Source of the DNA: Luteolibacter sp. Y139
GTDB taxonomy: Bacteria; Verrucomicrobiota; Verrucomicrobiia; Verrucomicrobiales; Akkermansiaceae
Direction of reading: 5' to 3'
DNA length: 64,000 nt
Assembly: GCF_038066715.1 (NCBI RefSeq)
Contig: NZ_JBBUKT010000008.1
Span: forward strand, 124,001-188,000
The notes under the pieces are model-generated. The model was not told where the DNA came from. It made no database searches and was given only the letters and a program-made list of their open reading frames with translations. Of the stretch, positions 1-64,000 are shown in pieces (position 1 is the stretch's first letter; every line of letters begins with the position of its first letter). A program made the position numbers and the translations under genes.

Positions 1-897
1 GTCGATGCGCGCGGGCCGCAGGGCGAACCAGCGGGTTCGCTGCCGGAGAAGATGCGGGAGCAATTGCTGGATGCCTACGGCGTGGACTTCGCGGTGCTGA
101 TCGAGGCGAAGCTGCTGACGGTGGGTGTCCATCCCGACACCCACTTTGGCAACGAGATCGCACGCGCTCACAATGACTGGCTGCGGGAAAAATGGCTGCC
201 TGCGGATCCCCGCTTTCTCGGCAGCATGCTGATCAACCTGCTCGACCCAACCGCCGCCGCTGCCGAAATCCGGCGGGTCGCCGGATCGGAGCGGATCGTG
301 CAAGTCGTGATGACCAGCGCGACGCGCATCCCGCTCGGCGATCGCATTTACTGGCCGATCTATGAGGCGGCCTGCGAGGCAGGGCTGCCGGTGGCCGTCC
401 ACCCCGGTGCCGAGGGGAAAGGAGTCGCCGGGCAATTCAGCGCCGGCTTTCCCGCAAGCTATCTGGAGTGGCACACGAATCTGTCCCAGAACTTCATGGC
501 CCAGCTCACAAGCTTGCTGTGCCGTGGCGCGATGAGCCAATTTCCCGAGCTGCGCTTCGTGATGGTCGAGGGCGGCTTCGGCTGGGTGCCGCATCTGCTG
601 TGGCGGCTGGACAAGAATTGGAAGGGCTTGCGTTCTACCGTGCCATGGCTGGACCGTCCACCGAGCGAATACGTGCTGGAGCGGGTGCGCTTCACCAGCC
701 AGCCGGTGGAGGAGCCGCCGTCGAATGACCAGCTGTTAGAACTGCTGCACATGATGCAGGCGGAGCGGACGCTGATGTTTTCGAGCGACTATCCGCATTG
801 GGACAATGACTCGCCGCTGCGGGCGTTTCCCCGCTTGCCGGAGGAAATGAAGGAGCGGATTTTCTGGAAGAACGCGGCAGAGCTCTACCGGCTGTGA
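1..897 (+). CDS. Amidohydrolase family protein (metal-dependent hydrolase), 5' end outside the window
   Basis: The reading frame is open from base 1, so the gene starts upstream; an internal ATG at 52 is not needed as a start. 298 residues are visible. The segment VAVHPGAEG, the MVEGGFGWVPHLLWRLD segment and the C-terminal SSDYPHWDND are typical of the amidohydrolase-2 family (aminocarboxymuconate-semialdehyde decarboxylase-like TIM barrels), where these His and Asp residues bind the metal or act in catalysis. The N-terminal HxH metal motif would lie off the window. The stop overlaps the start of the Rieske protein gene (GTGA), so the two are probably translated together; I infer a hydrolase or decarboxylase acting with a redox partner in aromatic or related degradation. 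The substrate is unknown. Confidence 0.8.
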   Translation, partial: VDARGPQGEPAGSLPEKMREQLLDAYGVDFAVLIEAKLLTVGVHPDTHFGNEIARAHNDWLREKWLPADPRFLGSMLINLLDPTAAAAEIRRVAGSERIVQVVMTSATRIPLGDRIYWPIYEAACEAGLPVAVHPGAEGKGVAGQFSAGFPASYLEWHTNLSQNFMAQLTSLLCRGAMSQFPELRFVMVEGGFGWVPHLLWRLDKNWKGLRSTVPWLDRPPSEYVLERVRFTSQPVEEPPSNDQLLELLHMMQAERTLMFSSDYPHWDNDSPLRAFPRLPEEMKERIFWKNAAELYRL

Positions 898-1283
898 GAG
901 AGAAGCGAACCATCCCTGTCTGCCCTGCGGCGGAGCTGCCGCCGGGGTCGCGGAAGATCATCGATGCCGGTGACGGCCGCTCGATCGGCGTCTTCAATGT
1001 GCACGGGAACTACTATGCCCTTCGTAATTTGTGCCCGCACGCCGGAGCGGAGCTGTGCCAGGGCATCGTGACGGGAATGAATGAGCCATCCGCCGTGGGC
1101 GAATTCCGGTGGACGAGGGAAGGGGAGATCCTGCGTTGTCCGTGGCACGGCTGGGAGTTCGATATCCTGACCGGCCGTTCGGTGTTTTGTCCGGAGAAGG
1201 TTCGCGTGGCGACCTACGAGGCCGGGGTGGAGACCTACGAGACGGGCGTGGACGAGGCGGGGGTGGTGGTCGTGCGGGTTTGA
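894..1283 (+). CDS. Rieske [2Fe-2S] domain protein
   Basis: A 129-residue protein with both halves of a Rieske cluster site: CPHAG (Cys-x-His) and, about 40 residues later, CPWHGWEF (Cys-x-x-His). It has no membrane segment, so it is a soluble ferredoxin-like Rieske protein of the type that accompanies non-heme oxygenases, rather than a bc1 subunit. The start is a GTG that overlaps the stop of the preceding amidohydrolase (GTGA), which indicates translational coupling. No oxygenase large subunit lies in the window; it may lie upstream. Confidence 0.85.
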   Translation: MREKRTIPVCPAAELPPGSRKIIDAGDGRSIGVFNVHGNYYALRNLCPHAGAELCQGIVTGMNEPSAVGEFRWTREGEILRCPWHGWEFDILTGRSVFCPEKVRVATYEAGVETYETGVDEAGVVVVRV

Positions 1284-1408
1284 GGATCCTGGTGCGTAAT
1301 TTGCGAAAATGCGAAGACTAAACCCCCGTGAATACGTAGGTTTTTTGAAATCCAGGGTCTCACGCGATTACGTAATGGGAAACTAGTTAAGAATCCCGAA
1401 TAGTGGCC

Positions 1409-2158
1409 ATGTCGAACGCAATCACCCTTCACCCCGTTCCTCCCATGACCGCTCAAGACAAGATCCAACAACTCGCGATGGCCGCTCTCCGCTCCGCTCC
1501 GTCGCCAGCAGGCGCTCCGAAGCCGTCCACGTTCATGGCGGATCCGGAAAAGCTGCGTGCCATTCCGACGGCTGCTCCGATCGAGCCGACTGCGAAAGCT
1601 GAGCCAGCCGCTCCCGTCACTCCTTCGATGCCGGTGACCGAGGCAGGCCTCCAACCGGAAGCCAAGCCCTTCAAGGATGAAGGTTGCCCGGAACTCCGCG
1701 CGATGATCGAGGAGCGCGACGCGACTAAGGAGAAGTCACACAAGCGCAAAAGCCTGGCCGTCACCTGCTCTCTTCTCGCCATGCTGGCCGCCTTGGGTGG
1801 TTGGTTCGCGGTGAGCCCCTCGGCCCAGGCCAAGGTCGCCAAGATCGTCCCTCTGATGAAGGCGTCGGTGCAAGACGTGAAGTCGCTGGCGAACACCAAG
1901 AAGAATTTCGACAAGCAGCTCGAGAAGATCGGCAATCATGGCAACCAGATCGCCGACGCGACCCGCGCGATGGGCGTCGACCCGGACTCGGTGCCCAAGG
2001 GCAATGGCGAAGAGATCGACGGTGCCATGAAGAGCATGAGCGGCGGTCAACGGACCACCACCGAGCGCAACAAGGACGTGCAGGACAAGCTCGGCTTCGT
2101 TGGCAAGCTGCTTGGAAACAAGACGCCGGGTGCCGAGGCACAGCCTGAGGCGAAGTAA
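1409..2158 (+). CDS. Unrecognised membrane-anchored protein with Pro/Ala-rich N-terminus and coiled C-terminal part
   Basis: Start placed at ATG 1409; a GTG two codons earlier (1403) is possible. About 249 residues. The first ~105 are rich in Pro and Ala and look disordered, one hydrophobic segment follows at roughly 115-137 (begins SLAVTCSLLAML), and the remaining ~110 residues are charged and helical. This is a single-pass layout with a long disordered cytoplasmic tail. I recognise no family. The upstream gap (1284-1402) is AT-richer than its surroundings and carries the palindrome TACGTA twice, near 1334 and 1370. Confidence 0.6.
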   Translation: MSNAITLHPVPPMTAQDKIQQLAMAALRSAPSPAGAPKPSTFMADPEKLRAIPTAAPIEPTAKAEPAAPVTPSMPVTEAGLQPEAKPFKDEGCPELRAMIEERDATKEKSHKRKSLAVTCSLLAMLAALGGWFAVSPSAQAKVAKIVPLMKASVQDVKSLANTKKNFDKQLEKIGNHGNQIADATRAMGVDPDSVPKGNGEEIDGAMKSMSGGQRTTTERNKDVQDKLGFVGKLLGNKTPGAEAQPEAK

Positions 2159-2160
2159 TC

Positions 2161-2200
2161 CGCCGCGGAAAAAGCTGGCCATGCTGCCAGCGTCGCGGCG
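2161..2200. terminator. Strong nested inverted repeat, possible terminator or transcript-end hairpin
   Basis: CGCCGCG (2161-2167) pairs with CGCGGCG (2194-2200), and inside it GCTGGC (2174-2179) pairs with GCCAGC (2186-2191). There is no T tract, so a factor-independent terminator is not certain. It sits between the unknown membrane protein and the ABC ATPase gene. Confidence 0.4.
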
Positions 2201-2211
2201 GCATCAGGCGC

Positions 2212-3000
2212 GTGGAGCACGAGCCCTTTCTGGAAATTCGCGATGCGACCGTGTGGCGTGGGGAAACCCGCGCCCTTCGCGATTTCTCACTGACCCTTCG
2301 CCACGGTGAGAGCGTGGCCATCCTCGGCCCGAATGGTGCCGGCAAGAGCACGCTGCTCAAGCTGCTGACCGGCGAGGTCCGGCCGGAGGCAAATCCGGAA
2401 ACCGTCTGCCGTCTTTTCGGCGAGGAGCTCTGGTCACTTGAGGAGCTGCGGCACCGGATCGGAGTGGTGATGCCGGAGGATATCGCCCGCTTCGAACGGG
2501 AGGAGGTGGCGCGGGATGTGGTGCTTTCGTCGCTGCGGGGTGCCTTCGGGCGCACGCGCGACATGCGATTCTCTGCCAAGGAGCGCGCCGCGGCGGATGC
2601 GGCGATGAGCCGGCTCGGCGTGGTTCATCTGGCGGAGCGTGAATTTGGAACCCTCTCGTCCGGGGAGCGCCGGCGCTTCCTGATCGCGCGGGCGCTGGTT
2701 CACGATCCCGAGGTGCTGGTGCTGGACGAACCGTCCACTGCGCTCGATTTCAGCGCCTCGATGGGGCTGACCGCGGTCATGCGAGAGTTGCTCGGCCAGG
2801 GTCATACGCTGGTGCTGGTCACGCATCACCCGGGGGAGATTCCACCGGAAATCGACCGGGTGATCTTGTTGGAAAAGGGTGCCGTGCGGGTCGATGCGCC
2901 GAAGCGCAAGGCTTTGAAGAATGAGCTCTTGAGCGCGCTATTCGGACTGCGGCTGCGGGTAACCTGGAGCCGGGGTTGGTGCGAGGTGCGGCCGGGGTAG
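2212..3000 (+). CDS. ABC transporter ATP-binding protein
   Basis: A 262-residue single ATPase domain with GTG start. Walker A is GPNGAGKST (residues 39-47), the signature is LSSGERRRF, Walker B is VLVLDEPSTALD, and the switch His is in VTHHPGEI. It resembles the ModF/stand-alone molybdate-type ATPases that power or regulate an uptake or export system. No permease gene lies beside it, so the substrate cannot be deduced. The next gene begins only a short distance downstream, but a TATAAT box there (3026-3031) suggests separate transcription of the metal-resistance genes. Confidence 0.88.
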   Translation: MEHEPFLEIRDATVWRGETRALRDFSLTLRHGESVAILGPNGAGKSTLLKLLTGEVRPEANPETVCRLFGEELWSLEELRHRIGVVMPEDIARFEREEVARDVVLSSLRGAFGRTRDMRFSAKERAAADAAMSRLGVVHLAEREFGTLSSGERRRFLIARALVHDPEVLVLDEPSTALDFSASMGLTAVMRELLGQGHTLVLVTHHPGEIPPEIDRVILLEKGAVRVDAPKRKALKNELLSALFGLRLRVTWSRGWCEVRPG

Positions 3001-3025
3001 CTGAGAAAATCGGCTTGCCGTGATC

Positions 3026-3031
3026 TATAAT
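3026..3031 (+). promoter_or_regulatory. Perfect -10 box (TATAAT) ahead of the metal-resistance operon
   Basis: TATAAT is a full match to the sigma70 -10 hexamer in otherwise GC-rich DNA. I see no good TTGACA at the usual spacing, which would fit an activator-dependent promoter such as a MerR type. A start near 3038 would exclude the upstream GTG at 3020 and favour GTG 3044 for the first gene. Confidence 0.4.
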
Positions 3032-3043
3032 CGGGGCTTTCTG

Positions 3044-3388
3044 GTGAGCGTGCGCAGCGTGTTTGCATGGCTCATGGTGTTCGGCGTGATCGCCGGGCTG
3101 TGTGCCCGTGTGCTCGATTTGGATCATGTGCATCCGAAGGGCGTGCAGACCGAGTGCTGCGGACATGACCACGATGCGGGGGATGATGATCATCACTCGT
3201 CCGACTGTCCTCCGGGACCGCACAGCCATCACACCCATGCCTGCTGCCATCCGGCACCGCTGGCGGGAGTGGAGCTGTTAGCACAGCGTCAGGTGTCGCT
3301 CGACGCGCAGTGGCTTGGTGTGTCGTGGGCCTCGGCCCGGCCGCCGGATGAGCCCGTGTTTGCCCTGGATAAGCCTCCTTTGATCTGA
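3044..3388 (+). CDS. His/Cys-rich small exported protein, probable metal binder
   Basis: About 114 residues from GTG 3044 (GTG 3020 is an alternative but overlaps the likely -10 box). A single hydrophobic N-terminal segment (VFAWLMVFGVIAGL) resembles an uncleaved signal or anchor. It is followed by a stretch dense in His, Cys and Asp (ECCGHDHDAGDDDHHSSD and SHHTHACCH). This is the pattern of small periplasmic metal-binding proteins such as CzcI-like proteins encoded first in czc/cus operons. It directly precedes a complete RND efflux set. Role as metal buffer or sensor is inferred from composition and position. Confidence 0.7.
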   Translation: MSVRSVFAWLMVFGVIAGLCARVLDLDHVHPKGVQTECCGHDHDAGDDDHHSSDCPPGPHSHHTHACCHPAPLAGVELLAQRQVSLDAQWLGVSWASARPPDEPVFALDKPPLI

Positions 3389-3530
3389 GCGTCCCTTCTT
3401 GATGCTCCATCGTGCCCGCGTGGCGCGATGTCTTCCGCCTCGTGACCCCTTTGTCCGGCGGATCTCCTGTTAGGAAAATCACCAGGTCCGTGCCCCGCCG
3501 TCAGTGGGGCGACCTCTACCTTTTTCATTC

Positions 3531-4757
3531 ATGCATTCATTTTTCCCAAGTGCCATCTTGGCACTCCTCATCACGGCTTCCGCGGTCCGGGCGGAGCCGG
3601 GGGTGGTGGTCTCTCTCGCCAGTGTCGGCGACCGGGTCCGCGCCCAGAATCCCGACCTTGCCGCCGCCCGCCTGCGCATCCGCGAGGCGCTCGGCCGCAT
3701 GAACCAGTCCGGCCGCTTGGCCAATCCCGAGATCGAAACCGAAATCAGTCACGACCCGCGTTATCGCGAGCGGAAGCTCGAGATCGGTTTCAACCAGCGC
3801 TTCCCGCTCACCAACCGGTTGCGGCTTGAAAAGGACGTCACGCTTGCCGAGTACAAGTCCTCGGAAGCGGAGGTCCGCGAAGTCGAGCGCCAGATCATCG
3901 CCGAGGCCCGTGAGGGCGTGGTGAATGTGCTGGCGATCCGCAGTCGCCGCGAGCTGCTGAACCAGCAGTCAGCTCTATCGAAGGAGTTCGCGGACTTCCT
4001 GTCCGCTGTCGCCGACAAAGGCGAGGGTTCCAGGCTCGATGCCGGTCAGGCGAAGCTCGAGGCCGCCAGTCTGGCCTTGGAAATGCGCCAGCTGGATGCC
4101 TCCGAAACCGCCGCTGTGGGCACGCTCAAGCCGCTGCTCGGCATGATGCCGGCGGAGACGCTGATGGTCAGTGGCACCTTGCCCGTGCCTGCCCTTCCGA
4201 CGGCTGCCGTCGATCATGTCCGCCGTCCCGACTATCAGGCCGCCGTATTGCAAGCGGATGCCGCGGCGAAAGGCGTGGCACTCGAACAGGCCAAGCGCTA
4301 CGATGATGTCGAAGCTGGCATCTTCGCCGGTGCCGAGAAGACGGAGGATGCTCCGGAAGGCTACGACAAGGAGGCGCTGGTCGGCGTGCGCTTCAAGTTC
4401 CCGCTGCCCTTGTGGAACAAGAACGAGGGTGCGATCCAAGAGGCCCAGGCCCTCAAGGAGCGCAAGGACAAGGAGGCTAGTGCCCTGGCCCGCTCCATTC
4501 ATCTGGAAGCGGAAGCAGCGCGAGCCGAGATGGAGCAGTGGCAGAAGCTGCTCGCCGAGACCGGTGAGACCTTGCTGCCGCTCGCCGAAGAGCAGGCAAA
4601 GGCCGCGGAGGACGCCTACCGCAAGGGTCAGGGCGAACTCCAAACCGTGTTCCGCATGCGCGAGAAGCGCGTCCAACTGCTGGCCGCGCGGCTTGATGCG
4701 CTGCGCCAGTTTCACCTCGCCCGCGTGCGCTACGAGAGCGCCTTGGCAAAACCGTGA
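3531..4757 (+). CDS. TolC/CzcC-like outer-membrane efflux protein
   Basis: Start set at ATG 3531 because it opens a clear signal peptide (MHSFFPSAILALLITASA, cleavage after VRA); an upstream in-frame GTG at 3504 would put eight residues before it. 408 residues. Two helical repeats of the outer-membrane-factor type are visible, with the second copy starting near the DYQAAVLQADAAAK segment. As in CzcC/CusC proteins it would form the trimeric exit duct for the RND pump encoded downstream. It overlaps or abuts the adaptor gene at 4754-4772. Confidence 0.85.
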   Translation: MHSFFPSAILALLITASAVRAEPGVVVSLASVGDRVRAQNPDLAAARLRIREALGRMNQSGRLANPEIETEISHDPRYRERKLEIGFNQRFPLTNRLRLEKDVTLAEYKSSEAEVREVERQIIAEAREGVVNVLAIRSRRELLNQQSALSKEFADFLSAVADKGEGSRLDAGQAKLEAASLALEMRQLDASETAAVGTLKPLLGMMPAETLMVSGTLPVPALPTAAVDHVRRPDYQAAVLQADAAAKGVALEQAKRYDDVEAGIFAGAEKTEDAPEGYDKEALVGVRFKFPLPLWNKNEGAIQEAQALKERKDKEASALARSIHLEAEAARAEMEQWQKLLAETGETLLPLAEEQAKAAEDAYRKGQGELQTVFRMREKRVQLLAARLDALRQFHLARVRYESALAKP

Positions 4758-4771
4758 CCTCCTTCCTATTC

Positions 4772-5950
4772 ATGAAATTTCGACGCCAAATTTTGGCCGC
4801 TATTGGCACCGCGGCATTCTCATTCATTCCGCCCGCACTTTTCGCGGCGGCCACCTCCAGCAACACCATCGTCCTCGATGAGACCGGGGTGAAGAACCTC
4901 CGCATCGAAACGGTCGTCGCTGAAGAGACGACCTTCGAGGAATCCGTCTTCTCCCTGGGGCGCATCGAATCGATCCCGAGCCGTGCCTCTGCCGTGAGCA
5001 GCAGGATCTCCGGCCGCATCGTCGAGCTCGGTGTCTCTCCCGGCGATACCGTCCAGGCGAATCAAGTGGTCGCGAAGGTGGAAAGCCGTCAACCCGGCGA
5101 CCCGCCACCGGTCATCGATATCCGTGCTTCCGCCGGCGGCATTGTGATGAGCAGCGCTGCTCGCCTTGGCGAGCCTGCCGAGCCGGACAAGGCGCTGTTA
5201 GAAATCATCGATCTCAGCGAGGTGTATGCGATTGCCCGTGTCCCGGAGCATCAGGCTGGCACCATGAAGGCGGGGACCAAGGCACACATCCGCGTCGCGG
5301 CGGTGCCCGGGGGCGACTTCGACGGTGAACTGCTCCGCTTCGGCAATTCAGCCGATCGCGAGAGCGGAACCATCGATGCGATCTTCCGCCTGCCGAATAC
5401 CGGCGGCCTGTTGCGTCCCGGCATGCGTGCCGAGTTCTCGATCGTCATCAGCAAGCGGGAGAACGTGCTCAGCGTGCCGCGTGCCGCGCTCCAAGGCGAG
5501 GCGAGCAAGCGCTATGTCTACGTGAAGGACTTCGATCTCGAACACGCCTTCATCAAGACACCGGTCGAGGTCGGGGAAATGAATGACCGCGCGGTGGAAA
5601 TCGTCAGTGGGATCTTGCCCGCGGATGAAGTCGTGACGCGTGGTGCCTATTCGCTGTCCTTCGCCGGTGGTGGCAGCATCTCGCTGAAGGAAGCGCTCGA
5701 TGCCGCCCACGGCCACGAGCACGCGGAAGACGGTAGCGAACTGACACCGGAGAAGCGGGCGGAGATGGCCGCGAAGAAGCGGGCTGCCGCAGGCCTGCCG
5801 CCTGAGAATGCGGGTGGCGGCAATGCCAACCCCGTCTGGATGTACATCAGCATCGTCCTCTTCGTGCTGCTGCTCGCCTCGCTCTTCACCAGGAAGCGTG
5901 GCACCGCGCCAGAGGAAGAAGAAGTCACCCCAACCCCCGAGGCCCACTGA
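4772..5950 (+). CDS. RND efflux periplasmic adaptor (membrane fusion protein, CzcB type)
   Basis: 392 residues from ATG 4772, which starts a signal peptide (MKFRRQILAAIGTAAFSF); a GTG at 4754 overlaps the stop of the outer-membrane gene and is a possible alternative. The biotinyl-lipoyl-like hairpin is recognisable around SGRIVELGVSPGDTVQANQ, followed by a beta-barrel domain (RPGMRAEFSIVISKRENVL). Unusually it carries a His-containing linker (HGHEHAEDG) and a C-terminal hydrophobic segment (PVWMYISIVLFVLLLASLF), so it may be anchored at both ends. It links the pump to the outer-membrane duct. Confidence 0.85.
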   Translation: MKFRRQILAAIGTAAFSFIPPALFAAATSSNTIVLDETGVKNLRIETVVAEETTFEESVFSLGRIESIPSRASAVSSRISGRIVELGVSPGDTVQANQVVAKVESRQPGDPPPVIDIRASAGGIVMSSAARLGEPAEPDKALLEIIDLSEVYAIARVPEHQAGTMKAGTKAHIRVAAVPGGDFDGELLRFGNSADRESGTIDAIFRLPNTGGLLRPGMRAEFSIVISKRENVLSVPRAALQGEASKRYVYVKDFDLEHAFIKTPVEVGEMNDRAVEIVSGILPADEVVTRGAYSLSFAGGGSISLKEALDAAHGHEHAEDGSELTPEKRAEMAAKKRAAAGLPPENAGGGNANPVWMYISIVLFVLLLASLFTRKRGTAPEEEEVTPTPEAH

Positions 5951-5953
5951 ATC

Positions 5954-8900
5954 ATGCTCAATAAACTGATTCACTGGTCGCTCGCAAACCGGGCGATCGT
6001 CATCGGCCTTGCACTGATCCTGATGGTGATGGGTTTCCGCACCTCGACCGAACTTCCGGTGGAGGTGCTGCCTGACCTTTCGAAGCCGACCGTCATCATC
6101 CTCACGGAATCGGCGGGTCTCTCGCCGGAGGAAGTGGAGATGCGCGTCACGCAGCCGATCGAAAGCGCACTGATGGGCGTGGCGGGGCTCACCCGCTTGC
6201 GCACGAACTCCGATGTCTCGCTCTCGCTGGTCTATGCCGAGTTCGGCTGGAACACCGACATCTACAAGGCCCGCACCATGGTGCAGGAGCGCTTGCAGGG
6301 CGTGAGCGAACAGCTGCCGGATGGCGTGCAGCCCTTCATGACGCCGGTCGCGTCGCTGATGGGAGAGATCCTGCTGGTAGGTGTTAGATCCAAGATAAAG
6401 GAAGGCGAACCCGGCTACATGTCGCCCAGCGACGTCCGCTCGTTGGCCGACTGGACGATCAAGCGCCGGCTCCAGAGCGTCTCCGGCATTGCCGAGATCC
6501 TCAACATGGGCGGCGGGGTCAAGCAGATCGAGATCCAGCCGGATCCCTATCGCATGCAGGCGAATGGCGTGAGCTTCGAGGAGCTCGAGAAGGCCGCGCA
6601 GGAGTCCGCTACCACGACCACTGGCGGCTTCATCAATACCGGCACTACCGAGATCATGGTGCGGAATCTCGCGATGAGCGTGCAGCTCGGCGATATTTCC
6701 AGTACCGTCATCAAGACGGTCAACGACCGCCCGATCTCCATCAGCGATGTCGCCAATGTGGTCTGGGGAATCGAGCCGATGCGCGGAGACGCCACCGTCA
6801 GCCAGAGTCCTGAAAAGACGCCGACCTACGGGGTCATCATGTCGATCACCAAGGCTCCCGGCTTCGATACCCGGGCGCTGACCAAGGAGATCAATGATGC
6901 CCTTGAAGGCTTGAAGGCATCCTATCCGTCAGGGATCGAGACCACGCTGCTATTCCAGCAGAAGGACTTCATCGATCACGCCATCGGCAACCTCACCGAG
7001 GCGATCCGCGATGGTGCGATCATGGTGACCATCGTGATCTTCATCTTCCTGCTGAATTTCCGCACCACCTTCATCACGCTACTGGCGATGCCGCTGTCCT
7101 TCGGCATCACGGTGCTGATCTTCAAGTGGGCGGGGATCAGTGTGAACTCGATGACCCTCGGCGGCCTCGCCGTAGCCATCGGGATGGTGGTGGACGATGC
7201 GATCGTGGACGTGGAGAACGTCTTCCGGCGACTCAGGGAGAACGCTGCCCTCGCCACGCCTCATCCACGTCTGGCGGTCATTGCCAGGGCCTCGGGCGAG
7301 GTGCGGAATTCGATCCTCTACGCCACCGTCCTGATCATCCTGGTGTTCCTTCCGCTGCTGGGGTTGACCGGTGTGGAAGGCAAGCTCTTCGCTCCCATCG
7401 CGATCGCCACGATCATCTCGATGATCGCGTCTTTCATCGTCTCGCTCACGGCGATTCCGGTGTTGTGTTCCTTCCTGCTGAATCCGAAGGCGGGCCATGA
7501 GCACAAGGACGGCATCGTGACCCGTGCGATGAAGTGGGTGCTGGAGCATGTGTGGCTCCGCTTCAGCCTGAACCAGCCATTGCTGATGTTCGCCATCGTG
7601 GCGGTCATCGTCGCGGTGGCGTTTTCGCTCTATCCGAAGATGGGGAAGGACTTCCTGCCGAAGTTCAAGGAGGAGACCGCCTTGGTCGCCGTTACCAGTG
7701 CCCCCGGCACCTCGTTGGAGGAGATGAACAAGATCTCGGACATGATCGAGCAGCAGATCCTCTCGGTTCCTGAGGTCCGGAAGGTCGGCCGCAGGCTCGG
7801 CCGGGCGGAACGTGGTGACCACGTGGTGCCGGTTTCCACTGCCGAGTTCGATGTCGATTTCCGCGAGCCGGAAGGGGAGCAGAAGGGCACGGGTCGTGAC
7901 CGGAATGTGATCCTCGAAGATATCACCAAGAAGATCAGGACGGTGCCCGGTGTCTTCGCTGTCGTCGGTGGGCCGCTTGCCGACCGTATCGGGCACATGC
8001 TCAGCGGCGTCTCGGCTCCGGTGGCGGTGAAGATCTTCGGGCCCGATCTCGAAGAACTCCGCAAGATCGGCGTTGAGATCCAATCGATCTGCAAAACCAT
8101 CCCGGGCTTCGAGGATTGCAAGCTCGACCAGACGTCCTCAATCCCACAGCTCCGGATTGAAGCAGACCGCGATCGCGCGCGTGCCTACGGTGTCGCTCCC
8201 GGCCATCTCAACGAGCAACTCTCGGCGCTCGTCGGAGGGAAGGAGGTTGCCGAACTTCGCGATGGCCAGCGCGCGGTGAACCTCGTCACCCGCCTGCCAT
8301 TGGAATGGCGCGACTCGCCTAACAAGATCGCGCAGATCCCGATCGAAACCGGCGACGGGCATCGTGTCCCGCTTTCACTGGTGGCGGACGTCAGGGAAGC
8401 GAAGGGCCCGAACGTGATCTTCCGCGAGGATAGCCAGCGGCGCTTCGCCCTGGCCATCAAGCCGACGGTGCGTGATGTCTCAAACCTGGTCGTGAAGCTT
8501 CAGGAAGAGGTGAAGGCCAAGGTGAAGTTGCCCGAAGGCTACTTCGTGAAGTTCGAGGGCGAGTTCCAGGCGCAGCAGGATGCCACGCAAAGGATCGCGA
8601 TCTTCACTGCGGTGATCCTGCTGGTGATCGGGTTCCTTCTCTACGGCTACTTCAGGACGCCATTCTTCGCGCTCCAAGTGCTCTGCGATATCCCGCTGGC
8701 GATGGTCGGCGGGCTCATCCTGACCTACTTCATGCTGAACAATATCAGCATCGCCACCTTGGTCGGCTTCATCGCCGTGGCAGGCGTGGCCGCGCGAAAT
8801 AGCATCATGCTGATCAGCCACTACCTGCACCTGATGCAGCATGAGGGGGAAAAGTTCTCCAAGAAGATGGTCATCCGCGGAACCAAGGAACGGCTCGTTC

Positions 8901-9124
8901 CCGTGCTGATGACCGCGCTTGCCGCTGGCATCGGCCTAATCCCGCTGGTGATGGCTGCGGATCAACCCGGCAAGGAGATCCTTCACCCGGTGGCTGTCGT
9001 GATCGTGGGTGGCTTGGTCACCAGCACCCTGCTGGGGCTCGGCGTCACGCCCGCGGTCTTCTTCACCTTCGGCCGCAGGGCCGCCGCCAAATCCATCGAA
9101 CTCGAATCCGCTGCATCTCACTGA
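5954..9124 (+). CDS. CzcA/CusA-type heavy-metal RND efflux pump
   Basis: 1056 residues, the usual length for RND permeases, with 12 expected membrane helices and two large periplasmic loops. The membrane motif GMVVDDAIVDVENVFRRL holds the acidic residues that carry protons in this superfamily. The second half has the matching AGVAARNSIMLISHY segment. The gene begins three bases after the adaptor stop and completes a tripartite CzcCBA-like system for proton-driven export of divalent or monovalent metals. The exact metal (Zn/Co/Cd or Cu/Ag) cannot be read reliably; the neighbouring P-type ATPase points to Zn/Cd/Pb. Confidence 0.9.
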   Translation: MLNKLIHWSLANRAIVIGLALILMVMGFRTSTELPVEVLPDLSKPTVIILTESAGLSPEEVEMRVTQPIESALMGVAGLTRLRTNSDVSLSLVYAEFGWNTDIYKARTMVQERLQGVSEQLPDGVQPFMTPVASLMGEILLVGVRSKIKEGEPGYMSPSDVRSLADWTIKRRLQSVSGIAEILNMGGGVKQIEIQPDPYRMQANGVSFEELEKAAQESATTTTGGFINTGTTEIMVRNLAMSVQLGDISSTVIKTVNDRPISISDVANVVWGIEPMRGDATVSQSPEKTPTYGVIMSITKAPGFDTRALTKEINDALEGLKASYPSGIETTLLFQQKDFIDHAIGNLTEAIRDGAIMVTIVIFIFLLNFRTTFITLLAMPLSFGITVLIFKWAGISVNSMTLGGLAVAIGMVVDDAIVDVENVFRRLRENAALATPHPRLAVIARASGEVRNSILYATVLIILVFLPLLGLTGVEGKLFAPIAIATIISMIASFIVSLTAIPVLCSFLLNPKAGHEHKDGIVTRAMKWVLEHVWLRFSLNQPLLMFAIVAVIVAVAFSLYPKMGKDFLPKFKEETALVAVTSAPGTSLEEMNKISDMIEQQILSVPEVRKVGRRLGRAERGDHVVPVSTAEFDVDFREPEGEQKGTGRDRNVILEDITKKIRTVPGVFAVVGGPLADRIGHMLSGVSAPVAVKIFGPDLEELRKIGVEIQSICKTIPGFEDCKLDQTSSIPQLRIEADRDRARAYGVAPGHLNEQLSALVGGKEVAELRDGQRAVNLVTRLPLEWRDSPNKIAQIPIETGDGHRVPLSLVADVREAKGPNVIFREDSQRRFALAIKPTVRDVSNLVVKLQEEVKAKVKLPEGYFVKFEGEFQAQQDATQRIAIFTAVILLVIGFLLYGYFRTPFFALQVLCDIPLAMVGGLILTYFMLNNISIATLVGFIAVAGVAARNSIMLISHYLHLMQHEGEKFSKKMVIRGTKERLVPVLMTALAAGIGLIPLVMAADQPGKEILHPVAVVIVGGLVTSTLLGLGVTPAVFFTFGRRAAAKSIELESAASH

Positions 9125-9139
9125 ATGAACCAAGCGGCT

Positions 9140-9161
9140 GCCCGTCTCACTGGGAACGGGC
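9140..9161 (+). other. Hairpin between RND pump and His-rich protein
   Basis: GCCCGT (9140-9145) pairs with ACGGGC (9156-9161) with a 10-base loop, just after the pump gene and about 40 bases before the next start. It has no T tract; it may stabilise or pace the mRNA. Confidence 0.3.
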
Positions 9162-9202
9162 GCCACTACCAACCTAACGACAACCGACTACCAAGAATAA
9201 CC

Positions 9203-9703
9203 ATGAAAACGAACATCAGCATCCTCCTCGCCGTCTTCGGCCTTGCCTTCTCACCTGCTCTCCGTGCTGCCGATGAGCACGAGCACAAGGACGGCGACAA
9301 AGCCGAGCACGCGCACGAACACGCCAAGAAAGAAGCCGGACCGAATGGGGGCCGGATCGTGACCGCCACCGATCCGCACTTTGAGTTCTTCGTGACGCCC
9401 GAGCGGAAGGTGAAGATCACCTTCCTGGGTGAAGACGGCAAGGCGGTCGCCTTGAAGGAGCAGACCGCGACCGCCATCGGCGGCGAACGTGCAAAGCCCA
9501 CCAAGCTGGCCTTTGCCAAGGATGGCGAATCATTGCTATCCGACAAGTCGCTGCCGGAAGGCAACGAGATGCCCATCGTCCTTCAGGTGAAGATCTCCAA
9601 GGAGGCAAAAACGGTCACCGAGAAGTTCAATGTGAATCTCGCCAAGTGTCCGACCTGCGAGCATGCGGAGTATGCCTGCACGTGTGCGCACGGCGGCGAA
9701 TAA
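9203..9703 (+). CDS. Exported His-rich protein of the metal-efflux operon
   Basis: 166 residues from ATG 9203, chosen because it opens a signal peptide (MKTNISILLAVFGLAFS, cleavage near LRA). The mature N-terminus is His/Glu/Asp-rich (DEHEHKDGDKAEHAHEHAK), a classical metal-binding spacer, and the C-terminus has four Cys (KCPTCEHAEYACTC). The middle ~100 residues form a compact beta-type domain that I do not recognise. Position directly after the RND pump suggests a periplasmic metal chaperone or buffer that feeds the pump; this is inference. Confidence 0.7.
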   Translation: MKTNISILLAVFGLAFSPALRAADEHEHKDGDKAEHAHEHAKKEAGPNGGRIVTATDPHFEFFVTPERKVKITFLGEDGKAVALKEQTATAIGGERAKPTKLAFAKDGESLLSDKSLPEGNEMPIVLQVKISKEAKTVTEKFNVNLAKCPTCEHAEYACTCAHGGE

Positions 9704-9734
9704 GGTCCCGATCACGGGCATTGAGTAGCTACTG

Positions 9735-9766
9735 GCTCCTTCCCGATGCAAGGCACGGGAAGGAGC
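9735..9766 (+). terminator. Perfect 11-bp hairpin, likely end of the RND operon
   Basis: GCTCCTTCCCG (9735-9745) pairs perfectly with CGGGAAGGAGC (9756-9766) over a 10-base loop, followed by the short pyrimidine run TCTCGTT. It separates the RND genes from the P-type ATPase gene 60 bases downstream, so the ATPase may have its own promoter or depend on read-through. Confidence 0.55.
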
Positions 9767-9827
9767 TCTCGTTGCCTGTCGGACATTCTTTGCTGGCCAA
9801 TCATCCTAACACGCCAACCTTCTGGTC

Positions 9828-11783
9828 ATGAGTTGCGCACCATCCCGGGACAACCACGGATCCTGCTGCGAGCATGGTCATGACGACTCTCCTCTGCCGC
9901 GCACGTTCCTGGTCGCGGCTTCCGGCGTGCTGACGGGTGCCGGCCTTTTGCTCCAATGGTTTCATGCGGGGCCGGAGTGGCTGAAGACCGCTGCTTTCGC
10001 ACTCGCCACGATCGCCGGGGGATTGCTCGTCTTTCCCGCTGCGTGGAAGGCCCTGTTAGGCCGCCGTCTCGACATGAACGTCTTGATGGCCGTGGCGGTC
10101 ATTGGGGCCTGGGTCATCGGCGAGCATGGTGAAGCCGCCGCAGTGGTGTTCCTGTTCTCCCTGTCGGAGCTGCTGGAGTCATGGGCCGGCACGCGCGCAC
10201 GTCGTGCTGTTGCCGCTTTGTTGGATTTGTCGCCGCCCACGGCCGTCGTTGTTGGAGACGATGGTTCGGAACGTGAGGTCAAAGTCGCGGAAGTGGAGAA
10301 GGGCTCAAAAGTCCGGGTCCGCAGCGGCAGTCGTATCCCGCTCGATGGCGAGGTGATTTCCGGTAGCTCCTCGGTCAATCAAGCGCCCATCACCGGTGAG
10401 TCCGTGCCGGTGGACAAGGCGCCCGGCGATCCGGTCTTCGCCGGAACCGTCAATGGCGAGGGCTCGCTGGAAGTCTGCGTCACCAAGGCCGCCAGTGAAT
10501 CCACCCTGGCGCGTATCATCCAGCTCGTGGGCGAGGCAGAGGAACACAAGCCACCGACGCAGCGCTGGGTCGATCGCTTCGCCACGATCTACACGCCGGC
10601 GGTGTTTGTGATGGCACTGCTCGTGGCGATCATCCCGCCGCTACTGATGGGGCAGCCGTGGAGTGCCTGGGTCTATCGGTCGCTGGTGCTGCTCGTCATC
10701 GCTTGTCCCTGTGCACTGGTGATTGCGACACCGGTGAGCATCGTTTCGGGGCTTACGGCGTTGGCACGTCGGGGTGTGCTGGTGAAGGGTGGCGTGTATC
10801 TTGAGGAAGTCGGCAAGCTTCGCGCGCTGGCCGTGGATAAAACCGGCACCATCACCCGCGGCAAGCCGGAGGTGGTCGGCGTCTCGCCTGTCGCCGGCCT
10901 TTCCGAGGAAGAGATCCTGCGCCGTGCTGCTGCCATCAACAGTCACTCCGGCCATCCGCTCGCTGCCGCCATTGTTGAAGCAGCGCGTGCCCGTGCTCTC
11001 GCCTTCGATCCGGCGCCCGATTACGTTTCGGTCACTGGCCAAGGAGCACGCGCCACCATTGATGGCCATCCCCATTTCATCGGAAATCATCGCATGGCCC
11101 ACGAGGCCGGTATCTGCACGCCGGAAGTGGAGCAATTGCTCGCAGGCATCGAGTCGAAAGGGCAATCGCTCGCGGTCCTCGGACACGCGCCCCATGAGGG
11201 TTGCAAGGGTGAGATCCTCGGAGTCATTGCCATCGCCGACACGCTTCGCCAGGAAGTCGCCGAGGCACTGAAGGCCATCCATGCCGCCGGCATTTCGAAG
11301 GTGGTCATGCTCAGTGGTGACAATCAGCGCACCGCTTCCGCGATCGCCCGGCAGGCTGGCATTGACGAAGCCATCGGCGACCTGATGCCGGATCAGAAGG
11401 TCGAGCACGTGCGCAGGCTCGTGGCCGAGCACAAGCATGTCGGCATGATCGGCGATGGAGTGAACGATGCACCTGCGCTTGCGGTGGCCAGCGTCGGCTT
11501 CGCGATGGGTGCGATCGGCAGCGACACCGCCATCGAGACTGCGGACATCGCCCTGATGAAGGACGATCTGACGAAGGTGGCCGAGGCTGTCCGAACCGGT
11601 CGCCGGGCGGTGGGAATCATCCGCTTCAACGTCATTTTCGCCCTGGTGGTGAAGGCGGTCTTTCTCGTGCTTGCCTTCATGGGCATCGCTGGCCTGTGGC
11701 TGGCCATCCTGGCTGATACCGGGGCGACGCTGTTGGTGATTGTGAATGCCTTGAGGCTGCTCAACGGGTCAAAGGAGCGGTGA
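9828..11783 (+). CDS. P1B-type heavy-metal ATPase (Zn/Cd/Pb exporter, ZntA/CadA-like)
   Basis: 651 residues. Hallmarks are the actuator TGESVPVD, the metal-transport motif CPC at residues 293-295 (ACPCALVIATP), phosphorylated Asp337 in DKTGTITRG, the nucleotide-domain SGHPLAAAI and the hinge GDGVNDAPALA. The CPC motif followed by a C-terminal Asp in DTGATLL suits Zn2+/Cd2+/Pb2+ pumps. There is no folded N-terminal HMA domain; instead the first ~20 residues carry Cys and His (SCAPSRDNHGSCCEHGHDD), a short metal-binding tail. It acts in the cytoplasmic membrane, moving metal to the periplasm where the RND system can expel it. Confidence 0.92.
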   Translation: MSCAPSRDNHGSCCEHGHDDSPLPRTFLVAASGVLTGAGLLLQWFHAGPEWLKTAAFALATIAGGLLVFPAAWKALLGRRLDMNVLMAVAVIGAWVIGEHGEAAAVVFLFSLSELLESWAGTRARRAVAALLDLSPPTAVVVGDDGSEREVKVAEVEKGSKVRVRSGSRIPLDGEVISGSSSVNQAPITGESVPVDKAPGDPVFAGTVNGEGSLEVCVTKAASESTLARIIQLVGEAEEHKPPTQRWVDRFATIYTPAVFVMALLVAIIPPLLMGQPWSAWVYRSLVLLVIACPCALVIATPVSIVSGLTALARRGVLVKGGVYLEEVGKLRALAVDKTGTITRGKPEVVGVSPVAGLSEEEILRRAAAINSHSGHPLAAAIVEAARARALAFDPAPDYVSVTGQGARATIDGHPHFIGNHRMAHEAGICTPEVEQLLAGIESKGQSLAVLGHAPHEGCKGEILGVIAIADTLRQEVAEALKAIHAAGISKVVMLSGDNQRTASAIARQAGIDEAIGDLMPDQKVEHVRRLVAEHKHVGMIGDGVNDAPALAVASVGFAMGAIGSDTAIETADIALMKDDLTKVAEAVRTGRRAVGIIRFNVIFALVVKAVFLVLAFMGIAGLWLAILADTGATLLVIVNALRLLNGSKER

Positions 11784-11902
11784 TGATCCTTCCGGATCCG
11801 TGAAGTAAGGGCGTGCGTGTTTCGATTTCGCCACCGATCATGGCGCGCATGCCGGATCGACTGCCATCGTCATGACGGCGATTGAAGCGAGCACGCGCGA
11901 CG

Positions 11903-13198
11903 ATGACTCCACCTCCCGTTCCCACCTTTGCCGAAGCGCTGCGCTTCTGGATCAAGCTCGGCTGGATCAGCTTCGGCGGCCCGGCGGGGCAGATGGCGAT
12001 CATGCACAAGGAGCTGGTCGAAAAGCGCCGCTGGCTCAGTGAGGATCATTTCCTCCATGCTCTGAATTTTTGCATGCTGTTGCCGGGGCCGGAGGCGCAG
12101 CAGCTCGCGACTTACCTCGGCTGGCGCTTGCATGGGGCGCGCGGTGGGATCGCGGCGGGAGCGCTGTTTGTGATTCCGTCGGTCTTCATCCTGTTCCTGC
12201 TGAGCTGGCTCTACATGGCGGGAGGTGAGGTGAAGTGGATCCAAGGCATCTTCTACGGGCTGATGCCGGCGGTCATCGCCATCGTGGTGTCGGCAGTGAA
12301 GCGGATTGGCTCGAAGGCGCTGAAGACCGCCGCGCTGTGGGCAGTGGCGTTGCTCGCGTTCGTCGCCATCTTCTTCTTCAAGGTGAACTTCGTTGCGATC
12401 ATCCTCTGCGCGGCCTTGGCCGGGTGGATCGGTGGAAAGCATTTCCCCAAGCAGTTCCCGGCGGGGAAGGGGCATGGCAAGTCCGACGTGGGTGAAGCGC
12501 CCTTTGTGGAACTTCCGCCATCGCCACCGGCGAGCTGGGGACGGACGTTCGCGGTGTTGGCGATCTGCCTCACGCTGTGGTGGCTGCCAGTGCTGGCCTG
12601 CGGGCTTCTATTAGGTTGGCAGGGGATTCATTTCCAGCAGGGGCTGTTCTTCAGCAAGGCGGCTCTGGTGACGATTGGCGGTGCGTATGCGGTGTTGCCG
12701 TATGTCTCGCAGATGGCGGTGGAGCACTACGGCTGGCTGGGCCAGCGGCAGATGATGGCGGGCCTTGGCCTGGCAGAGACGACGCCGGGGCCGCTGATCA
12801 TGGTGCTGCAATTCGTCGGGTTCGTTGCCGCCTGGCAACATCCGGGCGAGCTATCGCCGCTTCATGCGGCGATGCTTGGCGCGGGGATCACGACGTGGGT
12901 GACGTTCTTGCCGTGCTTCATGTTCGTGTTCCTCGGCGCACCGCATGTGGAGGGACTGCGCGAGCGGAAGGTGGTGGCGACCATGCTCACCGCGGTGACT
13001 GCCGCGGTGGTGGGGGTGATCCTCAATCTCGCCATCTGGTTCGCCTTGCACGCGCTGGTTCCAGCGGAGGGGAAGTTCGACGTCTTCGTCGCGTTGGCGG
13101 CCGTTGGCACTTGGGTGGCGATGGAGCGGTTCAGGATCGGCGTGATTCCGGTGCTCGGGGTTTGCGCGGCCTTGGGCGTGGTGGTGAAGATGCTCTGA
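11903..13198 (+). CDS. chrA: Chromate transporter (ChrA, two-domain form)
   Basis: 431 residues from ATG 11903 (MTPPPVPTF); an upstream TTG in frame at 11882 is less likely. The two homologous CHR domains are visible: the first has FGGPAGQMAIMHKE and LPGPEAQQLATYLGW, and the second has TIGGAYAVLPYV and TTPGPLIMVLQFVGF. This is the long-chain CHR family of inner-membrane chromate/sulfate antiporters. It is about 120 bases after the Zn/Cd ATPase and closes the metal-resistance block. Chromate as substrate is the family assignment; it is not proved by the sequence. Confidence 0.9.
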   Translation: MTPPPVPTFAEALRFWIKLGWISFGGPAGQMAIMHKELVEKRRWLSEDHFLHALNFCMLLPGPEAQQLATYLGWRLHGARGGIAAGALFVIPSVFILFLLSWLYMAGGEVKWIQGIFYGLMPAVIAIVVSAVKRIGSKALKTAALWAVALLAFVAIFFFKVNFVAIILCAALAGWIGGKHFPKQFPAGKGHGKSDVGEAPFVELPPSPPASWGRTFAVLAICLTLWWLPVLACGLLLGWQGIHFQQGLFFSKAALVTIGGAYAVLPYVSQMAVEHYGWLGQRQMMAGLGLAETTPGPLIMVLQFVGFVAAWQHPGELSPLHAAMLGAGITTWVTFLPCFMFVFLGAPHVEGLRERKVVATMLTAVTAAVVGVILNLAIWFALHALVPAEGKFDVFVALAAVGTWVAMERFRIGVIPVLGVCAALGVVVKML

Positions 13199-13265
13199 GG
13201 CGTCGCGTTGCGACGAAGAGCCCAGAGCCCAGAACCCAGGCCGTTGGAGCGATGAACCCTACACG

Positions 13266-13297
13266 AAAAAGGCCGGGCATTGCTGCCCGGCCTTTTT
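13266..13297. terminator. Bidirectional terminator between chrA and ssb
   Basis: A perfect 13-bp stem: AAAAAGGCCGGGC (13266-13278) pairs with GCCCGGCCTTTTT (13285-13297), with a six-base loop. The A and T ends give a U tract on either strand, so it can end both the + strand metal block and the - strand ssb transcript. Confidence 0.9.
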
Positions 13298-13318
13298 CAG
13301 ATAGATCAGATCAGACGA

Positions 13319-13819
13319 TCAGAAGGGAATGTCGTCTTCCTCGTCGTGGTACTCGCCGGAACCGGCTGGTGAGCCGCCTTGCGGCGGACCGGAGGATTGG
13401 CGAGGCTGTGAGTAGCCGCCGCCATTGCCGTCTCCATTGCCGGGACGCGGGCCACTGCCACCGCCGCTACCACCTGCACCTTGCTTGCCATCCGGCAGGA
13501 ACTGCAGGACTTCGGCGACGACCTTGAGCTTGCTGCGCTTCTGGCCGGACTGCTTGTCCTCCCAGGTATCCATCTGCAAGCGGCCTTCGACGAAGACGCC
13601 GCGGCCCTTGGTGAGGAACTTCTGGGCGTTCTCCGCATTGGTGCCCCACACGGTGATGTCCACGAAGGTGGTCTCGTCGGACCAGTTGCCATTGCCATCC
13701 GAAACGCGGCGGTTCACGGCCAGGCCGAGATCACCGACAGCGGTTCCTTTGGGAGTGTAACGGACTTCAGGATCACGGGTGAGGTTCCCGATCAACATCA
13801 CTTTATTGAGATTGGCCAT
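13319..13819 (-). CDS. ssb: Single-stranded DNA-binding protein
   Basis: 166 residues. The N-terminal OB fold (MANLNKVMLIGNLTRDPEVR, FVDITVWGTNAENAQKFL) is followed by a Gly-rich disordered linker and the acidic tip EEDDIPF, which recruits partner proteins in replication and repair. It is the last gene of the rplY-pth-rpsF-ssb run and is followed by a strong terminator, so the rpsR and rplI genes that often follow ssb in other bacteria are not here. Confidence 0.96.
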   Translation of the reverse strand: MANLNKVMLIGNLTRDPEVRYTPKGTAVGDLGLAVNRRVSDGNGNWSDETTFVDITVWGTNAENAQKFLTKGRGVFVEGRLQMDTWEDKQSGQKRSKLKVVAEVLQFLPDGKQGAGGSGGGSGPRPGNGDGNGGGYSQPRQSSGPPQGGSPAGSGEYHDEEDDIPF

Positions 13820-13860
13820 GGCAGGGAAAAGTCAGGCTAGTTAGGGCAAAGGAAAAGAAG

Positions 13861-13884
13861 TGAGCTGTTCGTGAGAACAGCTCA
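13861..13884 (-). terminator. Hairpin between rpsF and ssb, possible terminator or attenuator
   Basis: TGAGCTGTTC (13861-13870) and GAACAGCTCA (13875-13884) form a perfect 10-bp stem with a 4-base loop. Read on the - strand it is followed by the pyrimidine-rich CTTCTTTTCCTTT, the layout of a weak intrinsic terminator. It could lower ssb expression relative to rpsF or mark an RNA-processing site. Confidence 0.6.
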
Positions 13885-13893
13885 AGCGAAATC

Positions 13894-14181
13894 TCAGGCG
13901 ACGCGCGAGAAGTGCTGCAGGTGAACGTTCGTGTTCAGGCGAAGCTTGGCCTGGATACGGGTGATCGTTTCCGGCTCGGCCTTGAAGGAGTAGGTCACGT
14001 AGTGGCCGCTTTCCAAGTGCTTCGAAGCATAGGAGAACTTGCGGCGACCGAGTTGCGAGACGTCGGCGACCTTGGCACCTTCGGATTCGATTTCCTTGCT
14101 GACGGTGGCGACGAGGTCTTCAAGGGTGCCTTCGATCGACTTGGTGTTGAGGACGACGAGTCCTTCGTACTTGCGGCTCAT
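13894..14181 (-). CDS. rpsF: 30S ribosomal protein S6
   Basis: 95 residues, the usual S6 size, with the family pattern MSRKYEGLVVLNTKS at the N-terminus, LGRRKFSYASK and GHYVTYSFKAEP. S6 binds 16S rRNA in the platform of the small subunit together with S18. It begins 15 bases after the end of pth and is followed by ssb, the order found in many bacteria. Confidence 0.95.
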   Translation of the reverse strand: MSRKYEGLVVLNTKSIEGTLEDLVATVSKEIESEGAKVADVSQLGRRKFSYASKHLESGHYVTYSFKAEPETITRIQAKLRLNTNVHLQHFSRVA

Positions 14182-14196
14182 GTGCGGACGTTTTGG

Positions 14197-14784
14197 TTAG
14201 ATGGTTCCGTTATTACTATTGTAAAAACTGGCGGCGGCCGGGAGGCCTTGGGAGAGCGCAAGCTGCACAGCTGCAACGGCCCTTGCAAGTGTGTTTTCAA
14301 GCAGGTCACGCTCCTCTTCGCGGAAGGTTCCAAGCACGTGGCCGGTCATGTTTCCGGGCTCCGAGGCGCCGATGCCGACCTTGAGACGGGGGAAGGCGTC
14401 GCTGCCCAGGTGCTCGATCATGGACTTGATGCCATTGTGCCCGCCGGCGCTGCCTTTTTCGCGGAAGCGCAGCTTGCCGAGGGGGAGTGAGACATCGTCA
14501 TAGACCACCAGGATCTGCTCCGGCGTCCACTTGTGGAATGCGGCGATCTGGCGGAGCGGGCGGCCGCTGAGATTCATGAAGCACTGGGGCTTCACGAGTA
14601 GAATCCCGGAGCCGGGGAGCTTGGCGATGTGGGATTGCCACTTCGGCTTCGACTCGAAGGGCGCGCCGGCGAGCAGCGCGAGGCGATCCAGCACCATGAA
14701 CCCGGCATTGTGGCGGGTGTTCTCATACTGCCGGCCGGGATTGCCGAGGCCGACGACGAGGGGGATGGAGGCTTCGGTTTCCAA
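14197..14784 (-). CDS. pth: Peptidyl-tRNA hydrolase
   Basis: The enzyme frees tRNA from peptidyl-tRNA that drops off ribosomes. Recognised by VGLGNPGRQYENTRHNAGF (catalytic His in RHNAG), KPQCFMNLSG, VVYDDVSLPLG and GSAGGHNGIKSM. The frame stays open well upstream, but family alignment places the N-terminus at METEASIPLVVGLGNPG, which is a TTG codon at 14784, giving 195 residues (E. coli has 194). No ATG or GTG is available there. The TTG start lies about 20 bases downstream of the terminator hairpin that ends rplY, so read-through or a hidden promoter must supply its mRNA. Confidence 0.92.
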   Translation of the reverse strand: METEASIPLVVGLGNPGRQYENTRHNAGFMVLDRLALLAGAPFESKPKWQSHIAKLPGSGILLVKPQCFMNLSGRPLRQIAAFHKWTPEQILVVYDDVSLPLGKLRFREKGSAGGHNGIKSMIEHLGSDAFPRLKVGIGASEPGNMTGHVLGTFREEERDLLENTLARAVAAVQLALSQGLPAAASFYNSNNGTI

Positions 14785-14805
14785 GAGAACAGGTCCGGGT
14801 GCGAA

Positions 14806-14837
14806 AAAGCCCGGGCCGCTCGTGCGGACCGGGCTTT
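14806..14837 (-). terminator. Terminator-like hairpin after rplY and before pth
   Basis: AAAGCCCGG (14806-14814) pairs with CCGGGCTTT (14829-14837). On the - strand the stem ends in CTTTTT. It stands between the rplY stop and the TTG start of pth, so it may set the ratio of L25 to Pth by partial termination. Confidence 0.75.
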
Positions 14838-14854
14838 CAAGAAGGAATGGCCGA

Positions 14855-15445
14855 TCAGGCAGTCGCGGCAGCGGCTTCCGAGACAGCGGCGGCGCTCTTC
14901 GCCACGTGGGCGATGACGACGTCGGCAGCGTGGGTCGCGGCAACACCGGCAGGAAGCTTCACGTCGCCGATGTGCAGCGAGTCGCCTTCGTTCAGGTGGG
15001 TCACGTCGAACTCGAGGATTTCCGGAAGCACGGAGGCGACGCAGCGCACTTCGAGGGTGTGGCCGAGCTGCTCCAGCAGGCCACCGGCCTTCACGCCAGC
15101 AGGCTCACCGGTAAGGTGCACTGGGATGTGGGCGGTGATTTCCGAGTTCTCGTCGACGGAAAGGAAGTCGATGTGCAGCGGCTTGCCCGAAAGCGGGTCG
15201 TGCTGGACGGACTGGAGGAAGGCGAGCTGATTGGCACCGCCGAGGTCCAGATTGATGAGAATGTTTTCCGAGGTGGCGTGGGCCAGCATCTCGCCGAAGG
15301 CCTTGGCGTCGACCTTCAGGTTCTTGTTTTCGGTGCCACGTCCGTAGATAACGGAAGGGACCCAGCCCTCGCGGCGCAATTGTTTGAGGACACCGGAACC
15401 GGAGCGTGCGCGCGGTTCGGCTTTGAGGACGTGCTTCTTGGCCAT
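14855..15445 (-). CDS. rplY: 50S ribosomal protein L25 (general stress CTC form)
   Basis: 196 residues from ATG 15445. The N-terminal L25 domain (MAKKHVLKAEPRARSGSG, WVPSVIYGRG) binds 5S rRNA, and the C-terminal TL5/CTC domain (EVRCVASVLPEILEFDVTHL) is the beta domain found in longer bacterial forms; an Ala-rich tail follows. The gene has a well-formed sigma70 promoter 60-90 bases upstream and ends at a terminator-like hairpin before pth, matching the widespread rplY-pth pairing. Confidence 0.95.
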   Translation of the reverse strand: MAKKHVLKAEPRARSGSGVLKQLRREGWVPSVIYGRGTENKNLKVDAKAFGEMLAHATSENILINLDLGGANQLAFLQSVQHDPLSGKPLHIDFLSVDENSEITAHIPVHLTGEPAGVKAGGLLEQLGHTLEVRCVASVLPEILEFDVTHLNEGDSLHIGDVKLPAGVAATHAADVVIAHVAKSAAAVSEAAAATA

Positions 15446-15505
15446 GACGAAATGGGCGTGAGGATTCAGGATCCCGCCGCGCGGTTTTCGCGGCCGGGGG
15501 CGGGG

Positions 15506-15534
15506 TCTGTAGCGGCAGGCTTTGGGTTTGTCAA
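15506..15534 (-). promoter_or_regulatory. sigma70 promoter of rplY
   Basis: On the - strand: TTGACA (15534-15529), 17-base spacer, TACAGA (15511-15506). The perfect -35 box and ideal spacing predict a start near 15499 and a 5' leader of about 55 bases. It is divergent from the retron promoter about 50 bases away. Confidence 0.7.
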
Positions 15535-15583
15535 AATATTGTTCAGTGCGGTTTTCCGGGAAATCCACCGGGACGAGCAGGCT

Positions 15584-15613
15584 TTGACGGGACGGGCGTC
15601 GGCAGCCTAGGTT
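15584..15613 (+). promoter_or_regulatory. Predicted promoter of the retron RNA
   Basis: TTGACG (15584-15589), 18-base spacer, TAGGTT (15608-15613). A start seven or eight bases after the -10 box would fall at about 15620-15621, exactly where the 5' arm of the long inverted repeat begins. This coincidence supports a transcript that starts with that arm. Confidence 0.55.
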
Positions 15614-15620
15614 AGCAGCC

Positions 15621-15799
15621 GGATTGCGGGGAGGCCCGTGCGCCAAGCTGGCCGTGTGAAGAAACGCACCCGGCCTCTCCGGGGCTACCCCGGGGGATTG
15701 AATTACCAAGGCATTCCGAGGCGAGGGCCTGATCACGCTGCCGCGTGAGACTGCCCGCGCCAGACCGGACGCGTTGGCGGGCGGTGCCTCCCCGCATCC
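15621..15799 (+). ncRNA. Candidate retron non-coding RNA (msr-msd)
   Basis: The 179-base leader of the reverse transcriptase gene folds by inspection like a retron RNA. Its ends are complementary: 15621-15635 pairs with 15786-15799 over 14 bp with one bulged T (core TGCGGGGAGGC against GCCTCCCCGCA), as the a1/a2 arms do. Next come two short hairpins, as in an msr: GGCCG/CGGCC plus TGTG/CGCA (15650-15675) and CCGGGG/CCCCGG (15679-15693). Then a long imperfect hairpin (15706-15777), as in an msd: CCAA/TTGG, CCG/CGG, GGCG/CGCC, GGGC/GCCC and TCACGC/GCGTGA around the loop TGCC. AGC at 15646-15648, just before the first stem, is a candidate priming site (G15647), which is speculative. All pairings were found by eye, not by folding software. 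Confidence 0.65.
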
Positions 15800-15818
15800 A
15801 TCCGCGTTTCGTTTCAAA

Positions 15819-17111
15819 ATGCCCTCCCGAGCCCATCACATCCGACTCCTCGCCGCCGCGCTGACGGCCGGGCCGCTGGATGATCCGGCGGCGATGGTGG
15901 CGCGGGCGGAGCCGCTGGTCGGGGATTTGCGAAAGGCGCGCTGGCTGGCTACACTGGTGGAAAAGCTGAGCCGGGAATTTGGCGCGCAACCGCGGCCGAC
16001 CGTGCGGGAGGTGGCGGAGCGGATTGCCGCCCATCCGCCGTTTCTAAAAGCGTGGATCGCGGGGCAGGGGAGGATCCTGCCGGCATTCGTGGAGCTGGGC
16101 ATGGCTCCCGCGGAGGGAGCGCCGCGGTCGTGGCCGGTGCCGCCCATTGCCACGCTGGGTGAGCTGTCGGGGGAGCTGGGACTGCATTCCGACGACCTCG
16201 GCTGGCTGACCGCCTACGGCACGGCGGAGCACTACCGCCACTGCTGGCATGAGAAGAAAAGCGGCGGGCTCCGGCTGATCGAAATGCCGAAGGCGCTGCT
16301 GAAGCATGCCCAGCGGCAGGTGCTGCGGAGGATCCTCGATTCGATCCCTCCGCACGAAGCGGCGAAGGGATTCAGGAAAGGAAGCTCGGTCCGCGATTTT
16401 GTGGCACCGCACGCCGGCAAGCACGTCTTGGTTCGCTTCGATCTTGAGGACTTCTTTCCCTCCATCACCGCGATGCGTGTGCTGCGGGTGCTTCTAACAG
16501 CCGGCTATCCCGAGCCGGTAGCCCGCGCGTTGACTCGCTTGGCCATTCATGCGGCTCCTGCGGCGGTCTTGGCGGAAAAGTCGCTGCCATGGGCGGCGAG
16601 GAGACGACTGGCAACGCCACACCTCCCCCAAGGCGCGCCGACCTCGCCTGCCTTGGCGAACCTCTGCGCATTCCGGCTCGATTGCCGTCTGGCCGGTCTC
16701 GCGAAGGCGGCAGGAGCGAACTACACGCGTTACGCCGATGACCTGCTGTTCTCCGGCGGCGAGGATTTCGCGCGGCAAGTGAAGCGCTTCGTCGTCATCG
16801 CGGGTGCGGTGATCTTGGAAGAGGGTTTCCATCCGAATCATCGCAAGACCCGTGTGATGCGACAGGGGCAGAAGCAGCACGCTGCTGGCATCGTCTTGAA
16901 CGAGCGGCCGAACCTCGACCGCCGCGAATTCGACCGGCTTAAGGCGATCCTGACAAACTGCGTGCGCCACGGTCCGCAGTCACAGAATCGCGAAGGCCAT
17001 GCGGACTTCGCGGCGCACCTGTTAGGCAAGCTCTCGTGGGTCGGTTTCCTTCATCCCGCGAAGGAGAAGACGCTGCGCGAGATCTACGAGAGGATTGCCT
17101 GGAGCGAGTAA
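15819..17111 (+). CDS. Retron-type reverse transcriptase with ~130-residue N-terminal extension
   Basis: 430 residues from ATG 15819. RT motifs in order: a fingers segment KKSGGLRLIEMPK, motif A RFDLEDFFPSI (Asp208), LPQGAPTSPALAN (Gln271), and motif C YADD (305-308) followed by LLFSGG. The thumb-side segment RVMRQGQKQHAAGIVLNERPNL corresponds to the retron region usually reading VTGxxVN, here AAG. The last segment HLLGKLSWVGFLHPAKE also matches retron RTs. There is no maturase or endonuclease domain, which argues against a group II intron, and no template/variable repeat as in DGRs. The first ~130 residues precede the RT fold and are unassigned. Flanking genes are on the opposite strand and are housekeeping or regulatory, so no separate effector is visible. 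Retrons make branched RNA-DNA and usually serve in phage defence. Confidence 0.85.
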   Translation: MPSRAHHIRLLAAALTAGPLDDPAAMVARAEPLVGDLRKARWLATLVEKLSREFGAQPRPTVREVAERIAAHPPFLKAWIAGQGRILPAFVELGMAPAEGAPRSWPVPPIATLGELSGELGLHSDDLGWLTAYGTAEHYRHCWHEKKSGGLRLIEMPKALLKHAQRQVLRRILDSIPPHEAAKGFRKGSSVRDFVAPHAGKHVLVRFDLEDFFPSITAMRVLRVLLTAGYPEPVARALTRLAIHAAPAAVLAEKSLPWAARRRLATPHLPQGAPTSPALANLCAFRLDCRLAGLAKAAGANYTRYADDLLFSGGEDFARQVKRFVVIAGAVILEEGFHPNHRKTRVMRQGQKQHAAGIVLNERPNLDRREFDRLKAILTNCVRHGPQSQNREGHADFAAHLLGKLSWVGFLHPAKEKTLREIYERIAWSE

Positions 17112-17135
17112 GGAGCGTCTACGGAACGTTGCCCC

Positions 17136-18419
17136 TTATCCCTCCGTCTTCTGGAGCTCCGGCAGCGAGTTCGCTTCGGCCTCAGCGAGGAGCCGAGCCT
17201 CGGCATCGCGGGGGACTTCCATGGTGAAGCGTGTTTCCTGACCCGGCGTGGAGCTCACGCGGATGCTTCCGCCGTGCGCTTCGACCGCCCGTTTCACGAT
17301 CGAGAGTCCCAGGCCGGTGCCCTTGATCTCTTCCTGCGAGTGATGCTTTTCCACCCGGTAGAAGCGCCGGAAGATGTGCGGCAGGTCGGCGCTGGGAATG
17401 CCCACGCCATCATCCGCCACCCAGATCTGGGTCGATTCATCGGTGCAGCTGCAACCGACCGTCACCGTGAGGCCGGCGCGCGGGTTCTGCTTCAGCGCGT
17501 TCTCGACCAGATTGAAAAGCACCTGCGTCCAGTAGAAGCGGTCACCGGCCAAGCTCAGGTCGATGTCCGGCATGTCGATCTTGATCGTCGCCTGCTGGTT
17601 ATGGATCACCGACTCGAGGCGCTCTAACACATCGCTGACGCAGGAGCGGATGCGGAAAGGTTTCACCTTCAGCGCCGCGGCTTCGCCGGACTCGAGGCGG
17701 GAAATGACCAGCATGTCCTCCACGATGCGCGAAATGCGCTCGGTGTGCTTGCGCATCACCTTGAGGAAGCGGCGGGTCAGTTCCTTGTCGTCGAGAAGAT
17801 CGTCGTCGATGAGGTTCTCCAGATAGCCATTGATGATGGCCAGCGGCGTGCGGAGCTCGTGGGAAGCATTCGCCACGAAGTCCTTCCGGATCTGCTCGGT
17901 TTGATACTCGTTGGTCACGTCACGGATCACAACTCGGGTGGTGGGGTCGTCCGCCGGACTGTCGGAAAGCCGGGCGGCGTCGATGACCCAGGCGTTCATC
18001 CCGCGGCGTTCCTGATCGCCGAGCGGGGAGGATTGTTGTGGTACGATGGCGCGCGTCACGGTCGGCTCGCCGGTTTCCAGGCAGCGCATCAGTGCGGCCG
18101 CCAGACGCTGGTCCAGGAAGGCCTCCTGCACCGTGCGGCCGGTGAGATCCCGGCCGCGGAAGAGGGTGCGCGCCGCCTTGTTGGCGAAGAGCACCCGGGA
18201 ATTCGCATCCACTAGCATGAAGGCATCGCCGAGCGCGTCCAGCAGTTGGTCGCGTTCCCGTTTCGCCTGACGCAAGTCGAGGTCCAGCTTCATTTTCCAT
18301 GCCGAGACTTCCTCGTTGAATTCCTTTTTCGCTCGTCGCAGGCGGAGCGCTGTCATGCCCAGTGCCGCAAGGGCGGCCAGTGCGGCAGCGGTGGAGAAGG
18401 TAGTAAATGGCTCGGGCAT
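17136..18419 (-). CDS. phoR: PhoR-like sensor histidine kinase
   Basis: 427 residues. One N-terminal membrane segment (AAALAALAALGMTAL), a short charged linker, a PAS domain (LLDALGDAFMLVDANSRVL), the HisKA box ASHELRTPL with phospho-acceptor His187, and a HATPase domain with NLVENALKQN, VADDGVGIP and GTGLGLSIVK. This single-helix plus PAS layout is the PhoR type that senses phosphate status through the Pst/PhoU proteins. The gene starts two bases after the end of the response-regulator gene. No pst genes are in the window, so the phosphate role rests on the architecture and the Pho-box-like site upstream of phoB. Confidence 0.85.
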   Translation of the reverse strand: MPEPFTTFSTAAALAALAALGMTALRLRRAKKEFNEEVSAWKMKLDLDLRQAKRERDQLLDALGDAFMLVDANSRVLFANKAARTLFRGRDLTGRTVQEAFLDQRLAAALMRCLETGEPTVTRAIVPQQSSPLGDQERRGMNAWVIDAARLSDSPADDPTTRVVIRDVTNEYQTEQIRKDFVANASHELRTPLAIINGYLENLIDDDLLDDKELTRRFLKVMRKHTERISRIVEDMLVISRLESGEAAALKVKPFRIRSCVSDVLERLESVIHNQQATIKIDMPDIDLSLAGDRFYWTQVLFNLVENALKQNPRAGLTVTVGCSCTDESTQIWVADDGVGIPSADLPHIFRRFYRVEKHHSQEEIKGTGLGLSIVKRAVEAHGGSIRVSSTPGQETRFTMEVPRDAEARLLAEAEANSLPELQKTEG

Positions 18420-18421
18420 CC

Positions 18422-19099
18422 TCAGAGAGAGGACACGCAGTAGCCAATGCCACGCACGGTTTCAACCATCGCTGCATGTTCGCCGAGTTTCTGACGGAGT
18501 CGCTTCATGTGGGTGTCGAGGGTCCGGCTGTGGACCTCATCGCTGTAACCCCAGACCGTGCGGAGCAGATCGTTGCGGTCCTGCGCCTTGCCTGCCCGTT
18601 CGGTCAGGAAAAGCAGCAGCTTGAATTCAGTCGAGGTGAGCTCGACGGGCTCACCTTCGAGGTAAAACTTGAGCGAGTTCTTATCAAAGCGGAAGGGCCC
18701 GTAGGTGACTTCCACGGAGCCTGGCGGGCCGTCGCTGCGCTTCAGCACGGCCTGCACGCGGAGCATGAGCTCCTTCGGCGAAAAGGGCTTGGTCAGGTAG
18801 TCGTCGGCACCGGCTTCGAGGCCTTGGATACGGTCCTCGGTCTGGGCGCGGGCGGTGAGCATGATGACCGGGATGTCCCGGCTGCGGGAGTCGCGGCGGA
18901 GTTCCTTGAAGACCCCGTAGCCGTCCTTGCCCGGCAGCATCAGGTCGAGAATCACCAGATCGGGACGCTCGCGGATGGCCACCTCGGTGCCGGTGATGCC
19001 ATCGTGTGCCTTCAGCACGTTATAGCCCGCGCGCTCCAAGTTGAAACCTACGAGGTCGGCGATATCGCGTTCGTCCTCGACAATCAGGATTTTCTGCAT
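18422..19099 (-). CDS. phoB: PhoB-like response regulator
   Basis: 225 residues of the OmpR/PhoB class. The receiver domain shows ILIVEDERDIADL, acceptor Asp52 in VILDLMLPGKDG, the Thr in MLTARAQTEDR and Lys in YLTKPFSPKEL. The C-terminal winged helix has LTSTEFKLLLFLTERAG and VRGIGYCV. It is co-transcribed with the sensor kinase. A G/C hairpin (19117-19145) and a Pho-box-like sequence (19147-19165) lie in its leader, consistent with self-regulation. Confidence 0.9.
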   Translation of the reverse strand: MQKILIVEDERDIADLVGFNLERAGYNVLKAHDGITGTEVAIRERPDLVILDLMLPGKDGYGVFKELRRDSRSRDIPVIMLTARAQTEDRIQGLEAGADDYLTKPFSPKELMLRVQAVLKRSDGPPGSVEVTYGPFRFDKNSLKFYLEGEPVELTSTEFKLLLFLTERAGKAQDRNDLLRTVWGYSDEVHSRTLDTHMKRLRQKLGEHAAMVETVRGIGYCVSSL

Positions 19100-19116
19100 G
19101 CGCGGTGAGCTTTACG

Positions 19117-19145
19117 GCCCCCCCGTGACGCCGGGAACGGGGGGC
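19117..19145 (-). other. GC hairpin in the phoB leader
   Basis: GCCCCCCCGT (19117-19126) pairs with ACGGGGGGC (19137-19145), one C bulged, ten-base loop. It lies between the Pho-box-like site and the phoB start, so it would be in the mRNA leader. Confidence 0.4.
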
Positions 19146-19146
19146 T

Positions 19147-19165
19147 TGTGACGAAATTGTCGCAG
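19147..19165 (-). promoter_or_regulatory. Pho-box-like PhoB binding site
   Basis: Read on the - strand the 19-mer matches the enterobacterial Pho box consensus at 13 positions, with CTG at one end and GTCACA at the other and an A/T-rich middle. It is about 50 bases upstream of the phoB start, as expected for autoregulation. The half-site match is imperfect. Confidence 0.35.
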
Positions 19166-19239
19166 GGCGATCATTAGTCAATGGTCATCGGCAAGAGGGA
19201 AAGCCAAGCGGCTGTTCCCCAATGACTGCTGACTAGTGA

Positions 19240-20349
19240 CTACTGGCCGGAATGCTTCGCGTGCCACTCGCGATAGACGATCGGGGAAATTTCGGACGGC
19301 TTGATCTCGGACCGGCCGCCCCAGAAGACATTCGTATAGGAAACCGGGATGCCGATGCTTTCCAAGTGGCGGTCGATGGCGGCCTTATGCTCCAGAACGC
19401 GGGGTTTTTCGGTGCCGTGGACCACGCCCATGATATTGACGTCGCCGAATTGCGGACCGCCCTCGCGCCAGTAGCAGTGGGTCATGCAGTAGTGGCGGCC
19501 GACTTCGCCGCCTGCCTCGATTTCGCGGCCTTTCGGCACCGCCCAATGGAAGAGGCCGTTGAAACGGGTGACGCGTTCGCCGGTTGAGGACGGCTTGACG
19601 TGCTCGAGGAAGGTGGAAAAGCGGCCGATGACCTTCTTGTCATTGAGGGTGGTGGCGACCTCACAGAAGCGATCCACGGAGACGCCGGCCTTGATGGCGC
19701 GGCTATCCCACGGGCTGGCGATGACTTCCTCGGGAAGGAGCTCCTCCTTGAGGGCCAGCAGCACGTCCCACTCTTCCTGAGTCAAATCGACCGGGACCGT
19801 GGTCATCATGACCGCGGTTTCCTCAGCCTTGTCGCCGGGTTCCAGCGCACGGCGACGGACGTGGCCCACGCCGAGCGCGAACACGCCATGGGCCGGCATG
19901 AGAAGGTATTCCGTGGCCCCCGTCAGGCGCAGCAGGGCGGTGGCGTGCTCGTCGAGTGATTCGCCGACCGGCACCTTCAGGGTGGTCCAGAGGCGGTAGC
20001 CGGAGCCGGAGACCTCGGTATCCGTCGAGCGGATGACCACGTGGCCGGAGAACGGATCCTCCTTGGACATGAAATCAAAGGCGTCATTCAGCTTCTCCTC
20101 CGGGACCTTCCAGGCGACCAGTGCGCCGTGGGCGAGCTTGGTGGAAAGCAGCGTCTGACGCACCCGGCGGACCACGCCAGCTTCCAGCATCGCGCGAATC
20201 CGCTCCAGCACCGTGCCGAGGTCCACGCCGCTCTTTTCCGCGATCACATGGAAGGGGTGCCGGTGGAATCCGGACACCAGATCCTCCGAAACGGCGAGGA
20301 TTTGCGCATTGATCGGGTCGCTGTGTTCGACGGGGATGGTGTGCTGCAT
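19240..20349 (-). CDS. AsnC/Lrp-family protein resembling a fused siroheme decarboxylase (AhbA-AhbB/NirD-NirL type)
   Basis: 369 residues from ATG 20349 (MQHTIPVEHSDP). It holds two AsnC-like units in tandem: an N-terminal one with a winged-helix segment (IAEKSGVDLGTVLERIRAML, then VVRRVR and HGALVAWKVP), and a C-terminal one (VSVDRFCEVATTLNDKKVIG, then FNGLFHWAVP) that has the MTHCYWRE segment, like the HCY motif of siroheme decarboxylases, and FGDVNIMGVVHG. The known enzymes AhbA/AhbB or NirD/L/G/H act as pairs in heme or heme d1 synthesis; here both would be in one chain. No other heme genes are near. It could instead be a regulator; enzymatic function is inferred. Confidence 0.6.
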   Translation of the reverse strand: MQHTIPVEHSDPINAQILAVSEDLVSGFHRHPFHVIAEKSGVDLGTVLERIRAMLEAGVVRRVRQTLLSTKLAHGALVAWKVPEEKLNDAFDFMSKEDPFSGHVVIRSTDTEVSGSGYRLWTTLKVPVGESLDEHATALLRLTGATEYLLMPAHGVFALGVGHVRRRALEPGDKAEETAVMMTTVPVDLTQEEWDVLLALKEELLPEEVIASPWDSRAIKAGVSVDRFCEVATTLNDKKVIGRFSTFLEHVKPSSTGERVTRFNGLFHWAVPKGREIEAGGEVGRHYCMTHCYWREGGPQFGDVNIMGVVHGTEKPRVLEHKAAIDRHLESIGIPVSYTNVFWGGRSEIKPSEISPIVYREWHAKHSGQ

Positions 20350-21723
<1,374 letters not shown>

Positions 21724-21756
21724 TCCTTCCGGCTCACGCCTGATTGATTGATTTAA

Positions 21757-21795
21757 AGCGCCCGGCCTTTCACGAGGCCGGGCGTTTTGTTTTTG
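21757..21795 (+). terminator. Terminator of gapA
   Basis: CGCCCGGCCT (21759-21768) pairs perfectly with AGGCCGGGCG (21775-21784), followed by TTTTGTTTTT. Confidence 0.92.
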
Positions 21796-21910
21796 GAAAC
21801 GAGTCACCAAGTTATCGAAATAAGCGAAAAGGTTGGTAGGTGTCGTTAGCGTATCAATGCACCGCCGCCGGCATCTGCCGGATTCACCCACTGATTCCAC
21901 TTCCCCGACC

Positions 21911-23035
21911 ATGCCTCACGCCAGCAGCACCATCCCGACGAGCCGAACGTTTGCATCCGCAACGCGTGCGCTCCTTTTCCCGCTCCTGGCTTCCGGCGCA
22001 TTCGCCCAACAGGCCGATCCCTTCGCCGCCATCGATGCCAACAAGGATGGCAAGCTCAGTCGCGCTGAGGTTCCCGAGCAGCTGCGCCCGCAGTTCCCCC
22101 TCGTGGATACCAATCGCGACGGCTTTGTTTCGAAGGAGGAGTTTCAGGCCGCCGTCGGTGCCCAAGGCGGTGGCGGGAAAGCGACAGAGACCGAGCTCCT
22201 GAAGAACATCGACTACGCTGGCAGCGACAACCCGCGCCAGAAGCTCGACCTGCTTCTCCCGAAGGATCATGCCACGAAAAAGCGCCCGCTGGTCGTCTTC
22301 GTCCACGGCGGCGGGTGGAAATCTGGCCAAAAGGAGGACGGGCTTGATGTCATCCGCGCGGTGACCTCAACCGGTGACTACGCCGCGGCCACCATCAACT
22401 ACCGGCTTTCCCAAGAGGCCAAGTGGCCGGCCCAGATCCAGGATTGCAAGGCTGCGATCCGCTTCCTCCGAGGCAAGGCGGATGAGTATGGCATCGATGC
22501 CGCCCACATTGGTGTCTTTGGCATGTCCGCCGGTGGGCACCTCGTCTCGCTGCTCGGCACCGAGAATGATGACGCCACTCTGGAAGGAACCATAGGTGCC
22601 TTCGCCAAGGTCAGCAGCCGCGTGCAGTGCGTGGTGAACTTCTTCGGCCCGACAGATTTCTTCAGCGATTATCTTCCGAACCCGACGCCGGAGAAAGCTG
22701 AAGGCCGGAAGATGGTCGTGGAGCTCCTGGGTCGCGATGAGGCGGAGGCCCGCCAGAATGCGAAGGCCGCATCGCCCGTATCATGGGTGACCAAGGATGA
22801 CGCACCATTCTTCACCGCCCACGGGACCAAGGACACGCTGGTCCCGTTTTCCCAAGCGACCTTGATCCACACCGCGCTGGAAAAAGCCGGCGTGGAGAGC
22901 CATCTCGTCGCGATGGAAGGAGCCGGCCACGGCTTCGCCAGCCCGGAGCTGAACCAGCGCATCCGAGTCTTCCTCGACATGCACCTGCGCGGCATTCCGG
23001 GGGAGATTTCCTCGGAGCCGATCAAGATTAGATAA
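21911..23035 (+). CDS. Secreted alpha/beta-hydrolase (esterase) with N-terminal EF-hand pair
   Basis: 374 residues from ATG 21911, with a signal peptide ending near GAFAQ. Two EF-hand loops follow: DANKDGKLSRAE and DTNRDGFVSKEE. The rest is a carboxylesterase/BD-FAE-type hydrolase: oxyanion HGGGW, nucleophile Ser206 in GMSAGGH, the segment FFGPTDFF, and catalytic His in GAGHGF. Such EF-hand esterases are common in Planctomycetes and Verrucomicrobia and probably remove acyl groups from polysaccharides. The calcium-binding part may tie folding or activity to external calcium. Substrate unknown. Confidence 0.85.
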   Translation: MPHASSTIPTSRTFASATRALLFPLLASGAFAQQADPFAAIDANKDGKLSRAEVPEQLRPQFPLVDTNRDGFVSKEEFQAAVGAQGGGGKATETELLKNIDYAGSDNPRQKLDLLLPKDHATKKRPLVVFVHGGGWKSGQKEDGLDVIRAVTSTGDYAAATINYRLSQEAKWPAQIQDCKAAIRFLRGKADEYGIDAAHIGVFGMSAGGHLVSLLGTENDDATLEGTIGAFAKVSSRVQCVVNFFGPTDFFSDYLPNPTPEKAEGRKMVVELLGRDEAEARQNAKAASPVSWVTKDDAPFFTAHGTKDTLVPFSQATLIHTALEKAGVESHLVAMEGAGHGFASPELNQRIRVFLDMHLRGIPGEISSEPIKIR

Positions 23036-23107
23036 CAACCGCTACGAGTTCATAGCTCGTGGTTTTTCCTAGTCCGATGATTCGGGGATGATGCACCATC
23101 GTTCCGA

Positions 23108-24439
23108 ATGATGCGAATGGGAAGTCACCGGTTTGGGCACCTCATCCTGGTTGCCGCGAGTCTTGGGACAGCGGCTTCCGTAGCGAATGCTGCCGGTTCC
23201 TCGGCCCTGGAGGTTCGTTGTGGTGTCGTCTATTCACTCCACACCCGCGACGCCTATGGTACCTGGTCCAGCCTGATCACTTCCAATATGGGGAGTGGTT
23301 GGCCGCAGATGCTGATGATGACGTACGCGCCCTTTGCGGCGATCACCAACCACGCTGCCGGGCCCATGATGCTGGCCAGTACGGCACGGGTGGAATTTGA
23401 TCAGCCACAACTGGGTTTAAGATTGAAGAGGCTTGGTCCCACACGAGCCGGATTTGTTTCTTCCCAGCCGGTCCCGATGGACAAGATGTATGTCAATGCG
23501 GGCCCCGCTTCTTCGCCTAAGCGATTCGGGATGAGACTTTTTGGTGGGGCCGTCGATCCGGCTCCTCCGTCGGGCCAAGCCGTCGTGGGGGCGGGGGAGA
23601 CCGTTCTGTTCAGCCCTTGGTTGCCGTCCACCGCTAATCTTGAATATGTGCTGGATTGGCAAAGCGATAAAACCTCATCCATTTCGTGCGTGCCAGGGTG
23701 GAAAGGGGCCTCGAACGGCTACTGCGCCAACTGGATGGGAGGACTCGGCTATTCTCCCAATTCCGCGGTGAATGGTGGCCTCGGGGTCGTCGCTACCCGT
23801 TTCCTTTTGGATCAGTGGGACGTCGAGGTTCAAGCGGTAGGTGCTCTCAATGGCTGCCGCGTCTTTCGTCCCAGCACGACCGCTTCGACTACGTGGCCAT
23901 GGCAACCCGACGCCTCGCTCGAAGTAACTTCCTTCCCTTTCAATTTTTCGGATTCCCAGCCGGCAATCTCCGTCGGATCAATGTTTGTGAACAGTTCCGC
24001 GACGGTGAGTTCGTGGGCGGTGAAGCCGGTCTTTTCGGTGGTGCTGCCGCCGGCAACCACCCAGCTGCTGCTGAAGGACGCGAATTCCAATGGCATCGAC
24101 GATGACTGGCAGCAGCAGTATTTTTCCTCACAGCCCTTCAACAAGAACGCGGATGCGGATGGAGATGGGTATTCCAATCTGTTCGAGTTCCTTGCAGGAA
24201 GCTCTCCCGTGAATGGTCAGGATTTCATCCGGACCTCGCTGATTCAGGAAGGAGGAAATTGGCGGCTCGAGTGGTCGTCAGCGCCCCAACGCTCCTACAT
24301 CATCGAGTCTTCCGAGGATCTCACCGGATGGACGGAGGTGGCTTCCGTGACCGCATTTTCGTCCACGAGCAGCTATTCTCTTGGAGCGTCCTTGGGGAGT
24401 GCCCGCTACTTCCGGTTACAGATCCTCCCTCCCATCTGA
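23108..24439 (+). CDS. Secreted protein of unknown function with DxDGDG C-terminal domain
   Basis: 443 residues from ATG 23108 with a signal peptide (HLILVAASLGTAASVANA). The first ~310 residues form a beta-rich region of no family I recognise. Then comes a thrombospondin-3-like calcium segment (DANSNGIDDDWQQQ, DADGDGYSNLFEFLAG) and a terminal module (SYIIESSEDLTGWTEVAS) that is shared in style with the large protein at 30343-33576. Less extreme codon bias than gapA. Probably cell-surface or extracellular. Confidence 0.7.
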   Translation: MMRMGSHRFGHLILVAASLGTAASVANAAGSSALEVRCGVVYSLHTRDAYGTWSSLITSNMGSGWPQMLMMTYAPFAAITNHAAGPMMLASTARVEFDQPQLGLRLKRLGPTRAGFVSSQPVPMDKMYVNAGPASSPKRFGMRLFGGAVDPAPPSGQAVVGAGETVLFSPWLPSTANLEYVLDWQSDKTSSISCVPGWKGASNGYCANWMGGLGYSPNSAVNGGLGVVATRFLLDQWDVEVQAVGALNGCRVFRPSTTASTTWPWQPDASLEVTSFPFNFSDSQPAISVGSMFVNSSATVSSWAVKPVFSVVLPPATTQLLLKDANSNGIDDDWQQQYFSSQPFNKNADADGDGYSNLFEFLAGSSPVNGQDFIRTSLIQEGGNWRLEWSSAPQRSYIIESSEDLTGWTEVASVTAFSSTSSYSLGASLGSARYFRLQILPPI

Positions 24440-24511
24440 ACCTTTTCGCGCTGCAAAACTGGGCCGATTCTCCACTTGTTGAACCGGGCTGGATTCATTC
24501 ACTCTGCGACC

Positions 24512-25033
24512 GTGAGCGAAGAAGTTCTCTGGAAAGGCAGTCCGTCGCAGGTTCTCAACCTCGGCAAGTATCTAGTCGCGTTGTTGCTGGCCGCCGGCAT
24601 CGCCGTCGGCGGGCTGTTGTCTGCGATGCCGTTCCTTTGGGCTGCCTTGGTGGTGCCGCTCGTCTGGATCCTGTGGACCTTCATCGAGACCAAGAGCATC
24701 CGCCACGAGCTGACCACCGAGCGGATCCGGATGACCCGCGGGATCTTCAACCAGAAGCTCGACGACGTGGAACTCTACCGCGTGAAGGACACCTCGATGG
24801 AGCGTCCTTTCTGGTATCGCGTCTTCGGGCTTTCCACGCTGCTCATCGAGACCTCCGACCGCTCGCAGCCGCACATCGAGATCAAGGCGATCCGCAACGG
24901 CGATGAACTTCGCGAGACGCTGCGCAAGCAGGTCGAGTTCTGGCGGGACAAGAAGCGCGTCCGCGAGGTGGATATGGACGAGACCCTGGTGGACGGTGAT
25001 GCTGCCGGCTCGGACGATCACACGATGGCTTGA
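24512..25033 (+). CDS. Membrane protein with bacterial PH (DUF304) domain
   Basis: About 173 residues from GTG 24512 (VSEEVLWKGSPSQVLNLGKY); an in-frame TTG at 24476 is less likely. Two close membrane helices (VALLLAAGIAVGGLLS and LWAALVVPLVWILWTF) are followed by the bPH2 domain (HELTTERIRMTRGIFNQ, VELYRVKDTSMERP, VFGLSTLLIETSD). These YdbT/YdbS-type proteins are common and their function is unclear. The C-terminus is acidic. Confidence 0.8.
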   Translation: MSEEVLWKGSPSQVLNLGKYLVALLLAAGIAVGGLLSAMPFLWAALVVPLVWILWTFIETKSIRHELTTERIRMTRGIFNQKLDDVELYRVKDTSMERPFWYRVFGLSTLLIETSDRSQPHIEIKAIRNGDELRETLRKQVEFWRDKKRVREVDMDETLVDGDAAGSDDHTMA

Positions 25034-25066
25034 GCAAGCGGCGGCTTTGCGCTTTCCTCCGCGCGC

Positions 25067-25870
25067 ATGACTGATCTTCCCGGACGCACGCCGCACACGC
25101 CGATCGCCGTCAATATCGAGATGTGGTTCGAGGGCTCCTTCGTGGAGCGCATCGATCAAGCCGCAGCACTCGGCTTTCCGGCGATCGAATTGTGGTCTTG
25201 GCGTGACAAGGATCTCGTAGCTGGCGCGGAGGCTCTCAGGAAGCACGGCCTCGTTGCCACGCAGTTCACGGCGTGGGGTTTCGGCCAGCAGATCAATCAT
25301 CCGGATTTCCCGAAGGAAGACTTCGTCGCCGAGATCGCCGCTGCCTGTGACGCCGCGGAACTTCTTCCCGGTTGCGAACGTTTCTGCGTGGTCGGCGGTG
25401 ACAATATCCCCGGCCTGACAAAGGAGCAGATGCATGCCTCCGTGATCGAGAAGCTCCGTGCTGCCGTGCCGGTGCTGGAGGCGAAGCGGAAGATGATCAT
25501 CCTGGAGCCGATGAATCCCTACAATCACCCCGGCCATTGCCTCTACGGCAGTGCTGATGGCATCGCCATCTGCGAGGCGGTGGGCTCGGAGTGGGTGAAG
25601 CTGAATTGGGACCTCTTCCACATGCAGCGCTATGAGGGCAACCTCATCGACAGCTTGGAGAAGGGGAAGGAATGGATCGGCTACGTTCAGTTCGCCGACT
25701 CACCAGCGCGCAATGAGCCGGGCACGGGCGAGATCCGCTACAGCGAGGTCTTCCGCAAGGTCCGCGAGTTGGGGCTGCCGTTGCCTCTCGGTGCCGAGTG
25801 CCTGCCGAAGGGGGGAGATGCACGCCGTGCCGCCGAGCGTCTCTATCAGGTGGATCTGGAATCCGCGTGA
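25067..25870 (+). CDS. Hydroxypyruvate isomerase-like sugar-phosphate isomerase (TIM barrel)
   Basis: 267 residues. The xylose-isomerase-like barrel is recognised by IAVNIEMWF at strand 1, FPAIELWSW, ILEPMNPYNHPG, KLNWDLFHMQ and YVQFADSPARNEPGTGEI, which supply the metal-binding Glu, Asp, His and Glu of the hydroxypyruvate isomerase (Hyi/OtnI) family. Known members interconvert hydroxypyruvate and tartronate semialdehyde, or epimerise related sugars. It starts 33 bases after the PH-domain gene on the same strand. Precise substrate is inferred. Confidence 0.8.
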   Translation: MTDLPGRTPHTPIAVNIEMWFEGSFVERIDQAAALGFPAIELWSWRDKDLVAGAEALRKHGLVATQFTAWGFGQQINHPDFPKEDFVAEIAAACDAAELLPGCERFCVVGGDNIPGLTKEQMHASVIEKLRAAVPVLEAKRKMIILEPMNPYNHPGHCLYGSADGIAICEAVGSEWVKLNWDLFHMQRYEGNLIDSLEKGKEWIGYVQFADSPARNEPGTGEIRYSEVFRKVRELGLPLPLGAECLPKGGDARRAAERLYQVDLESA

Positions 25871-25874
25871 CGGT

Positions 25875-26846
25875 TCACCACGCGATCTCTGCGACCACCG
25901 GCCGGTGATCGGATCCGATGTCGGGGCCGATCCAGCGTTTGCGGCAGTTCATCAGGCCGGGTTTGTCCTTGGCGTCGCGGAACAGGATGTGATCGATCGG
26001 AACGGCCAGCAGCAGGTTGCCGCGCATCCAGGTGCTTCCCGCGCCGTGGCCGAGTGAACTGTCGTTCAGTCCCACGTTCCACAGCGGCTTCATGCCAATG
26101 CTCCAACGCGTGGCATTGAGGTCGCCGGCAACGATGACGGGCAGCGCTTCCTTTGAAACCTCCTCCGCGATCATCCGCAGAAACTCGTTCCGCTCATCGC
26201 TCCAGAACTCGGTGGTTGGCGGCACCGGATGAGCGCCGAAGAAAACGAACTCTCCGCCCGGTCCCTTGAGCCGGGCCTTCAGCAAGGGGAGAGCCAATTG
26301 GCCGCAGGGAATGATCTCTTGGCTGACGATCGGCAGCTTGGAGTAAAACGAAAAGCCGAAGTTGCCCTCCACCGGATGGTCGATGGAATAGGGGTGGCTT
26401 GCCTGAAGCGGGCCCAAGGCCATTGCCCACACGTTGTCCACCTCCGGCAGGAAAATCACGTCGGGATCGGCCTCGTGGATCCACTTGATGGCATCATCGT
26501 AGCGTGTATTGGCGGTGTAGACATTGAAGTTGGCGATTCGAACCGGCGTGCCGACGGCCTTTGATCCACTCCAGATAAAGGACGGAGCCAGCCGCACCAC
26601 GGGAACCACAAGGAATACGGCAGCAAGGGCCGCGAGCCGGAACGACTTCGCAAGGAGCAGCACGATCACCGCGAGTGCGATGAACACCGCATACTGGACT
26701 TGGAAGTGATTGAAGAGATCCAGCTTCCACTGCAACCCGCCGAACAAACCGAGAATCGGAAAGCACCCCACCAGCGCCGCCAGTCGCGCGAGGAATGGCA
26801 GAGGCTTGGGGAGAAGACGTGAGCGCCACTTCATTGCGTTCATCAT
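25875..26846 (-). CDS. Membrane-anchored endonuclease/exonuclease/phosphatase (EEP) protein, copy 1
   Basis: 323 residues from ATG 26846 (an ATG three codons on is possible). Three N-terminal hydrophobic helices are followed by an EEP domain with ANFNVYTANTRYDD, the metal-binding Glu in FLPEVDNVW, HPVPPT, AGDLNATRWS and the terminal GSDHRPVVAEIAW. The Asn, Glu, Asp-x-Asn and Asp-His residues of the family are all present, so it is probably active as a phosphodiesterase, acting outside the membrane. It ends convergently five bases from the isomerase gene. Paralogous to the next gene. Confidence 0.85.
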   Translation of the reverse strand: MMNAMKWRSRLLPKPLPFLARLAALVGCFPILGLFGGLQWKLDLFNHFQVQYAVFIALAVIVLLLAKSFRLAALAAVFLVVPVVRLAPSFIWSGSKAVGTPVRIANFNVYTANTRYDDAIKWIHEADPDVIFLPEVDNVWAMALGPLQASHPYSIDHPVEGNFGFSFYSKLPIVSQEIIPCGQLALPLLKARLKGPGGEFVFFGAHPVPPTTEFWSDERNEFLRMIAEEVSKEALPVIVAGDLNATRWSIGMKPLWNVGLNDSSLGHGAGSTWMRGNLLLAVPIDHILFRDAKDKPGLMNCRKRWIGPDIGSDHRPVVAEIAW

Positions 26847-26887
26847 GCAAGGGGAGAACCCATCCTACATCTGGATTTGTCTGTTGG

Positions 26888-27826
26888 CTACCAGACGAAC
26901 TCAGCGATCACGGGCCGGTGATCCGATCCAAGCGCAGGGCCGATCTCGAAGCGCTGGCAGTCCATGTCCTCGCCGCGATAGAGCAAGCGGTCGATGGGGA
27001 TTGAAATGATCGGATTGCCCCGCATCCAAGTCGCACCGGGTGCTTTTCCATAGGAGGCGTCCCTCAGCGCAGCCTCTCTGAGGGGCTCGAACTTGTGACC
27101 CCAGCGGGTCGCGTTGAAATCTCCTGCGAGAATGACCGGCCCGGAGGTCTTCTTCACCTCGCTGGCAAGGACGGCCATCGTCTCATCGAGTGCTCGTGAC
27201 CAATGCGGTGAAACCGGCGGCAGGGGATGCATAGCGAACACCGTGACGTCTCCATTTGCAGTCGCGACCCGCGCGACTAACAGCGGGAACTCGATGTCGC
27301 TGCAGTGGATGATTTCGTGACTGCGAATGGGCAGCTTCGAATAGAATGCGAAGCCGGTGCCTTCCTCGATGGAGTGGGGATAGTCCTCGTGAAGATGCTC
27401 CAGTGCATCCGCCCACGTCTCCGTCGTTTCCGTGAAGTAGATGAAGTCGGGGTTCGCCTTCTTCACCCAGTCGAGGGTGTCTTGGTAGCGGTCATTCGAA
27501 ACAAACACGTTGAAAGAGGCGACCCGGACCGGAGTGCCGTCGGTTTTCACCGGCTTGGGTGGCAGGTAAGAGGGGACGATGCGGCCGAGCGGGACGAGCA
27601 GCAGCACCAGGCTGGCGATGGCGACCCGGCGGGACTTCATCCAGAACAAGGCGAGCGCCATCAGCGGCAGGGCCAGCGCGTATTGATATTGGAAGTGATT
27701 GAGCAGATCGAGTGGCCAGAAGAAGCCGCCGCCGATCCACCCGATGACCGGCAGGCATCCAGTCGAGACCGCGACCACCGCGAGCAGTGCGCGGAGTTTC
27801 GGGAGCAAGGACGAGTGCCAATCCAT
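26888..27826 (-). CDS. Membrane-anchored EEP protein, copy 2 (tandem paralogue)
   Basis: 312 residues, same layout as copy 1: three N-terminal membrane helices and an EEP domain with ASFNVFVSNDRYQD, IYFTETTETW, MHPLPPVS, AGDFNATRWGH and the end GSDHRPVIAEFVW. The two genes are 41 bases apart and clearly derived from a duplication, with the membrane part and several loops diverged. The metal-binding residues are kept in both. Lipid, nucleic-acid or phosphoester substrates are all possible. Confidence 0.85.
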   Translation of the reverse strand: MDWHSSLLPKLRALLAVVAVSTGCLPVIGWIGGGFFWPLDLLNHFQYQYALALPLMALALFWMKSRRVAIASLVLLLVPLGRIVPSYLPPKPVKTDGTPVRVASFNVFVSNDRYQDTLDWVKKANPDFIYFTETTETWADALEHLHEDYPHSIEEGTGFAFYSKLPIRSHEIIHCSDIEFPLLVARVATANGDVTVFAMHPLPPVSPHWSRALDETMAVLASEVKKTSGPVILAGDFNATRWGHKFEPLREAALRDASYGKAPGATWMRGNPIISIPIDRLLYRGEDMDCQRFEIGPALGSDHRPVIAEFVW

Positions 27827-27920
27827 TACAATGATCCTGTCAGACCGGCCCTCCGGTTACAAACACCCGTATTGCAAGCGCAGGGGAAACGGTTAGAAGG
27901 GAGCCGTTCGTGAGAACGAT

Positions 27921-28085
27921 ACCGTCAGCCGAGTGCACCGGACGTGTTGTCCGGAGCAGCGGGGGAACCAATCCCGACCGACTGTGGCAGGACTATTTCC
28001 TGCCCTCTGGTCTCTGGGGCAAGCGGTGCCTGCGGCACCGGGAGCACGTGGTGGCTCCAGCCCGACAGCTAACCCCGTAGGCGTC
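27921..28085 (+). ncRNA. ydaO/yuaA (cyclic di-AMP) riboswitch
   Basis: The conserved core elements of the ydaO aptamer occur in order: GCCGA (27928-27932), the stem CCGGAC/GTCCGG (27938-27954), GCGGGGGAACC (27959-27969), a variable hairpin GGCAGGA/TCCTGCC (27986-28004), TGGGGCAAG, stem CGGTGCC/GGCACCG (28024-28040), stem GGAGCAC/GTGGCTCC with one bulge (28041-28058), and the hallmark CCCGACAGCTAACCCCGTAG (28061-28080) ending in GGC, which pairs with the first GCC. CGGGG (27960-27964) can pair with CCCCG (28073-28077), as in known structures. The ligand binding residues are not tested. CCCCG could instead pair with CGGGG at 28090-28094, a possible switching stem. It lies on the + strand ahead of a small unknown membrane protein. 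Confidence 0.87.
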
Positions 28086-28172
28086 ACCGCGGGGCGCGGA
28101 TCGTTCGGTCTCCTCTTGTTCGGGGAATCGCCGGAGCCGCCGCCGCTTCGCAATCCCAAGGAAAGAAATGCA

Positions 28173-28208
28173 TCCGGCCCCTGCCTCCCGCAGGAGCAGG
28201 ACCGGACA
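28173..28208 (+). other. Hairpin between riboswitch and ribosome-binding site
   Basis: TCCGG and CCTGC pair with GCAGG and CCGGA (28173-28208), while an alternative smaller hairpin CCTGC-CTCCC-GCAGG uses the same left arm. It has no U tract, lies some 10 bases before the strong AAGGAGA site (28218-28224), and may belong to the riboswitch expression platform acting on translation. Confidence 0.4.
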
Positions 28209-28233
28209 TCCACAGAACAAGGAGACCAATAAC

Positions 28234-28557
28234 ATGAATGCTGACATCTGGTTCAGCGCAGGCGTCACCGTGGCTTCGCTCGCCGCGGTGGCAGTCGCCA
28301 TCCATCGATCTACCGGCACGCGCGGCATTCCGCGCGGCCGTGTGGGAGTCCTCGTGAAAATCCTGTCGGCCGCTCGTTTTCAGCGGTCCGGCGAAGCGCG
28401 TGAGGACTGGGGATGTCGTTTGCAATCCTTCGGTGACGTCGCCTGTGCCTTCGCCGATGCGATGAATGATCGTGGGAATGCGGCGCCGTCGCACACGGAA
28501 GCAGCATCGCGAGGGGGAAGTCATGAACGCCGCCGCCTGGAGCGGGCTCTTCTCTAA
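28234..28557 (+). CDS. Unrecognised small membrane protein under a c-di-AMP riboswitch
   Basis: 107 residues from ATG 28234, chosen because an unusually good ribosome-binding site AAGGAGA (28218-28224) precedes it at 9 bases. One N-terminal membrane helix (FSAGVTVASLAAVAVAI) is followed by a basic cytoplasmic-like region and a charged tail (SHERRRLERALL). I recognise no family. It is the first gene after the ydaO-like riboswitch and is followed by a strong terminator, so it is the main or only target. In other bacteria this riboswitch controls cell-wall hydrolases, potassium and compatible-solute transport, so a role in osmotic or envelope balance is possible but unproven. Confidence 0.55.
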   Translation: MNADIWFSAGVTVASLAAVAVAIHRSTGTRGIPRGRVGVLVKILSAARFQRSGEAREDWGCRLQSFGDVACAFADAMNDRGNAAPSHTEAASRGGSHERRRLERALL

Positions 28558-28587
28558 CAGCATCCCAAGCTCGTTGAGGACAATGTC

Positions 28588-28622
28588 GCCGGGCAGTCTT
28601 TTTGGCTGCCCGGCCTCTTTTT
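28588..28622 (+). terminator. Terminator after the riboswitch-controlled gene
   Basis: CCGGGCAG (28589-28596) pairs with CTGCCCGG (28606-28613) and is followed by CCTCTTTTT. It isolates the riboswitch unit from the next gene. Confidence 0.9.
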
Positions 28623-28699
28623 CCCGGCGATCGTGCCCCGGCTTCCGGCGATAATGCCCGTTGCCGCCCATCGTCTCGTGCCGCGAAGTCTGCGATGCC

Positions 28700-30271
28700 A
28701 TGAACAAGCCCAAGTTCACCACTGTCTGCTTCGCGGTCGTCCTCGCCTTACCCGCGGCTGCCGCACCGAAGTTCGTAACCCTCAGCGCGAACTCCTATCC
28801 CGCCGGAAGTCCAATCACCGCCAACTTCGGCGGCGGTCTGGGAAACAACAATGACTGGATCGGGATCTTTCCCGCCAGCATCACCACGCCGTCCACCGGG
28901 ACCTTTCTCGACTGGCTTTACACGAATGGAACGCAAACTCCGGGCGGGAACCTGAAGAGCGGCAGCGTGACCTTTGCCAATCCCACGCTCGCTCCCGGCA
29001 GCTACAAGGTGTGGTTCCTCGCATCGAATGGCTACACGAAGCTCGCTGGCCCTGCTCAGTTCAGCGTGACGCCTGTCGGTGGCCCGGCTCAGCCGGCGTG
29101 GGTGGTGACGAGCTTCGTGCAACGCCATGCCGTGGCCGGGCAGGCGTATTCAGGAAAGATCCAGGCCTACGCCTTCGATCCCGATCCGGGAGATGCGCTC
29201 ACCTTCTCAAAGGTCTCCGGCCCGGCGTGGCTGCAGGTCTCGACAGCAGGCGTGCTCACGGGAAACCCCGCAGTATCTGATGCCGGTGCCAATACCTTCA
29301 CCGTGCGCGCCACGGACCTGTTAGGCAACTCCAGCATCGCCACGATGTCGGTTCCCGTCTTCCAGGCGGGACAGGAGCACGTCGACGTGTTGCGCGTGAT
29401 GTCTTACAATCTTTGGCATGGCTGGGGCCAGGTGAATCAAGGTGCCACCAAAGGCATCCGCTCCATCATCGAGGCGGACGTGGACATCATCGGCACCCAG
29501 GAGACGGTGGACAATGCCTCGGGCTCGAACGCCTACCGCGTGCAAACCATCGCCGATGAGCTCGGCTGGTACTACAGCCCCACGGGTTCCGGAGACAGCG
29601 GCATCGCGAGCCGCTATCCGATCACCGCGACCTACACCGCTGCCAATGGTGTGGCCAAGGGAGCGCGGGTTCGCCTGTGCAGCAATCCACTGCGCGAGGT
29701 GGTGATCTTCAATACCCATCTCGACTACCTGCACTACGGTCCCTACGAGGCGAAACGTGCCGGCTCGACGAGTGCCAGCGTCCTCGCCGAGGAACTGGCC
29801 TCGCAGCGTGACGAGCAGATCGCGGACATCATGACTGGCCTGTCGAGCCACCTCGCGAATGCGAATGCGGCACCCGTGTTTCTAACAGGAGACTTCAACT
29901 GCCCTTCGCATCTTGATTGGACAGCTGCCAATGCCTCGGCTCACTACGGCAAGGTCGTCCAATGGCCGGCCACGGTGGCGGTCGCCAATGCGGGGATGAC
30001 CGACTCCTTCCGCCAGATCTTTCCCACCCCCCAATCCCAACCGGGAACCACCTGGTCACCGCTCTACAGCAGCCCGGACGAGCCGCATGACCGCATCGAC
30101 TTCGTCTTCCACAAGGGCGGTCCTGCCACGCCAAGCTCAGCGGAGATCTTCACGAATGCCCTGCAGAACCAAGGCTACGTCTACGGCGACAATGTCGATG
30201 CTGCCCGGAACAATACCTGGCCGAGTGACCATGCCTCGGTCGTGGTGACCTTCCAGCTTGCCTGGCCATGA
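28700..30271 (+). CDS. Secreted EEP-family nuclease/phosphatase with N-terminal Ig-like domains
   Basis: 523 residues from ATG 28700 with signal peptide (FTTVCFAVVLALPAAAA). An N-terminal beta domain (NDWIGIFPASI, GSYKVWFLASNGY) and a cadherin-like/putative-Ig domain (AVAGQAYSGKIQAYAFDPD) precede a C-terminal EEP domain from about residue 235: VMSYNLWHGW, GTQETVDN, FNTHLDYLHYGP, LTGDFNCPSHLD and WPSDHASVVV, including all metal and catalytic residues. It is likely an extracellular nuclease or phosphodiesterase for phosphorus or nucleotide scavenging. Third EEP gene in this 5 kb. Confidence 0.85.
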   Translation: MNKPKFTTVCFAVVLALPAAAAPKFVTLSANSYPAGSPITANFGGGLGNNNDWIGIFPASITTPSTGTFLDWLYTNGTQTPGGNLKSGSVTFANPTLAPGSYKVWFLASNGYTKLAGPAQFSVTPVGGPAQPAWVVTSFVQRHAVAGQAYSGKIQAYAFDPDPGDALTFSKVSGPAWLQVSTAGVLTGNPAVSDAGANTFTVRATDLLGNSSIATMSVPVFQAGQEHVDVLRVMSYNLWHGWGQVNQGATKGIRSIIEADVDIIGTQETVDNASGSNAYRVQTIADELGWYYSPTGSGDSGIASRYPITATYTAANGVAKGARVRLCSNPLREVVIFNTHLDYLHYGPYEAKRAGSTSASVLAEELASQRDEQIADIMTGLSSHLANANAAPVFLTGDFNCPSHLDWTAANASAHYGKVVQWPATVAVANAGMTDSFRQIFPTPQSQPGTTWSPLYSSPDEPHDRIDFVFHKGGPATPSSAEIFTNALQNQGYVYGDNVDAARNNTWPSDHASVVVTFQLAWP

Positions 30272-30293
30272 CCCGCTGAATGGACAAGAAAAA

Positions 30294-30322
30294 GGCCGCC
30301 ACCGGATGATCCGGTGACGGCC
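30294..30322 (-). terminator. Terminator of the large beta-strand-repeat protein gene
   Basis: GGCCGCCACCGGA (30294-30306) pairs with TCCGGTGACGGCC (30310-30322) with one mismatch. On the - strand it is followed by TTTTTCTTG, so it ends transcription of the gene that stops at 30343; it may also slow + strand transcription after the EEP gene. Confidence 0.85.
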
Positions 30323-30342
30323 TGCCATACCGCGAGTAAAAC

Positions 30343-33300
30343 TCAGGGGACTTCCACCTTGAGGCGGGCGAAGAGCTTGAAGCCCGGAGCTGCCAGCGAC
30401 GCGGGCAGCGTGGCAGTCACCGTATCGAGACCCGAGCTCGGCGTGTTCGGCTGGACGACCGCACCACCGAAGGTGGTCCAGCTGGCCAGGGTGGTGCTGT
30501 ATTCCACCGTCGGTGCCAGGTAAGCCGAAGACGACTTGCGCACGAAAGTGAAGACGAGCGCACCTGCCGGATTGGTCGAGCTGTGCGGCAGATCGGCGAG
30601 GCTGCTGGCGTTCGGGTTCGAGTTCAGGACGAACTCGATCACGTTTGCCATGCCATCGCCATCAATGTCAGCTTCCGGATCAGGGTCGCTCAGGCCGGCG
30701 GACCACACCTGATACGCCGTTGCAGTATTGGAGACCAGAACGATCGAGTTCGTGGAATACTGCAGCGTGTAGCCCGCGGGAACTCCGGTCGCATTGAAGG
30801 TTCCGGTGATTCCCCCGGTTGAGGAAACGATCTGATAGGCCGGTGCATTGAAGGTTCCGCTGAGGGTCAAGGCTGCGCCGGTGATGTTGAGCGTGCCATT
30901 TACCGCCAGCTTGTCGGCGGATTCGCCTTCCGATCCGATTTCCAAGGTACCGGTAAGCACCGTGTTGCCGACAGTCAACGTGCCGGTTGGCGTGTTGGCA
31001 TCGCCAGGTGCAATGATACCCGGAGTGGTGATATTGCTCAGGGCCGAGCCGATGCCTTGCAGCTTCGTTCCGGCGGACATGGTCACCGGCGAAGTTCCGG
31101 TGGCGCTGCCGGTGGAATTGTTCGCGGTCAGCGTTCCGGCGGATACCAGGATGCCCGTCGGATTGGTGTAGGTGACGGGAGCCAGGGCGAGCTCGTTGGC
31201 ACCGGTCAGCACCAGGTTGCCGGCACCGGTCTTGGTGAGACGCTTGTTGCCGAGGATTCGCTTGGTCACGACCAGGTCGTCCGTTGCGGCACCGTCGGCC
31301 ACATCCAGGGTCAGCGAGCAGTTGTCGGGGTTCAGCGCCAGCGCACCACCGCCCGTGATGAAGGAGGAGTCCGCACTGGCCAGGGAGGTGAACGTGGTGG
31401 TCACCGGGTTCGCCGCCGTGAGGCCAGCTGGCTCGATCTGGCCGCCGCCGGTCAGGGTGCCGCCTTGCAACACGATGCGGCCTTCCGTACCGACGAGGCC
31501 GGTGTGGATGTAGTTGAAGCCGCCATTGTTGAAGTTGAGCGTGCCGCCGATGACCCTCACCTGTTCAAGCGAGGTCTGGAAGTTCACGTAGTCGCCACCG
31601 AGTGCGCTATCGATGCTGAAGCTGATCTGTGCCCCGGTATTCACCGTCATCTTCATGGTGGAAGATCCGCTGGTCGTGAATGGCCGACTATTGAAGTAAC
31701 CGGCTGCTGCCGCGAAATCAACAGTTCCCTCGTTGACCACGATGTCGGTTGCAGCAAAGGAGGTGCTGCCGGCATAGCCTTCGAACCGGAGCGTTCCTGG
31801 ACCGGTCTTGGTCAAGGTGCCCAGCAAATCAGACGGCCCCACCTTGGTGAAGGTGAAGCCATCTGCCACATTGATCGTTGCTCCGTTGGCGGCAATCCGC
31901 AGCCGGCGCTCGGTTCGCACGTCGGTGGCTATCTGGAGTTCGGTGCTATCCAGTTGCAAGCGAGTGCGCACATTGCGTGTGCCGAGCGCTCCCGAATCAT
32001 TCACGACCAGCTTTCCGCCGTCCGCATTGATGGCACCCGAGAAGGTGTTGGGGCTGTTCAGTTGGAGTTCTCCGCTTCCGCGCTTGAAGAGATCGCCGCG
32101 ACCGCTGATTGGAGCGCCGCTGATCATGTAGGGATCGCCGGTGGAACTGGCAATCGACACCGCATTCGGCGACACCGGTGTATCGAGAACGACACCACGA
32201 ACGCTGGAGCTATCGTCGAGGAGCACATTCCCACCATTGGTGAAAACGGTGGTCGAGCCGGCCCATGTCGCGGTGGGGATGCCGGACAGGGGAATGATGC
32301 CGGTCTTGGCACGCCGGATCGTCGGCGGGCTGTAGTCGTAAGCCGTATCGAGAAGGGTCCACGTAATACCATCGGAACTCGTCTCGAGTGACCAGCGGAC
32401 CGGGTCGCGGTCGGTGGCGTCGTTGCCGGTGGTGAACTGATAGCCATCGAAGGTCTGGACACTGCCAAGATCAAAGATGAGCGCCGCGTTGTTGTGGTTG
32501 AGGTACTTGGTCCGGTAGTCCCCGTCGATCACCTTGCTGGCGGCTTCGCCGGCGTTGTTATTGTTATCGCCACCCGGATTGGTAACAGTGAGACCGGTGA
32601 GCTTGGTAGCGCCATTGAAGAACTCGAATTCGCCCATCTGGGCGATATTGCCGAGTGGATTGCGCAGCTCGTTCGCCTTGAAGCGGACGTAGCGGGTGGT
32701 CGCCGTGCCACCTGGAACGGCGCGAATCTTCTGCGTCAGTGCCGCCGTGCCTGCTGCGGTGGTCGCGCTTAGCGTGTAGTCAGTGAAGGCATTCGGAATG
32801 ATCGGCGTGATCAGGCGGGTGTCGGTGAAATTGATCGCGGGTGCGGGAAGGGCCGGATTGAACGAGACGCCTGTCGGCGTATTGGTCACGCTCCAGCTCA
32901 TGCTCGTCTCCGGCCCGGCGTTCTTCACGATCAACGGGAAGGCCTGATAGACGTCCTGCCCGGCGACGGTGTTGTCCACGATCGAAGCCGTGGTTTGAAA
33001 GCTTGCGAATGTGGGATAGCCGCTGCTGGCGGGTGGCGTGGTAGTGAAGAGCGGCCCGAAGGTGAAGTAGGACTTCGCCGCGGCGTTGTCGGCGCCAGTC
33101 CGGTCGTCGATCAGCACGAAATTCACGTTGTCATTGCTGCCTTGAATCAACCAGCGCACCGGTGTGCGGTCACGCGAATCATTCGCGGTGGCGAAACGAT
33201 AGGCATCGATCTTCACCGGGGTGCCGAAGTTGAAAGTGACCGGCACCTTGTTTCCGTCGAACCACTTCGTGTTGACGTTGCCATCTACCAACTTCTGCGC

Positions 33301-33576
33301 ACTTTCGGCATCGCCCGGATTCGGGAAAGTGACGCCGCCGGTCACGACCACAGAGGAGACATCGAGTTTATTGCCTCTCAAGAAAAACTCGAATTCGGAC
33401 ATTTGAGTTGCCGTTGCAGCATCACCGCCGTCGACCTTGGTAGGCGTGAATCGATAATACTGGAAAGTAACTTCCGCAGCGTGACTGATCACCGTACTGG
33501 CGGCGGCGAGAGCGAGCAGGCTTGGAATGAGGGGCAGAGTGCGTCCGCCGATACGGGGTTCGAGTGTTTTTTTCAT
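30343..33576 (-). CDS. Large secreted protein with two discoidin-like domains and autotransporter-associated beta-strand repeats
   Basis: 1077 residues from ATG 33576 with signal peptide (PSLLALAAASTVISHA). Two F5/8-type C-like modules are visible (residues ~35-190, with WFDGNKVPVTFNFG and VRWLIQGSNDN; and ~290-430, with KYLNHNNAALIFDLGS and VRWSLETSSDG). Then PATR-type repeats (LTKTGPGTLRFEG, LTKTGAGNLVLTG, each ahead of a GxL turn) and a final module from about 953 with DIDGDGMANVIEF and VEYSTTLASWTTF. There is no C-terminal outer-membrane barrel, so it is not a true autotransporter. The design suggests a surface glycan-binding fibre. The upstream gap 33577-33819 has no gene. Confidence 0.8.
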   Translation of the reverse strand: MKKTLEPRIGGRTLPLIPSLLALAAASTVISHAAEVTFQYYRFTPTKVDGGDAATATQMSEFEFFLRGNKLDVSSVVVTGGVTFPNPGDAESAQKLVDGNVNTKWFDGNKVPVTFNFGTPVKIDAYRFATANDSRDRTPVRWLIQGSNDNVNFVLIDDRTGADNAAAKSYFTFGPLFTTTPPASSGYPTFASFQTTASIVDNTVAGQDVYQAFPLIVKNAGPETSMSWSVTNTPTGVSFNPALPAPAINFTDTRLITPIIPNAFTDYTLSATTAAGTAALTQKIRAVPGGTATTRYVRFKANELRNPLGNIAQMGEFEFFNGATKLTGLTVTNPGGDNNNNAGEAASKVIDGDYRTKYLNHNNAALIFDLGSVQTFDGYQFTTGNDATDRDPVRWSLETSSDGITWTLLDTAYDYSPPTIRRAKTGIIPLSGIPTATWAGSTTVFTNGGNVLLDDSSSVRGVVLDTPVSPNAVSIASSTGDPYMISGAPISGRGDLFKRGSGELQLNSPNTFSGAINADGGKLVVNDSGALGTRNVRTRLQLDSTELQIATDVRTERRLRIAANGATINVADGFTFTKVGPSDLLGTLTKTGPGTLRFEGYAGSTSFAATDIVVNEGTVDFAAAAGYFNSRPFTTSGSSTMKMTVNTGAQISFSIDSALGGDYVNFQTSLEQVRVIGGTLNFNNGGFNYIHTGLVGTEGRIVLQGGTLTGGGQIEPAGLTAANPVTTTFTSLASADSSFITGGGALALNPDNCSLTLDVADGAATDDLVVTKRILGNKRLTKTGAGNLVLTGANELALAPVTYTNPTGILVSAGTLTANNSTGSATGTSPVTMSAGTKLQGIGSALSNITTPGIIAPGDANTPTGTLTVGNTVLTGTLEIGSEGESADKLAVNGTLNITGAALTLSGTFNAPAYQIVSSTGGITGTFNATGVPAGYTLQYSTNSIVLVSNTATAYQVWSAGLSDPDPEADIDGDGMANVIEFVLNSNPNASSLADLPHSSTNPAGALVFTFVRKSSSAYLAPTVEYSTTLASWTTFGGAVVQPNTPSSGLDTVTATLPASLAAPGFKLFARLKVEVP

Positions 33577-33819
33577 GGGAGCTTCGAGGGCATGTATGAG
33601 GATGATTCGGTGCGCGTTCGTGCCTTCATGCAGGCTGGTCATCGGCGATCATTTGATCAGGTAAGCCAATGCCGGTTGAAACAAGTCGGCGGCTAACAGA
33701 AGCTTTGAAACTTCCGGATGAACGCATGCGGATCATTCGTTGCCATCACGTACGATACACGATGTAGGTTTAGTCCGTTTGTGAAAATTCAAACGGACGG
33801 CCTGCCCGGTTCGCACGCT

Positions 33820-34992
33820 TCAAGCAATCGCTGCAAGGCCCGCCAACGTTGCAGTAGCAAAGCATCCTTGCATCAGATAGCCGCCGGTGGGCGCCTCCCA
33901 ATCGATCATTTCACCAGCGATAAAAATGCCGGGAAATTTTTTCAGCATCAGCCTCGTATCAAGTTCGTCCCAGCAAACGCCGCCCGCAGATGAAATCGCT
34001 TCATCAATCGGGCGGGGGGAAGTGAAGGTCACCGGGCAGAACTTAGCTCTGACCGCGAGTTCGTGCGCGGACGTTGCTTCTGGCAATCCATTGCAAAGAA
34101 TCACGTGGGCGGCGTCGGAGAGCTTCCAAAACCTATGACTGGCAGCGGTGGCGGATAGTTTCGACGCCGCAAGCTTGGCTGCCAGCTGCTCGACCGAGTA
34201 GGTCGGCTTGAAATCGATATGAATCGAAGGAAGCGGCATGCTGCGAAGCGCTGCACCAAGCTGATAGAGAGCACCGCCTTCAAGGCCGTAAGCGGTGACC
34301 ATCAGCTCGCCCTTTGCTGCGTAGTTTCCCGCATGAACTTCCAGATTCTTTAAAGGTTTGCCTTCGGCCACTGCGAGGACCTCCGCAGGCCATTGCGTTT
34401 CCCAACCGCAGTTCGCCGGAACCAGCGGGTTTACCTCGACGCCGAGACGGGTAAGAATCGATGTCCATCCGCCATCGGACCCCGTGATCGGCCACGAGGC
34501 GCCGCCGAGTGCCAGGATAACGGCATCCGCGGTGAAAGTACTACGTTTATCGTGGATGGAGAACTCCAGTAGATGGGGAGAGCCCGGCTTGAGGTCCATC
34601 CATCGATGGTTCATCTCGAAGGTAACTCCGAGTCCGCGCAGGCGGTCGACCCAGCGACGGAGCAGGGGAGCTGCTTTCATCTCGCGCGGATAAACGCGGC
34701 CGGTCCGTTGTTCGAAGGTCTCAATGCGGAGACCCGCGGCCCACTCGCGGAGATCCGCGGGGGTAAAGGAGGAGATGGCGCGCTGCCAGAACTCCGCCGG
34801 ACCGGAGTAGCGGGAGATAAAGCGGTCGAGCTCTTCACCGTGCGTGAGGTTCAGTCCGCCGCGGCCTGCCACCAGCAGCTTGCGGCCCACCGAGGGCTTG
34901 GCGTCAAACACCGTGACCGAGGCACCGGCCGAGGCCGCCACCTCCGCGGCGCGGAGGCCGGCTGGTCCACCACCAATGACCGCGAGTTTCAT
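33820..34992 (-). CDS. HI0933/TIGR03862-type FAD flavoprotein
   Basis: 390 residues. The N-terminal FAD site is VIGGGPAGLRAAEVAAS, followed by DAKPSVGRKLLVAGRGGLNLTH, the family mark, then AVILALGGASWP and a C-terminal FIAGEMIDWEAPTGGYLMQG. This is the aminoacetone-oxidase/BaiN-like group of NAD(P)/FAD oxidoreductases, whose true role is unknown in most species. It is transcribed divergently from the small protein at 35040 and stands alone. Confidence 0.85.
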   Translation of the reverse strand: MKLAVIGGGPAGLRAAEVAASAGASVTVFDAKPSVGRKLLVAGRGGLNLTHGEELDRFISRYSGPAEFWQRAISSFTPADLREWAAGLRIETFEQRTGRVYPREMKAAPLLRRWVDRLRGLGVTFEMNHRWMDLKPGSPHLLEFSIHDKRSTFTADAVILALGGASWPITGSDGGWTSILTRLGVEVNPLVPANCGWETQWPAEVLAVAEGKPLKNLEVHAGNYAAKGELMVTAYGLEGGALYQLGAALRSMPLPSIHIDFKPTYSVEQLAAKLAASKLSATAASHRFWKLSDAAHVILCNGLPEATSAHELAVRAKFCPVTFTSPRPIDEAISSAGGVCWDELDTRLMLKKFPGIFIAGEMIDWEAPTGGYLMQGCFATATLAGLAAIA

Positions 34993-35039
34993 GGCGTCAC
35001 GAAGCTGGTCATTGCGGCGCGTGTGTCGCAGGCTGCGGC

Positions 35040-35234
35040 ATGCGTTTGCAGCAAGACCAGTTGTGGAAGAAGGGAGCGGAGTTCATCCGGATCACGCGGC
35101 TGGAACGTTTCGAAGTGGCCTACAAGACCATGGCCGACCTGTCGACGAAGGAAGGCGAGCATCAGGTGCTGCCGAAAAAGGAATTCTGCCGGTTGATCCG
35201 CGGGGCGAAGCTGGTGGAGCCGGAGGATCAATGA
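35040..35234 (+). CDS. Small basic conserved-looking protein of unknown function
   Basis: 64 residues with ATG start: many Lys, Arg and Glu, no membrane helix, and a plausible folded pattern (WKKGAEFIRITRLERFEVAY, then KTMADL and KEFCRLIRGAKLV). Size, charge balance and position between two transcription units support a real gene. The family is not recognised. A nucleic-acid-binding role would suit its charge but is only a guess. Confidence 0.6.
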   Translation: MRLQQDQLWKKGAEFIRITRLERFEVAYKTMADLSTKEGEHQVLPKKEFCRLIRGAKLVEPEDQ

Positions 35235-35237
35235 AAA

Positions 35238-35262
35238 GGCGGCGGCATCTTTCGCCGCCGCC
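35238..35262 (-). terminator. Terminator of the kdsB-pyrG unit
   Basis: GGCGGCG (35238-35244) pairs with CGCCGCC (35253-35259); read on the - strand the stem is followed by TTTTC. It lies 28 bases after the pyrG stop. Confidence 0.75.
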
Positions 35263-35289
35263 CTTGCAGGAAAGGACCTTGAGCCGGGC

Positions 35290-36906
35290 TTACTGGGCCT
35301 GGGCGCGCTCCAGCGAGGCCTTCACGAAGCCGGCGAACAGCGGATGCGGCTTGTTCGGCTTCGATTGGAACTCGGGGTGGAATTGCGCGCCGACGAAGAA
35401 CGGGTGATTCGGCAGCTCGATGATCTCGACGAGGCCTTCCTTCTCGGACACCGACGAGATGACGAGGCCGCCATCCTGGAGCTTGTCCTGGAAGTCGGAG
35501 TTGAACTCGTAGCGGTGGCGGTGGCGCTCGTGAATGCGATCCGCGCTGCCGTAGAGATCGGAAGCCTTGGTGCCGGCGAAGACGACACTTTCGCAGGAGC
35601 CGAGGCGCATGGTGGCGCCCATGTCCTCCACGCCCTTCTGCTCTTCCTGGAGGCAGATCACCGGGAAAGGAGTGTTCTTGTCGAACTCGGTGGAGTTCGC
35701 ACCACGCAGCTTGCAGATGTTACGGGCGAATTCGATGGTCGCGATCTGCATGCCGAGGCAGATGCCGAAGTAGGGGATGTTGTTCTCGCGGGCATACTGG
35801 GCGGCGAGGATCTTGCCCTCGATGCCGCGGTCGCCGAAGCCACCGGGAACCAGAATGCCGTCCACTTCACCGATCACCGCCTTCGCACCGTGGTCTTCGA
35901 TCGCCTCGGCTTCGACGCGGACGATGTTCACCTTGGTGTCGTGATGCGCACCGGCGTGGATCAGCGATTCGTAGATCGACTTGTACGCGTCCTGCAGCTC
36001 GATGTATTTGCCGGCGACCGCGATGGTCACCTTGTTCTTCGGATGGATGACGCGGCGGACGAAATGCTCCCAGTCATCAAGAGCAGGCGCGGGAGTGTGG
36101 CCGAGGCCGATCTTGTCGACCACGAGGCGGTCGATCTTGTCGCGGCGCAGGTCGAGCGGGCACTCGTAAATGGTGTGGGCGACATCGCGGAACGCGACCA
36201 CGTTCTTCTTCTCGACGTTGCAGAACATCGCGATCTTCTTGCGGTTGTCCTCGTCGAGATCGGCTTCGGTGCGGCAGATGATGATGTCCGGCTGGATGCC
36301 GAGCTCGCGCAGCTTGGCCACCGACTGCTGGGTTGGCTTGGTCTTCACTTCGCCGGCGGCCTTGATGAAGGGCAGCAGGGTGACGTGGATGAAGCAGACG
36401 TTGTCCTTGCCCACTTCGAGCGCGAACTGGCGTAGGGCTTCGACAAAGAGCAGTCCTTCCATGTCGCCGACCGTGCCGCCGATTTCGGTGATTAGCACGT
36501 CCACGTCGGGATTGCTGTCGGTCACCATGTGCAGCCGGGCCTTGATCTCATCGGTGACGTGCGGGATGAACTGCACCGTCTTGCCGAGATACTCGCCGCG
36601 GCGCTCTTTCTTGATCACGGCGTCGAAGACCTGGCCGGAGGTGAGGTTGTTCAGTCGCGACATCACGCCGGAGGTGAAGCGCTCGTAGTGACCGAGGTCC
36701 AAGTCGGTCTCCGCGCCATCGTCGAGCACGTAAACCTCACCATGTTGGTAAGGCGACATGGTGCCCGGGTCCACGTTGAGATACGGGTCGAACTTTTGCA
36801 TCAGCGTCTTGAGGCCGCGGTGCTCGAGCAGCGCGCCGATCGAGGCCGCTGCGAGACCTTTTCCTAGGGACGAGACGACGCCGCCGGTAACGAAGATGTA
36901 TTTCAT
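35290..36906 (-). CDS. pyrG: CTP synthase
   Basis: 538 residues, normal for PyrG. N-terminal synthetase domain: [17 protein letters not shown] (ATP site), [19 protein letters not shown], and [10 protein letters not shown]-terminal glutaminase domain: [11 protein letters not shown] and the nucleophile Cys in GICLGMQ, with GAQFHPEF supplying the His-Glu pair. It makes CTP from UTP. Its start overlaps the kdsB stop (ATGA), so CTP is made alongside the enzyme that uses it to activate Kdo. Confidence 0.97.
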
Positions 36907-37664
36907 GGGTGGGACAGTTGGCTGGTGAGGATGGATTCGACGTGGGCGGCTTGTTCGGGTGTGTCGACACCGGGCGAGGTGTCGTTGGTAGGGAGAACCT
37001 TGATCGACGCGCCGTTTTCCAGCGCGCGCAGTTGTTCGAGCGATTCGGCCTTCTCCAGCGGAGAGGGGGGCCAGGTGACGAAGCGCTCAAGGAAAGTACG
37101 GCGGTATGCGTAGATCCCCTTGTGACGATAGACGGGCAGGCCCTCGACCGGGTTACGGAAGTAGGGCAGGGGAGAGCGGGAAAAGTAGAGTGCGCGGCCA
37201 TCGAGCGCGGTGACCACTTTCACCACATTCGGGTCCTGCACCGCGGGATCGGCGGGATCGAGTGGATTGGCGGCGGTCGCCATGTCGAGCGTGGCATCGG
37301 CAGCCATCGCGGCGGCGAGTTCGTCAACGAGCTCAGGATCGATCAGCGGCTCATCGCCCTGGATGTTCACGATGATGTCGGCGTGAGGCAACGAACGCAC
37401 GGCCTCGGCAAGTCGATCGGTGCCGGTAGGATGCTCGGGCGAGGTCATGATCGCCTTCGCACCGAAGCTCTCAGCGGCCGCGAAAATCCGCTCGTCATCG
37501 GTGGCGATGTAGAGGTCATCGAGCCTCGTGCACTTGCGGCACTGCTCCCAGACGTGCTGGACGAGGGGCTTGCCGGCGATGAGGTGGAGGGGCTTTCCGG
37601 GGAAGCGGGAGGACCCCCAGCGCGCTGGAAGAATTCCGATGATGTGTGGTTCCCCTCCGCCCAT
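36903..37664 (-). CDS. kdsB: 3-deoxy-manno-octulosonate cytidylyltransferase (CMP-Kdo synthetase)
   Basis: 253 residues. Family marks are [52 protein letters not shown] and the [17 protein letters not shown] segment. It couples CTP with Kdo to give CMP-Kdo for lipopolysaccharide core, so the organism makes LPS. Overlapping start/stop with pyrG indicates an operon. Confidence 0.95.
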
Positions 37665-37730
37665 GAAAATCGCTCGGGGCGGAGACTACGGGGCGACTCA
37701 CCGGCGCGGCAAGAGCCGTGTGGAAATTCC

Positions 37731-37973
37731 TCAGTGGCCGGTCCACGTCCCTCCGGACTCAAGGTAAACGAGCGCTTTATCGAACGAGCAATTCGTCAGG
37801 AAATGCTCCAGTCTTGCCGGGATTTCGCCGCGATGGGCCTGGTGCCACGCGAGGATTTCCTCGGAGACCGATTTCAGTGCTTCCAGATGCGCGGCGGGAT
37901 TACGGTCGCGGAAGGCGTGGTCGGCGATCGTTTCCTTTCGGCGGCGGAGCAGGGTGGCGAGGTCATCGTGCAT
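37731..37973 (-). CDS. Small helical protein of unknown function
   Basis: 80 residues with ATG start, predicted largely helical (LATLLRRRKETIADHAFRD, AAHLEALKSVSEEILAWHQA). No membrane helix. It lies 66 bases upstream of kdsB on the same strand and may be the first gene of that operon. The family is not recognised; coding is supported by length, amino-acid balance and absence of a better frame. Confidence 0.55.
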   Translation of the reverse strand: MHDDLATLLRRRKETIADHAFRDRNPAAHLEALKSVSEEILAWHQAHRGEIPARLEHFLTNCSFDKALVYLESGGTWTGH

Positions 37974-38050
37974 GGGAACGCCCTAACCCGAAATGTCATG
38001 CCCGGCAATTGCGGCATCGACGCCGCGAAGCCGGACGGATAGAGCCCGGC

Positions 38051-39673
38051 ATGGGACAATACTGGATCGACGGGGTAGTGCTGCTGACCTACTTCGGTTT
38101 GATTTTCGCGATCGGATTCTCGCAGCGCTCCAAGAGCGGCTCCATGGAGGGCTTCGCGCTCGGCGACCGGCAAATCGCGTGGTGGGCGGTGCTGGCGTCG
38201 ATTCTCGCGGCGGAAATCAGCGCCGGCACCTTCTTCGGCGCGCCGGGTGAAGGCTATGCGCTCAGAAACTTCACCTACATCCAGTTGATCGTGGGCTACT
38301 TGCTGGCCCGTGTCGTGGTCAGCGCCGTCTTCATTCCCGCCTATTACAAGCATGGGGTGGTGAGCATCTACGAATTCCTCGGCCTGCGCTTCGGACCGAA
38401 GACGCATCGCGTGTCCTCCGGGGTCTTCCTGGTCACCCGTCTGCTCGCCAGCGGGACGCGGCTGTGGGTGCCTACCATGTTGCTGGTGCTATTCTGGCAC
38501 CTCCAGCATCCGCAGCAGACGATCTCCCCGTCGACGGAGTTCTGGCTGACGGCGGTGGCGCTGCTGTTGGTGACCTTTGCCACGGCGATCTACACCACGG
38601 TGGGCGGCATCCGCGCCGTGATCTGGACGGACGTGATCCAGATCGTGGTGCTGGTCTGCGCGCTGGGATTCTCGCTGATGTATTTGCTCGGCCACATCCC
38701 CGGCGGATGGGGCGGTGCCACGCAGATGCTGCAGGGACCGAAAGACCTCATCGTGTGGGATTGGGGCATCAAGGAGGGCGCTGGCTTCTGGGGCAATGTG
38801 AAGGGCGTCCTGGAACAGGAATACACCGTGTGGGCCGCCTTCCTCGGCTCCACCTTCGTGACGATGGCCACCCACGGCACCGACCAGGACATGGTGCAGC
38901 GGATGCTCACCGCCAAGAACAAGCGCCAGAGCGCTGTTGCCACCATTCTCTCGGGTCTCGCGGATGTGCCGATCACGCTGGTCGTTCTCGGCATCGGCAT
39001 CCTGCTGTATGTGTTTTACCAGCAGATGCCGGATCCGCTGTTGCCGCGGAATGCCGAAGGCGTCGTCCCATCGAACAAGGTCTTTCCCCACTTCGTGCTC
39101 ACGGTGATGCCGGCCGGCCTGCGAGGGCTGGTGATCGCCGGGGTGCTGGCGACGACCATGGGATCGCTCAGCACGGCCCTGAACTCACTCGCGACCAGCT
39201 ACGTGAAGGACTTCCACTTCCGCTGGTTCGGTGAGCCGCCGGACGAAAAGGGCAAGGTCCGTGTGCTGCGCTTCGGCACCGTGCTCTTCGCCGTGCTGCT
39301 GATCACGGTGGCGCTCGCGACCGCGTGGGTGAGCGCTCACAATCCGAAGCTGCGGATCCTGCCCATCATTCTGGGCATCTTCGGCTACACCTATGGTTCG
39401 CTGCTTGGCGTCTTCATGGTCGGGCTCTTCACCAAGACCCGCGGCAACGATCGCGGAAACATCATCGCCATGGCAGTCGGATTCCTCGTGGTCGCTTACC
39501 TCTCCGGGCTGGATCGCGACGTTTGCGCGCTCTTCAAGGCCGAGGGACTGGGTCGCCCGGATTGGATGCCGGTCATCGAATTTCCATGGCGGATCATGTT
39601 CGGAACCATCACCACGTTCCTCATCGCGGTCAGCTTCAGGACCCCCGCGAGCCATCGCGGTGTGACCTCATGA
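38051..39673 (+). CDS. Sodium:solute symporter family protein
   Basis: 540 residues from ATG 38051 (MGQYWIDGVVLLTYFGLIFA). The SSS family pattern is clear: RSMEGFALGDR-like loop after helix 1 (KSGSMEGFALGDRQIAWWA), ASILAAEISAGTFFGAPGE with the Na2-site Ser/Thr region, GGIRAVIWTDVIQ and ATTMGSLSTALNSLATSYVKD. About 13 membrane helices. It imports a small organic solute (sugar, proline- or sialate-like) with sodium. No metabolic partner genes are next to it, so the solute is unknown. Confidence 0.88.
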   Translation: MGQYWIDGVVLLTYFGLIFAIGFSQRSKSGSMEGFALGDRQIAWWAVLASILAAEISAGTFFGAPGEGYALRNFTYIQLIVGYLLARVVVSAVFIPAYYKHGVVSIYEFLGLRFGPKTHRVSSGVFLVTRLLASGTRLWVPTMLLVLFWHLQHPQQTISPSTEFWLTAVALLLVTFATAIYTTVGGIRAVIWTDVIQIVVLVCALGFSLMYLLGHIPGGWGGATQMLQGPKDLIVWDWGIKEGAGFWGNVKGVLEQEYTVWAAFLGSTFVTMATHGTDQDMVQRMLTAKNKRQSAVATILSGLADVPITLVVLGIGILLYVFYQQMPDPLLPRNAEGVVPSNKVFPHFVLTVMPAGLRGLVIAGVLATTMGSLSTALNSLATSYVKDFHFRWFGEPPDEKGKVRVLRFGTVLFAVLLITVALATAWVSAHNPKLRILPIILGIFGYTYGSLLGVFMVGLFTKTRGNDRGNIIAMAVGFLVVAYLSGLDRDVCALFKAEGLGRPDWMPVIEFPWRIMFGTITTFLIAVSFRTPASHRGVTS

Positions 39674-40052
39674 ACAGGCGTAAGGGAGGGATTCATTCTG
39701 GTGTAAGGACTTCCGCGTCCTGAACGTTTCCGAATGAAATTTTATGCCTCAGTTCGGGCGGGGAAAACCGTTGATTTCAAACGGCGAGCGCCTTTTTGCG
39801 AGGCGGATTAAACCTCGGATGGTTCGGGAAAATTAACGAAAGGTTGGGTCAAGATTTAAAAAAATTTCGGCGTGGAACGCCTGTGGAAAAGGGGCGAAGA
39901 CGTGAGACCTGTTAGAGCGGGTAAAATTTGAGTCCCACTCCCCGCACGGCACGCGTTATCCCTCCAACCCGTCGCGCACCGGAGGGCTCCCAAATTTCCC
40001 CTCCGGCTGTGGTTCGGCGCAAAAACCTTTTTTGACTACGCACGTGACAAAC
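39674..40052. other. AT-rich region upstream of dnaA, candidate replication origin
   Basis: About 380 bases without a gene. It is far richer in A/T than the rest of the window, with AAGATTTAAAAAAATTTC (39851-39868) as a candidate unwinding element. TGTGGAAAA (39882-39890) is the reverse complement of TTTTCCACA, a full match to the DnaA-box consensus TTWTNCACA. Only one perfect box was found. dnaA-dnaN follow directly, the order typical next to bacterial origins. Confidence 0.45.
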
Positions 40053-40082
40053 ATGGAATCTGAGGAGTTCGAGGAGGATGCA

Positions 40083-41474
40083 ATGACGGCCATCGCTGAC
40101 GTGGCTGCACAATGGGAAGCAACCTGCGAAGTTCTCGGCGGTCTGGTGAGCAAGGATGCTTACCAGCGTTGGTTCCGGGCTTCGCGGTTGGTGGCGGTGG
40201 AGGATTCGAAGGCGGTCGTTGCCGTGCCGAATGACATCCACCAGGTGTGGATCGAGACGAACTACATGCCGGAACTCGCCACCGCGGTGGCAGAGACGAT
40301 CGAAGGCGTTCGCGGGGTGAGGCTGGTGGTGGAGGACAAGCTCGCCGAGATCCTCGAGCCCGCTGCTTCGGACATCGATCGCGCGGTGCCGGCTCGCCCG
40401 GCGCAGGTCGCTCCGATGGGCGGTGAAGTGAGCTTTGAGAAGCGTCTCAAGACGTCCGGTCTCAATCCGCAATTCACGCTCGATAACTTCGTCGTCGGCG
40501 CGAACAGCCAGTTCGCCCACGCCGCCTGCGAGGCCGTCGGCAAGCGCAAGGGGCCGGGCTACAACCCGCTCTTCATTCACGGTGGCTCCGGTCTCGGCAA
40601 GACCCACCTCATGCAGGCGATCGGCCAGGAATTCCTGCGCAGCATGCCTGCTTCCCGCGTGGTCTATTTGACCTGCGAAAAGTTCACCAACGAGTTCATC
40701 GACGCCGTCCGCAAGGGCGACCTCGAGCGCTTCCGCAAGCGCTACCGCACGGCCGAGCTGATGCTCATCGATGACGTCCAGTTCATCGGCGGCAAGGAGC
40801 GCTCGCAGGAGGAATTCTTCCACACCTTCAACTCGCTGCTCGATGGCCGTTGCCAAGTGGTCCTCACCAGCGACCGCCCGGCCAGCGAGATCAAGAATCT
40901 GGAGCCGCGCCTCGTATCCCGCTTCGAATGCGGCCTCACGGTGGAGATCCAACCGCCGGTCTTCGAGACCCGCCTCGCGATCCTCCAGAAGAAGCGCGAC
41001 GAGTGGAAGGTGAAGGTCGAGGAGGGCATCATGCGCTTCCTGGCTGACCGCATCCGCAGCAATGTCCGCCGCCTGGAAGGTGCGCTGATGCGCGTCGCCA
41101 CCTTCGCCTCGCTGGCGGGGGAGAGGGTGACCGAGGAGCGCGTGGAGCACCTTCTCCGCGACCTCCTGCGCGAGGAAACCGGCAAGCAGGTGACGGTCGA
41201 TTCGATCCAGCGCGCCGTGGCCGATCATTTCGACGTTCGTCTGGCAGACATGACCAGCCGCCGCCGTCCGGCCAGCATCGCCTTTCCCCGCCAGGTGGCC
41301 ATGTACCTGAGCCGCACGCTCACCAAGCAGTCGCTCATGGAGATCGGGGAGGCCTTCGGCGGACGGGATCACGGGACGGTTATCCACGCGGTGAAACGGA
41401 TCACGGCACAAATGGAGGCCGATCTCTCCACACGGGACGCGGTCGCGGTCATCGAGGCCTCGCTGCGACGCTGA
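40083..41474 (+). CDS. dnaA: Chromosomal replication initiator DnaA
   Basis: 463 residues from ATG 40083, chosen because AGGAGG (40072-40077) is correctly spaced; ATG 40053 would add ten residues and a TTG is at 40032. Domain I (DVAAQWEATCEVLGGLVS) is followed by a short linker, then the AAA+ domain III starting at NPQFTLDNFVVG, with Walker A GGSGLGKTHL, Walker B LMLIDDVQF and the sensor-II region. Domain IV carries the DnaA-box binding signature FGGRDHGTVIHAVKRI. It unwinds the origin and loads helicase. Confidence 0.97.
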   Translation: MTAIADVAAQWEATCEVLGGLVSKDAYQRWFRASRLVAVEDSKAVVAVPNDIHQVWIETNYMPELATAVAETIEGVRGVRLVVEDKLAEILEPAASDIDRAVPARPAQVAPMGGEVSFEKRLKTSGLNPQFTLDNFVVGANSQFAHAACEAVGKRKGPGYNPLFIHGGSGLGKTHLMQAIGQEFLRSMPASRVVYLTCEKFTNEFIDAVRKGDLERFRKRYRTAELMLIDDVQFIGGKERSQEEFFHTFNSLLDGRCQVVLTSDRPASEIKNLEPRLVSRFECGLTVEIQPPVFETRLAILQKKRDEWKVKVEEGIMRFLADRIRSNVRRLEGALMRVATFASLAGERVTEERVEHLLRDLLREETGKQVTVDSIQRAVADHFDVRLADMTSRRRPASIAFPRQVAMYLSRTLTKQSLMEIGEAFGGRDHGTVIHAVKRITAQMEADLSTRDAVAVIEASLRR

Positions 41475-41503
41475 AAACGGTGGGGATTTTTTGAAATTCC
41501 GGG

Positions 41504-41526
41504 AGGTCGTCCGAGGCGGGCGACCT
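41504..41526 (+). other. Hairpin between dnaA and dnaN
   Basis: AGGTCG (41504-41509) pairs with CGACCT (41521-41526), with further inner pairing CGTCC/GGGCG possible. It has no U tract; likely a leader hairpin or weak attenuator. Confidence 0.35.
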
Positions 41527-41614
41527 TCCATGGCATTCCCGATAGATTGGCTTGCCAAGGGTCGGAGATTGCGGAGAGCATCACCCCCAGCCAACGAGTC
41601 TCCCGCTTTTCCCC

Positions 41615-42712
41615 ATGAAGTTCAGCATTTCCAAAGAAGCCCTCCTTGAGGGGCTGCAGAAGGTCCAGCACGTGGTCAGCACTCGCACGACCCTGCCGAT
41701 TCTTTCGAACGTGCTGCTGGTGGCGAAAAACGGCCGTTTGACCTTCACTACCACCGACCTCGATGTGGGCATCACCGGCTCGGTGGAAGCCAAGATCGAA
41801 AAGGAAGGCGCGACCACCCTGCCGGCCAAGCGCCTCGTCAACATCGTCCGCGAGCTCCCGGCGAGCGAGGTCGAGATCACCGTCGATGCCAAGAACATCG
41901 CCTCGATCCAGAGCGGCCCGTCCTTCTTCAAGATTATCGGCCTCGGCCAAGACGACTTCCCGCCGCTTCCCGACTTCGAGGGAGCCAAGGAATTCCGCAT
42001 GCCGCAGCAGCAACTGCGCGACGGCCTTAAGAAGACCTCCTACGCGATCTCGACCGATGAGACCCGTTACGTCCTCAACGGCATCTACACCTCTTTCCGT
42101 GACGGCAAGCTGACGCTCGTCGCCACCGACGGCCGCCGCCTCGCGATGGTCGAGAACGACCTCGATTTCCCGGCCAGCCACGAGACCGACGTGATCGTGC
42201 CGACCAAGGCCGTTCAGGAACTCCAGCGCTTGCTCGGCGATGCCGGCGAAGTGCTCATCCGCCTCTCGGACAGCCAGATCTCCTTCTCCATCGGCGAACA
42301 CCTTCTCATCAGCAAGCTGATCGAAGGCAACTACCCGAACTACCGCCAGGTGATCCCGGGCGACTCGACCGAGCGCGTCGAGCTGCCACGCGAATCCACC
42401 CTCGACACCGTCCGCCGCGTCTCGCTCCTGTCCTCCGACAAGTCGAACTCGGTGAAGCTCGTCTTCGGTTCGAACGTCGTGGAAGTCACCGCCAACTCGC
42501 CGGATGTCGGTGAAGCCCGCGAAACGATGGAAGTCGCCTACGGCGGCAAGGCGATGCAGATCGCTTTCAATCCGGAGTTCCTGATGGCTCCGCTGCGCAA
42601 CCTCGAGAGTGACACCGTTTACCTCGATCTGATTGACGAGATGAGCCCCGGCGTGGTCCGCATCGACGGCAGCTTCCTCTACGTCATCATGCCGATGCGC
42701 GTGACGGGCTAA
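41615..42712 (+). CDS. dnaN: DNA polymerase III beta subunit (sliding clamp)
   Basis: 365 residues from ATG 41615 (MKFSISKEALLEGLQKVQHV). Three clamp domains in a row, with VVSTRTTLPILSNVLL, ATDGRRLAMVE and the C-terminal MPMRV that closes the partner-binding pocket (VIMPMRVTG). The ring tethers the replicative polymerase to DNA. It lies 140 bases after dnaA on the same strand. Confidence 0.97.
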   Translation: MKFSISKEALLEGLQKVQHVVSTRTTLPILSNVLLVAKNGRLTFTTTDLDVGITGSVEAKIEKEGATTLPAKRLVNIVRELPASEVEITVDAKNIASIQSGPSFFKIIGLGQDDFPPLPDFEGAKEFRMPQQQLRDGLKKTSYAISTDETRYVLNGIYTSFRDGKLTLVATDGRRLAMVENDLDFPASHETDVIVPTKAVQELQRLLGDAGEVLIRLSDSQISFSIGEHLLISKLIEGNYPNYRQVIPGDSTERVELPRESTLDTVRRVSLLSSDKSNSVKLVFGSNVVEVTANSPDVGEARETMEVAYGGKAMQIAFNPEFLMAPLRNLESDTVYLDLIDEMSPGVVRIDGSFLYVIMPMRVTG

Positions 42713-42732
42713 AGAAGCCACCAACCATTTTC

Positions 42733-42769
42733 AAGCCCGGACGCCGCAAGGTGCTCCGGGCTTTCTTTT
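42733..42769 (+). terminator. Terminator of dnaN
   Basis: AAGCCCGGA (42733-42741) pairs with TCCGGGCTT (42755-42763), followed by TCTTTT. Confidence 0.88.
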
Positions 42770-42790
42770 GGTCAGCCGCTTGAGTTGCCA

Positions 42791-42828
42791 AAAGAAAACG
42801 GCCCGACCGGAATCTCCAGTCGGGCCGT
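42791..42828 (-). terminator. Terminator of the membrane-bound dehydrogenase gene
   Basis: ACGGCCCGAC (42798-42807) pairs perfectly with GTCGGGCCGT (42819-42828). On the - strand the stem runs into TTTCTTTT. It stops the transcript that ends at 42849. Confidence 0.88.
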
Positions 42829-42848
42829 AAATCAGAAAGAGCCGTCCG

Positions 42849-45140
42849 TTACTTCAGCTCCGGCGCCGTCCACGGCCGGCCGGTGCGGGCCTTGGTGGCT
42901 TCGCGTTGCTTCTTCACGAGGTCCGGTGTCACGGCGGTAGCCTTGTTGCTCCACTCGTTGCGGACATAGGTCGCGATGTCGGCGAGCTTCTGGTCAGTGA
43001 ACATCGGATTGATCCCCAGCGATGGCATGTCGGCGGTAGGGGTGTAGTTTTGGCCAGCCACGGTGACCGGGCCGGTCATGCCGTGGAGCAGGATGCTGAC
43101 GAACCGCTCCGGCTTGCCGGTGACCCATTCCGAGCCATCGAGCGGCGGGCCGAGGGCGGTGACACCACCGCCATCCGGGCCGTGGCAGCTGAAGCAAACC
43201 GCTTCACCGGCGAAAAGCGCCTTGCCGCGATTGAAGGAGGCAAGCTCCTCGCCCTTGAGCGATGGGCCTTCGGAAGCGGTGGTCGCATTCTTCGCGCCTT
43301 GGTCGAGCCAGGCGACCAGCGCGTTGTCCTTCGGATCGGCCAGCTTGGCGAACTCGGCTTCATGACCGTGCAGGCCGGAAACCGCCGCTTCTCGAACGAA
43401 CCGCTCCTTGGACTCGGCCTTCAGCAGCGCCGCGAGGGCATCAAGGGATTTCGCCGTGCCCAGCGAACCGAGCACGCGGGCCAGGTAAGGGGCTGCCTCC
43501 GGCGCGGCGGGCTTCAGGGTAACCAGACCGGCCTCAAGCTTGGAGAGCTCAGCAGCATCAAGTCGCGTGCAGGCCCACAGTGCCGACGACTGGACCTTGG
43601 GATCCTTGTCCCGGAGTGCCGCGGTGAGATGCTCGGCTTTCAAGGCACCCATGCCTTCGAGGGTCCAGAAGGCATGCACGCGTGCCACGGGAGTGCCGCT
43701 GGCCGCCAGCTTGGCGAGCAGGGGAACCAGCGCGGGATCCTTGCGATCCACCATCACCCGTTGGGCGGTTTCGCGGTGCCAGGCGTTCGGATGCATCAGC
43801 ATCTTCACGAGCTCCACTCCCTGCAGGGCGGCGATGTCCACCTTCGGCTCTAGCTTTCCGGAAGTACTACGGATCCGGTAGATGCGGCCATTGCCGAGGC
43901 CCGGCTTGTCCAGTCCGCGCGACAAGTGCTGCTGGCGCAGGTAGCTCGTCTGGTAGGTCTTGTGCTGGATGATGCCGTGATACATGTCCACCAGGTAGAG
44001 CGATCCATCGGGAGCCGTGTAGACATTGACCGGACGGAAGCGTTCGTCGGTGGAGGCGAGGAATTCCTTTTCGCCGAAGGGATGGGTACCGCTCTGCTTG
44101 CCGTCCTTCTCCTCGATCTTGATTGCCTTCACCAGATTGACCGAGGCCTCGGTCGAGAAGCCCATGCCGTAATAGTCCTTCGGGAAATTCGTGCCGCGAT
44201 AGACGGTGATGCCGGCGGCGGCGGTGCAGTTGATGAGCTTGTAGGTCTTCGGGTCCAGCGTCTGCTCGTTGTAGCCGTTGGACTTCGACATGTAGCCGCG
44301 GTTGACGCCGGGGGTGACGCGGATCGGCCACGTGCGGTTGCTGCCGAGCGCGTTGGTGTCGTTGTACTTCATCTTCACCGCTGGATTCGCCTGCAGCAGG
44401 TTCGGCGCGAGGCTCTCGCCGAACATGAAGGCGGAATTGTGATTGTGGTAAAGACGGCCCCAGTCATCGCGGGCGACCCCCCACTGGCCGCGGAAGGTGG
44501 TCGGCTCGATCTTCCACTTGCCGTCGATACGGCGCAGGCGCTTGTCGGACTTCGCGAGGTAGAGCCAGTTGTCCAGGTCCGGCATCAGGCCGTTCGGCTT
44601 GTGCTCAACATTGCCGCCACCGTTGAAGTCCGCATCGATCACCTCCGGCTCGCCGACCGCCTTCAGCCCATCGCGCTTGCACCAGAGCAGCCGGTGCTCG
44701 TCGAGGAAGAGAATACCGTCTTCGAAAACGGTGACCGCGCGGGGCAGCAGCACCTTGTCGAGGAAGACGGTCTTCTTGTCCGCCTTGCCGTCGCCATCGG
44801 TGTCTTCCAAGATGGAGATGCGGCCTTCGGGCGTGCTTTCACCGGCACCATCGATGTCCGGCATGTAGCCACGCATCTCGCAGACCCACATCCGTCCGGC
44901 GGGGTCGAAGTCGATGCACACCGGCTCCTCGATGAGAGGCTCGGTGACCACCGGCTCGATGACGAACCCCGGCGCGATCTTGAAGCTCTTCAACGCGTCC
45001 GCCACGGACAGGACCGGCGAAGGGGGGATGTCCTTCTCCGGCACCACCGGAGCCATGTTGTCGTGGTCTTTCTTGTCGCCATTCTGGGCGGCGAGCGGAA
45101 GGGTGCCGAGGAGTGCGGCGACGAAGGTGTGCGGACGCAT
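42849..45140 (-). CDS. PVC-type dehydrogenase with HEAT-like repeats and c-type heme domain
   Basis: 763 residues from ATG 45140, with a signal peptide (HTFVAALLGTLPLAAQ). An N-terminal sugar-dehydrogenase-like beta-propeller (FDPAGRMWVCEMRGYMPD, DTDGDGKADK) is followed by HEAT-like helical repeats and a terminal cytochrome c domain with CFSCH (heme attachment) and a distal Met in MPSLGI. This domain series defines a large paralogous family in Planctomycetes and Verrucomicrobia; substrates are unknown, though sugars are likely. It acts in the periplasm, passing electrons through heme. Surrounding genes give no pathway hint. Confidence 0.9.
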   Translation of the reverse strand: MRPHTFVAALLGTLPLAAQNGDKKDHDNMAPVVPEKDIPPSPVLSVADALKSFKIAPGFVIEPVVTEPLIEEPVCIDFDPAGRMWVCEMRGYMPDIDGAGESTPEGRISILEDTDGDGKADKKTVFLDKVLLPRAVTVFEDGILFLDEHRLLWCKRDGLKAVGEPEVIDADFNGGGNVEHKPNGLMPDLDNWLYLAKSDKRLRRIDGKWKIEPTTFRGQWGVARDDWGRLYHNHNSAFMFGESLAPNLLQANPAVKMKYNDTNALGSNRTWPIRVTPGVNRGYMSKSNGYNEQTLDPKTYKLINCTAAAGITVYRGTNFPKDYYGMGFSTEASVNLVKAIKIEEKDGKQSGTHPFGEKEFLASTDERFRPVNVYTAPDGSLYLVDMYHGIIQHKTYQTSYLRQQHLSRGLDKPGLGNGRIYRIRSTSGKLEPKVDIAALQGVELVKMLMHPNAWHRETAQRVMVDRKDPALVPLLAKLAASGTPVARVHAFWTLEGMGALKAEHLTAALRDKDPKVQSSALWACTRLDAAELSKLEAGLVTLKPAAPEAAPYLARVLGSLGTAKSLDALAALLKAESKERFVREAAVSGLHGHEAEFAKLADPKDNALVAWLDQGAKNATTASEGPSLKGEELASFNRGKALFAGEAVCFSCHGPDGGGVTALGPPLDGSEWVTGKPERFVSILLHGMTGPVTVAGQNYTPTADMPSLGINPMFTDQKLADIATYVRNEWSNKATAVTPDLVKKQREATKARTGRPWTAPELK

Positions 45141-45302
45141 GAGTGTGCGGAAATACGGGTTTGCGAAGCGGATTTTTCCTAAAGCGCAGCGGAAAGTCAA
45201 AAATTTGTATGACAGAAATGCAAGCCGTCAAAATTGCCCCCGGAGAGGGGACTGCCAGTGAAAGAAAGCCGGGCGGCCGAACCGCTCAGCCGCCAAACCT
45301 GC

Positions 45303-46610
45303 TCATAGCCGCTCCCTGACCCACGCCAACGCCTCGTCCCGCTCCGTCAGGCGACCCTCGAGTTGTTCCGTCTGCACGGCTTCCAGCAATTCCTTGAACG
45401 GCGGCCCGGGTTTCAGGCCGAGGTCGATCAGGTCCCGTCCCGTCACCAAGGGTGGGGGAATCAAGGGCTCGGCGGCGAATTCGGCCTGCTTCCCCTTCAC
45501 GAAGTCCAGGTTCTCCGTGAATCCGTTCGACGACGCGCAATCCACCCGGTGCAGCTCCAGCTCAAGCGGGAAGGTCGGCTCTGCCATGAACCGCTTCAGC
45601 CTCGCCACCCGCATCTGCTGCACGTTCATGAACTGCATGTGCCGGGACACCATGAAGCTTACCGCCTCGATGACGTCGTTCGGATACTTCATCCGGCGCA
45701 GGATTTCTTCTGCCATCGTCGCTCCGAGCGCATCGTGGCCATTGAACCGGATTCGATCGCCATCGAGGGTTTGCGTGGGAGGCTTGGCGATATCGTGCAG
45801 CAGCACGGCGAGGCATAGCTCCAGCGGAGCATCATCCTCTAACATCGTGAGCATGATCTTCGTGTGCGTGAACACGTCGCCCTCCGGATGCCATTCAGGC
45901 GGCTGCTCGCAGCCCATCAACGCCAGCACCTCCGGCAGGAAATGATGGATCAAGCCGGAGTCCACAAGCAGCTCCAACGCCCTCGCTCGCTTCGGCAGCA
46001 CGATCATTCGCGAGAACTCATCGCGAATCCGCTCCGGCGAGATCCGCGCCAAGCCATCGGCATGTGCGCACATCGCCGTCCACGTCGCGGCTTCGATTTC
46101 AAATCCCAGCGTCACCGCGAACCGCACCGCACGCATCAGCCGCAGCGAATCCTCAGCGAAGCGCGCGGTAGGATCGCCGATCGCCCGCAAGACACCCGCC
46201 TTCAAATCCGCCTGACCGCCCACGAAATCGATCACCTCTCCAGTCTCCGGATCCTCAAAGAGTCCATTGATCGTAAAGTCGCGCCGTTGTGAATCCTCCT
46301 CCGGCGTGGAAAAGCTCACCGTTTCCGGCCGCCGGCCATCGCGATACGAGCCATCGGTCCGGAAGGTCGCGATCTCGACGTGATGGCCATGCGACTTCGC
46401 GATCACCACGCCGAAATGCGCACCAACTTCATTCGAGCCGGGGAACAGTTTCAAGACCTGCTCCGGAATCGCAGAGGTCGCGATATCGTAGTCCTTCGGA
46501 GCTTTGCCCAACAACCGATCCCTCACGCAGCCGCCCGCGAAGTACGCGGTATGCCCCGCCTCCTTGAGACGCTTGGCGAGGGCAATCGCGGTCGAACGGG
46601 CATCGGGCAC
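45303..46610 (-). CDS. cca: CCA tRNA nucleotidyltransferase / poly(A) polymerase family
   Basis: 435 residues with GTG start at 46610. The N-terminal nucleotidyltransferase has YFAGGCVRDRLLGKAPKDYDI, RRDFTINGLFED and the RFAEDSLRLMRAVRF helix that reads the incoming base. The following part holds a HD-type segment (LAVLLHDIAKPPT). HD-containing members of this family add CCA or are the A-adding half. It restores or builds tRNA 3' ends; whether it adds all three bases cannot be told from the sequence. It follows the kinase gene by about 40 bases. Confidence 0.88.
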   Translation of the reverse strand: MPDARSTAIALAKRLKEAGHTAYFAGGCVRDRLLGKAPKDYDIATSAIPEQVLKLFPGSNEVGAHFGVVIAKSHGHHVEIATFRTDGSYRDGRRPETVSFSTPEEDSQRRDFTINGLFEDPETGEVIDFVGGQADLKAGVLRAIGDPTARFAEDSLRLMRAVRFAVTLGFEIEAATWTAMCAHADGLARISPERIRDEFSRMIVLPKRARALELLVDSGLIHHFLPEVLALMGCEQPPEWHPEGDVFTHTKIMLTMLEDDAPLELCLAVLLHDIAKPPTQTLDGDRIRFNGHDALGATMAEEILRRMKYPNDVIEAVSFMVSRHMQFMNVQQMRVARLKRFMAEPTFPLELELHRVDCASSNGFTENLDFVKGKQAEFAAEPLIPPPLVTGRDLIDLGLKPGPPFKELLEAVQTEQLEGRLTERDEALAWVRERL

Positions 46611-46651
46611 GCCATGGTGGTAATGGAGTGCCCGCCCCGTGGCAAGATGGG

Positions 46652-48934
46652 TCAGTTGCCCTCGGGCAGCAGCTCGATTTCCCCCGAAGGCTTCATGCCT
46701 TGCTGCACGGGGATCGGCAGGGGCCCTTCATGCGCACGATAAGTCACCATCCACATCAAAGGCACGGCCACGAAAATCCCGAGGATCAGCAGGATCACAA
46801 CGATGATTCCTACTACCTTGGCGGTTCCTGACTTGGTTTTCGCGATCGCAATGATGAGCAAGACCAATCCGACGAGAACCAGCAGCAAGACAACGGGGAT
46901 CACGACGAGCCACCTCGGTCCTTGCGTGGCCGCTGGCGGACCTTCTGCGCCACGGTCCCACGACACCTGCGCCTTGTAGCCGTTGGCAAATTCCAAGTTC
47001 AACTTGCTGCCCGTTGGCCATGAATCGAGCACGGCTTCCTTGGCTTCCCAGTGTTCTCCATCGAGCGACGTTGCCGCGACCACCACGGGCGAAGCGGGGC
47101 CATGCGAGACCACCCGGGCCCGCATCCATCCCGTGTGGCCGTCTTTCAGCGTCTCCCTTTGGCCGAGCCCCGGCCGGAATGGGCTCGTCTCATCCTGCCT
47201 CACCGGGAAGCCAATGGAAAAACCGCCGGAAACCGCTTCCGGATGATGGAACTCGAATTTAACCCGCCCGAGAAACGGCCCCTCATCTCCGCGGACGAGG
47301 CGGGTAGGAAAGATCCGCTGTTTGGCGAAGAAGAGCGCCAGCAGGCACAGCAGGATGCTGGCGCAGATCTTCAGCCCGCGGGAGCGGGTTGGAATGCCGT
47401 TCTTCCGGAGAGAGCGGCGATGCGCGAGCAGCATCAGCGGGACCGCTGCGATCAAAGCGACCAGCACTCCAACGAGCGACGATTTCACCAAGATGAGCAG
47501 CACAACCGGCTGGATAGGTGTTTTAGCGGCAATCGCGGTCTCATGGATCAATCCCTTGCTCTTTGTGAGAAAGACTTGGGCCAATGAGTTTGCGATCTCA
47601 GCGGCTTCCGTCGGATCGGTGTCGGTCACCCGGATTGCGACCAGGCTGGTTCCGGTGATGGGTTGGACCTCGATCATCTCCCGCAGCCGATACTCCATCA
47701 TCTCGGGATCGCCCCCCCAACGTTGTCGCAAGTTCAGCCGGCTTGCGACCTCCTCCAATGACAGAGGCGACGTGATCAATCCCAGCTTCACCGGCAGTGC
47801 TCCCGCAGGCGTGGGGTTCAACGGATCTTCACTGGAGACCACCTGAATCACCGTCTGCGAAACGTAGCGCTTCGGGGTCAAGCTGCTCTGCAGGATGCCA
47901 GCGCAGAGCCCGATCAGGATGCCGATGGGGATCATCAGGGGAATCAGCCACCAGTATCGCCGCCACATGCCGGGCGCTTTTACGGGGGCGGGCGAGTCGG
48001 CTGGGGGAAATGGCGGTGGAGCTGGCTCCGGTTGGATCGTCTCCACCACCGTGCGAAACTCTTCCGCGGTTTGATAGCGGCGCTCGGGATTCTGATCCAG
48101 GGCGCGCAACACCATCTCATCAAGTCGCACGTCCACCTGCACCTTCCTCGATGGCGCCACGAGTTCCTTCGCCGGCCGCTCGCCCGTGAGCATCTCGTAG
48201 AGCACCACGCCGAGTGCGTAGATGTCTGCCCGGTGATCGACCTTGCTCGGTCCCTTTTGCTCGGGTGCCATGTAGGGCGGCGTTCCTGAGGTCTCGCCAG
48301 TGGCCCCGACTAGCGAGGCAATGCCGAAGTCGGCGATCTTGAGTCGCCCATCGCGATCTAACAGAAGATTCTCCGGCTTGATGTCGCGGTGAACGATGCC
48401 CTTTGCGTGCGCGTATTGCAGCGCCTCGCAGATCGGCGGCACGATCGCCAGCGCCTGTTCGGGCTCGAGCCTCCCTTCACGCAGCAGGTCGCGGAGGTTC
48501 ACTCCGTCCACGAACTCCATCACGATGTAGAAGAGCCCGTCCGTCTCGCCGTAGTCGAAGACGGTGACGATGTTCGGCTGATTTAGCCGGGCCAGGGTCT
48601 GGGCCTCGCGGGCGAAGCGCTCGGCGAATCGTTCATCACCGGTCTTCTCCGGCCGCAGGATTTTGATCGCCACCCAGCGGTCGAGCGACTTCTGGCGCGC
48701 TTTGTAAACCACACCCATCCCGCCGCTGCCGAGACACTCGGTGACTTCGAATTGGGGAAACTTGTCCGCGATTTCCTCCGGAGTCGGCGGCGGAGGAGGG
48801 GGCGTGCTTTCTTGCCCCGCGACGATGGTCCGGGACGCCAGCGCTTGCCGAAGCAGACAGGCGGGGCAGAGCGACTGCGGGGAATCGGCGGGCAGGGGAG
48901 CTCCGCAGTCGGGGCAGGAATGGGATTCGGTCAT
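46652..48934 (-). CDS. Membrane Ser/Thr protein kinase with N-terminal zinc ribbon and Wzz-like region
   Basis: 760 residues. It opens with a zinc ribbon (CPDCGAPLP, then CPACLL), then a Pro tract, then a Hanks kinase: GSGGMGVVYKA, AIKIL, catalytic HRDIKPEN, DFGIAS and APE in MAPEQKG. After the kinase come a membrane helix (WWLIPLMIPIGILIGLCAGI), a chain-length-determinant-like segment (SQTVIQVVSSEDP), and four more hydrophobic helices. The extracytoplasmic parts may be a sensor. It lies 53 bases after an ECF-type sigma factor gene on the same strand, a pairing known in Planctomycetes and Verrucomicrobia in which the kinase probably controls the sigma factor. Confidence 0.85.
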   Translation of the reverse strand: MTESHSCPDCGAPLPADSPQSLCPACLLRQALASRTIVAGQESTPPPPPPTPEEIADKFPQFEVTECLGSGGMGVVYKARQKSLDRWVAIKILRPEKTGDERFAERFAREAQTLARLNQPNIVTVFDYGETDGLFYIVMEFVDGVNLRDLLREGRLEPEQALAIVPPICEALQYAHAKGIVHRDIKPENLLLDRDGRLKIADFGIASLVGATGETSGTPPYMAPEQKGPSKVDHRADIYALGVVLYEMLTGERPAKELVAPSRKVQVDVRLDEMVLRALDQNPERRYQTAEEFRTVVETIQPEPAPPPFPPADSPAPVKAPGMWRRYWWLIPLMIPIGILIGLCAGILQSSLTPKRYVSQTVIQVVSSEDPLNPTPAGALPVKLGLITSPLSLEEVASRLNLRQRWGGDPEMMEYRLREMIEVQPITGTSLVAIRVTDTDPTEAAEIANSLAQVFLTKSKGLIHETAIAAKTPIQPVVLLILVKSSLVGVLVALIAAVPLMLLAHRRSLRKNGIPTRSRGLKICASILLCLLALFFAKQRIFPTRLVRGDEGPFLGRVKFEFHHPEAVSGGFSIGFPVRQDETSPFRPGLGQRETLKDGHTGWMRARVVSHGPASPVVVAATSLDGEHWEAKEAVLDSWPTGSKLNLEFANGYKAQVSWDRGAEGPPAATQGPRWLVVIPVVLLLVLVGLVLLIIAIAKTKSGTAKVVGIIVVILLILGIFVAVPLMWMVTYRAHEGPLPIPVQQGMKPSGEIELLPEGN

Positions 48935-48987
48935 GGTGTTCTGCCTCCGTCAAAAAGCCGCGCCGGAATTTGTTACGGAAAAACTTC

Positions 48988-49710
48988 TCAACCCGCCAGC
49001 ACCGCGAACAGAGCCTGCATTTCATCCTCCACTGCCTCGGGCGAGGAAAGCGTGCGTGCGATCTCATCGGTCAGCAGGGCGCGGTAGCGCTTGCGCAGCC
49101 GGTGGACGGCGACGCGCAGCGCGCCCTCGCTCATGTCGAGTTCCACCGCCAGGGATGCATAGGGGATCTTGCTGGAGTCAGCGGTCAGGCAGGGCTTCAG
49201 CTTCTCGAACTGCACACTTCCTTCTTCGCGGCAGGCGGCTTCAAGGTCGTCGAGCACCTTGCCTAACAGCGTCAGTGCCCACTCCCGGTCGAAAAGGCGG
49301 TCAGGGCTCCGCTCATCGGCGACTTCCAGTTTCAGGCCTGACTCCGCCTCTTCCCAATCGAACGAAAGTAGGGGGACTCCGCCGCCGCGCTTCTGCCTCG
49401 TTTCCCGCCTCCAGTCGTTGATCATCCAGTGGTTGAACGATGCCAGCAGGAAGGCACGGAACCGCCCCTTGTCCCGGCTGGTGTCACGCAGGGCCTGGGC
49501 TTCCAGCAGATGGCCGAAGAATCCCTGCACTAGGTCTTCCGCGTCCTCCTTTGATTTTCCCCGCCGCCGCGCATAGCGATAGAGCGGCTGCCAGTAGGTG
49601 CGGAATAGCGCACCGAGGGCTTCCGTCGCCACGGCATCGCCGCCGCGGGCCGCGTCGGCCACGATGGTCCAGCGGGTTGTGGCGAAGAAGGCGGCGTCGT
49701 GTGCGGACAT
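48988..49710 (-). CDS. ECF-type RNA polymerase sigma factor
   Basis: 240 residues, long for an ECF factor. Region 2 has TEALGALFRTYWQPLYRYAR and EDAEDLVQGFFGHLLE, and region 4 has IPYASLAVELDMSEGALRVAVHRLRKRYRALL, a helix-turn-helix. Between them lies an extended linker (~90 residues) that is longer than in the usual ECF group and typical of the planctomycete/verrucomicrobial ECF groups linked with Ser/Thr kinases. No anti-sigma factor is nearby; the kinase gene next to it is a likely controller. Confidence 0.85.
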   Translation of the reverse strand: MSAHDAAFFATTRWTIVADAARGGDAVATEALGALFRTYWQPLYRYARRRGKSKEDAEDLVQGFFGHLLEAQALRDTSRDKGRFRAFLLASFNHWMINDWRRETRQKRGGGVPLLSFDWEEAESGLKLEVADERSPDRLFDREWALTLLGKVLDDLEAACREEGSVQFEKLKPCLTADSSKIPYASLAVELDMSEGALRVAVHRLRKRYRALLTDEIARTLSSPEAVEDEMQALFAVLAG

Positions 49711-49815
49711 GGCTCGGCCTTCCTTACCACGATGAGTCGCGGCTGTTACACCGATTCTTCAGGTCCGGACTTTTTGGCTTCGCAGACCCGGACCGGGCGG
49801 CAACCCTGCCGCCGC

Positions 49816-51105
49816 ATGACTCCCGATGTCGCCATCCTCGGAGCCGGGCCGGCGGGCTCGACACTGGCAGCCTTGCTCTCGCAGCGCGGCTTCAAGGTGC
49901 TGGTCTTCGACGATGCAAAGCGCCCCGAGCTGTTAGTGGGAGAGTCGCTGGTGCCAGCCACCGTGCCGGTGATGCAGCGGCTGGGGATCGAGGAGAAGGT
50001 AAAGAGCTACTCGCAGCACAAGCCCGGCGTCACCTTCCTGCACCGCCACGGCAGCCGGGTGGATTTCACCTTCGGAGTCGTAGCCGGCACCGTGCCCTAT
50101 GCCTACAACATCCCGCGCCCTCAGTTTGACGATACCCTGCGTGAGCGGGCAGAGGAACTCGGCGCACGCTTCGTGACGCACCGGGCTGGGGTCGAGAAAG
50201 GGGAGGGGACACGTGAGATCCAGCTTTCCTCAGAGTCCCTCGCCGCTGCGGGCCTGACCGAACATCCTCGACTTTTGATCGATGCAACGGGCCGGGCACG
50301 CTTGTTCGCGCGGACGCTGGGTATCGGCGCCAAGACCGGCGAACGCAGCGATGTCGCCTACTTCGCCCACTACGAGAACTTCAAACACGACTTCCCGCCG
50401 GATGGCCAGGTCGTGATCACCATCCTTGAGCAAGGCTGGAGCTGGCGCATTCCGCTGCCCGGCCGGCTTTCCGTGGGCGTGGTCGTTCACAAGGACGCGG
50501 CGAAGACCTATGGCAACACGCCGGAGGAACGGCTGGAGTATGCCCTGAAGAACGAGCCGCTGCTGAAGGAGCACTCGAAGGACGCGAGGCGAGTGACGCC
50601 GGTGATGACCTACACGAACTACCAACTTGTTTCCGACCGTGGCCACGGGCCGGGCTGGGCAGCATGCGGCGATTCGTTCGGTTTCGTCGATCCGATGCTT
50701 TCGCCGGGCCTTTTCATGGCACTAGAGGCCGCGCGCTTGTTCGACGTGCACGTGTTTTCAAAAGGAGCCGCTGTGCTCGATCAGCCACAGGAGCTTGCCG
50801 CCGGATTCGCCGCAGCAGAAGCCGAGCTCCACGACTGGCACGAGAGCTGGTGGGAACTCATCCGCCACTTCTACGATGGCGGCATCTTCTCGATGTATGA
50901 GACCGGCACAAACTTCTCAGCCCAATTCAAGGGCTGGCCCGGGATCAACTTCGTCGAGAACCACATGACGAAGCACATCGCCTCGATGGCTTCGGGTGCT
51001 TTCACACGACGGAGATACAGCCGCGGTCTGGTGAGCTTCATGCGCAAGTACATGCTCCGCAACTGCCGCCCGCCGGAAGACTACGCGGTGCTGCCAGTGA
51101 AATAA
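49816..51105 (+). CDS. Flavin-dependent halogenase-like FAD oxidoreductase
   Basis: 429 residues from ATG 49816. The FAD site is ILGAGPAGSTLAALL (GAGPAG at 9-14), followed by LLVGESLVPATVPVMQRLG, typical of the tryptophan-halogenase clan. The sequence GWSWRIP (207-213) matches the halogenase mark WxWxIP, which separates halogenases from ordinary monooxygenases. AACGDSFGFVDPMLSPGLFMAL completes the FAD site. No biosynthetic cluster or flavin reductase is next door, so this may act on a free or widely distributed substrate. Membrane-free. Halogenation itself is inferred from the motif. Confidence 0.72.
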   Translation: MTPDVAILGAGPAGSTLAALLSQRGFKVLVFDDAKRPELLVGESLVPATVPVMQRLGIEEKVKSYSQHKPGVTFLHRHGSRVDFTFGVVAGTVPYAYNIPRPQFDDTLRERAEELGARFVTHRAGVEKGEGTREIQLSSESLAAAGLTEHPRLLIDATGRARLFARTLGIGAKTGERSDVAYFAHYENFKHDFPPDGQVVITILEQGWSWRIPLPGRLSVGVVVHKDAAKTYGNTPEERLEYALKNEPLLKEHSKDARRVTPVMTYTNYQLVSDRGHGPGWAACGDSFGFVDPMLSPGLFMALEAARLFDVHVFSKGAAVLDQPQELAAGFAAAEAELHDWHESWWELIRHFYDGGIFSMYETGTNFSAQFKGWPGINFVENHMTKHIASMASGAFTRRRYSRGLVSFMRKYMLRNCRPPEDYAVLPVK

Positions 51106-51163
51106 GGGGTGTCGACGTTCCGTCGACGCGAGGTGGACAGGATGTCCACGCTCCTCACACCCC
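51106..51163. repeat. Three-way-junction palindromic element between convergent genes
   Basis: GGGGTGT (51106-51112) pairs with ACACCCC (51157-51163). Inside are two perfect hairpins: TCGACG/CGTCGA (51112-51126, loop TTC) and GTGGACA/TGTCCAC (51133-51149, loop GGA). The element covers the whole gap between the halogenase stop and the aminotransferase end, whose stop it overlaps. It may end both transcripts, or be a mobile REP-like unit. Confidence 0.75.
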
Positions 51164-52438
51164 GACCGCCGCCTCTTCGTGCGCTTTCCGCACCTCCTCA
51201 CCGATGATCCCGATCCCACGCCGGACGATGCTCTCATCCATCGTGAACGTCATCCGCAGGCACTCGTGGCGGTGCCTCCACGACTCATCATCATGGCCGA
51301 AGAAGAAGTAGTGCCCTGAGATGATCAGCACCCCGCGCTTCTTGAGTCGCTCATACAGCTCACGCGATGTGATCGGCAGGCCGGGGAACCACAGCCAGAG
51401 AAAGAGCGCGCCTTCGCTACGATGAATGTAGTAGTTGAAATCCTCGCCAAAGCTCTCCGCCACAAACTCCCGTGCTTGTCGCGACTTCTCGATGTAAAAC
51501 GGCCTCACCGTCTCATTCGCCAATCGCAGGATCTCGCCACTCTCCACCAACGGCTGCGCGATGGCCTGGCCGATATTCGGATTGGCGAGGCCGATCACCG
51601 CACTCATCGAGGCCACAGCGGCCGCGATCTTCGGATTCGCGATCACGATGCCAGTCCGCGTTCCGGGAAGCCCGATCTTCGACAGGCTCAGCGTCAGGAT
51701 GATGTGCTCATCCCACACCGGCTTCGCTTCCGTGAAGATGATGTTCGGAAACGGCGCACCGTAGGCATTGTCGATGATCAGCGGGATCCCGTGCGCCTTT
51801 GCCAGATCGGAAAGCCGCGCGATCTCCTCGTCGGTGAGGACATTGCCGGTCGGATTCGTCGGACGTGAAACACAGATCGCCGCGATGTCGTCGGTCACCT
51901 TCAGCGCCTCGAAATCCACGCGATACTTGAACTCATGCGGGCCGGTCTTCTCGATCTTCGGCGGCACCGCGCGGAAGAGATCACCACAGGATCCCTGATT
52001 CGCGTAGCCGATGTATTCCGGCACCAGCGGCAGCAGGATCTTCTTCCGGCGGCCGTCGGGCATCTCGCCGGCCAACAGATTGAAGAGAAAGAAGAATGCC
52101 GTCTGGCCGCCCGAGGTCACGGCGACGTTTTCCGTGCCGATCTTCCAGCCGAATTCGCGGCGGAACAACGTGGCGACCGCGGCGATGAATTTCGGATTTC
52201 CCCGCGGCGGATCATAGTTTGCCAGCATGCGCTCCATCGTACCCGGCTCGGCGAGGATCTCCTCCATCCGGCGGCGCCACAGGGCATTCACCTCCGGGAT
52301 GTGCGCGGGCTGTCCGCCGCCGAGCATGCAGACGTCGGGGCCACCGGTGGCGAGGGCGTGGCCCAGGTCATCCATGAGTTCCTCGATGCCGCTGCCGCCG
52401 GCGAGTTGCCGGCCGAAGTTGGAGAATTCCTGTGTCAT
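51155..52438 (-). CDS. avtA: Valine-pyruvate aminotransferase-like (AvtA) class I/II aminotransferase
   Basis: 427 residues from ATG 52438 (MTQEFSNFGRQLAGGSGIEE). PLP-binding fold type I: the start resembles AvtA, followed by MLGGGQPAHIPEVN, the glycine-rich SGGQTAFFFL, VSRPTNPTG-like CVSRPTNPTGNVLTD, and the Schiff-base lysine in LSLSKIGLPGTRTG. AvtA-type enzymes move an amino group between valine, alanine and keto acids. It is read divergently from the peroxiredoxin gene. Substrate is assigned from the family. Confidence 0.85.
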   Translation of the reverse strand: MTQEFSNFGRQLAGGSGIEELMDDLGHALATGGPDVCMLGGGQPAHIPEVNALWRRRMEEILAEPGTMERMLANYDPPRGNPKFIAAVATLFRREFGWKIGTENVAVTSGGQTAFFFLFNLLAGEMPDGRRKKILLPLVPEYIGYANQGSCGDLFRAVPPKIEKTGPHEFKYRVDFEALKVTDDIAAICVSRPTNPTGNVLTDEEIARLSDLAKAHGIPLIIDNAYGAPFPNIIFTEAKPVWDEHIILTLSLSKIGLPGTRTGIVIANPKIAAAVASMSAVIGLANPNIGQAIAQPLVESGEILRLANETVRPFYIEKSRQAREFVAESFGEDFNYYIHRSEGALFLWLWFPGLPITSRELYERLKKRGVLIISGHYFFFGHDDESWRHRHECLRMTFTMDESIVRRGIGIIGEEVRKAHEEAAVGV

Positions 52439-52451
52439 ATCGCGGGTGCCG

Positions 52452-52479
52452 TTGACCGTCGGGTGACGGAACCTATAGT
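52452..52479 (+). promoter_or_regulatory. sigma70 promoter of the peroxiredoxin gene
   Basis: TTGACC (52452-52457), 16-base spacer, TATAGT (52474-52479). Start predicted near 52486, giving a 25-base leader to the ATG at 52512. Confidence 0.65.
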
Positions 52480-52511
52480 GGCCGCTCTTGCCAGAACAAC
52501 CTCTGAAAAAC

Positions 52512-53006
52512 ATGCCTCTCCAAGTTGGCGAAAAAGCCCCCGACTTCACCCTCGTGACCAAGACCGCCGAAGGCCCGCAGCTCGTGAAGCTGTCGGAGCA
52601 GATCGGCAAATCGAACCTCGTGCTCCTCTTCGTGCCGATGGCCTTCACCGGCGTCTGCACCACCGAGCTGTGCGACATCTCCGGCGGCATCTCCGAGTAT
52701 GAAGCGCTCGATGCGAAGGTCTTCGGCATTTCCGGCGACAGCCCGTTCGCGCAGGAAGCCTGGGCCAAGCAGGCCGGTATCACGCTGCCGCTGCTGAGCG
52801 ACTATGAGCACACCGTGGCCAAGGCCTACGGCGTCGCCTACGAGCAATTCCTGCCCGAGGCGAACCTGATCATGGGTGGCGTGGCAAAGCGCTCCGCCTT
52901 CGTGATCGATAAGGAAGGCGTCATCCGCTACTCCGAAGCACAGGATCACCCGAAGGACCTGCCGAACTTCGAGGCGGTGAAGGCGACCCTCCAGTCGCTC
53001 GCTTGA
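52512..53006 (+). CDS. Peroxiredoxin (AhpC/TSA family)
   Basis: 164 residues from ATG 52512 (MPLQVGEKAPDFTLVTK). The active site is VPMAFTGVCTTELC, with peroxidatic Cys49 and a second Cys54 that may serve as resolving residue. VFGISGDSPFAQEAWAKQ and the final YSEAQDHP fit the AhpE/Prx family. It reduces peroxides using thiols. Its promoter is clear and it ends at a bidirectional terminator. Confidence 0.92.
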   Translation: MPLQVGEKAPDFTLVTKTAEGPQLVKLSEQIGKSNLVLLFVPMAFTGVCTTELCDISGGISEYEALDAKVFGISGDSPFAQEAWAKQAGITLPLLSDYEHTVAKAYGVAYEQFLPEANLIMGGVAKRSAFVIDKEGVIRYSEAQDHPKDLPNFEAVKATLQSLA

Positions 53007-53034
53007 TCGATTCTCTCCTGAAAAGGAAAAGCAA

Positions 53035-53061
53035 AAGGCCGCGGGGAGCACCCGCGGCCTT
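53035..53061. terminator. Bidirectional terminator after the peroxiredoxin gene
   Basis: AAGGCCGCGGG (53035-53045) pairs with CCCGCGGCCTT (53051-53061). A/T tracts on both sides serve both strands: the peroxiredoxin on + and the lipoprotein on -. Confidence 0.85.
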
Positions 53062-53081
53062 CTTCGTTTTCAGAAATCGGA

Positions 53082-53639
53082 TCAGCGCTCGACCGGGGCC
53101 TCGTTGCCCGGCGGCAGCGGCGCGGGCCCGGCATCCGGGACCGGCGGGACATCCGGCACATTCTCCGGAACGACCATCGGCGCATCGGGATCGATGACCG
53201 GTGCGATCGTCGGGGCGCCCGGATCCACCACCGGCGGGATGCTTCCCGGGGCGGCTGGATAAACCTGGATGGCGTTCGGAGAAACCTGCGATTGGGCGCC
53301 TTGGTTGCCGATCAGGACCGATGGCACGAAGCCCACCTCGCCGCTCGTCAGCTCCACCTTCGCGTAGCTGCCATCGTCATTGATGACCTTCATTTCGGTA
53401 TTCGCGGGCAGCATCTTCTCTGCAGTGGAGCTCCCACTCGGACGACCCTTGAAGAACGCCGTCTCCATGCTGGCCTGGACAAAGGAACCTGGCTTCAGGC
53501 CGCGTGCGGAGGCGGTCGGCGTGCGGGTCGAGCCGGGAGTGGCCAGCGGATCGAAGCTGCCGCCGGAAACCACGGTGCTGGTTTCGCAGGACGCCATGAC
53601 GAACGCCAGCGGCGCGAGGGTCAGGAAATAACGATTCAT
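53082..53639 (-). CDS. Lipoprotein with SH3-like domain and Pro-rich tail
   Basis: 185 residues from ATG 53639. Signal peptide II (RYFLTLAPLAFVMASC) has a lipobox ending in ASC. An SH3-like domain follows (FVQASMETAFFKGRPSG, GSYAKVELTSGEVGFVPS), then a long Pro/Asp-rich tail (PPVVDPGAPTIAPVIDPDAP). SH3b domains of this kind bind cell wall or partner proteins. The gene ends at the bidirectional terminator shared with the peroxiredoxin. Function otherwise unknown. Confidence 0.7.
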   Translation of the reverse strand: MNRYFLTLAPLAFVMASCETSTVVSGGSFDPLATPGSTRTPTASARGLKPGSFVQASMETAFFKGRPSGSSTAEKMLPANTEMKVINDDGSYAKVELTSGEVGFVPSVLIGNQGAQSQVSPNAIQVYPAAPGSIPPVVDPGAPTIAPVIDPDAPMVVPENVPDVPPVPDAGPAPLPPGNEAPVER

Positions 53640-53676
53640 GAAGATGCCATTACGCTGCCACGCACCCATGGAGGGG

Positions 53677-54531
53677 TCAACGGGATATCAGGAGCGCGTC
53701 CACATGATCCCTTAGGGCTGATTTCCAGTCCCTGGGCGCTTTTTCTAGCAGATCGGTCAGCCGGTCAGTGGCCATCGCCGTGTGACGGGGCCGCGGCGCG
53801 CGAAAAGCGGTCATTCCTGCCATGGAAAGCGCCTTCACCTCAGGCGCGGCGATGCCTCTCTCCCCAAGCAACGCCACGATTTCCAAGGCCATGCCGTGCC
53901 AGCTCACCGGCTCGCCGCTCTGGCAGCCGTGGAAGATTCCGCCGGGGCAGCCAGCGTCTAGCCAGCCATCCACCCATTCGCACAGGTCCGGCGTGAAACA
54001 CGGCAGCGAGTACTTGTCGGCCACCGCCGCGAGTTCCTGACCTGCCAAGGCCTTGGCCACGATCTGATCGGGAAACGCCGGCTTCTCCGGGCCGAAGACC
54101 CACGAGATCCGCATCACCGTGCCTCCCGCGGCCAACACGCCGGCTTCGCCCGCAGCCTTCGTCTTGCCATAGACCGAAAGCGGGGAGGGAACTTCATCCT
54201 CATGCCGCAGGCCCGATGTCACACCGTCGAAGACGTAGTCCGTGCTGAAATGAAGCATCGGTCGGCCGCCGCATGCCTCGGCCAGCCTGAGGGGAGCCTC
54301 CGCATTCACCCGATGCGCCAGCTCCGGATCATCCTCGCACTGCTCCAGACTCGTCAGCCCGGCGGGATTCAGTAGGACGTCGAAGTCCAGCTCCGCCAGC
54401 ACGCGTTCGCAGCCATCCGCGCCCAGATCGAGCCGGGTGCGTGGCAATTCGACGATCTCGTGACAGCCCGCCAAGCGGTCGGCCAAGGCCCGGCCGACGC
54501 GGCCCGTGGTCCCGGTGATCGCCAGCCGCAT
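53677..54531 (-). CDS. rmlD: RmlD-like dTDP-4-dehydrorhamnose reductase
   Basis: 284 residues of the extended short-chain dehydrogenase family: NAD(P) site ITGTTGRVGRAL, LNPAGLTSLEQCED, FSTDYVFDG, and the catalytic YGKTKAAGE (Tyr-x-x-x-Lys). These match RmlD, which makes dTDP-L-rhamnose; other reductases of the same type (e.g. for other deoxysugars) cannot be excluded because the other rml genes are not here. It follows a small membrane protein by seven bases on the same strand. Confidence 0.8.
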   Translation of the reverse strand: MRLAITGTTGRVGRALADRLAGCHEIVELPRTRLDLGADGCERVLAELDFDVLLNPAGLTSLEQCEDDPELAHRVNAEAPLRLAEACGGRPMLHFSTDYVFDGVTSGLRHEDEVPSPLSVYGKTKAAGEAGVLAAGGTVMRISWVFGPEKPAFPDQIVAKALAGQELAAVADKYSLPCFTPDLCEWVDGWLDAGCPGGIFHGCQSGEPVSWHGMALEIVALLGERGIAAPEVKALSMAGMTAFRAPRPRHTAMATDRLTDLLEKAPRDWKSALRDHVDALLISR

Positions 54532-54538
54532 CGGTCAA

Positions 54539-54835
54539 TCAGATGCCAAGCGGTTCGTCGTAGTCGCCGTGAGCCCCGGTGTCGCGGATCTTCCGCAGAC
54601 GGCGGCGCGCGCCGAACTTGCTCTCCGGCCCGTTGACAAGATTCACCACTCCGCCGATGGCCAGCGGCAGCAGCGTCGCCACACCCATGACCGCGAAGCC
54701 GATGGCCACGCCGCGGCGCGCGCGGGCATGCATCATTTCGCCGAGGATCAGACCGGCCGCCGCACCCAGCAAGGCAGGTGCTGCCAAGGCCGTTGCTTCC
54801 GTCCAGTCGCGCTCGCCGTCGTCGTCGGGGTTCAT
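54539..54835 (-). CDS. Small two-helix membrane protein
   Basis: 98 residues from ATG 54835 (MNPDDDGERDWTEATAL). Two hydrophobic helices (ALAAPALLGAAAGLILGEMM and GVAIGFAVMGVATLLPLAIG), an acidic start and a basic, Gly-rich end. Family not recognised. The next gene, rmlD, starts seven bases downstream, so they are probably co-transcribed. Confidence 0.65.
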   Translation of the reverse strand: MNPDDDGERDWTEATALAAPALLGAAAGLILGEMMHARARRGVAIGFAVMGVATLLPLAIGGVVNLVNGPESKFGARRRLRKIRDTGAHGDYDEPLGI

Positions 54836-54934
54836 GAAAGAAAGCCTAACATCCCCGCGGCGGCAGACAATCCCTGAAAATGCGGCACGATTCACCCTTT
54901 TCCCCGCGCCCCGGCACGTTAGGTTCCTCCCGGC

Positions 54935-56017
54935 ATGCCCGACCCCTCGTCCACCTACGCCCTGATCCTCGCCGGAGGTTCCGGCACCCGCTTCTGGCCG
55001 CTCAGCCGCAATGCGAAGCCGAAACAGCTGCTCAATCTTTTCGGCGACACCACCTTGCTGGAGCAGACGATCGCCCGCCTTGAAGGGCTGGTGCCGGTCG
55101 AAAACATCCTCATCCTGACGAATGCCCAGCAGGAAGCCGGCGTCCGCGAGGTGGCGTCGATGCTGCCGCCGGAGAACATTTTTGCCGAGCCCGCCAAACG
55201 CGATACCGCCCCGGCCGTGGCCCTCGGCATCGGTCTCGTCGCTGCCCGGAATCCCGACGCGCTGATGATGGTGCTGCCGGCCGACCAGCTCATCCAGGAC
55301 ACTGCCGCCTTCCACGCGGTGATGCGGGACGCGCTGGCTGCCGCACAAAAGTCGGACGGTCTTGTGACCATCGGCATCAAGCCCACCTGGCCATGTCCGT
55401 CCTACGGCTACATCGAGCGCGGCCAACGCGCTACCATTCCGGGCCTCGTCTGCGACCAGATGCCGGCCGAGGTGAAGCGCTTCCGTGAAAAGCCCAGCAC
55501 CGATCTCGCCGAGCAATTCCTCGCCCAAGGTGGCTTCTGCTGGAATGCCGGCATGTTCGTCTGGTCCATCCCGAATGTGATCCGCGAGCTGACCACCCAC
55601 CAGCCGGAACTCGCCTCGTTCATTTCCGAACTCCGCCGTTCCTCAAACGTCGCCGCCACCGTCGCCGCGCAGTTCCCGAAGCTCACGCCGATCTCGATCG
55701 ACTACGGCCTCATGGAAAAGGCCCGCCGCGTCCTCAATATCGAGGCAACCTTCGACTGGGACGATGTCGGCTCCTGGATTTCCGTCGCCGGCTACCTCGA
55801 AAAGGTCGGCAGCGACAACCGGGTGAACGCCCCGGTGTCCGAGATCGATTCGGAAAACAACATCGTCTTCAACGCCCGCAAGGGCAGCCATATCGCGCTA
55901 CTCGGCGTGGATGATTTGATCATCGTGCAAACGGAGGATGCCCTGCTCATCGCCAACCGCCATCAGGCGGATGCGATCAAGAAGCTCTCCGACAAGCTCC
56001 CGCCGGGGCTGCTTTAA
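54935..56017 (+). CDS. manC: Mannose-1-phosphate guanylyltransferase
   Basis: 360 residues. The nucleotidyltransferase signature AGGSGTRFWPLSR is at the N-terminus, followed by KPKQLLNLFG, TNAQQEAGVREV, the active-site AEPAKRDTAPAVALG, and VLPADQLIQD. FREKPSTDLAEQFLAQGGFCWNAGMFVW and the DWDDVGSW end of the catalytic domain are present, and there is no C-terminal isomerase domain. It makes GDP-mannose for surface polysaccharide. Confidence 0.93.
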   Translation: MPDPSSTYALILAGGSGTRFWPLSRNAKPKQLLNLFGDTTLLEQTIARLEGLVPVENILILTNAQQEAGVREVASMLPPENIFAEPAKRDTAPAVALGIGLVAARNPDALMMVLPADQLIQDTAAFHAVMRDALAAAQKSDGLVTIGIKPTWPCPSYGYIERGQRATIPGLVCDQMPAEVKRFREKPSTDLAEQFLAQGGFCWNAGMFVWSIPNVIRELTTHQPELASFISELRRSSNVAATVAAQFPKLTPISIDYGLMEKARRVLNIEATFDWDDVGSWISVAGYLEKVGSDNRVNAPVSEIDSENNIVFNARKGSHIALLGVDDLIIVQTEDALLIANRHQADAIKKLSDKLPPGLL

Positions 56018-56066
56018 GGGCCCCGCAGAGTGTGATGAGGCTTCGGTCCCTACGGCACCACTGCTT

Positions 56067-56305
56067 TGGTCCCAACGGGACCACTTATAAAAGCCCGGCA
56101 CGAAGTGCCGGGTTAAATGGGGAGGTGGATTGCGTCCTGAAGGGACGCCTCATGCGTCTCACGAATACGGACCGGACCGAGTGCGTGGCAGATCCACGTG
56201 GAAACTGCCGCACCCCGCATGAGGTCTCCCTGTGGGAGAGGAAGCCCTCGGCCAAGGTGACCCGGCACATTGTGCCGGGCTCTTAGAAGTCGTCCCGTTG
56301 GGACG
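56067..56305. repeat. Cluster of REP-like palindromic hairpins
   Basis: Seven inverted repeats occupy the 316-base gap between manC and the C39-like gene: TGGTCCC/GGGACCA (56067-56083), CCCGGCAC/GTGCCGGG (56094-56112), GCGTCC/GGACGC (56132-56148), CCTCATGCG/CGCATGAGG (56148-56224), TCTCCC/GGGAGA (56225-56239), CCCGGCAC/GTGCCGGG again (56261-56279) and CGTCCC/GGGACG (56291-56305). The 56148-56224 unit also has inner stems GTGC/GCAC and GGCAG/CTGCC and the palindrome CCACGTGG. Nothing in the gap suggests a coding gene. Confidence 0.8.
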
Positions 56306-56333
56306 GAAAACCGGGTGATCCGATCTCAACCTC

Positions 56334-57680
56334 TTACTTGTTCGGCACCATCGTGTAGAGCGCCATGGTCATGCAGAAGCCTTCGTCGGCACGCATGGCC
56401 TTCTTCTCGTGACCCGAACCCCACGAATCCGTGTAGTAGATCTGGTGCTCATTCGGGTCGGGCGAGGTGAAATTGTAGCCGATGATCAGGCGCATGTGGC
56501 CGCCGAAGCTCTGCGGCAGGCCCTTCTCCGGGAACATGCCGAGGTAAAGCGTCCAGCACAGCGGGATGCCTTGGTCGACGTATTCCTTGATCTTGCGCTC
56601 GAAGTGCTCGTAGCCCGGCTGGGCCCGCTTCATGTCGCGGAAGGTCTCCTTGTTCGCATTGAACCAGAACTGGCGCGGATCGACGTAGAACATGTCGGTG
56701 TCGATATCGATGGTCTTGACCCCGGCCTTCTTTGCCGCGGCGTTGTAGGCGCGAAGGTCGCGCTCGGCCCGCTTGTCGTCGTATTCGATGTGCTTGAGCG
56801 TGCGCAGGTGGACCTTGCCGGTGATCTTCTGGAAGGCCTTGTCCATGCCATCGCCGGTGGTGCCGTTTTCGCCGGTATTGGCGAGCTGGGCCATCTCGTG
56901 CTGGTCGATGTCCGCACCGAAGTAGCGGGCCACGCGCTCGACGCTGGCGACGACGCAGTAGCCCTTCTGGCCCTGGTCGACCATCGGAACACCGTCAACG
57001 TAGGTGAAGCCCTTCTCGTCCTTCTTCACATTGGCGGAGAAGCTGTCCCGGCGCGCCATCTTGGTCGGAGCGTTCTTGGACGCGCTGATCGAGGTGAGGC
57101 GCAGGCGGATGAATTCGGCGCGCTTCTCCGAGCGGGTCACGCTGCCTTCCAGCAGCACGGCCGTGTCACCTTTCCTCCACACCCAGCCTTCCAGCGGCAC
57201 GGGAGTTTGCTGGTTTCGCACTTCGGAGCGCACGGCGAGCTTTTCATCCAGCAGGGTTTTCCACTCGTTGAGCTTGGCCTGGTAGGTCTTGATCGGGATC
57301 TCGCCATCGTCGCCGCGGTTGAAGAGGGAGACGGTGGCGTCGCCAGCCTTGCCCTCGCGGCCGCGGATGATCACTTCGCCGACCTTTTTGCCAAGAAGCT
57401 GGTAGGACGCCGGATCGGCACGCAGGCCGTCCTTGGCAGTGGAAAGCCATTCCATGCCCTGGAGGATGCGCCGGACGCTTCCGGTCTCGGTCTTCTTGAT
57501 GACCTCCGGCGCGGGCTTGGTCGCGGTCTGCAGATCCTCAAGTGACTTGGTCCACAGCGCTTCGTCGAAAATCACGCCATCCAGCGAGGTCGCCGGGATC
57601 TTGTCCTTGTTGTCTGTGTCCTGCGCATGCAGCGGCACCAGGAGCAGGGCCGCCAAGAGAGCGGGGAAGGAGGATTTCAT
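56334..57680 (-). CDS. Secreted C39-like cysteine peptidase
   Basis: 448 residues with a signal peptide (SSFPALLAALLLVPLHAQ). The N-terminal ~215 residues are unassigned. The C-terminal papain-like domain has the catalytic Cys242 in DQGQKGYCVVASVERV, the His in FGGHMRLIIGYN and an Asp in YYTDSWGSGHEK, as in peptidase C39-like 2 proteins. It probably cleaves exported peptides or proteins. Similar proteins are frequent in Verrucomicrobia. The upstream gap 57681-57884 holds no gene. Confidence 0.8.
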   Translation of the reverse strand: MKSSFPALLAALLLVPLHAQDTDNKDKIPATSLDGVIFDEALWTKSLEDLQTATKPAPEVIKKTETGSVRRILQGMEWLSTAKDGLRADPASYQLLGKKVGEVIIRGREGKAGDATVSLFNRGDDGEIPIKTYQAKLNEWKTLLDEKLAVRSEVRNQQTPVPLEGWVWRKGDTAVLLEGSVTRSEKRAEFIRLRLTSISASKNAPTKMARRDSFSANVKKDEKGFTYVDGVPMVDQGQKGYCVVASVERVARYFGADIDQHEMAQLANTGENGTTGDGMDKAFQKITGKVHLRTLKHIEYDDKRAERDLRAYNAAAKKAGVKTIDIDTDMFYVDPRQFWFNANKETFRDMKRAQPGYEHFERKIKEYVDQGIPLCWTLYLGMFPEKGLPQSFGGHMRLIIGYNFTSPDPNEHQIYYTDSWGSGHEKKAMRADEGFCMTMALYTMVPNK

Positions 57681-57884
57681 AAGTGCAAGCGTGTATCAGT
57701 GAAACCTTTCATGTCGATCCTCTGTTCCCGGAAAATTCGGCGTTTTATGGAATCGACAGCTGATTTCACACGGTTTTCACAGAATGCCGTGGGTTTCCGG
57801 CAGGGAGCCCGGGGGAGACCGTGCAGATACGTCGGGCGGGGAATCAGGTTGTCAAAAACGATGGGACTGGTAGTTCAACGGGGC

Positions 57885-58238
57885 ATGACGCAAGACTCCC
57901 GGGAAGCTTTGATCGAGCTGCTTTTCCTCGCGCTTTACTTGGATGACCACCTGTCGCTGGCCGAGGACGGCGTGATCACCGACGCGCTCAATTCGATCGG
58001 CTGGGACTCGCCCCATCCGCGGGAAATCTGCATCCTCAACGCCTTCTCCAAGGCCCGCGAAGCGCACAGCTGCGATCTGAAGACCGAGGAGTATCTGGCC
58101 GTCCGGGCCGAGGTGATCAAGAAGGCCGGAGCCGAGTCCACCGCCCTGACCTGGCTCTACAAGGTGCTGGGTGCCGATGGCATCTCCGCCACCGAGGACC
58201 GCTACCTGAAGAAGCTGGAAAAGCGCTGGTTCGCTTGA
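57885..58238 (+). CDS. TerB-like small protein
   Basis: About 117 residues from ATG 57885, preceded by a GGGG run; ATG 57861 would add eight residues (GLVVQRG). The all-helical fold (EALIELLFLALYLDDHLSLAEDG, ISATEDRYLKKLEKRW) with acidic loop residues resembles TerB-domain proteins, which bind metals or act in stress response. The acidic metal sites are partly present (DDHLS, DGISATED). The gene is convergent with the thioredoxin-like gene downstream. Confidence 0.6.
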   Translation: MTQDSREALIELLFLALYLDDHLSLAEDGVITDALNSIGWDSPHPREICILNAFSKAREAHSCDLKTEEYLAVRAEVIKKAGAESTALTWLYKVLGADGISATEDRYLKKLEKRWFA

Positions 58239-58245
58239 AACGCAG

Positions 58246-59136
58246 TCACTTCTCCTTCGTCAGCATGGTGAGGTAGGTCGTGGCAGCGCTCCCGAGTTCC
58301 GACTTGGGATCGAGCTTCTCGATTTCCTTCAAGACCGCGGCCACTCCGCTCTTCTTTTCCGGCCAGCGCTGGTAGAGGGCGAAGCGGGCAGCAAGTGCTT
58401 CCTGACGTTGGGCCTTGGTCAGCTGCGGCTTCTTCAGCCATCCGCCGATTTCATCGTCCGCTTCGGTGAACTTTCCGGCCTTGCCCTGGTCCACGGCGAG
58501 GTCGAGCAGCTTGCGACCGGGAAAGGAATAGCGGGCCAGCGCGCCGGACCGATCCTCTGGGTCGGCCTTCTTGATCTCCTCGATCACCGGCTGATACACG
58601 TTCTTCGGCCCCGCACCCAGGCCGAGCAGATCGAGCCCGGAGGCGAGTTGCGCGGCCTTCTGCGGTCCGCGCATCCCTTCGGACTTCTGCCACAGGTCAT
58701 CGCGCTTCTTGCGGACGTCGACGGCGCGTTGGATCGCTTGATCGGGGCGGCCGAGCGAGTCGAGCTCGGGCGTTCCCTCGCGCAGGGCGACGAGCCGGCC
58801 TTCCTTGTCGAAAAGCGCGATGGCAGGAAGACTGCGCGGCTTCACCACACAGGCCTCATTGAGCTTCGCCAATGCCTCGTCGGCAGGGGAGGGGCGTTCC
58901 TTGCGGTCGATGTCCACCAGCAGCAGATCCTTTCCCGCTGCCTTTTCGAAAGCCTCCGAGGTCCACAGCCCCGCGAGCTTCTTGCCCGCCGTGCACCAGT
59001 CGGAGCCGTGGAAGAGCACGGCGATGTCCTGCCCGCCGGCCTTGGCCTTTTCCACCGCAGCGGGGAAATCGGCCACACGCTCGGCGGCGAACAATGCCGG
59101 GCAAACTACGAGAAAGATAGTAGTTAAAAGCTTCAT
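58246..59136 (-). CDS. Secreted thioredoxin-fold protein with C-terminal helical region
   Basis: 296 residues from ATG 59136 (MKLLTTIFLVVCPALFAAE, signal peptide). The first ~120 mature residues look like a thioredoxin-like domain (VLFHGSDWCTAGKKLAGLW, then LLLVDIDRKE, LPAIALFDKEGRLV), but the active site has a single Cys in WCTAGK rather than CxxC. The rest is helical and charged, with no recognised family. Its start overlaps the stop of the upstream gene (ATGA), so the two are co-translated. Confidence 0.7.
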   Translation of the reverse strand: MKLLTTIFLVVCPALFAAERVADFPAAVEKAKAGGQDIAVLFHGSDWCTAGKKLAGLWTSEAFEKAAGKDLLLVDIDRKERPSPADEALAKLNEACVVKPRSLPAIALFDKEGRLVALREGTPELDSLGRPDQAIQRAVDVRKKRDDLWQKSEGMRGPQKAAQLASGLDLLGLGAGPKNVYQPVIEEIKKADPEDRSGALARYSFPGRKLLDLAVDQGKAGKFTEADDEIGGWLKKPQLTKAQRQEALAARFALYQRWPEKKSGVAAVLKEIEKLDPKSELGSAATTYLTMLTKEK

Positions 59137-61196
59137 TGGAGTCGTCGTCCGTAAACGTGAATGGCGGAAAGGTGGAAGACCTCCTTGCGATTGTCGTCCC
59201 GCTCGACCTTCACCCAGCTGGCGCGCGGAGCCTTGCCTGCAAGATCGACTCGCCATGGCTCGCCGGGCTTCTCGCTGCGGAAGACCTCCTGCCAGCTCTG
59301 TCCGTCTTCCGAGATGGAGACTTTAATCGGCACGATCCGGCTCGCATTGTAACCCGTGGAGGCATCAGCGACGACGATGCCGGAAAGTTCCCCGAGCTTC
59401 GGCAACCGGACCACCACGTTCGGATGGACTTCCGAGTCCGTGTGGAGTCGGCCGCCTCTCGTTTCCAGCACGGCTGCATGGCTTTCCGGTGCGTCCCAGT
59501 TCGAGGTGGTGGAGAGCCGGATCAAGCCGCCCGAGGACAGCAGTTCGCCGGGGAAAGGAGGGAGTGCTGGCAGCTTCGGGCCGTCCGGCGTGGCCACCGC
59601 TTTGGCCAGCGCCTGGAAGGCTTCCACATTGTTCGTGGCCGCGGCGGCGAGGATGGCCGGGCGCAGGGCCTTGCGTGTCGATTCTCCCGCACTGCCGCCG
59701 GTGGCGAGTCCTCTGCCGAGCACCTCATACCAAGCGGTGTTGCCACCCTTGCCGAAACGCTCGCTGCCCCAAGCAACCACCGGCGCCAGCCAGTCGGACT
59801 TCGATTGGAGCGAGACCACTTGCTCGAAGAACTCCAGCTCCGCGCCGGGTTTGCCTAACAGCTTCACCTGCTGATCGAGCGCCTTCGGCAAATCCCACAT
59901 GACCGGGCCCTTGTGGCTGGCGATCGCATTATGGAAGGACAGCAGGAAAGGAATGCGCTCATCCGCAGGCACCGCCTCGATCATCGCAGCCTCAATCACC
60001 TGCGCCACATCCCAGGCCGCTTCAGGATAGTCGGCCAAGGCAGCGAGCACGTCGTCGTGGACCTTCTTCAGCGCCAGGGGTGCCGGCTTGCGGGCATCCC
60101 GCAGCCAGGTGACATACTCGGACCATAGCGGTTGATCGAGCGGCTGGTCTTTCAACGCGAGCAGGTAAGCCTTTTCCGCCAGCTCCGGATTCTTGTCCTT
60201 CAGTGCCCGCGCCTGCCAAAGATGGAGCGAACTACGGTCCGTGGCGTACTTCTCATCGAGCACCTTCTCCTGAAGGACGAGCTGGGTCCACGTCTTCCCC
60301 CACAGCGAGGTATGAAGGCCGCGTTCCCAGGAAAGCGAATAGGCAGGAGTCCATTCACCCCGTGCCGTCCGCACCGCATAGGCGCAGTGGCCGGGCTCGC
60401 CCATCGTGATCGCAGGAATGCCATTCGCGCGCGCCGCCGTCGCGCCGTAGTGGGAAAGCGAGCCACAGACTCCGCCGACTTCGCGCACCCGCTCGGCGTG
60501 GATCATCTTGTCGAAGGGCGCGTAGTAATTGCTGCCGTGAATCGAGTCGCCGAAGACGTTCTCGAGTCGATAGGGCGCCTGCCAGCAGGCACCCGTGTAA
60601 TCCTTGATCGGGAGTTTCACGTGGTCGCGCAGCCAGACCAGCGAGTCTTCGCCCCAGCCACCGGGACCCGCCCAGCCGCCATTGCCGCCGGCAGAAACGA
60701 CGTAACGCTTTTCCCAAGTCGCCAGCGTGTCGAAAACCGGGTGCAACTTGCCGGCCTTCCGTGAATCCCGGAAGTAGCGGTAGCGCTCGTCGGCTTGGTC
60801 CTCCGGCCAATCCTTCTTCGCATACATCAGCGCCACCGCCGCTGCGGTAGTGAGCTCGTTGCGGTCGGCCATGCCACCGCGGTCTTCCTTCCACAGCGCC
60901 TCGGCGATCCGCAGCATCTTGGCGGGATCCTCGGGGAGAGGACCGGAAAACATCAGCTCCTCCAGCAGTGCCCCCTGCATGTCGCGGAAGAAGGTCGAGC
61001 GCGGGCCGTTGGAGAGCGCCTTCCATTCCTTCGGCCCCAGCACGCGCTCAAGCTCCTCCAGCGCCCATTGGCGGCGGAAGACGGGATCCTCGGCCCTGAT
61101 CTCAAGTGCCGCTTCCGATTCCGGCAGGGAAACAGCGGCAAGCCCCGTCGCTGGCAAGGCAGCGAGCAGCAGGCAAGGGGAGTGACGGAGCTTCAT
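59133..61196 (-). CDS. Large secreted protein with transglutaminase-like core and C-terminal discoidin-like domain
   Basis: 687 residues from ATG 61196 with signal peptide (RHSPCLLLAALPATGLAA). A transglutaminase/papain-like segment is visible: EVGGVCGSLSHYGATAARAN (Cys and nearby), then GIPAITMGEPGHCAYAVRT (His). The central part is helical. The last ~150 residues are F5/8 type C-like (VVVRLPKLGELSGIVVADAS, IKVSISEDGQSWQEVFRSE). It is the first gene of the operon with the thioredoxin-fold protein. Probably acts on surface glycoprotein or cell wall; exact role unknown. Confidence 0.65.
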   Translation of the reverse strand: MKLRHSPCLLLAALPATGLAAVSLPESEAALEIRAEDPVFRRQWALEELERVLGPKEWKALSNGPRSTFFRDMQGALLEELMFSGPLPEDPAKMLRIAEALWKEDRGGMADRNELTTAAAVALMYAKKDWPEDQADERYRYFRDSRKAGKLHPVFDTLATWEKRYVVSAGGNGGWAGPGGWGEDSLVWLRDHVKLPIKDYTGACWQAPYRLENVFGDSIHGSNYYAPFDKMIHAERVREVGGVCGSLSHYGATAARANGIPAITMGEPGHCAYAVRTARGEWTPAYSLSWERGLHTSLWGKTWTQLVLQEKVLDEKYATDRSSLHLWQARALKDKNPELAEKAYLLALKDQPLDQPLWSEYVTWLRDARKPAPLALKKVHDDVLAALADYPEAAWDVAQVIEAAMIEAVPADERIPFLLSFHNAIASHKGPVMWDLPKALDQQVKLLGKPGAELEFFEQVVSLQSKSDWLAPVVAWGSERFGKGGNTAWYEVLGRGLATGGSAGESTRKALRPAILAAAATNNVEAFQALAKAVATPDGPKLPALPPFPGELLSSGGLIRLSTTSNWDAPESHAAVLETRGGRLHTDSEVHPNVVVRLPKLGELSGIVVADASTGYNASRIVPIKVSISEDGQSWQEVFRSEKPGEPWRVDLAGKAPRASWVKVERDDNRKEVFHLSAIHVYGRRLQ

Positions 61197-61272
61197 GGCG
61201 TGAAAACGCCATAAAAGCTTCTTTTGTTTCAGATTCCAGACGTAAAAAGACGAAATTCTGCCCAAGGGGCCA

Positions 61273-62730
61273 CTAGAAATCGTTCTTTAGCACCTCGATC
61301 GCCCGGCGGCACAGCTCGCGGCCGTAGTCGGTCCACTGGCCTTCGCCCCAGTAGCGGTAGCAACTCGTCTGGCTACACAGCAGGTGGTACAGCGCGTTCT
61401 TGTAGCGCGGATCGGACGAGGAAACACCCGGTTTGGTGATCTTCTCCTCAAAGAGCGCGGAGGCTTCCTCCATCGGCCCGAGCACGTGGTCGTAGCCCTT
61501 CACCCACGAGATGTCATTGGTCCAGCTCCCGCCGTCCATGTGGAAGGGCTGGGCGTGCTGCTTGCAGTCCTCGATGACCTCCGCGAGTTTTTCAGGCCCG
61601 CCGCCGTCCGGCATCCGGTCCCAGATCTTCTTCTGCATCGAGGGCTGGATCGCCGTGAAGTCCGCCTCGCCAATGCCGAGCGTTTCGAGGTATTCGAGAT
61701 ACTCGGTCACATTGACCGCCGGGGTCTCGCTGTCGGAGGCCTCGGCCATCGCTTCGAGGAACTTCGGCGGGAACTCGTTCATCATCACGCCGCCGTTTTC
61801 ACCGTCGGCAATCTGCGTGACCAGGCGCGGCACCGCCTTGCCCTTGAACTCGACGTTGGAAAGGCTCTTCGCCTCGTAGTAAGGCTGCATCTGTGCGACC
61901 AGCTTGGTGTCGCTTCCCTGCGTCTTGATGATGGCGATGATGCTCACTTCCTCGCCCGACGAATTCTTCGCGACGAGCCGATGCGGGAAATGCGGAGCCT
62001 TCAGTCCATGCCCCGTGCCGCATTCCTCCACCGTGTGCTCCTGCACCAGCACCCAGCGGTAGCCGGCATCCTTGAGGGTCTTCACGAACTCGTAGCAGAC
62101 ATCCGGATGATTCGGCAGCGCCATCTCGGACGGCGAGAAACCGCGCACGCGATTCAGCGCCTCATGACCGAAGAGCGCCGCGAAGTGATTCTGCCACGCC
62201 TTCACATGGAGGCGGAAATCCTGCACTGGCGTCGACGGCGCGACCGCATGGCCCCACGGCGCTCCGAGCCACTCGACACAACGGGAGTAAGCCGGATTGC
62301 TGGTCAGCGGGCGCAGCAGATCGATCACCTGCGTCGCACCCATCGAGACCAGCCCATCGAAAAGACAGCCGGAATACTCCAGCATGATCCGCGGCTTTTT
62401 CCCCTGCGCGACCAGCTGCGGCACGAACTCGCCAATCCGCTTGTAGCACCATTCGAAAACCGGAGCGTTGTGGTTATCGCCGACACCCTGGTTCTCCATC
62501 ATCGCCTGGAGATTTCCGATCACCGCTGCCGTGCGAAGGTCACCACCGCCCGCCGGAATCAGCGGCTGGTGCATGTGGAGGGCGCACGCAAAAGCGGCGC
62601 GCGCCTTGCCGAAATCGATGTCGCTGTTCGGCAACGCGACCGGGCCGCTGTTGGCCATGGTGGCGGCGACTGCTTCTTCATCGCCGCAGATCGCGGGAAT
62701 GTGAGTTTCCAAGGTGGGCATGGGATTCAA
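61273..62730 (-). CDS. Glycoside hydrolase family 57 protein
   Basis: 485 residues (ATG 62730; ATG 62721 also possible). The GH57 opening HMHQPLIP, the GFSPSEMALPN segment with the catalytic Glu, and ADGENGG toward the C-terminal half of the barrel are present. GH57 enzymes include amylopullulanases, branching enzymes and 4-alpha-glucanotransferases. Location next to a glycogen synthase gene on the same strand suggests a role in alpha-glucan metabolism (branching or debranching). It is about 95 bases downstream of the synthase. Confidence 0.8.
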   Translation of the reverse strand: MNPMPTLETHIPAICGDEEAVAATMANSGPVALPNSDIDFGKARAAFACALHMHQPLIPAGGGDLRTAAVIGNLQAMMENQGVGDNHNAPVFEWCYKRIGEFVPQLVAQGKKPRIMLEYSGCLFDGLVSMGATQVIDLLRPLTSNPAYSRCVEWLGAPWGHAVAPSTPVQDFRLHVKAWQNHFAALFGHEALNRVRGFSPSEMALPNHPDVCYEFVKTLKDAGYRWVLVQEHTVEECGTGHGLKAPHFPHRLVAKNSSGEEVSIIAIIKTQGSDTKLVAQMQPYYEAKSLSNVEFKGKAVPRLVTQIADGENGGVMMNEFPPKFLEAMAEASDSETPAVNVTEYLEYLETLGIGEADFTAIQPSMQKKIWDRMPDGGGPEKLAEVIEDCKQHAQPFHMDGGSWTNDISWVKGYDHVLGPMEEASALFEEKITKPGVSSSDPRYKNALYHLLCSQTSCYRYWGEGQWTDYGRELCRRAIEVLKNDF

Positions 62731-62824
62731 GGGGAAAGGGGTTGGAGAACGACGACCCTAGCCGCTTGGCCGCGGAGGGAAATCCGTTTCGTCGCTGAAG
62801 GAGCAAAATCCCGCTGCCAAACGA

Positions 62825-64000
62825 TCAAGCCGCAGGACGCGAGCGGGACGCCATGCCCGCCGCCGGCATGACAGGCTTCGCGGCAGGCCGCGATTCCGGC
62901 TCGGAAAGAATCTCGTCCATCTTCGGCTCGACCAGCGGCCTGCCAATCAGGCGCTCGTAGATCTCGGCATAGCCATTCGTGAAACGGGCTGGGTCGAATT
63001 CACTGCGGCTCTGGCGCATGATGCGGGCGATCTCACGCTCGCGGATTTCCTTCGGGCGGAGGTGGAACCACATCGCCTCGTCGATCGCCCAGCGCAGGCC
63101 GGCAGCGTTCGGATCGTTGAAGGAAAACCCATTGCCGACCGAGTTCTCCGAATCCAAGCGGCGCACGGTATCGCGCAGGCCGCCGGTGTTGTGAACGACC
63201 GGCAGGCAGCCGTAGAGCGGCGCGATCATCTGCGGCAGGCCGCAGGGCTCGAAGAGCGAGGGCATCAGCATGTAGTCCGAGCCAGCAAAGGCCAGCCGCG
63301 CCAGGCGCTCGTCGAAGTCACGGATCGCGACCCGCTGGTGGAGGCGGTGGTGATTGTTGATGTGATGCAGGATGTGCTGGTGCGGACCATCGGCCACGAC
63401 CACCACCTGAAGCTTGCGATCCCAGTAGTCCGAGACGGTGCGCTGGAGAATGTCGCAGAGAAGCTGCGGGCCCTTCTGGATCGGATCGAGACGAGAGGGC
63501 CAGAAGAAGATCGCGGCTTCCGGATCCTCTTCGAGGCCGAGCTCGCGTTGCAGGGCGAGCTTGTTCGCGGCCTTGCCTTGGACGTGGTCGTGATCGGCAT
63601 ACGTCATCTCCAGCGACGGGTCCGACTCCGGGTCATAGGACGGGTCGGGAGAATTCAGCACGCCGGACGCGCGGCCGGAGCCCATCTTCTGGCAGATCTC
63701 GCCACGCAGGAAGGCACCGCCGTGGTGCTTGCCATCCGCCAACTCTTGAAGGAATCCCGGGCTGACGGTGGTGAGGTGGTCGGCGGCATAGACGCCAGTG
63801 CCGAGCATGTGGACCGGCACCGTGGTGCGGCACTGGTGATACTGGCCCGGCGGGCGGAGGAAATAGAGCTGGTTCCAGAAATCGGCCGCGCCGATGCCCG
63901 ACTGCTCCATGCGCTCCAGCGTCACGTCGCGGCTGTGGATATTGTGCAGCGTGAAGAGGCACTTGATCCCGCGGCGCTTCGCCATCGCGGGCACCAGCCC
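62825..64000 (-). CDS. glgA: Glycogen/starch synthase (GT5), C-terminal part; 5' end outside the window
   Basis: The frame stays open to the last base of the window, so the gene begins beyond it; at least 391 residues are visible. Typical GT5 features: TLHNIHSRDV, TTVSPGFLQEL, the RLDPIQKG donor-binding loop, LMPSLFEPCGLPQMIAPLYG with the catalytic Glu, and NTGGLRDTV. The C-terminus adds an Ala/Pro-rich tail. It extends alpha-1,4-glucan from ADP- or UDP-glucose, and with the adjacent GH57 gene points to glycogen storage. Confidence 0.92.
   Translation of the reverse strand, partial: GLVPAMAKRRGIKCLFTLHNIHSRDVTLERMEQSGIGAADFWNQLYFLRPPGQYHQCRTTVPVHMLGTGVYAADHLTTVSPGFLQELADGKHHGGAFLRGEICQKMGSGRASGVLNSPDPSYDPESDPSLEMTYADHDHVQGKAANKLALQRELGLEEDPEAAIFFWPSRLDPIQKGPQLLCDILQRTVSDYWDRKLQVVVVADGPHQHILHHINNHHRLHQRVAIRDFDERLARLAFAGSDYMLMPSLFEPCGLPQMIAPLYGCLPVVHNTGGLRDTVRRLDSENSVGNGFSFNDPNAAGLRWAIDEAMWFHLRPKEIREREIARIMRQSRSEFDPARFTNGYAEIYERLIGRPLVEPKMDEILSEPESRPAAKPVMPAAGMASRSRPAA

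Follow-up and report, generated by a model that had tools for sequence, protein, structure and literature searches.

A c-di-AMP riboswitch in the genome of Luteolibacter sp. Y139 very probably belongs to an SPFH/Band 7 gene most of which has been lost here, with the aptamer and its expression platform still under selection and with control exerted most likely on translation. The short open reading frame (ORF) behind the switch is, judged by its sequence, not a new gene but the N-terminal stub of an SPFH gene whose full-length form occupies this position in relatives. The link to c-di-AMP that the locus indicates is with this SPFH family.

The aptamer and its surroundings

The window, i.e. the whole stretch of 64,000 nucleotides that was analyzed, was searched with Rfam cmscan. 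The results showed a match on the plus strand to RF00379 (c-di-AMP, ydaO/yuaA; E 1.2e-6) that exceeded the gathering cut-off, spanned model positions 1–134 of 134, and was the sole Rfam family at gathering threshold in the window. The earlier note had assigned the region to this class from its conserved blocks and had named an Rfam search as a check; the search bore out the class, and the end block quoted there, CCCGACAGCTAACCCCGTAG, was located at 28061–28080, inside the aptamer match. The genome of the window (G000; 7.1 Mb in 31 contigs) gave this single match and no further RF00379 copy at E≤10. A gene for a diadenylate cyclase, which had also been suggested as a check, was found as well: the genome carries one such domain (PF02457, 127.7 bits) in an open frame of 292 amino acids, by which the ligand would presumably be made in the organism. 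With the full aptamer model matched above the cut-off and a cyclase domain in the genome, the locus resembles the known ydaO/yuaA leaders, and the element is, by these matches, a genuine-looking c-di-AMP riboswitch that would be expected to bind its ligand. It sits in the 5′ leader, on the same strand as the ORF that starts at 28234. Near the cyclase gene lies an Acido-Lenti-1 RNA (RF01687, 39.7 bits, cut-off 37; L002 482–527, minus strand), and a second RF01687 RNA was seen in locus L171.

Table 1. Features of the switch locus, in window coordinates
Feature	Position	Strand	Remarks
Promoter-like element	27856..27898	+	TTACAAAC 27857–27864, TTGCAA 27872–27877, TTAGAA 27893–27898; by eye
c-di-AMP aptamer, RF00379	27917..28098	+	42.9 bits, cut-off 38; 1/117 invariant positions changed (28083 A>G)
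Putative anti-Shine–Dalgarno segment	28107..28121	+	GGUCUCC, UC bulge, UUGUUC; predicted duplex with 28215–28227
G+C-rich hairpin between aptamer and ORF	28173..28206	+	Fold of leader; in most of nine single-sequence folds and the consensus, pairs not counted
Ribosome-binding-site side of putative duplex, GAACAAGGAGACC	28215..28227	+	
Stub ORF, 107 amino acids	28234..28557	+	Residues 1–47 (28234–28374), SPFH membrane anchor; residues 48–107, unrelated tail
Tail segment common to the G154 stub	28421..28456	+	29/36 bases
Terminator-like hairpin 3′ of the stub	28588..28614	+	11 pairs, 9 of them G-C; T-rich tail
Next gene: Ig domain and exonuclease/endonuclease/phosphatase	28661..30271	+	Pfam; syntenic neighbor marking the far side of the deletion

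In an alignment of nine genomes, the TTA(C/T)AAAC and TTG parts of the promoter-like element were recognized by eye in all nine; we grade this element as weak because a consensus scan of 27700–28800 listed no sigma-70-like promoter. Terminator-like sites in the same range numbered three, compared with a shuffle mean of 0.7. Three exonuclease/endonuclease/phosphatase genes (PF03372) lie in a row around the switch, at 25875–26846 and 26888–27826 on the minus strand and at 28661–30271 on the plus strand.

The predicted expression platform

No terminator-like site was listed on the plus strand between aptamer and ORF (28098–28234), and an intrinsic terminator was therefore rejected as the platform. 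The predicted duplex between the segment 3′ of the aptamer and the ribosome-binding site consists of 28107–28113 paired with 28221–28227 and 28116–28121 paired with 28215–28220. Its energy of −24.0 kcal/mol is the lowest among the nine genomes, whose cognate values range from −10.1 to −24.0 kcal/mol, and the duplex is also present in the minimum free energy fold of 28099–28262, the energy of which is itself unexceptional (z −1.41; 20 of 200 shuffles as good). Across the nine genomes, cognate pairs had a mean of −16.0 kcal/mol versus −13.5 kcal/mol for permuted ones, and 48 of 5000 permutations overall and 27 of 5000 within the genus were as good as the cognate pairing, in windows that were both picked after the fold of the Y139 leader had been seen. 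The cognate ribosome-binding site was the best partner in only four of the nine rows of the duplex table. Since the segment 3′ of the aptamer can pair with the ribosome-binding site and shows some co-variation, control is probably translational rather than transcriptional.

For riboswitches of the c-di-AMP class, the ligand acts in the OFF direction. The same direction probably applies here by analogy, in agreement with the class member from Dehalobacter, in which c-di-AMP favors termination (PMC9337991). A predicted platform that pairs with the ribosome-binding site would set this leader apart from the members described in PMC9337991, which use termination.

The ORF behind the switch is the stub of an SPFH gene

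The ORF is open from the ATG at 28234 to the stop at 28557, and the ATG is preceded by AAGGAG; the ribosome-binding site that the earlier note had seen is thus present, as is the terminator claimed for the ORF, in the form of a terminator-like hairpin (Table 1). The note had described the product as an unrecognized small membrane protein. This holds insofar as nothing in Pfam, NCBIfam, or PHROGs matched the 107-residue product at E≤1, and no homologue of the stub was matched in phage records. It does not hold for the N-terminal part: a profile of nine relatives matched residues 1–47 (29.9 bits), i.e. an SPFH membrane anchor, and nothing past residue 47.

The switch was found in 7 of 18 genomes of the genus. 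In five of these (G064, G100, G117, G291, and G292) it is followed by a protein of approximately 685–690 residues, the copy of G292 being cut by a contig end. The intact protein starts like MIADLLFSVGVTVAALL and continues VRYIPHRRVGIIEKLWS; the G117 protein is recognized as Band 7/SPFH by Pfam (PF01145, E 2.9e-12), its Band 7 domain lying at residues 292–503. An AlphaFold model of the G117 protein (mean pLDDT 56.2, pTM 0.31) was of too low confidence to serve in a fold search. Behind the switch of the other two genomes stands a short ORF alone, of 107 residues in Y139 and 96 residues in G154. On the G154 ORF the same profile matched residues 1–40 (19.8 bits) and nothing beyond.

The gene at 28661–30271 has its counterpart directly downstream of the complete SPFH gene in two relatives, G117 and G064, and downstream of the stub of G154; DNA similar to it lies behind the SPFH gene of G100, and it was not found in the stretch examined in G291 and G292. 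A full-length SPFH query matched only this locus in the Y139 assembly at E≤10, and no SPFH body was found elsewhere in it. Because the front end and the neighboring flank have been kept and the body between them is missing, we infer that the body of the SPFH gene has been lost in Y139, as it has in G154. The ORF is therefore, at the level of its sequence, a descendant of an SPFH gene without being an SPFH protein, as the Band 7 domain is missing, and the suggestion of a new c-di-AMP-controlled gene is not supported: what remains is a remnant of 47 residues with an unrelated tail. The likeness to SPFH/Band 7 (flotillin-like) proteins consists in the homology of residues 1–47 to the N-terminal anchor of the PF01145 protein of relatives, whereas the stub lacks both the Band 7 domain and the helical C-terminal region. 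Against NCBIfam FloT, the intact protein scores only 9.6 of 700 bits.

Codons have drifted and the aptamer has been kept

Over codons 2–47 (46 codons, Nei–Gojobori, ungapped), dN/dS was 0.15–0.40 in 15 pairs of intact copies, 0.45–0.76 for the Y139 stub against six intact copies, 0.60–1.17 for the G154 stub against six intact copies, and 0.72 between the two stubs. Invariant positions were defined in seven relatives with the intact gene. The results showed that 20 of 72 such positions in codons 2–47 were changed in Y139 and 26 in G154, compared with 0–7 of 72–79 in a leave-one-out control on intact copies; over codons 2–40, the range aligned by the profile in G154, the changes were 15/57 and 14/57, respectively. 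In the aptamer, each of the two stub genomes had one change in 117 invariant positions (Fisher p for codons versus aptamer, 9.4e-9 for Y139 and 8.6e-12 for G154). The leave-one-out values for the aptamers of the five genus members whose SPFH gene is intact were 1/131, 5/135, 0/130, 3/133, and 15/145, the last from G292, indicating that aptamers do vary. In the leader behind the aptamer, 5 of 47 invariant positions were changed in Y139 and 2 of 47 in G154. By these counts, evolution appears to have preserved the switch as the downstream gene eroded. The stub may have come under positive selection and not under relaxed constraint, which would weaken the argument from drift.

If the whole locus were a plain relic in which the aptamer merely decays more slowly, drift at the rate of the codons (28 percent) would predict approximately 32 changes in 117 positions, but one was observed here and one in G154. 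Loss of the switch is common in the genus, since 11 of 18 genomes lack it at E≤1, which favors such a relic. A kept switch that serves nothing nevertheless fits the aptamer counts poorly, and we regard this explanation as quite unlikely.

That the truncation is an assembly artefact is highly improbable. The locus is known from the assembly alone, but it is internal to a contig of 337,960 bases, G154 has the same kind of stub, the drifted codons are unlike the product of a mis-join, and the missing SPFH body does not turn up elsewhere in the genome in the above search with the full-length query.

The stub could also be a working microprotein, in which the old anchor has been joined to a new tail and which is still under c-di-AMP control and evolving fast. 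This agrees with an open frame with a start codon, ribosome-binding site, and anchor kept in two genomes, with maximal 19-residue hydropathy values of 2.08 and 2.78, with the tail segment that both stubs share, and with the retained aptamer and ribosome-binding-site pairing. However, the above dN/dS values, against intact copies as well as between the stubs, indicate little constraint on the protein, an open frame of 107 codons is not rare in G+C-rich DNA, and the tail is not convincingly present in any other of the 18 genus genomes. A working microprotein is on balance somewhat unlikely.

Slightly less probable still, and in our judgment unlikely, is that the function which has been preserved is one of the leader RNA itself (e.g. 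as a regulatory RNA or a sink for c-di-AMP) or the control of a target other than the stub, the ORF being a dying pseudogene. The disparity between aptamer and codons (1/117 versus 20/72 changed) and the promoter-like block, kept by eye, are in line with this, whereas the pairing with the ribosome-binding site has also been kept and points to translation, and a terminator-like site stands between the stub and the next gene. The preferred reading remains that of an SPFH switch which stayed under selection after most of its gene had gone.

The tail and the history of the deletion

One segment is common to both stub tails (local score 22; none of 2000 shuffles scored as high). In a nucleotide tree of PyrG from 18 genomes, G154 joins G064 (0.997) and Y139 joins G117 and G265 (0.879); the PyrG protein tree places G154 with G064 (85/79) and gives the position of Y139 without resolution. 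Descent of both stubs from a single ancestral deletion is thus unsupported by the PyrG trees, and a single simple deletion fails to explain the two stubs, because their genomes share the tail yet are not PyrG neighbors.

Two possible sources of the tail were considered. The Y139 tail resembled the end of a repeat at contig ends (31/42 bases, 0 of 1000 shuffles), a repeat that had been picked from weak genome-wide matches (E 0.0106). A profile of six repeat ends gave the Y139 tail only 1.6 bits, a score exceeded by at least 5 of 4000 shuffles, and the G154 tail showed no match to the repeat by profile, with 308 of 1000 shuffles as good in the pairwise comparison. An insertion-sequence origin is accordingly doubtful. 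An origin from the middle of the SPFH gene is similarly doubtful: the Y139 match, VQRFGDV (at about residues 406–412), was reached by 229 of 300 shuffles, the G154 match was to a different stretch, SAEPAKPGG (2 of 300 shuffles), and in comparisons of DNA the matches were equaled by 17 of 100 and 38 of 100 shuffles.

The repeat itself is probably a mobile element. Contig ends of Y139 (C20, C4, and C6; L070, L071, and L072) carry its end, in which a GGGGACATCGTTT-like motif occurs twice, and related repeat ends occur in 5 of the 18 genus genomes.

Pairing of the switch with SPFH genes in other genomes

In the order sample of 288 genomes, the switch (E≤0.001) was found in 40, in 39 of them above the cut-off, and weak switches may have been missed in this sample since stricter filters were used. 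The SPFH family, counted with the G117 protein as query at E≤1e-20, was found in 41 genomes. Both occurred together in 37, the switch only in three (Y139, G154, and G153), and the SPFH family without the switch in four (G106, G278, G032, and G084). In 34 of the 40 switch genomes, the SPFH gene lies on the same strand behind the switch, starting 315 to about 1,300 bases from the aptamer start (some genes run beyond the sequence examined). The other six comprise the two stub genomes, two in which the contig ends within 270 bases (G182 and G168), G242, and G153. G242 has a permease-like ORF, judged by eye, behind the switch, and its SPFH gene is on another contig. In G153 the 1,671 bases examined show no SPFH gene, and the genome contains no member of the family at 1e-20. 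Family f4 has short ORFs interposed between the switch and the SPFH gene; the one examined (G153) encodes a PH-domain protein (PF10882). As these ORFs intervene, the SPFH gene there need not be the direct target.

In the phylum sample (387 genomes; E≤1e-5), 23 genomes carried the switch, 18 of them outside the order. The main ORF behind each of these 18 switches was picked by eye, one each: amino-acid-permease type in seven, K_trans in three, TrkH in three, and KdpA, Na/H exchanger, citrate synthase, porin BBP2, and SPFH (G367) in one each. Genes of K+-transport or permease type thus stand behind 14 of the 18, and an SPFH gene behind one. The amino-acid-permease-type ORFs are presumably KimA-like. 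The citrate synthase, BBP2 porin, and Na/H exchanger ORFs, at loci L129 (G425), L139 (G443), and L128 (G307), are unusual switch targets. Within the order, then, the switch differs from known ydaO/yuaA leaders in mostly preceding an SPFH gene and not a K+ transporter, and in Y139 this gene is a stub.

A collection of named genomes was searched with an alignment of SPFH proteins (A1), and the best 80 of at least 541 loci, picked by the protein and not by the switch, were analyzed. By title, 11 of the best 80 were of Verrucomicrobia type and the rest mostly of Planctomycetes type. A switch at gathering score lay upstream on the same strand in 40 of the best 80 of at least 541 loci, a share that may be high for the whole family, given that switch loci were the source of all 12 A1 proteins and that the set was confined to their nearest relatives. 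By batch of the best 80, the counts were 11/19, 12/20, 5/20, 11/20, and 1/1; by title, they were 7/11 for the Verrucomicrobia type and 33/69 for the others. Five loci among the misses of the best 80 (L199, L200, L214, L220, and L222) had less than 400 bases upstream. Three loci (L148, L163, and L174) repeat G028, G292, and G291 of the order set, and leaving them out gives 37/77 for this best-scoring part of the at least 541. The record of Chthoniobacter flavus (L146) contains an intact switch–SPFH pair. A switch at gathering score was absent at all ten IMG/VR loci with SPFH relatives (L226–L235).

Other RNAs were seen at some of these loci. A fluoride riboswitch (RF01734, 61.9 bits) lies at 1719–1786 of L217 on the minus strand, opposite to and approximately 320 bases from the c-di-AMP switch before the SPFH gene. 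L234 carries a DUF805b RNA at 1159–1198 (RF02914, 37.9 bits, cut-off 35.6), and L226 two tRNAs.

Discussion

Taken together, the data suggest the following course of events. In relatives, the switch would serve the large, membrane-anchored, flotillin-like SPFH/Band 7 gene before which it stands. Here, most of this gene would have been lost; its membrane anchor survives in a stub of 107 codons that ends in a short unrelated tail, and the aptamer and platform would have remained under selection after the loss. The pairing of 28107–28121 with the ribosome-binding site at 28215–28227 would constitute the closed form of the RNA, and binding of c-di-AMP would shift it between the closed and an open form, high c-di-AMP probably lowering expression. 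The stub would presumably still be made. We put forward more tentatively, as a conjecture with rather less than an even chance, the wider proposition that the c-di-AMP riboswitch controls the SPFH scaffold family in both Verrucomicrobiota and Planctomycetota and that here the switch outlived its gene and was kept for a new task, be it an anchor microprotein or a leader RNA.

The aptamer class is already known, and the putative SPFH target would lie outside K+ transport. c-di-AMP is best known for K+ and osmotic control (PMC6488665, PMC9337991), and Verrucomicrobia are already among the phyla with the motif (PMC6488665). Our search of the open literature, outside which the founding surveys (Block 2010, Nelson 2013) lay, gave co-mentions with flotillin and no work that joins c-di-AMP, or a riboswitch, with the SPFH domain; as those surveys were outside the search, the priority of the SPFH link is not established.

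If the link is true, then in two phyla a membrane-organizing protein would come, through its riboswitch, under the c-di-AMP signal. The stub genomes present a natural case in which a riboswitch is conserved while its gene erodes, and raise the question of what such a switch does after the loss of its gene.
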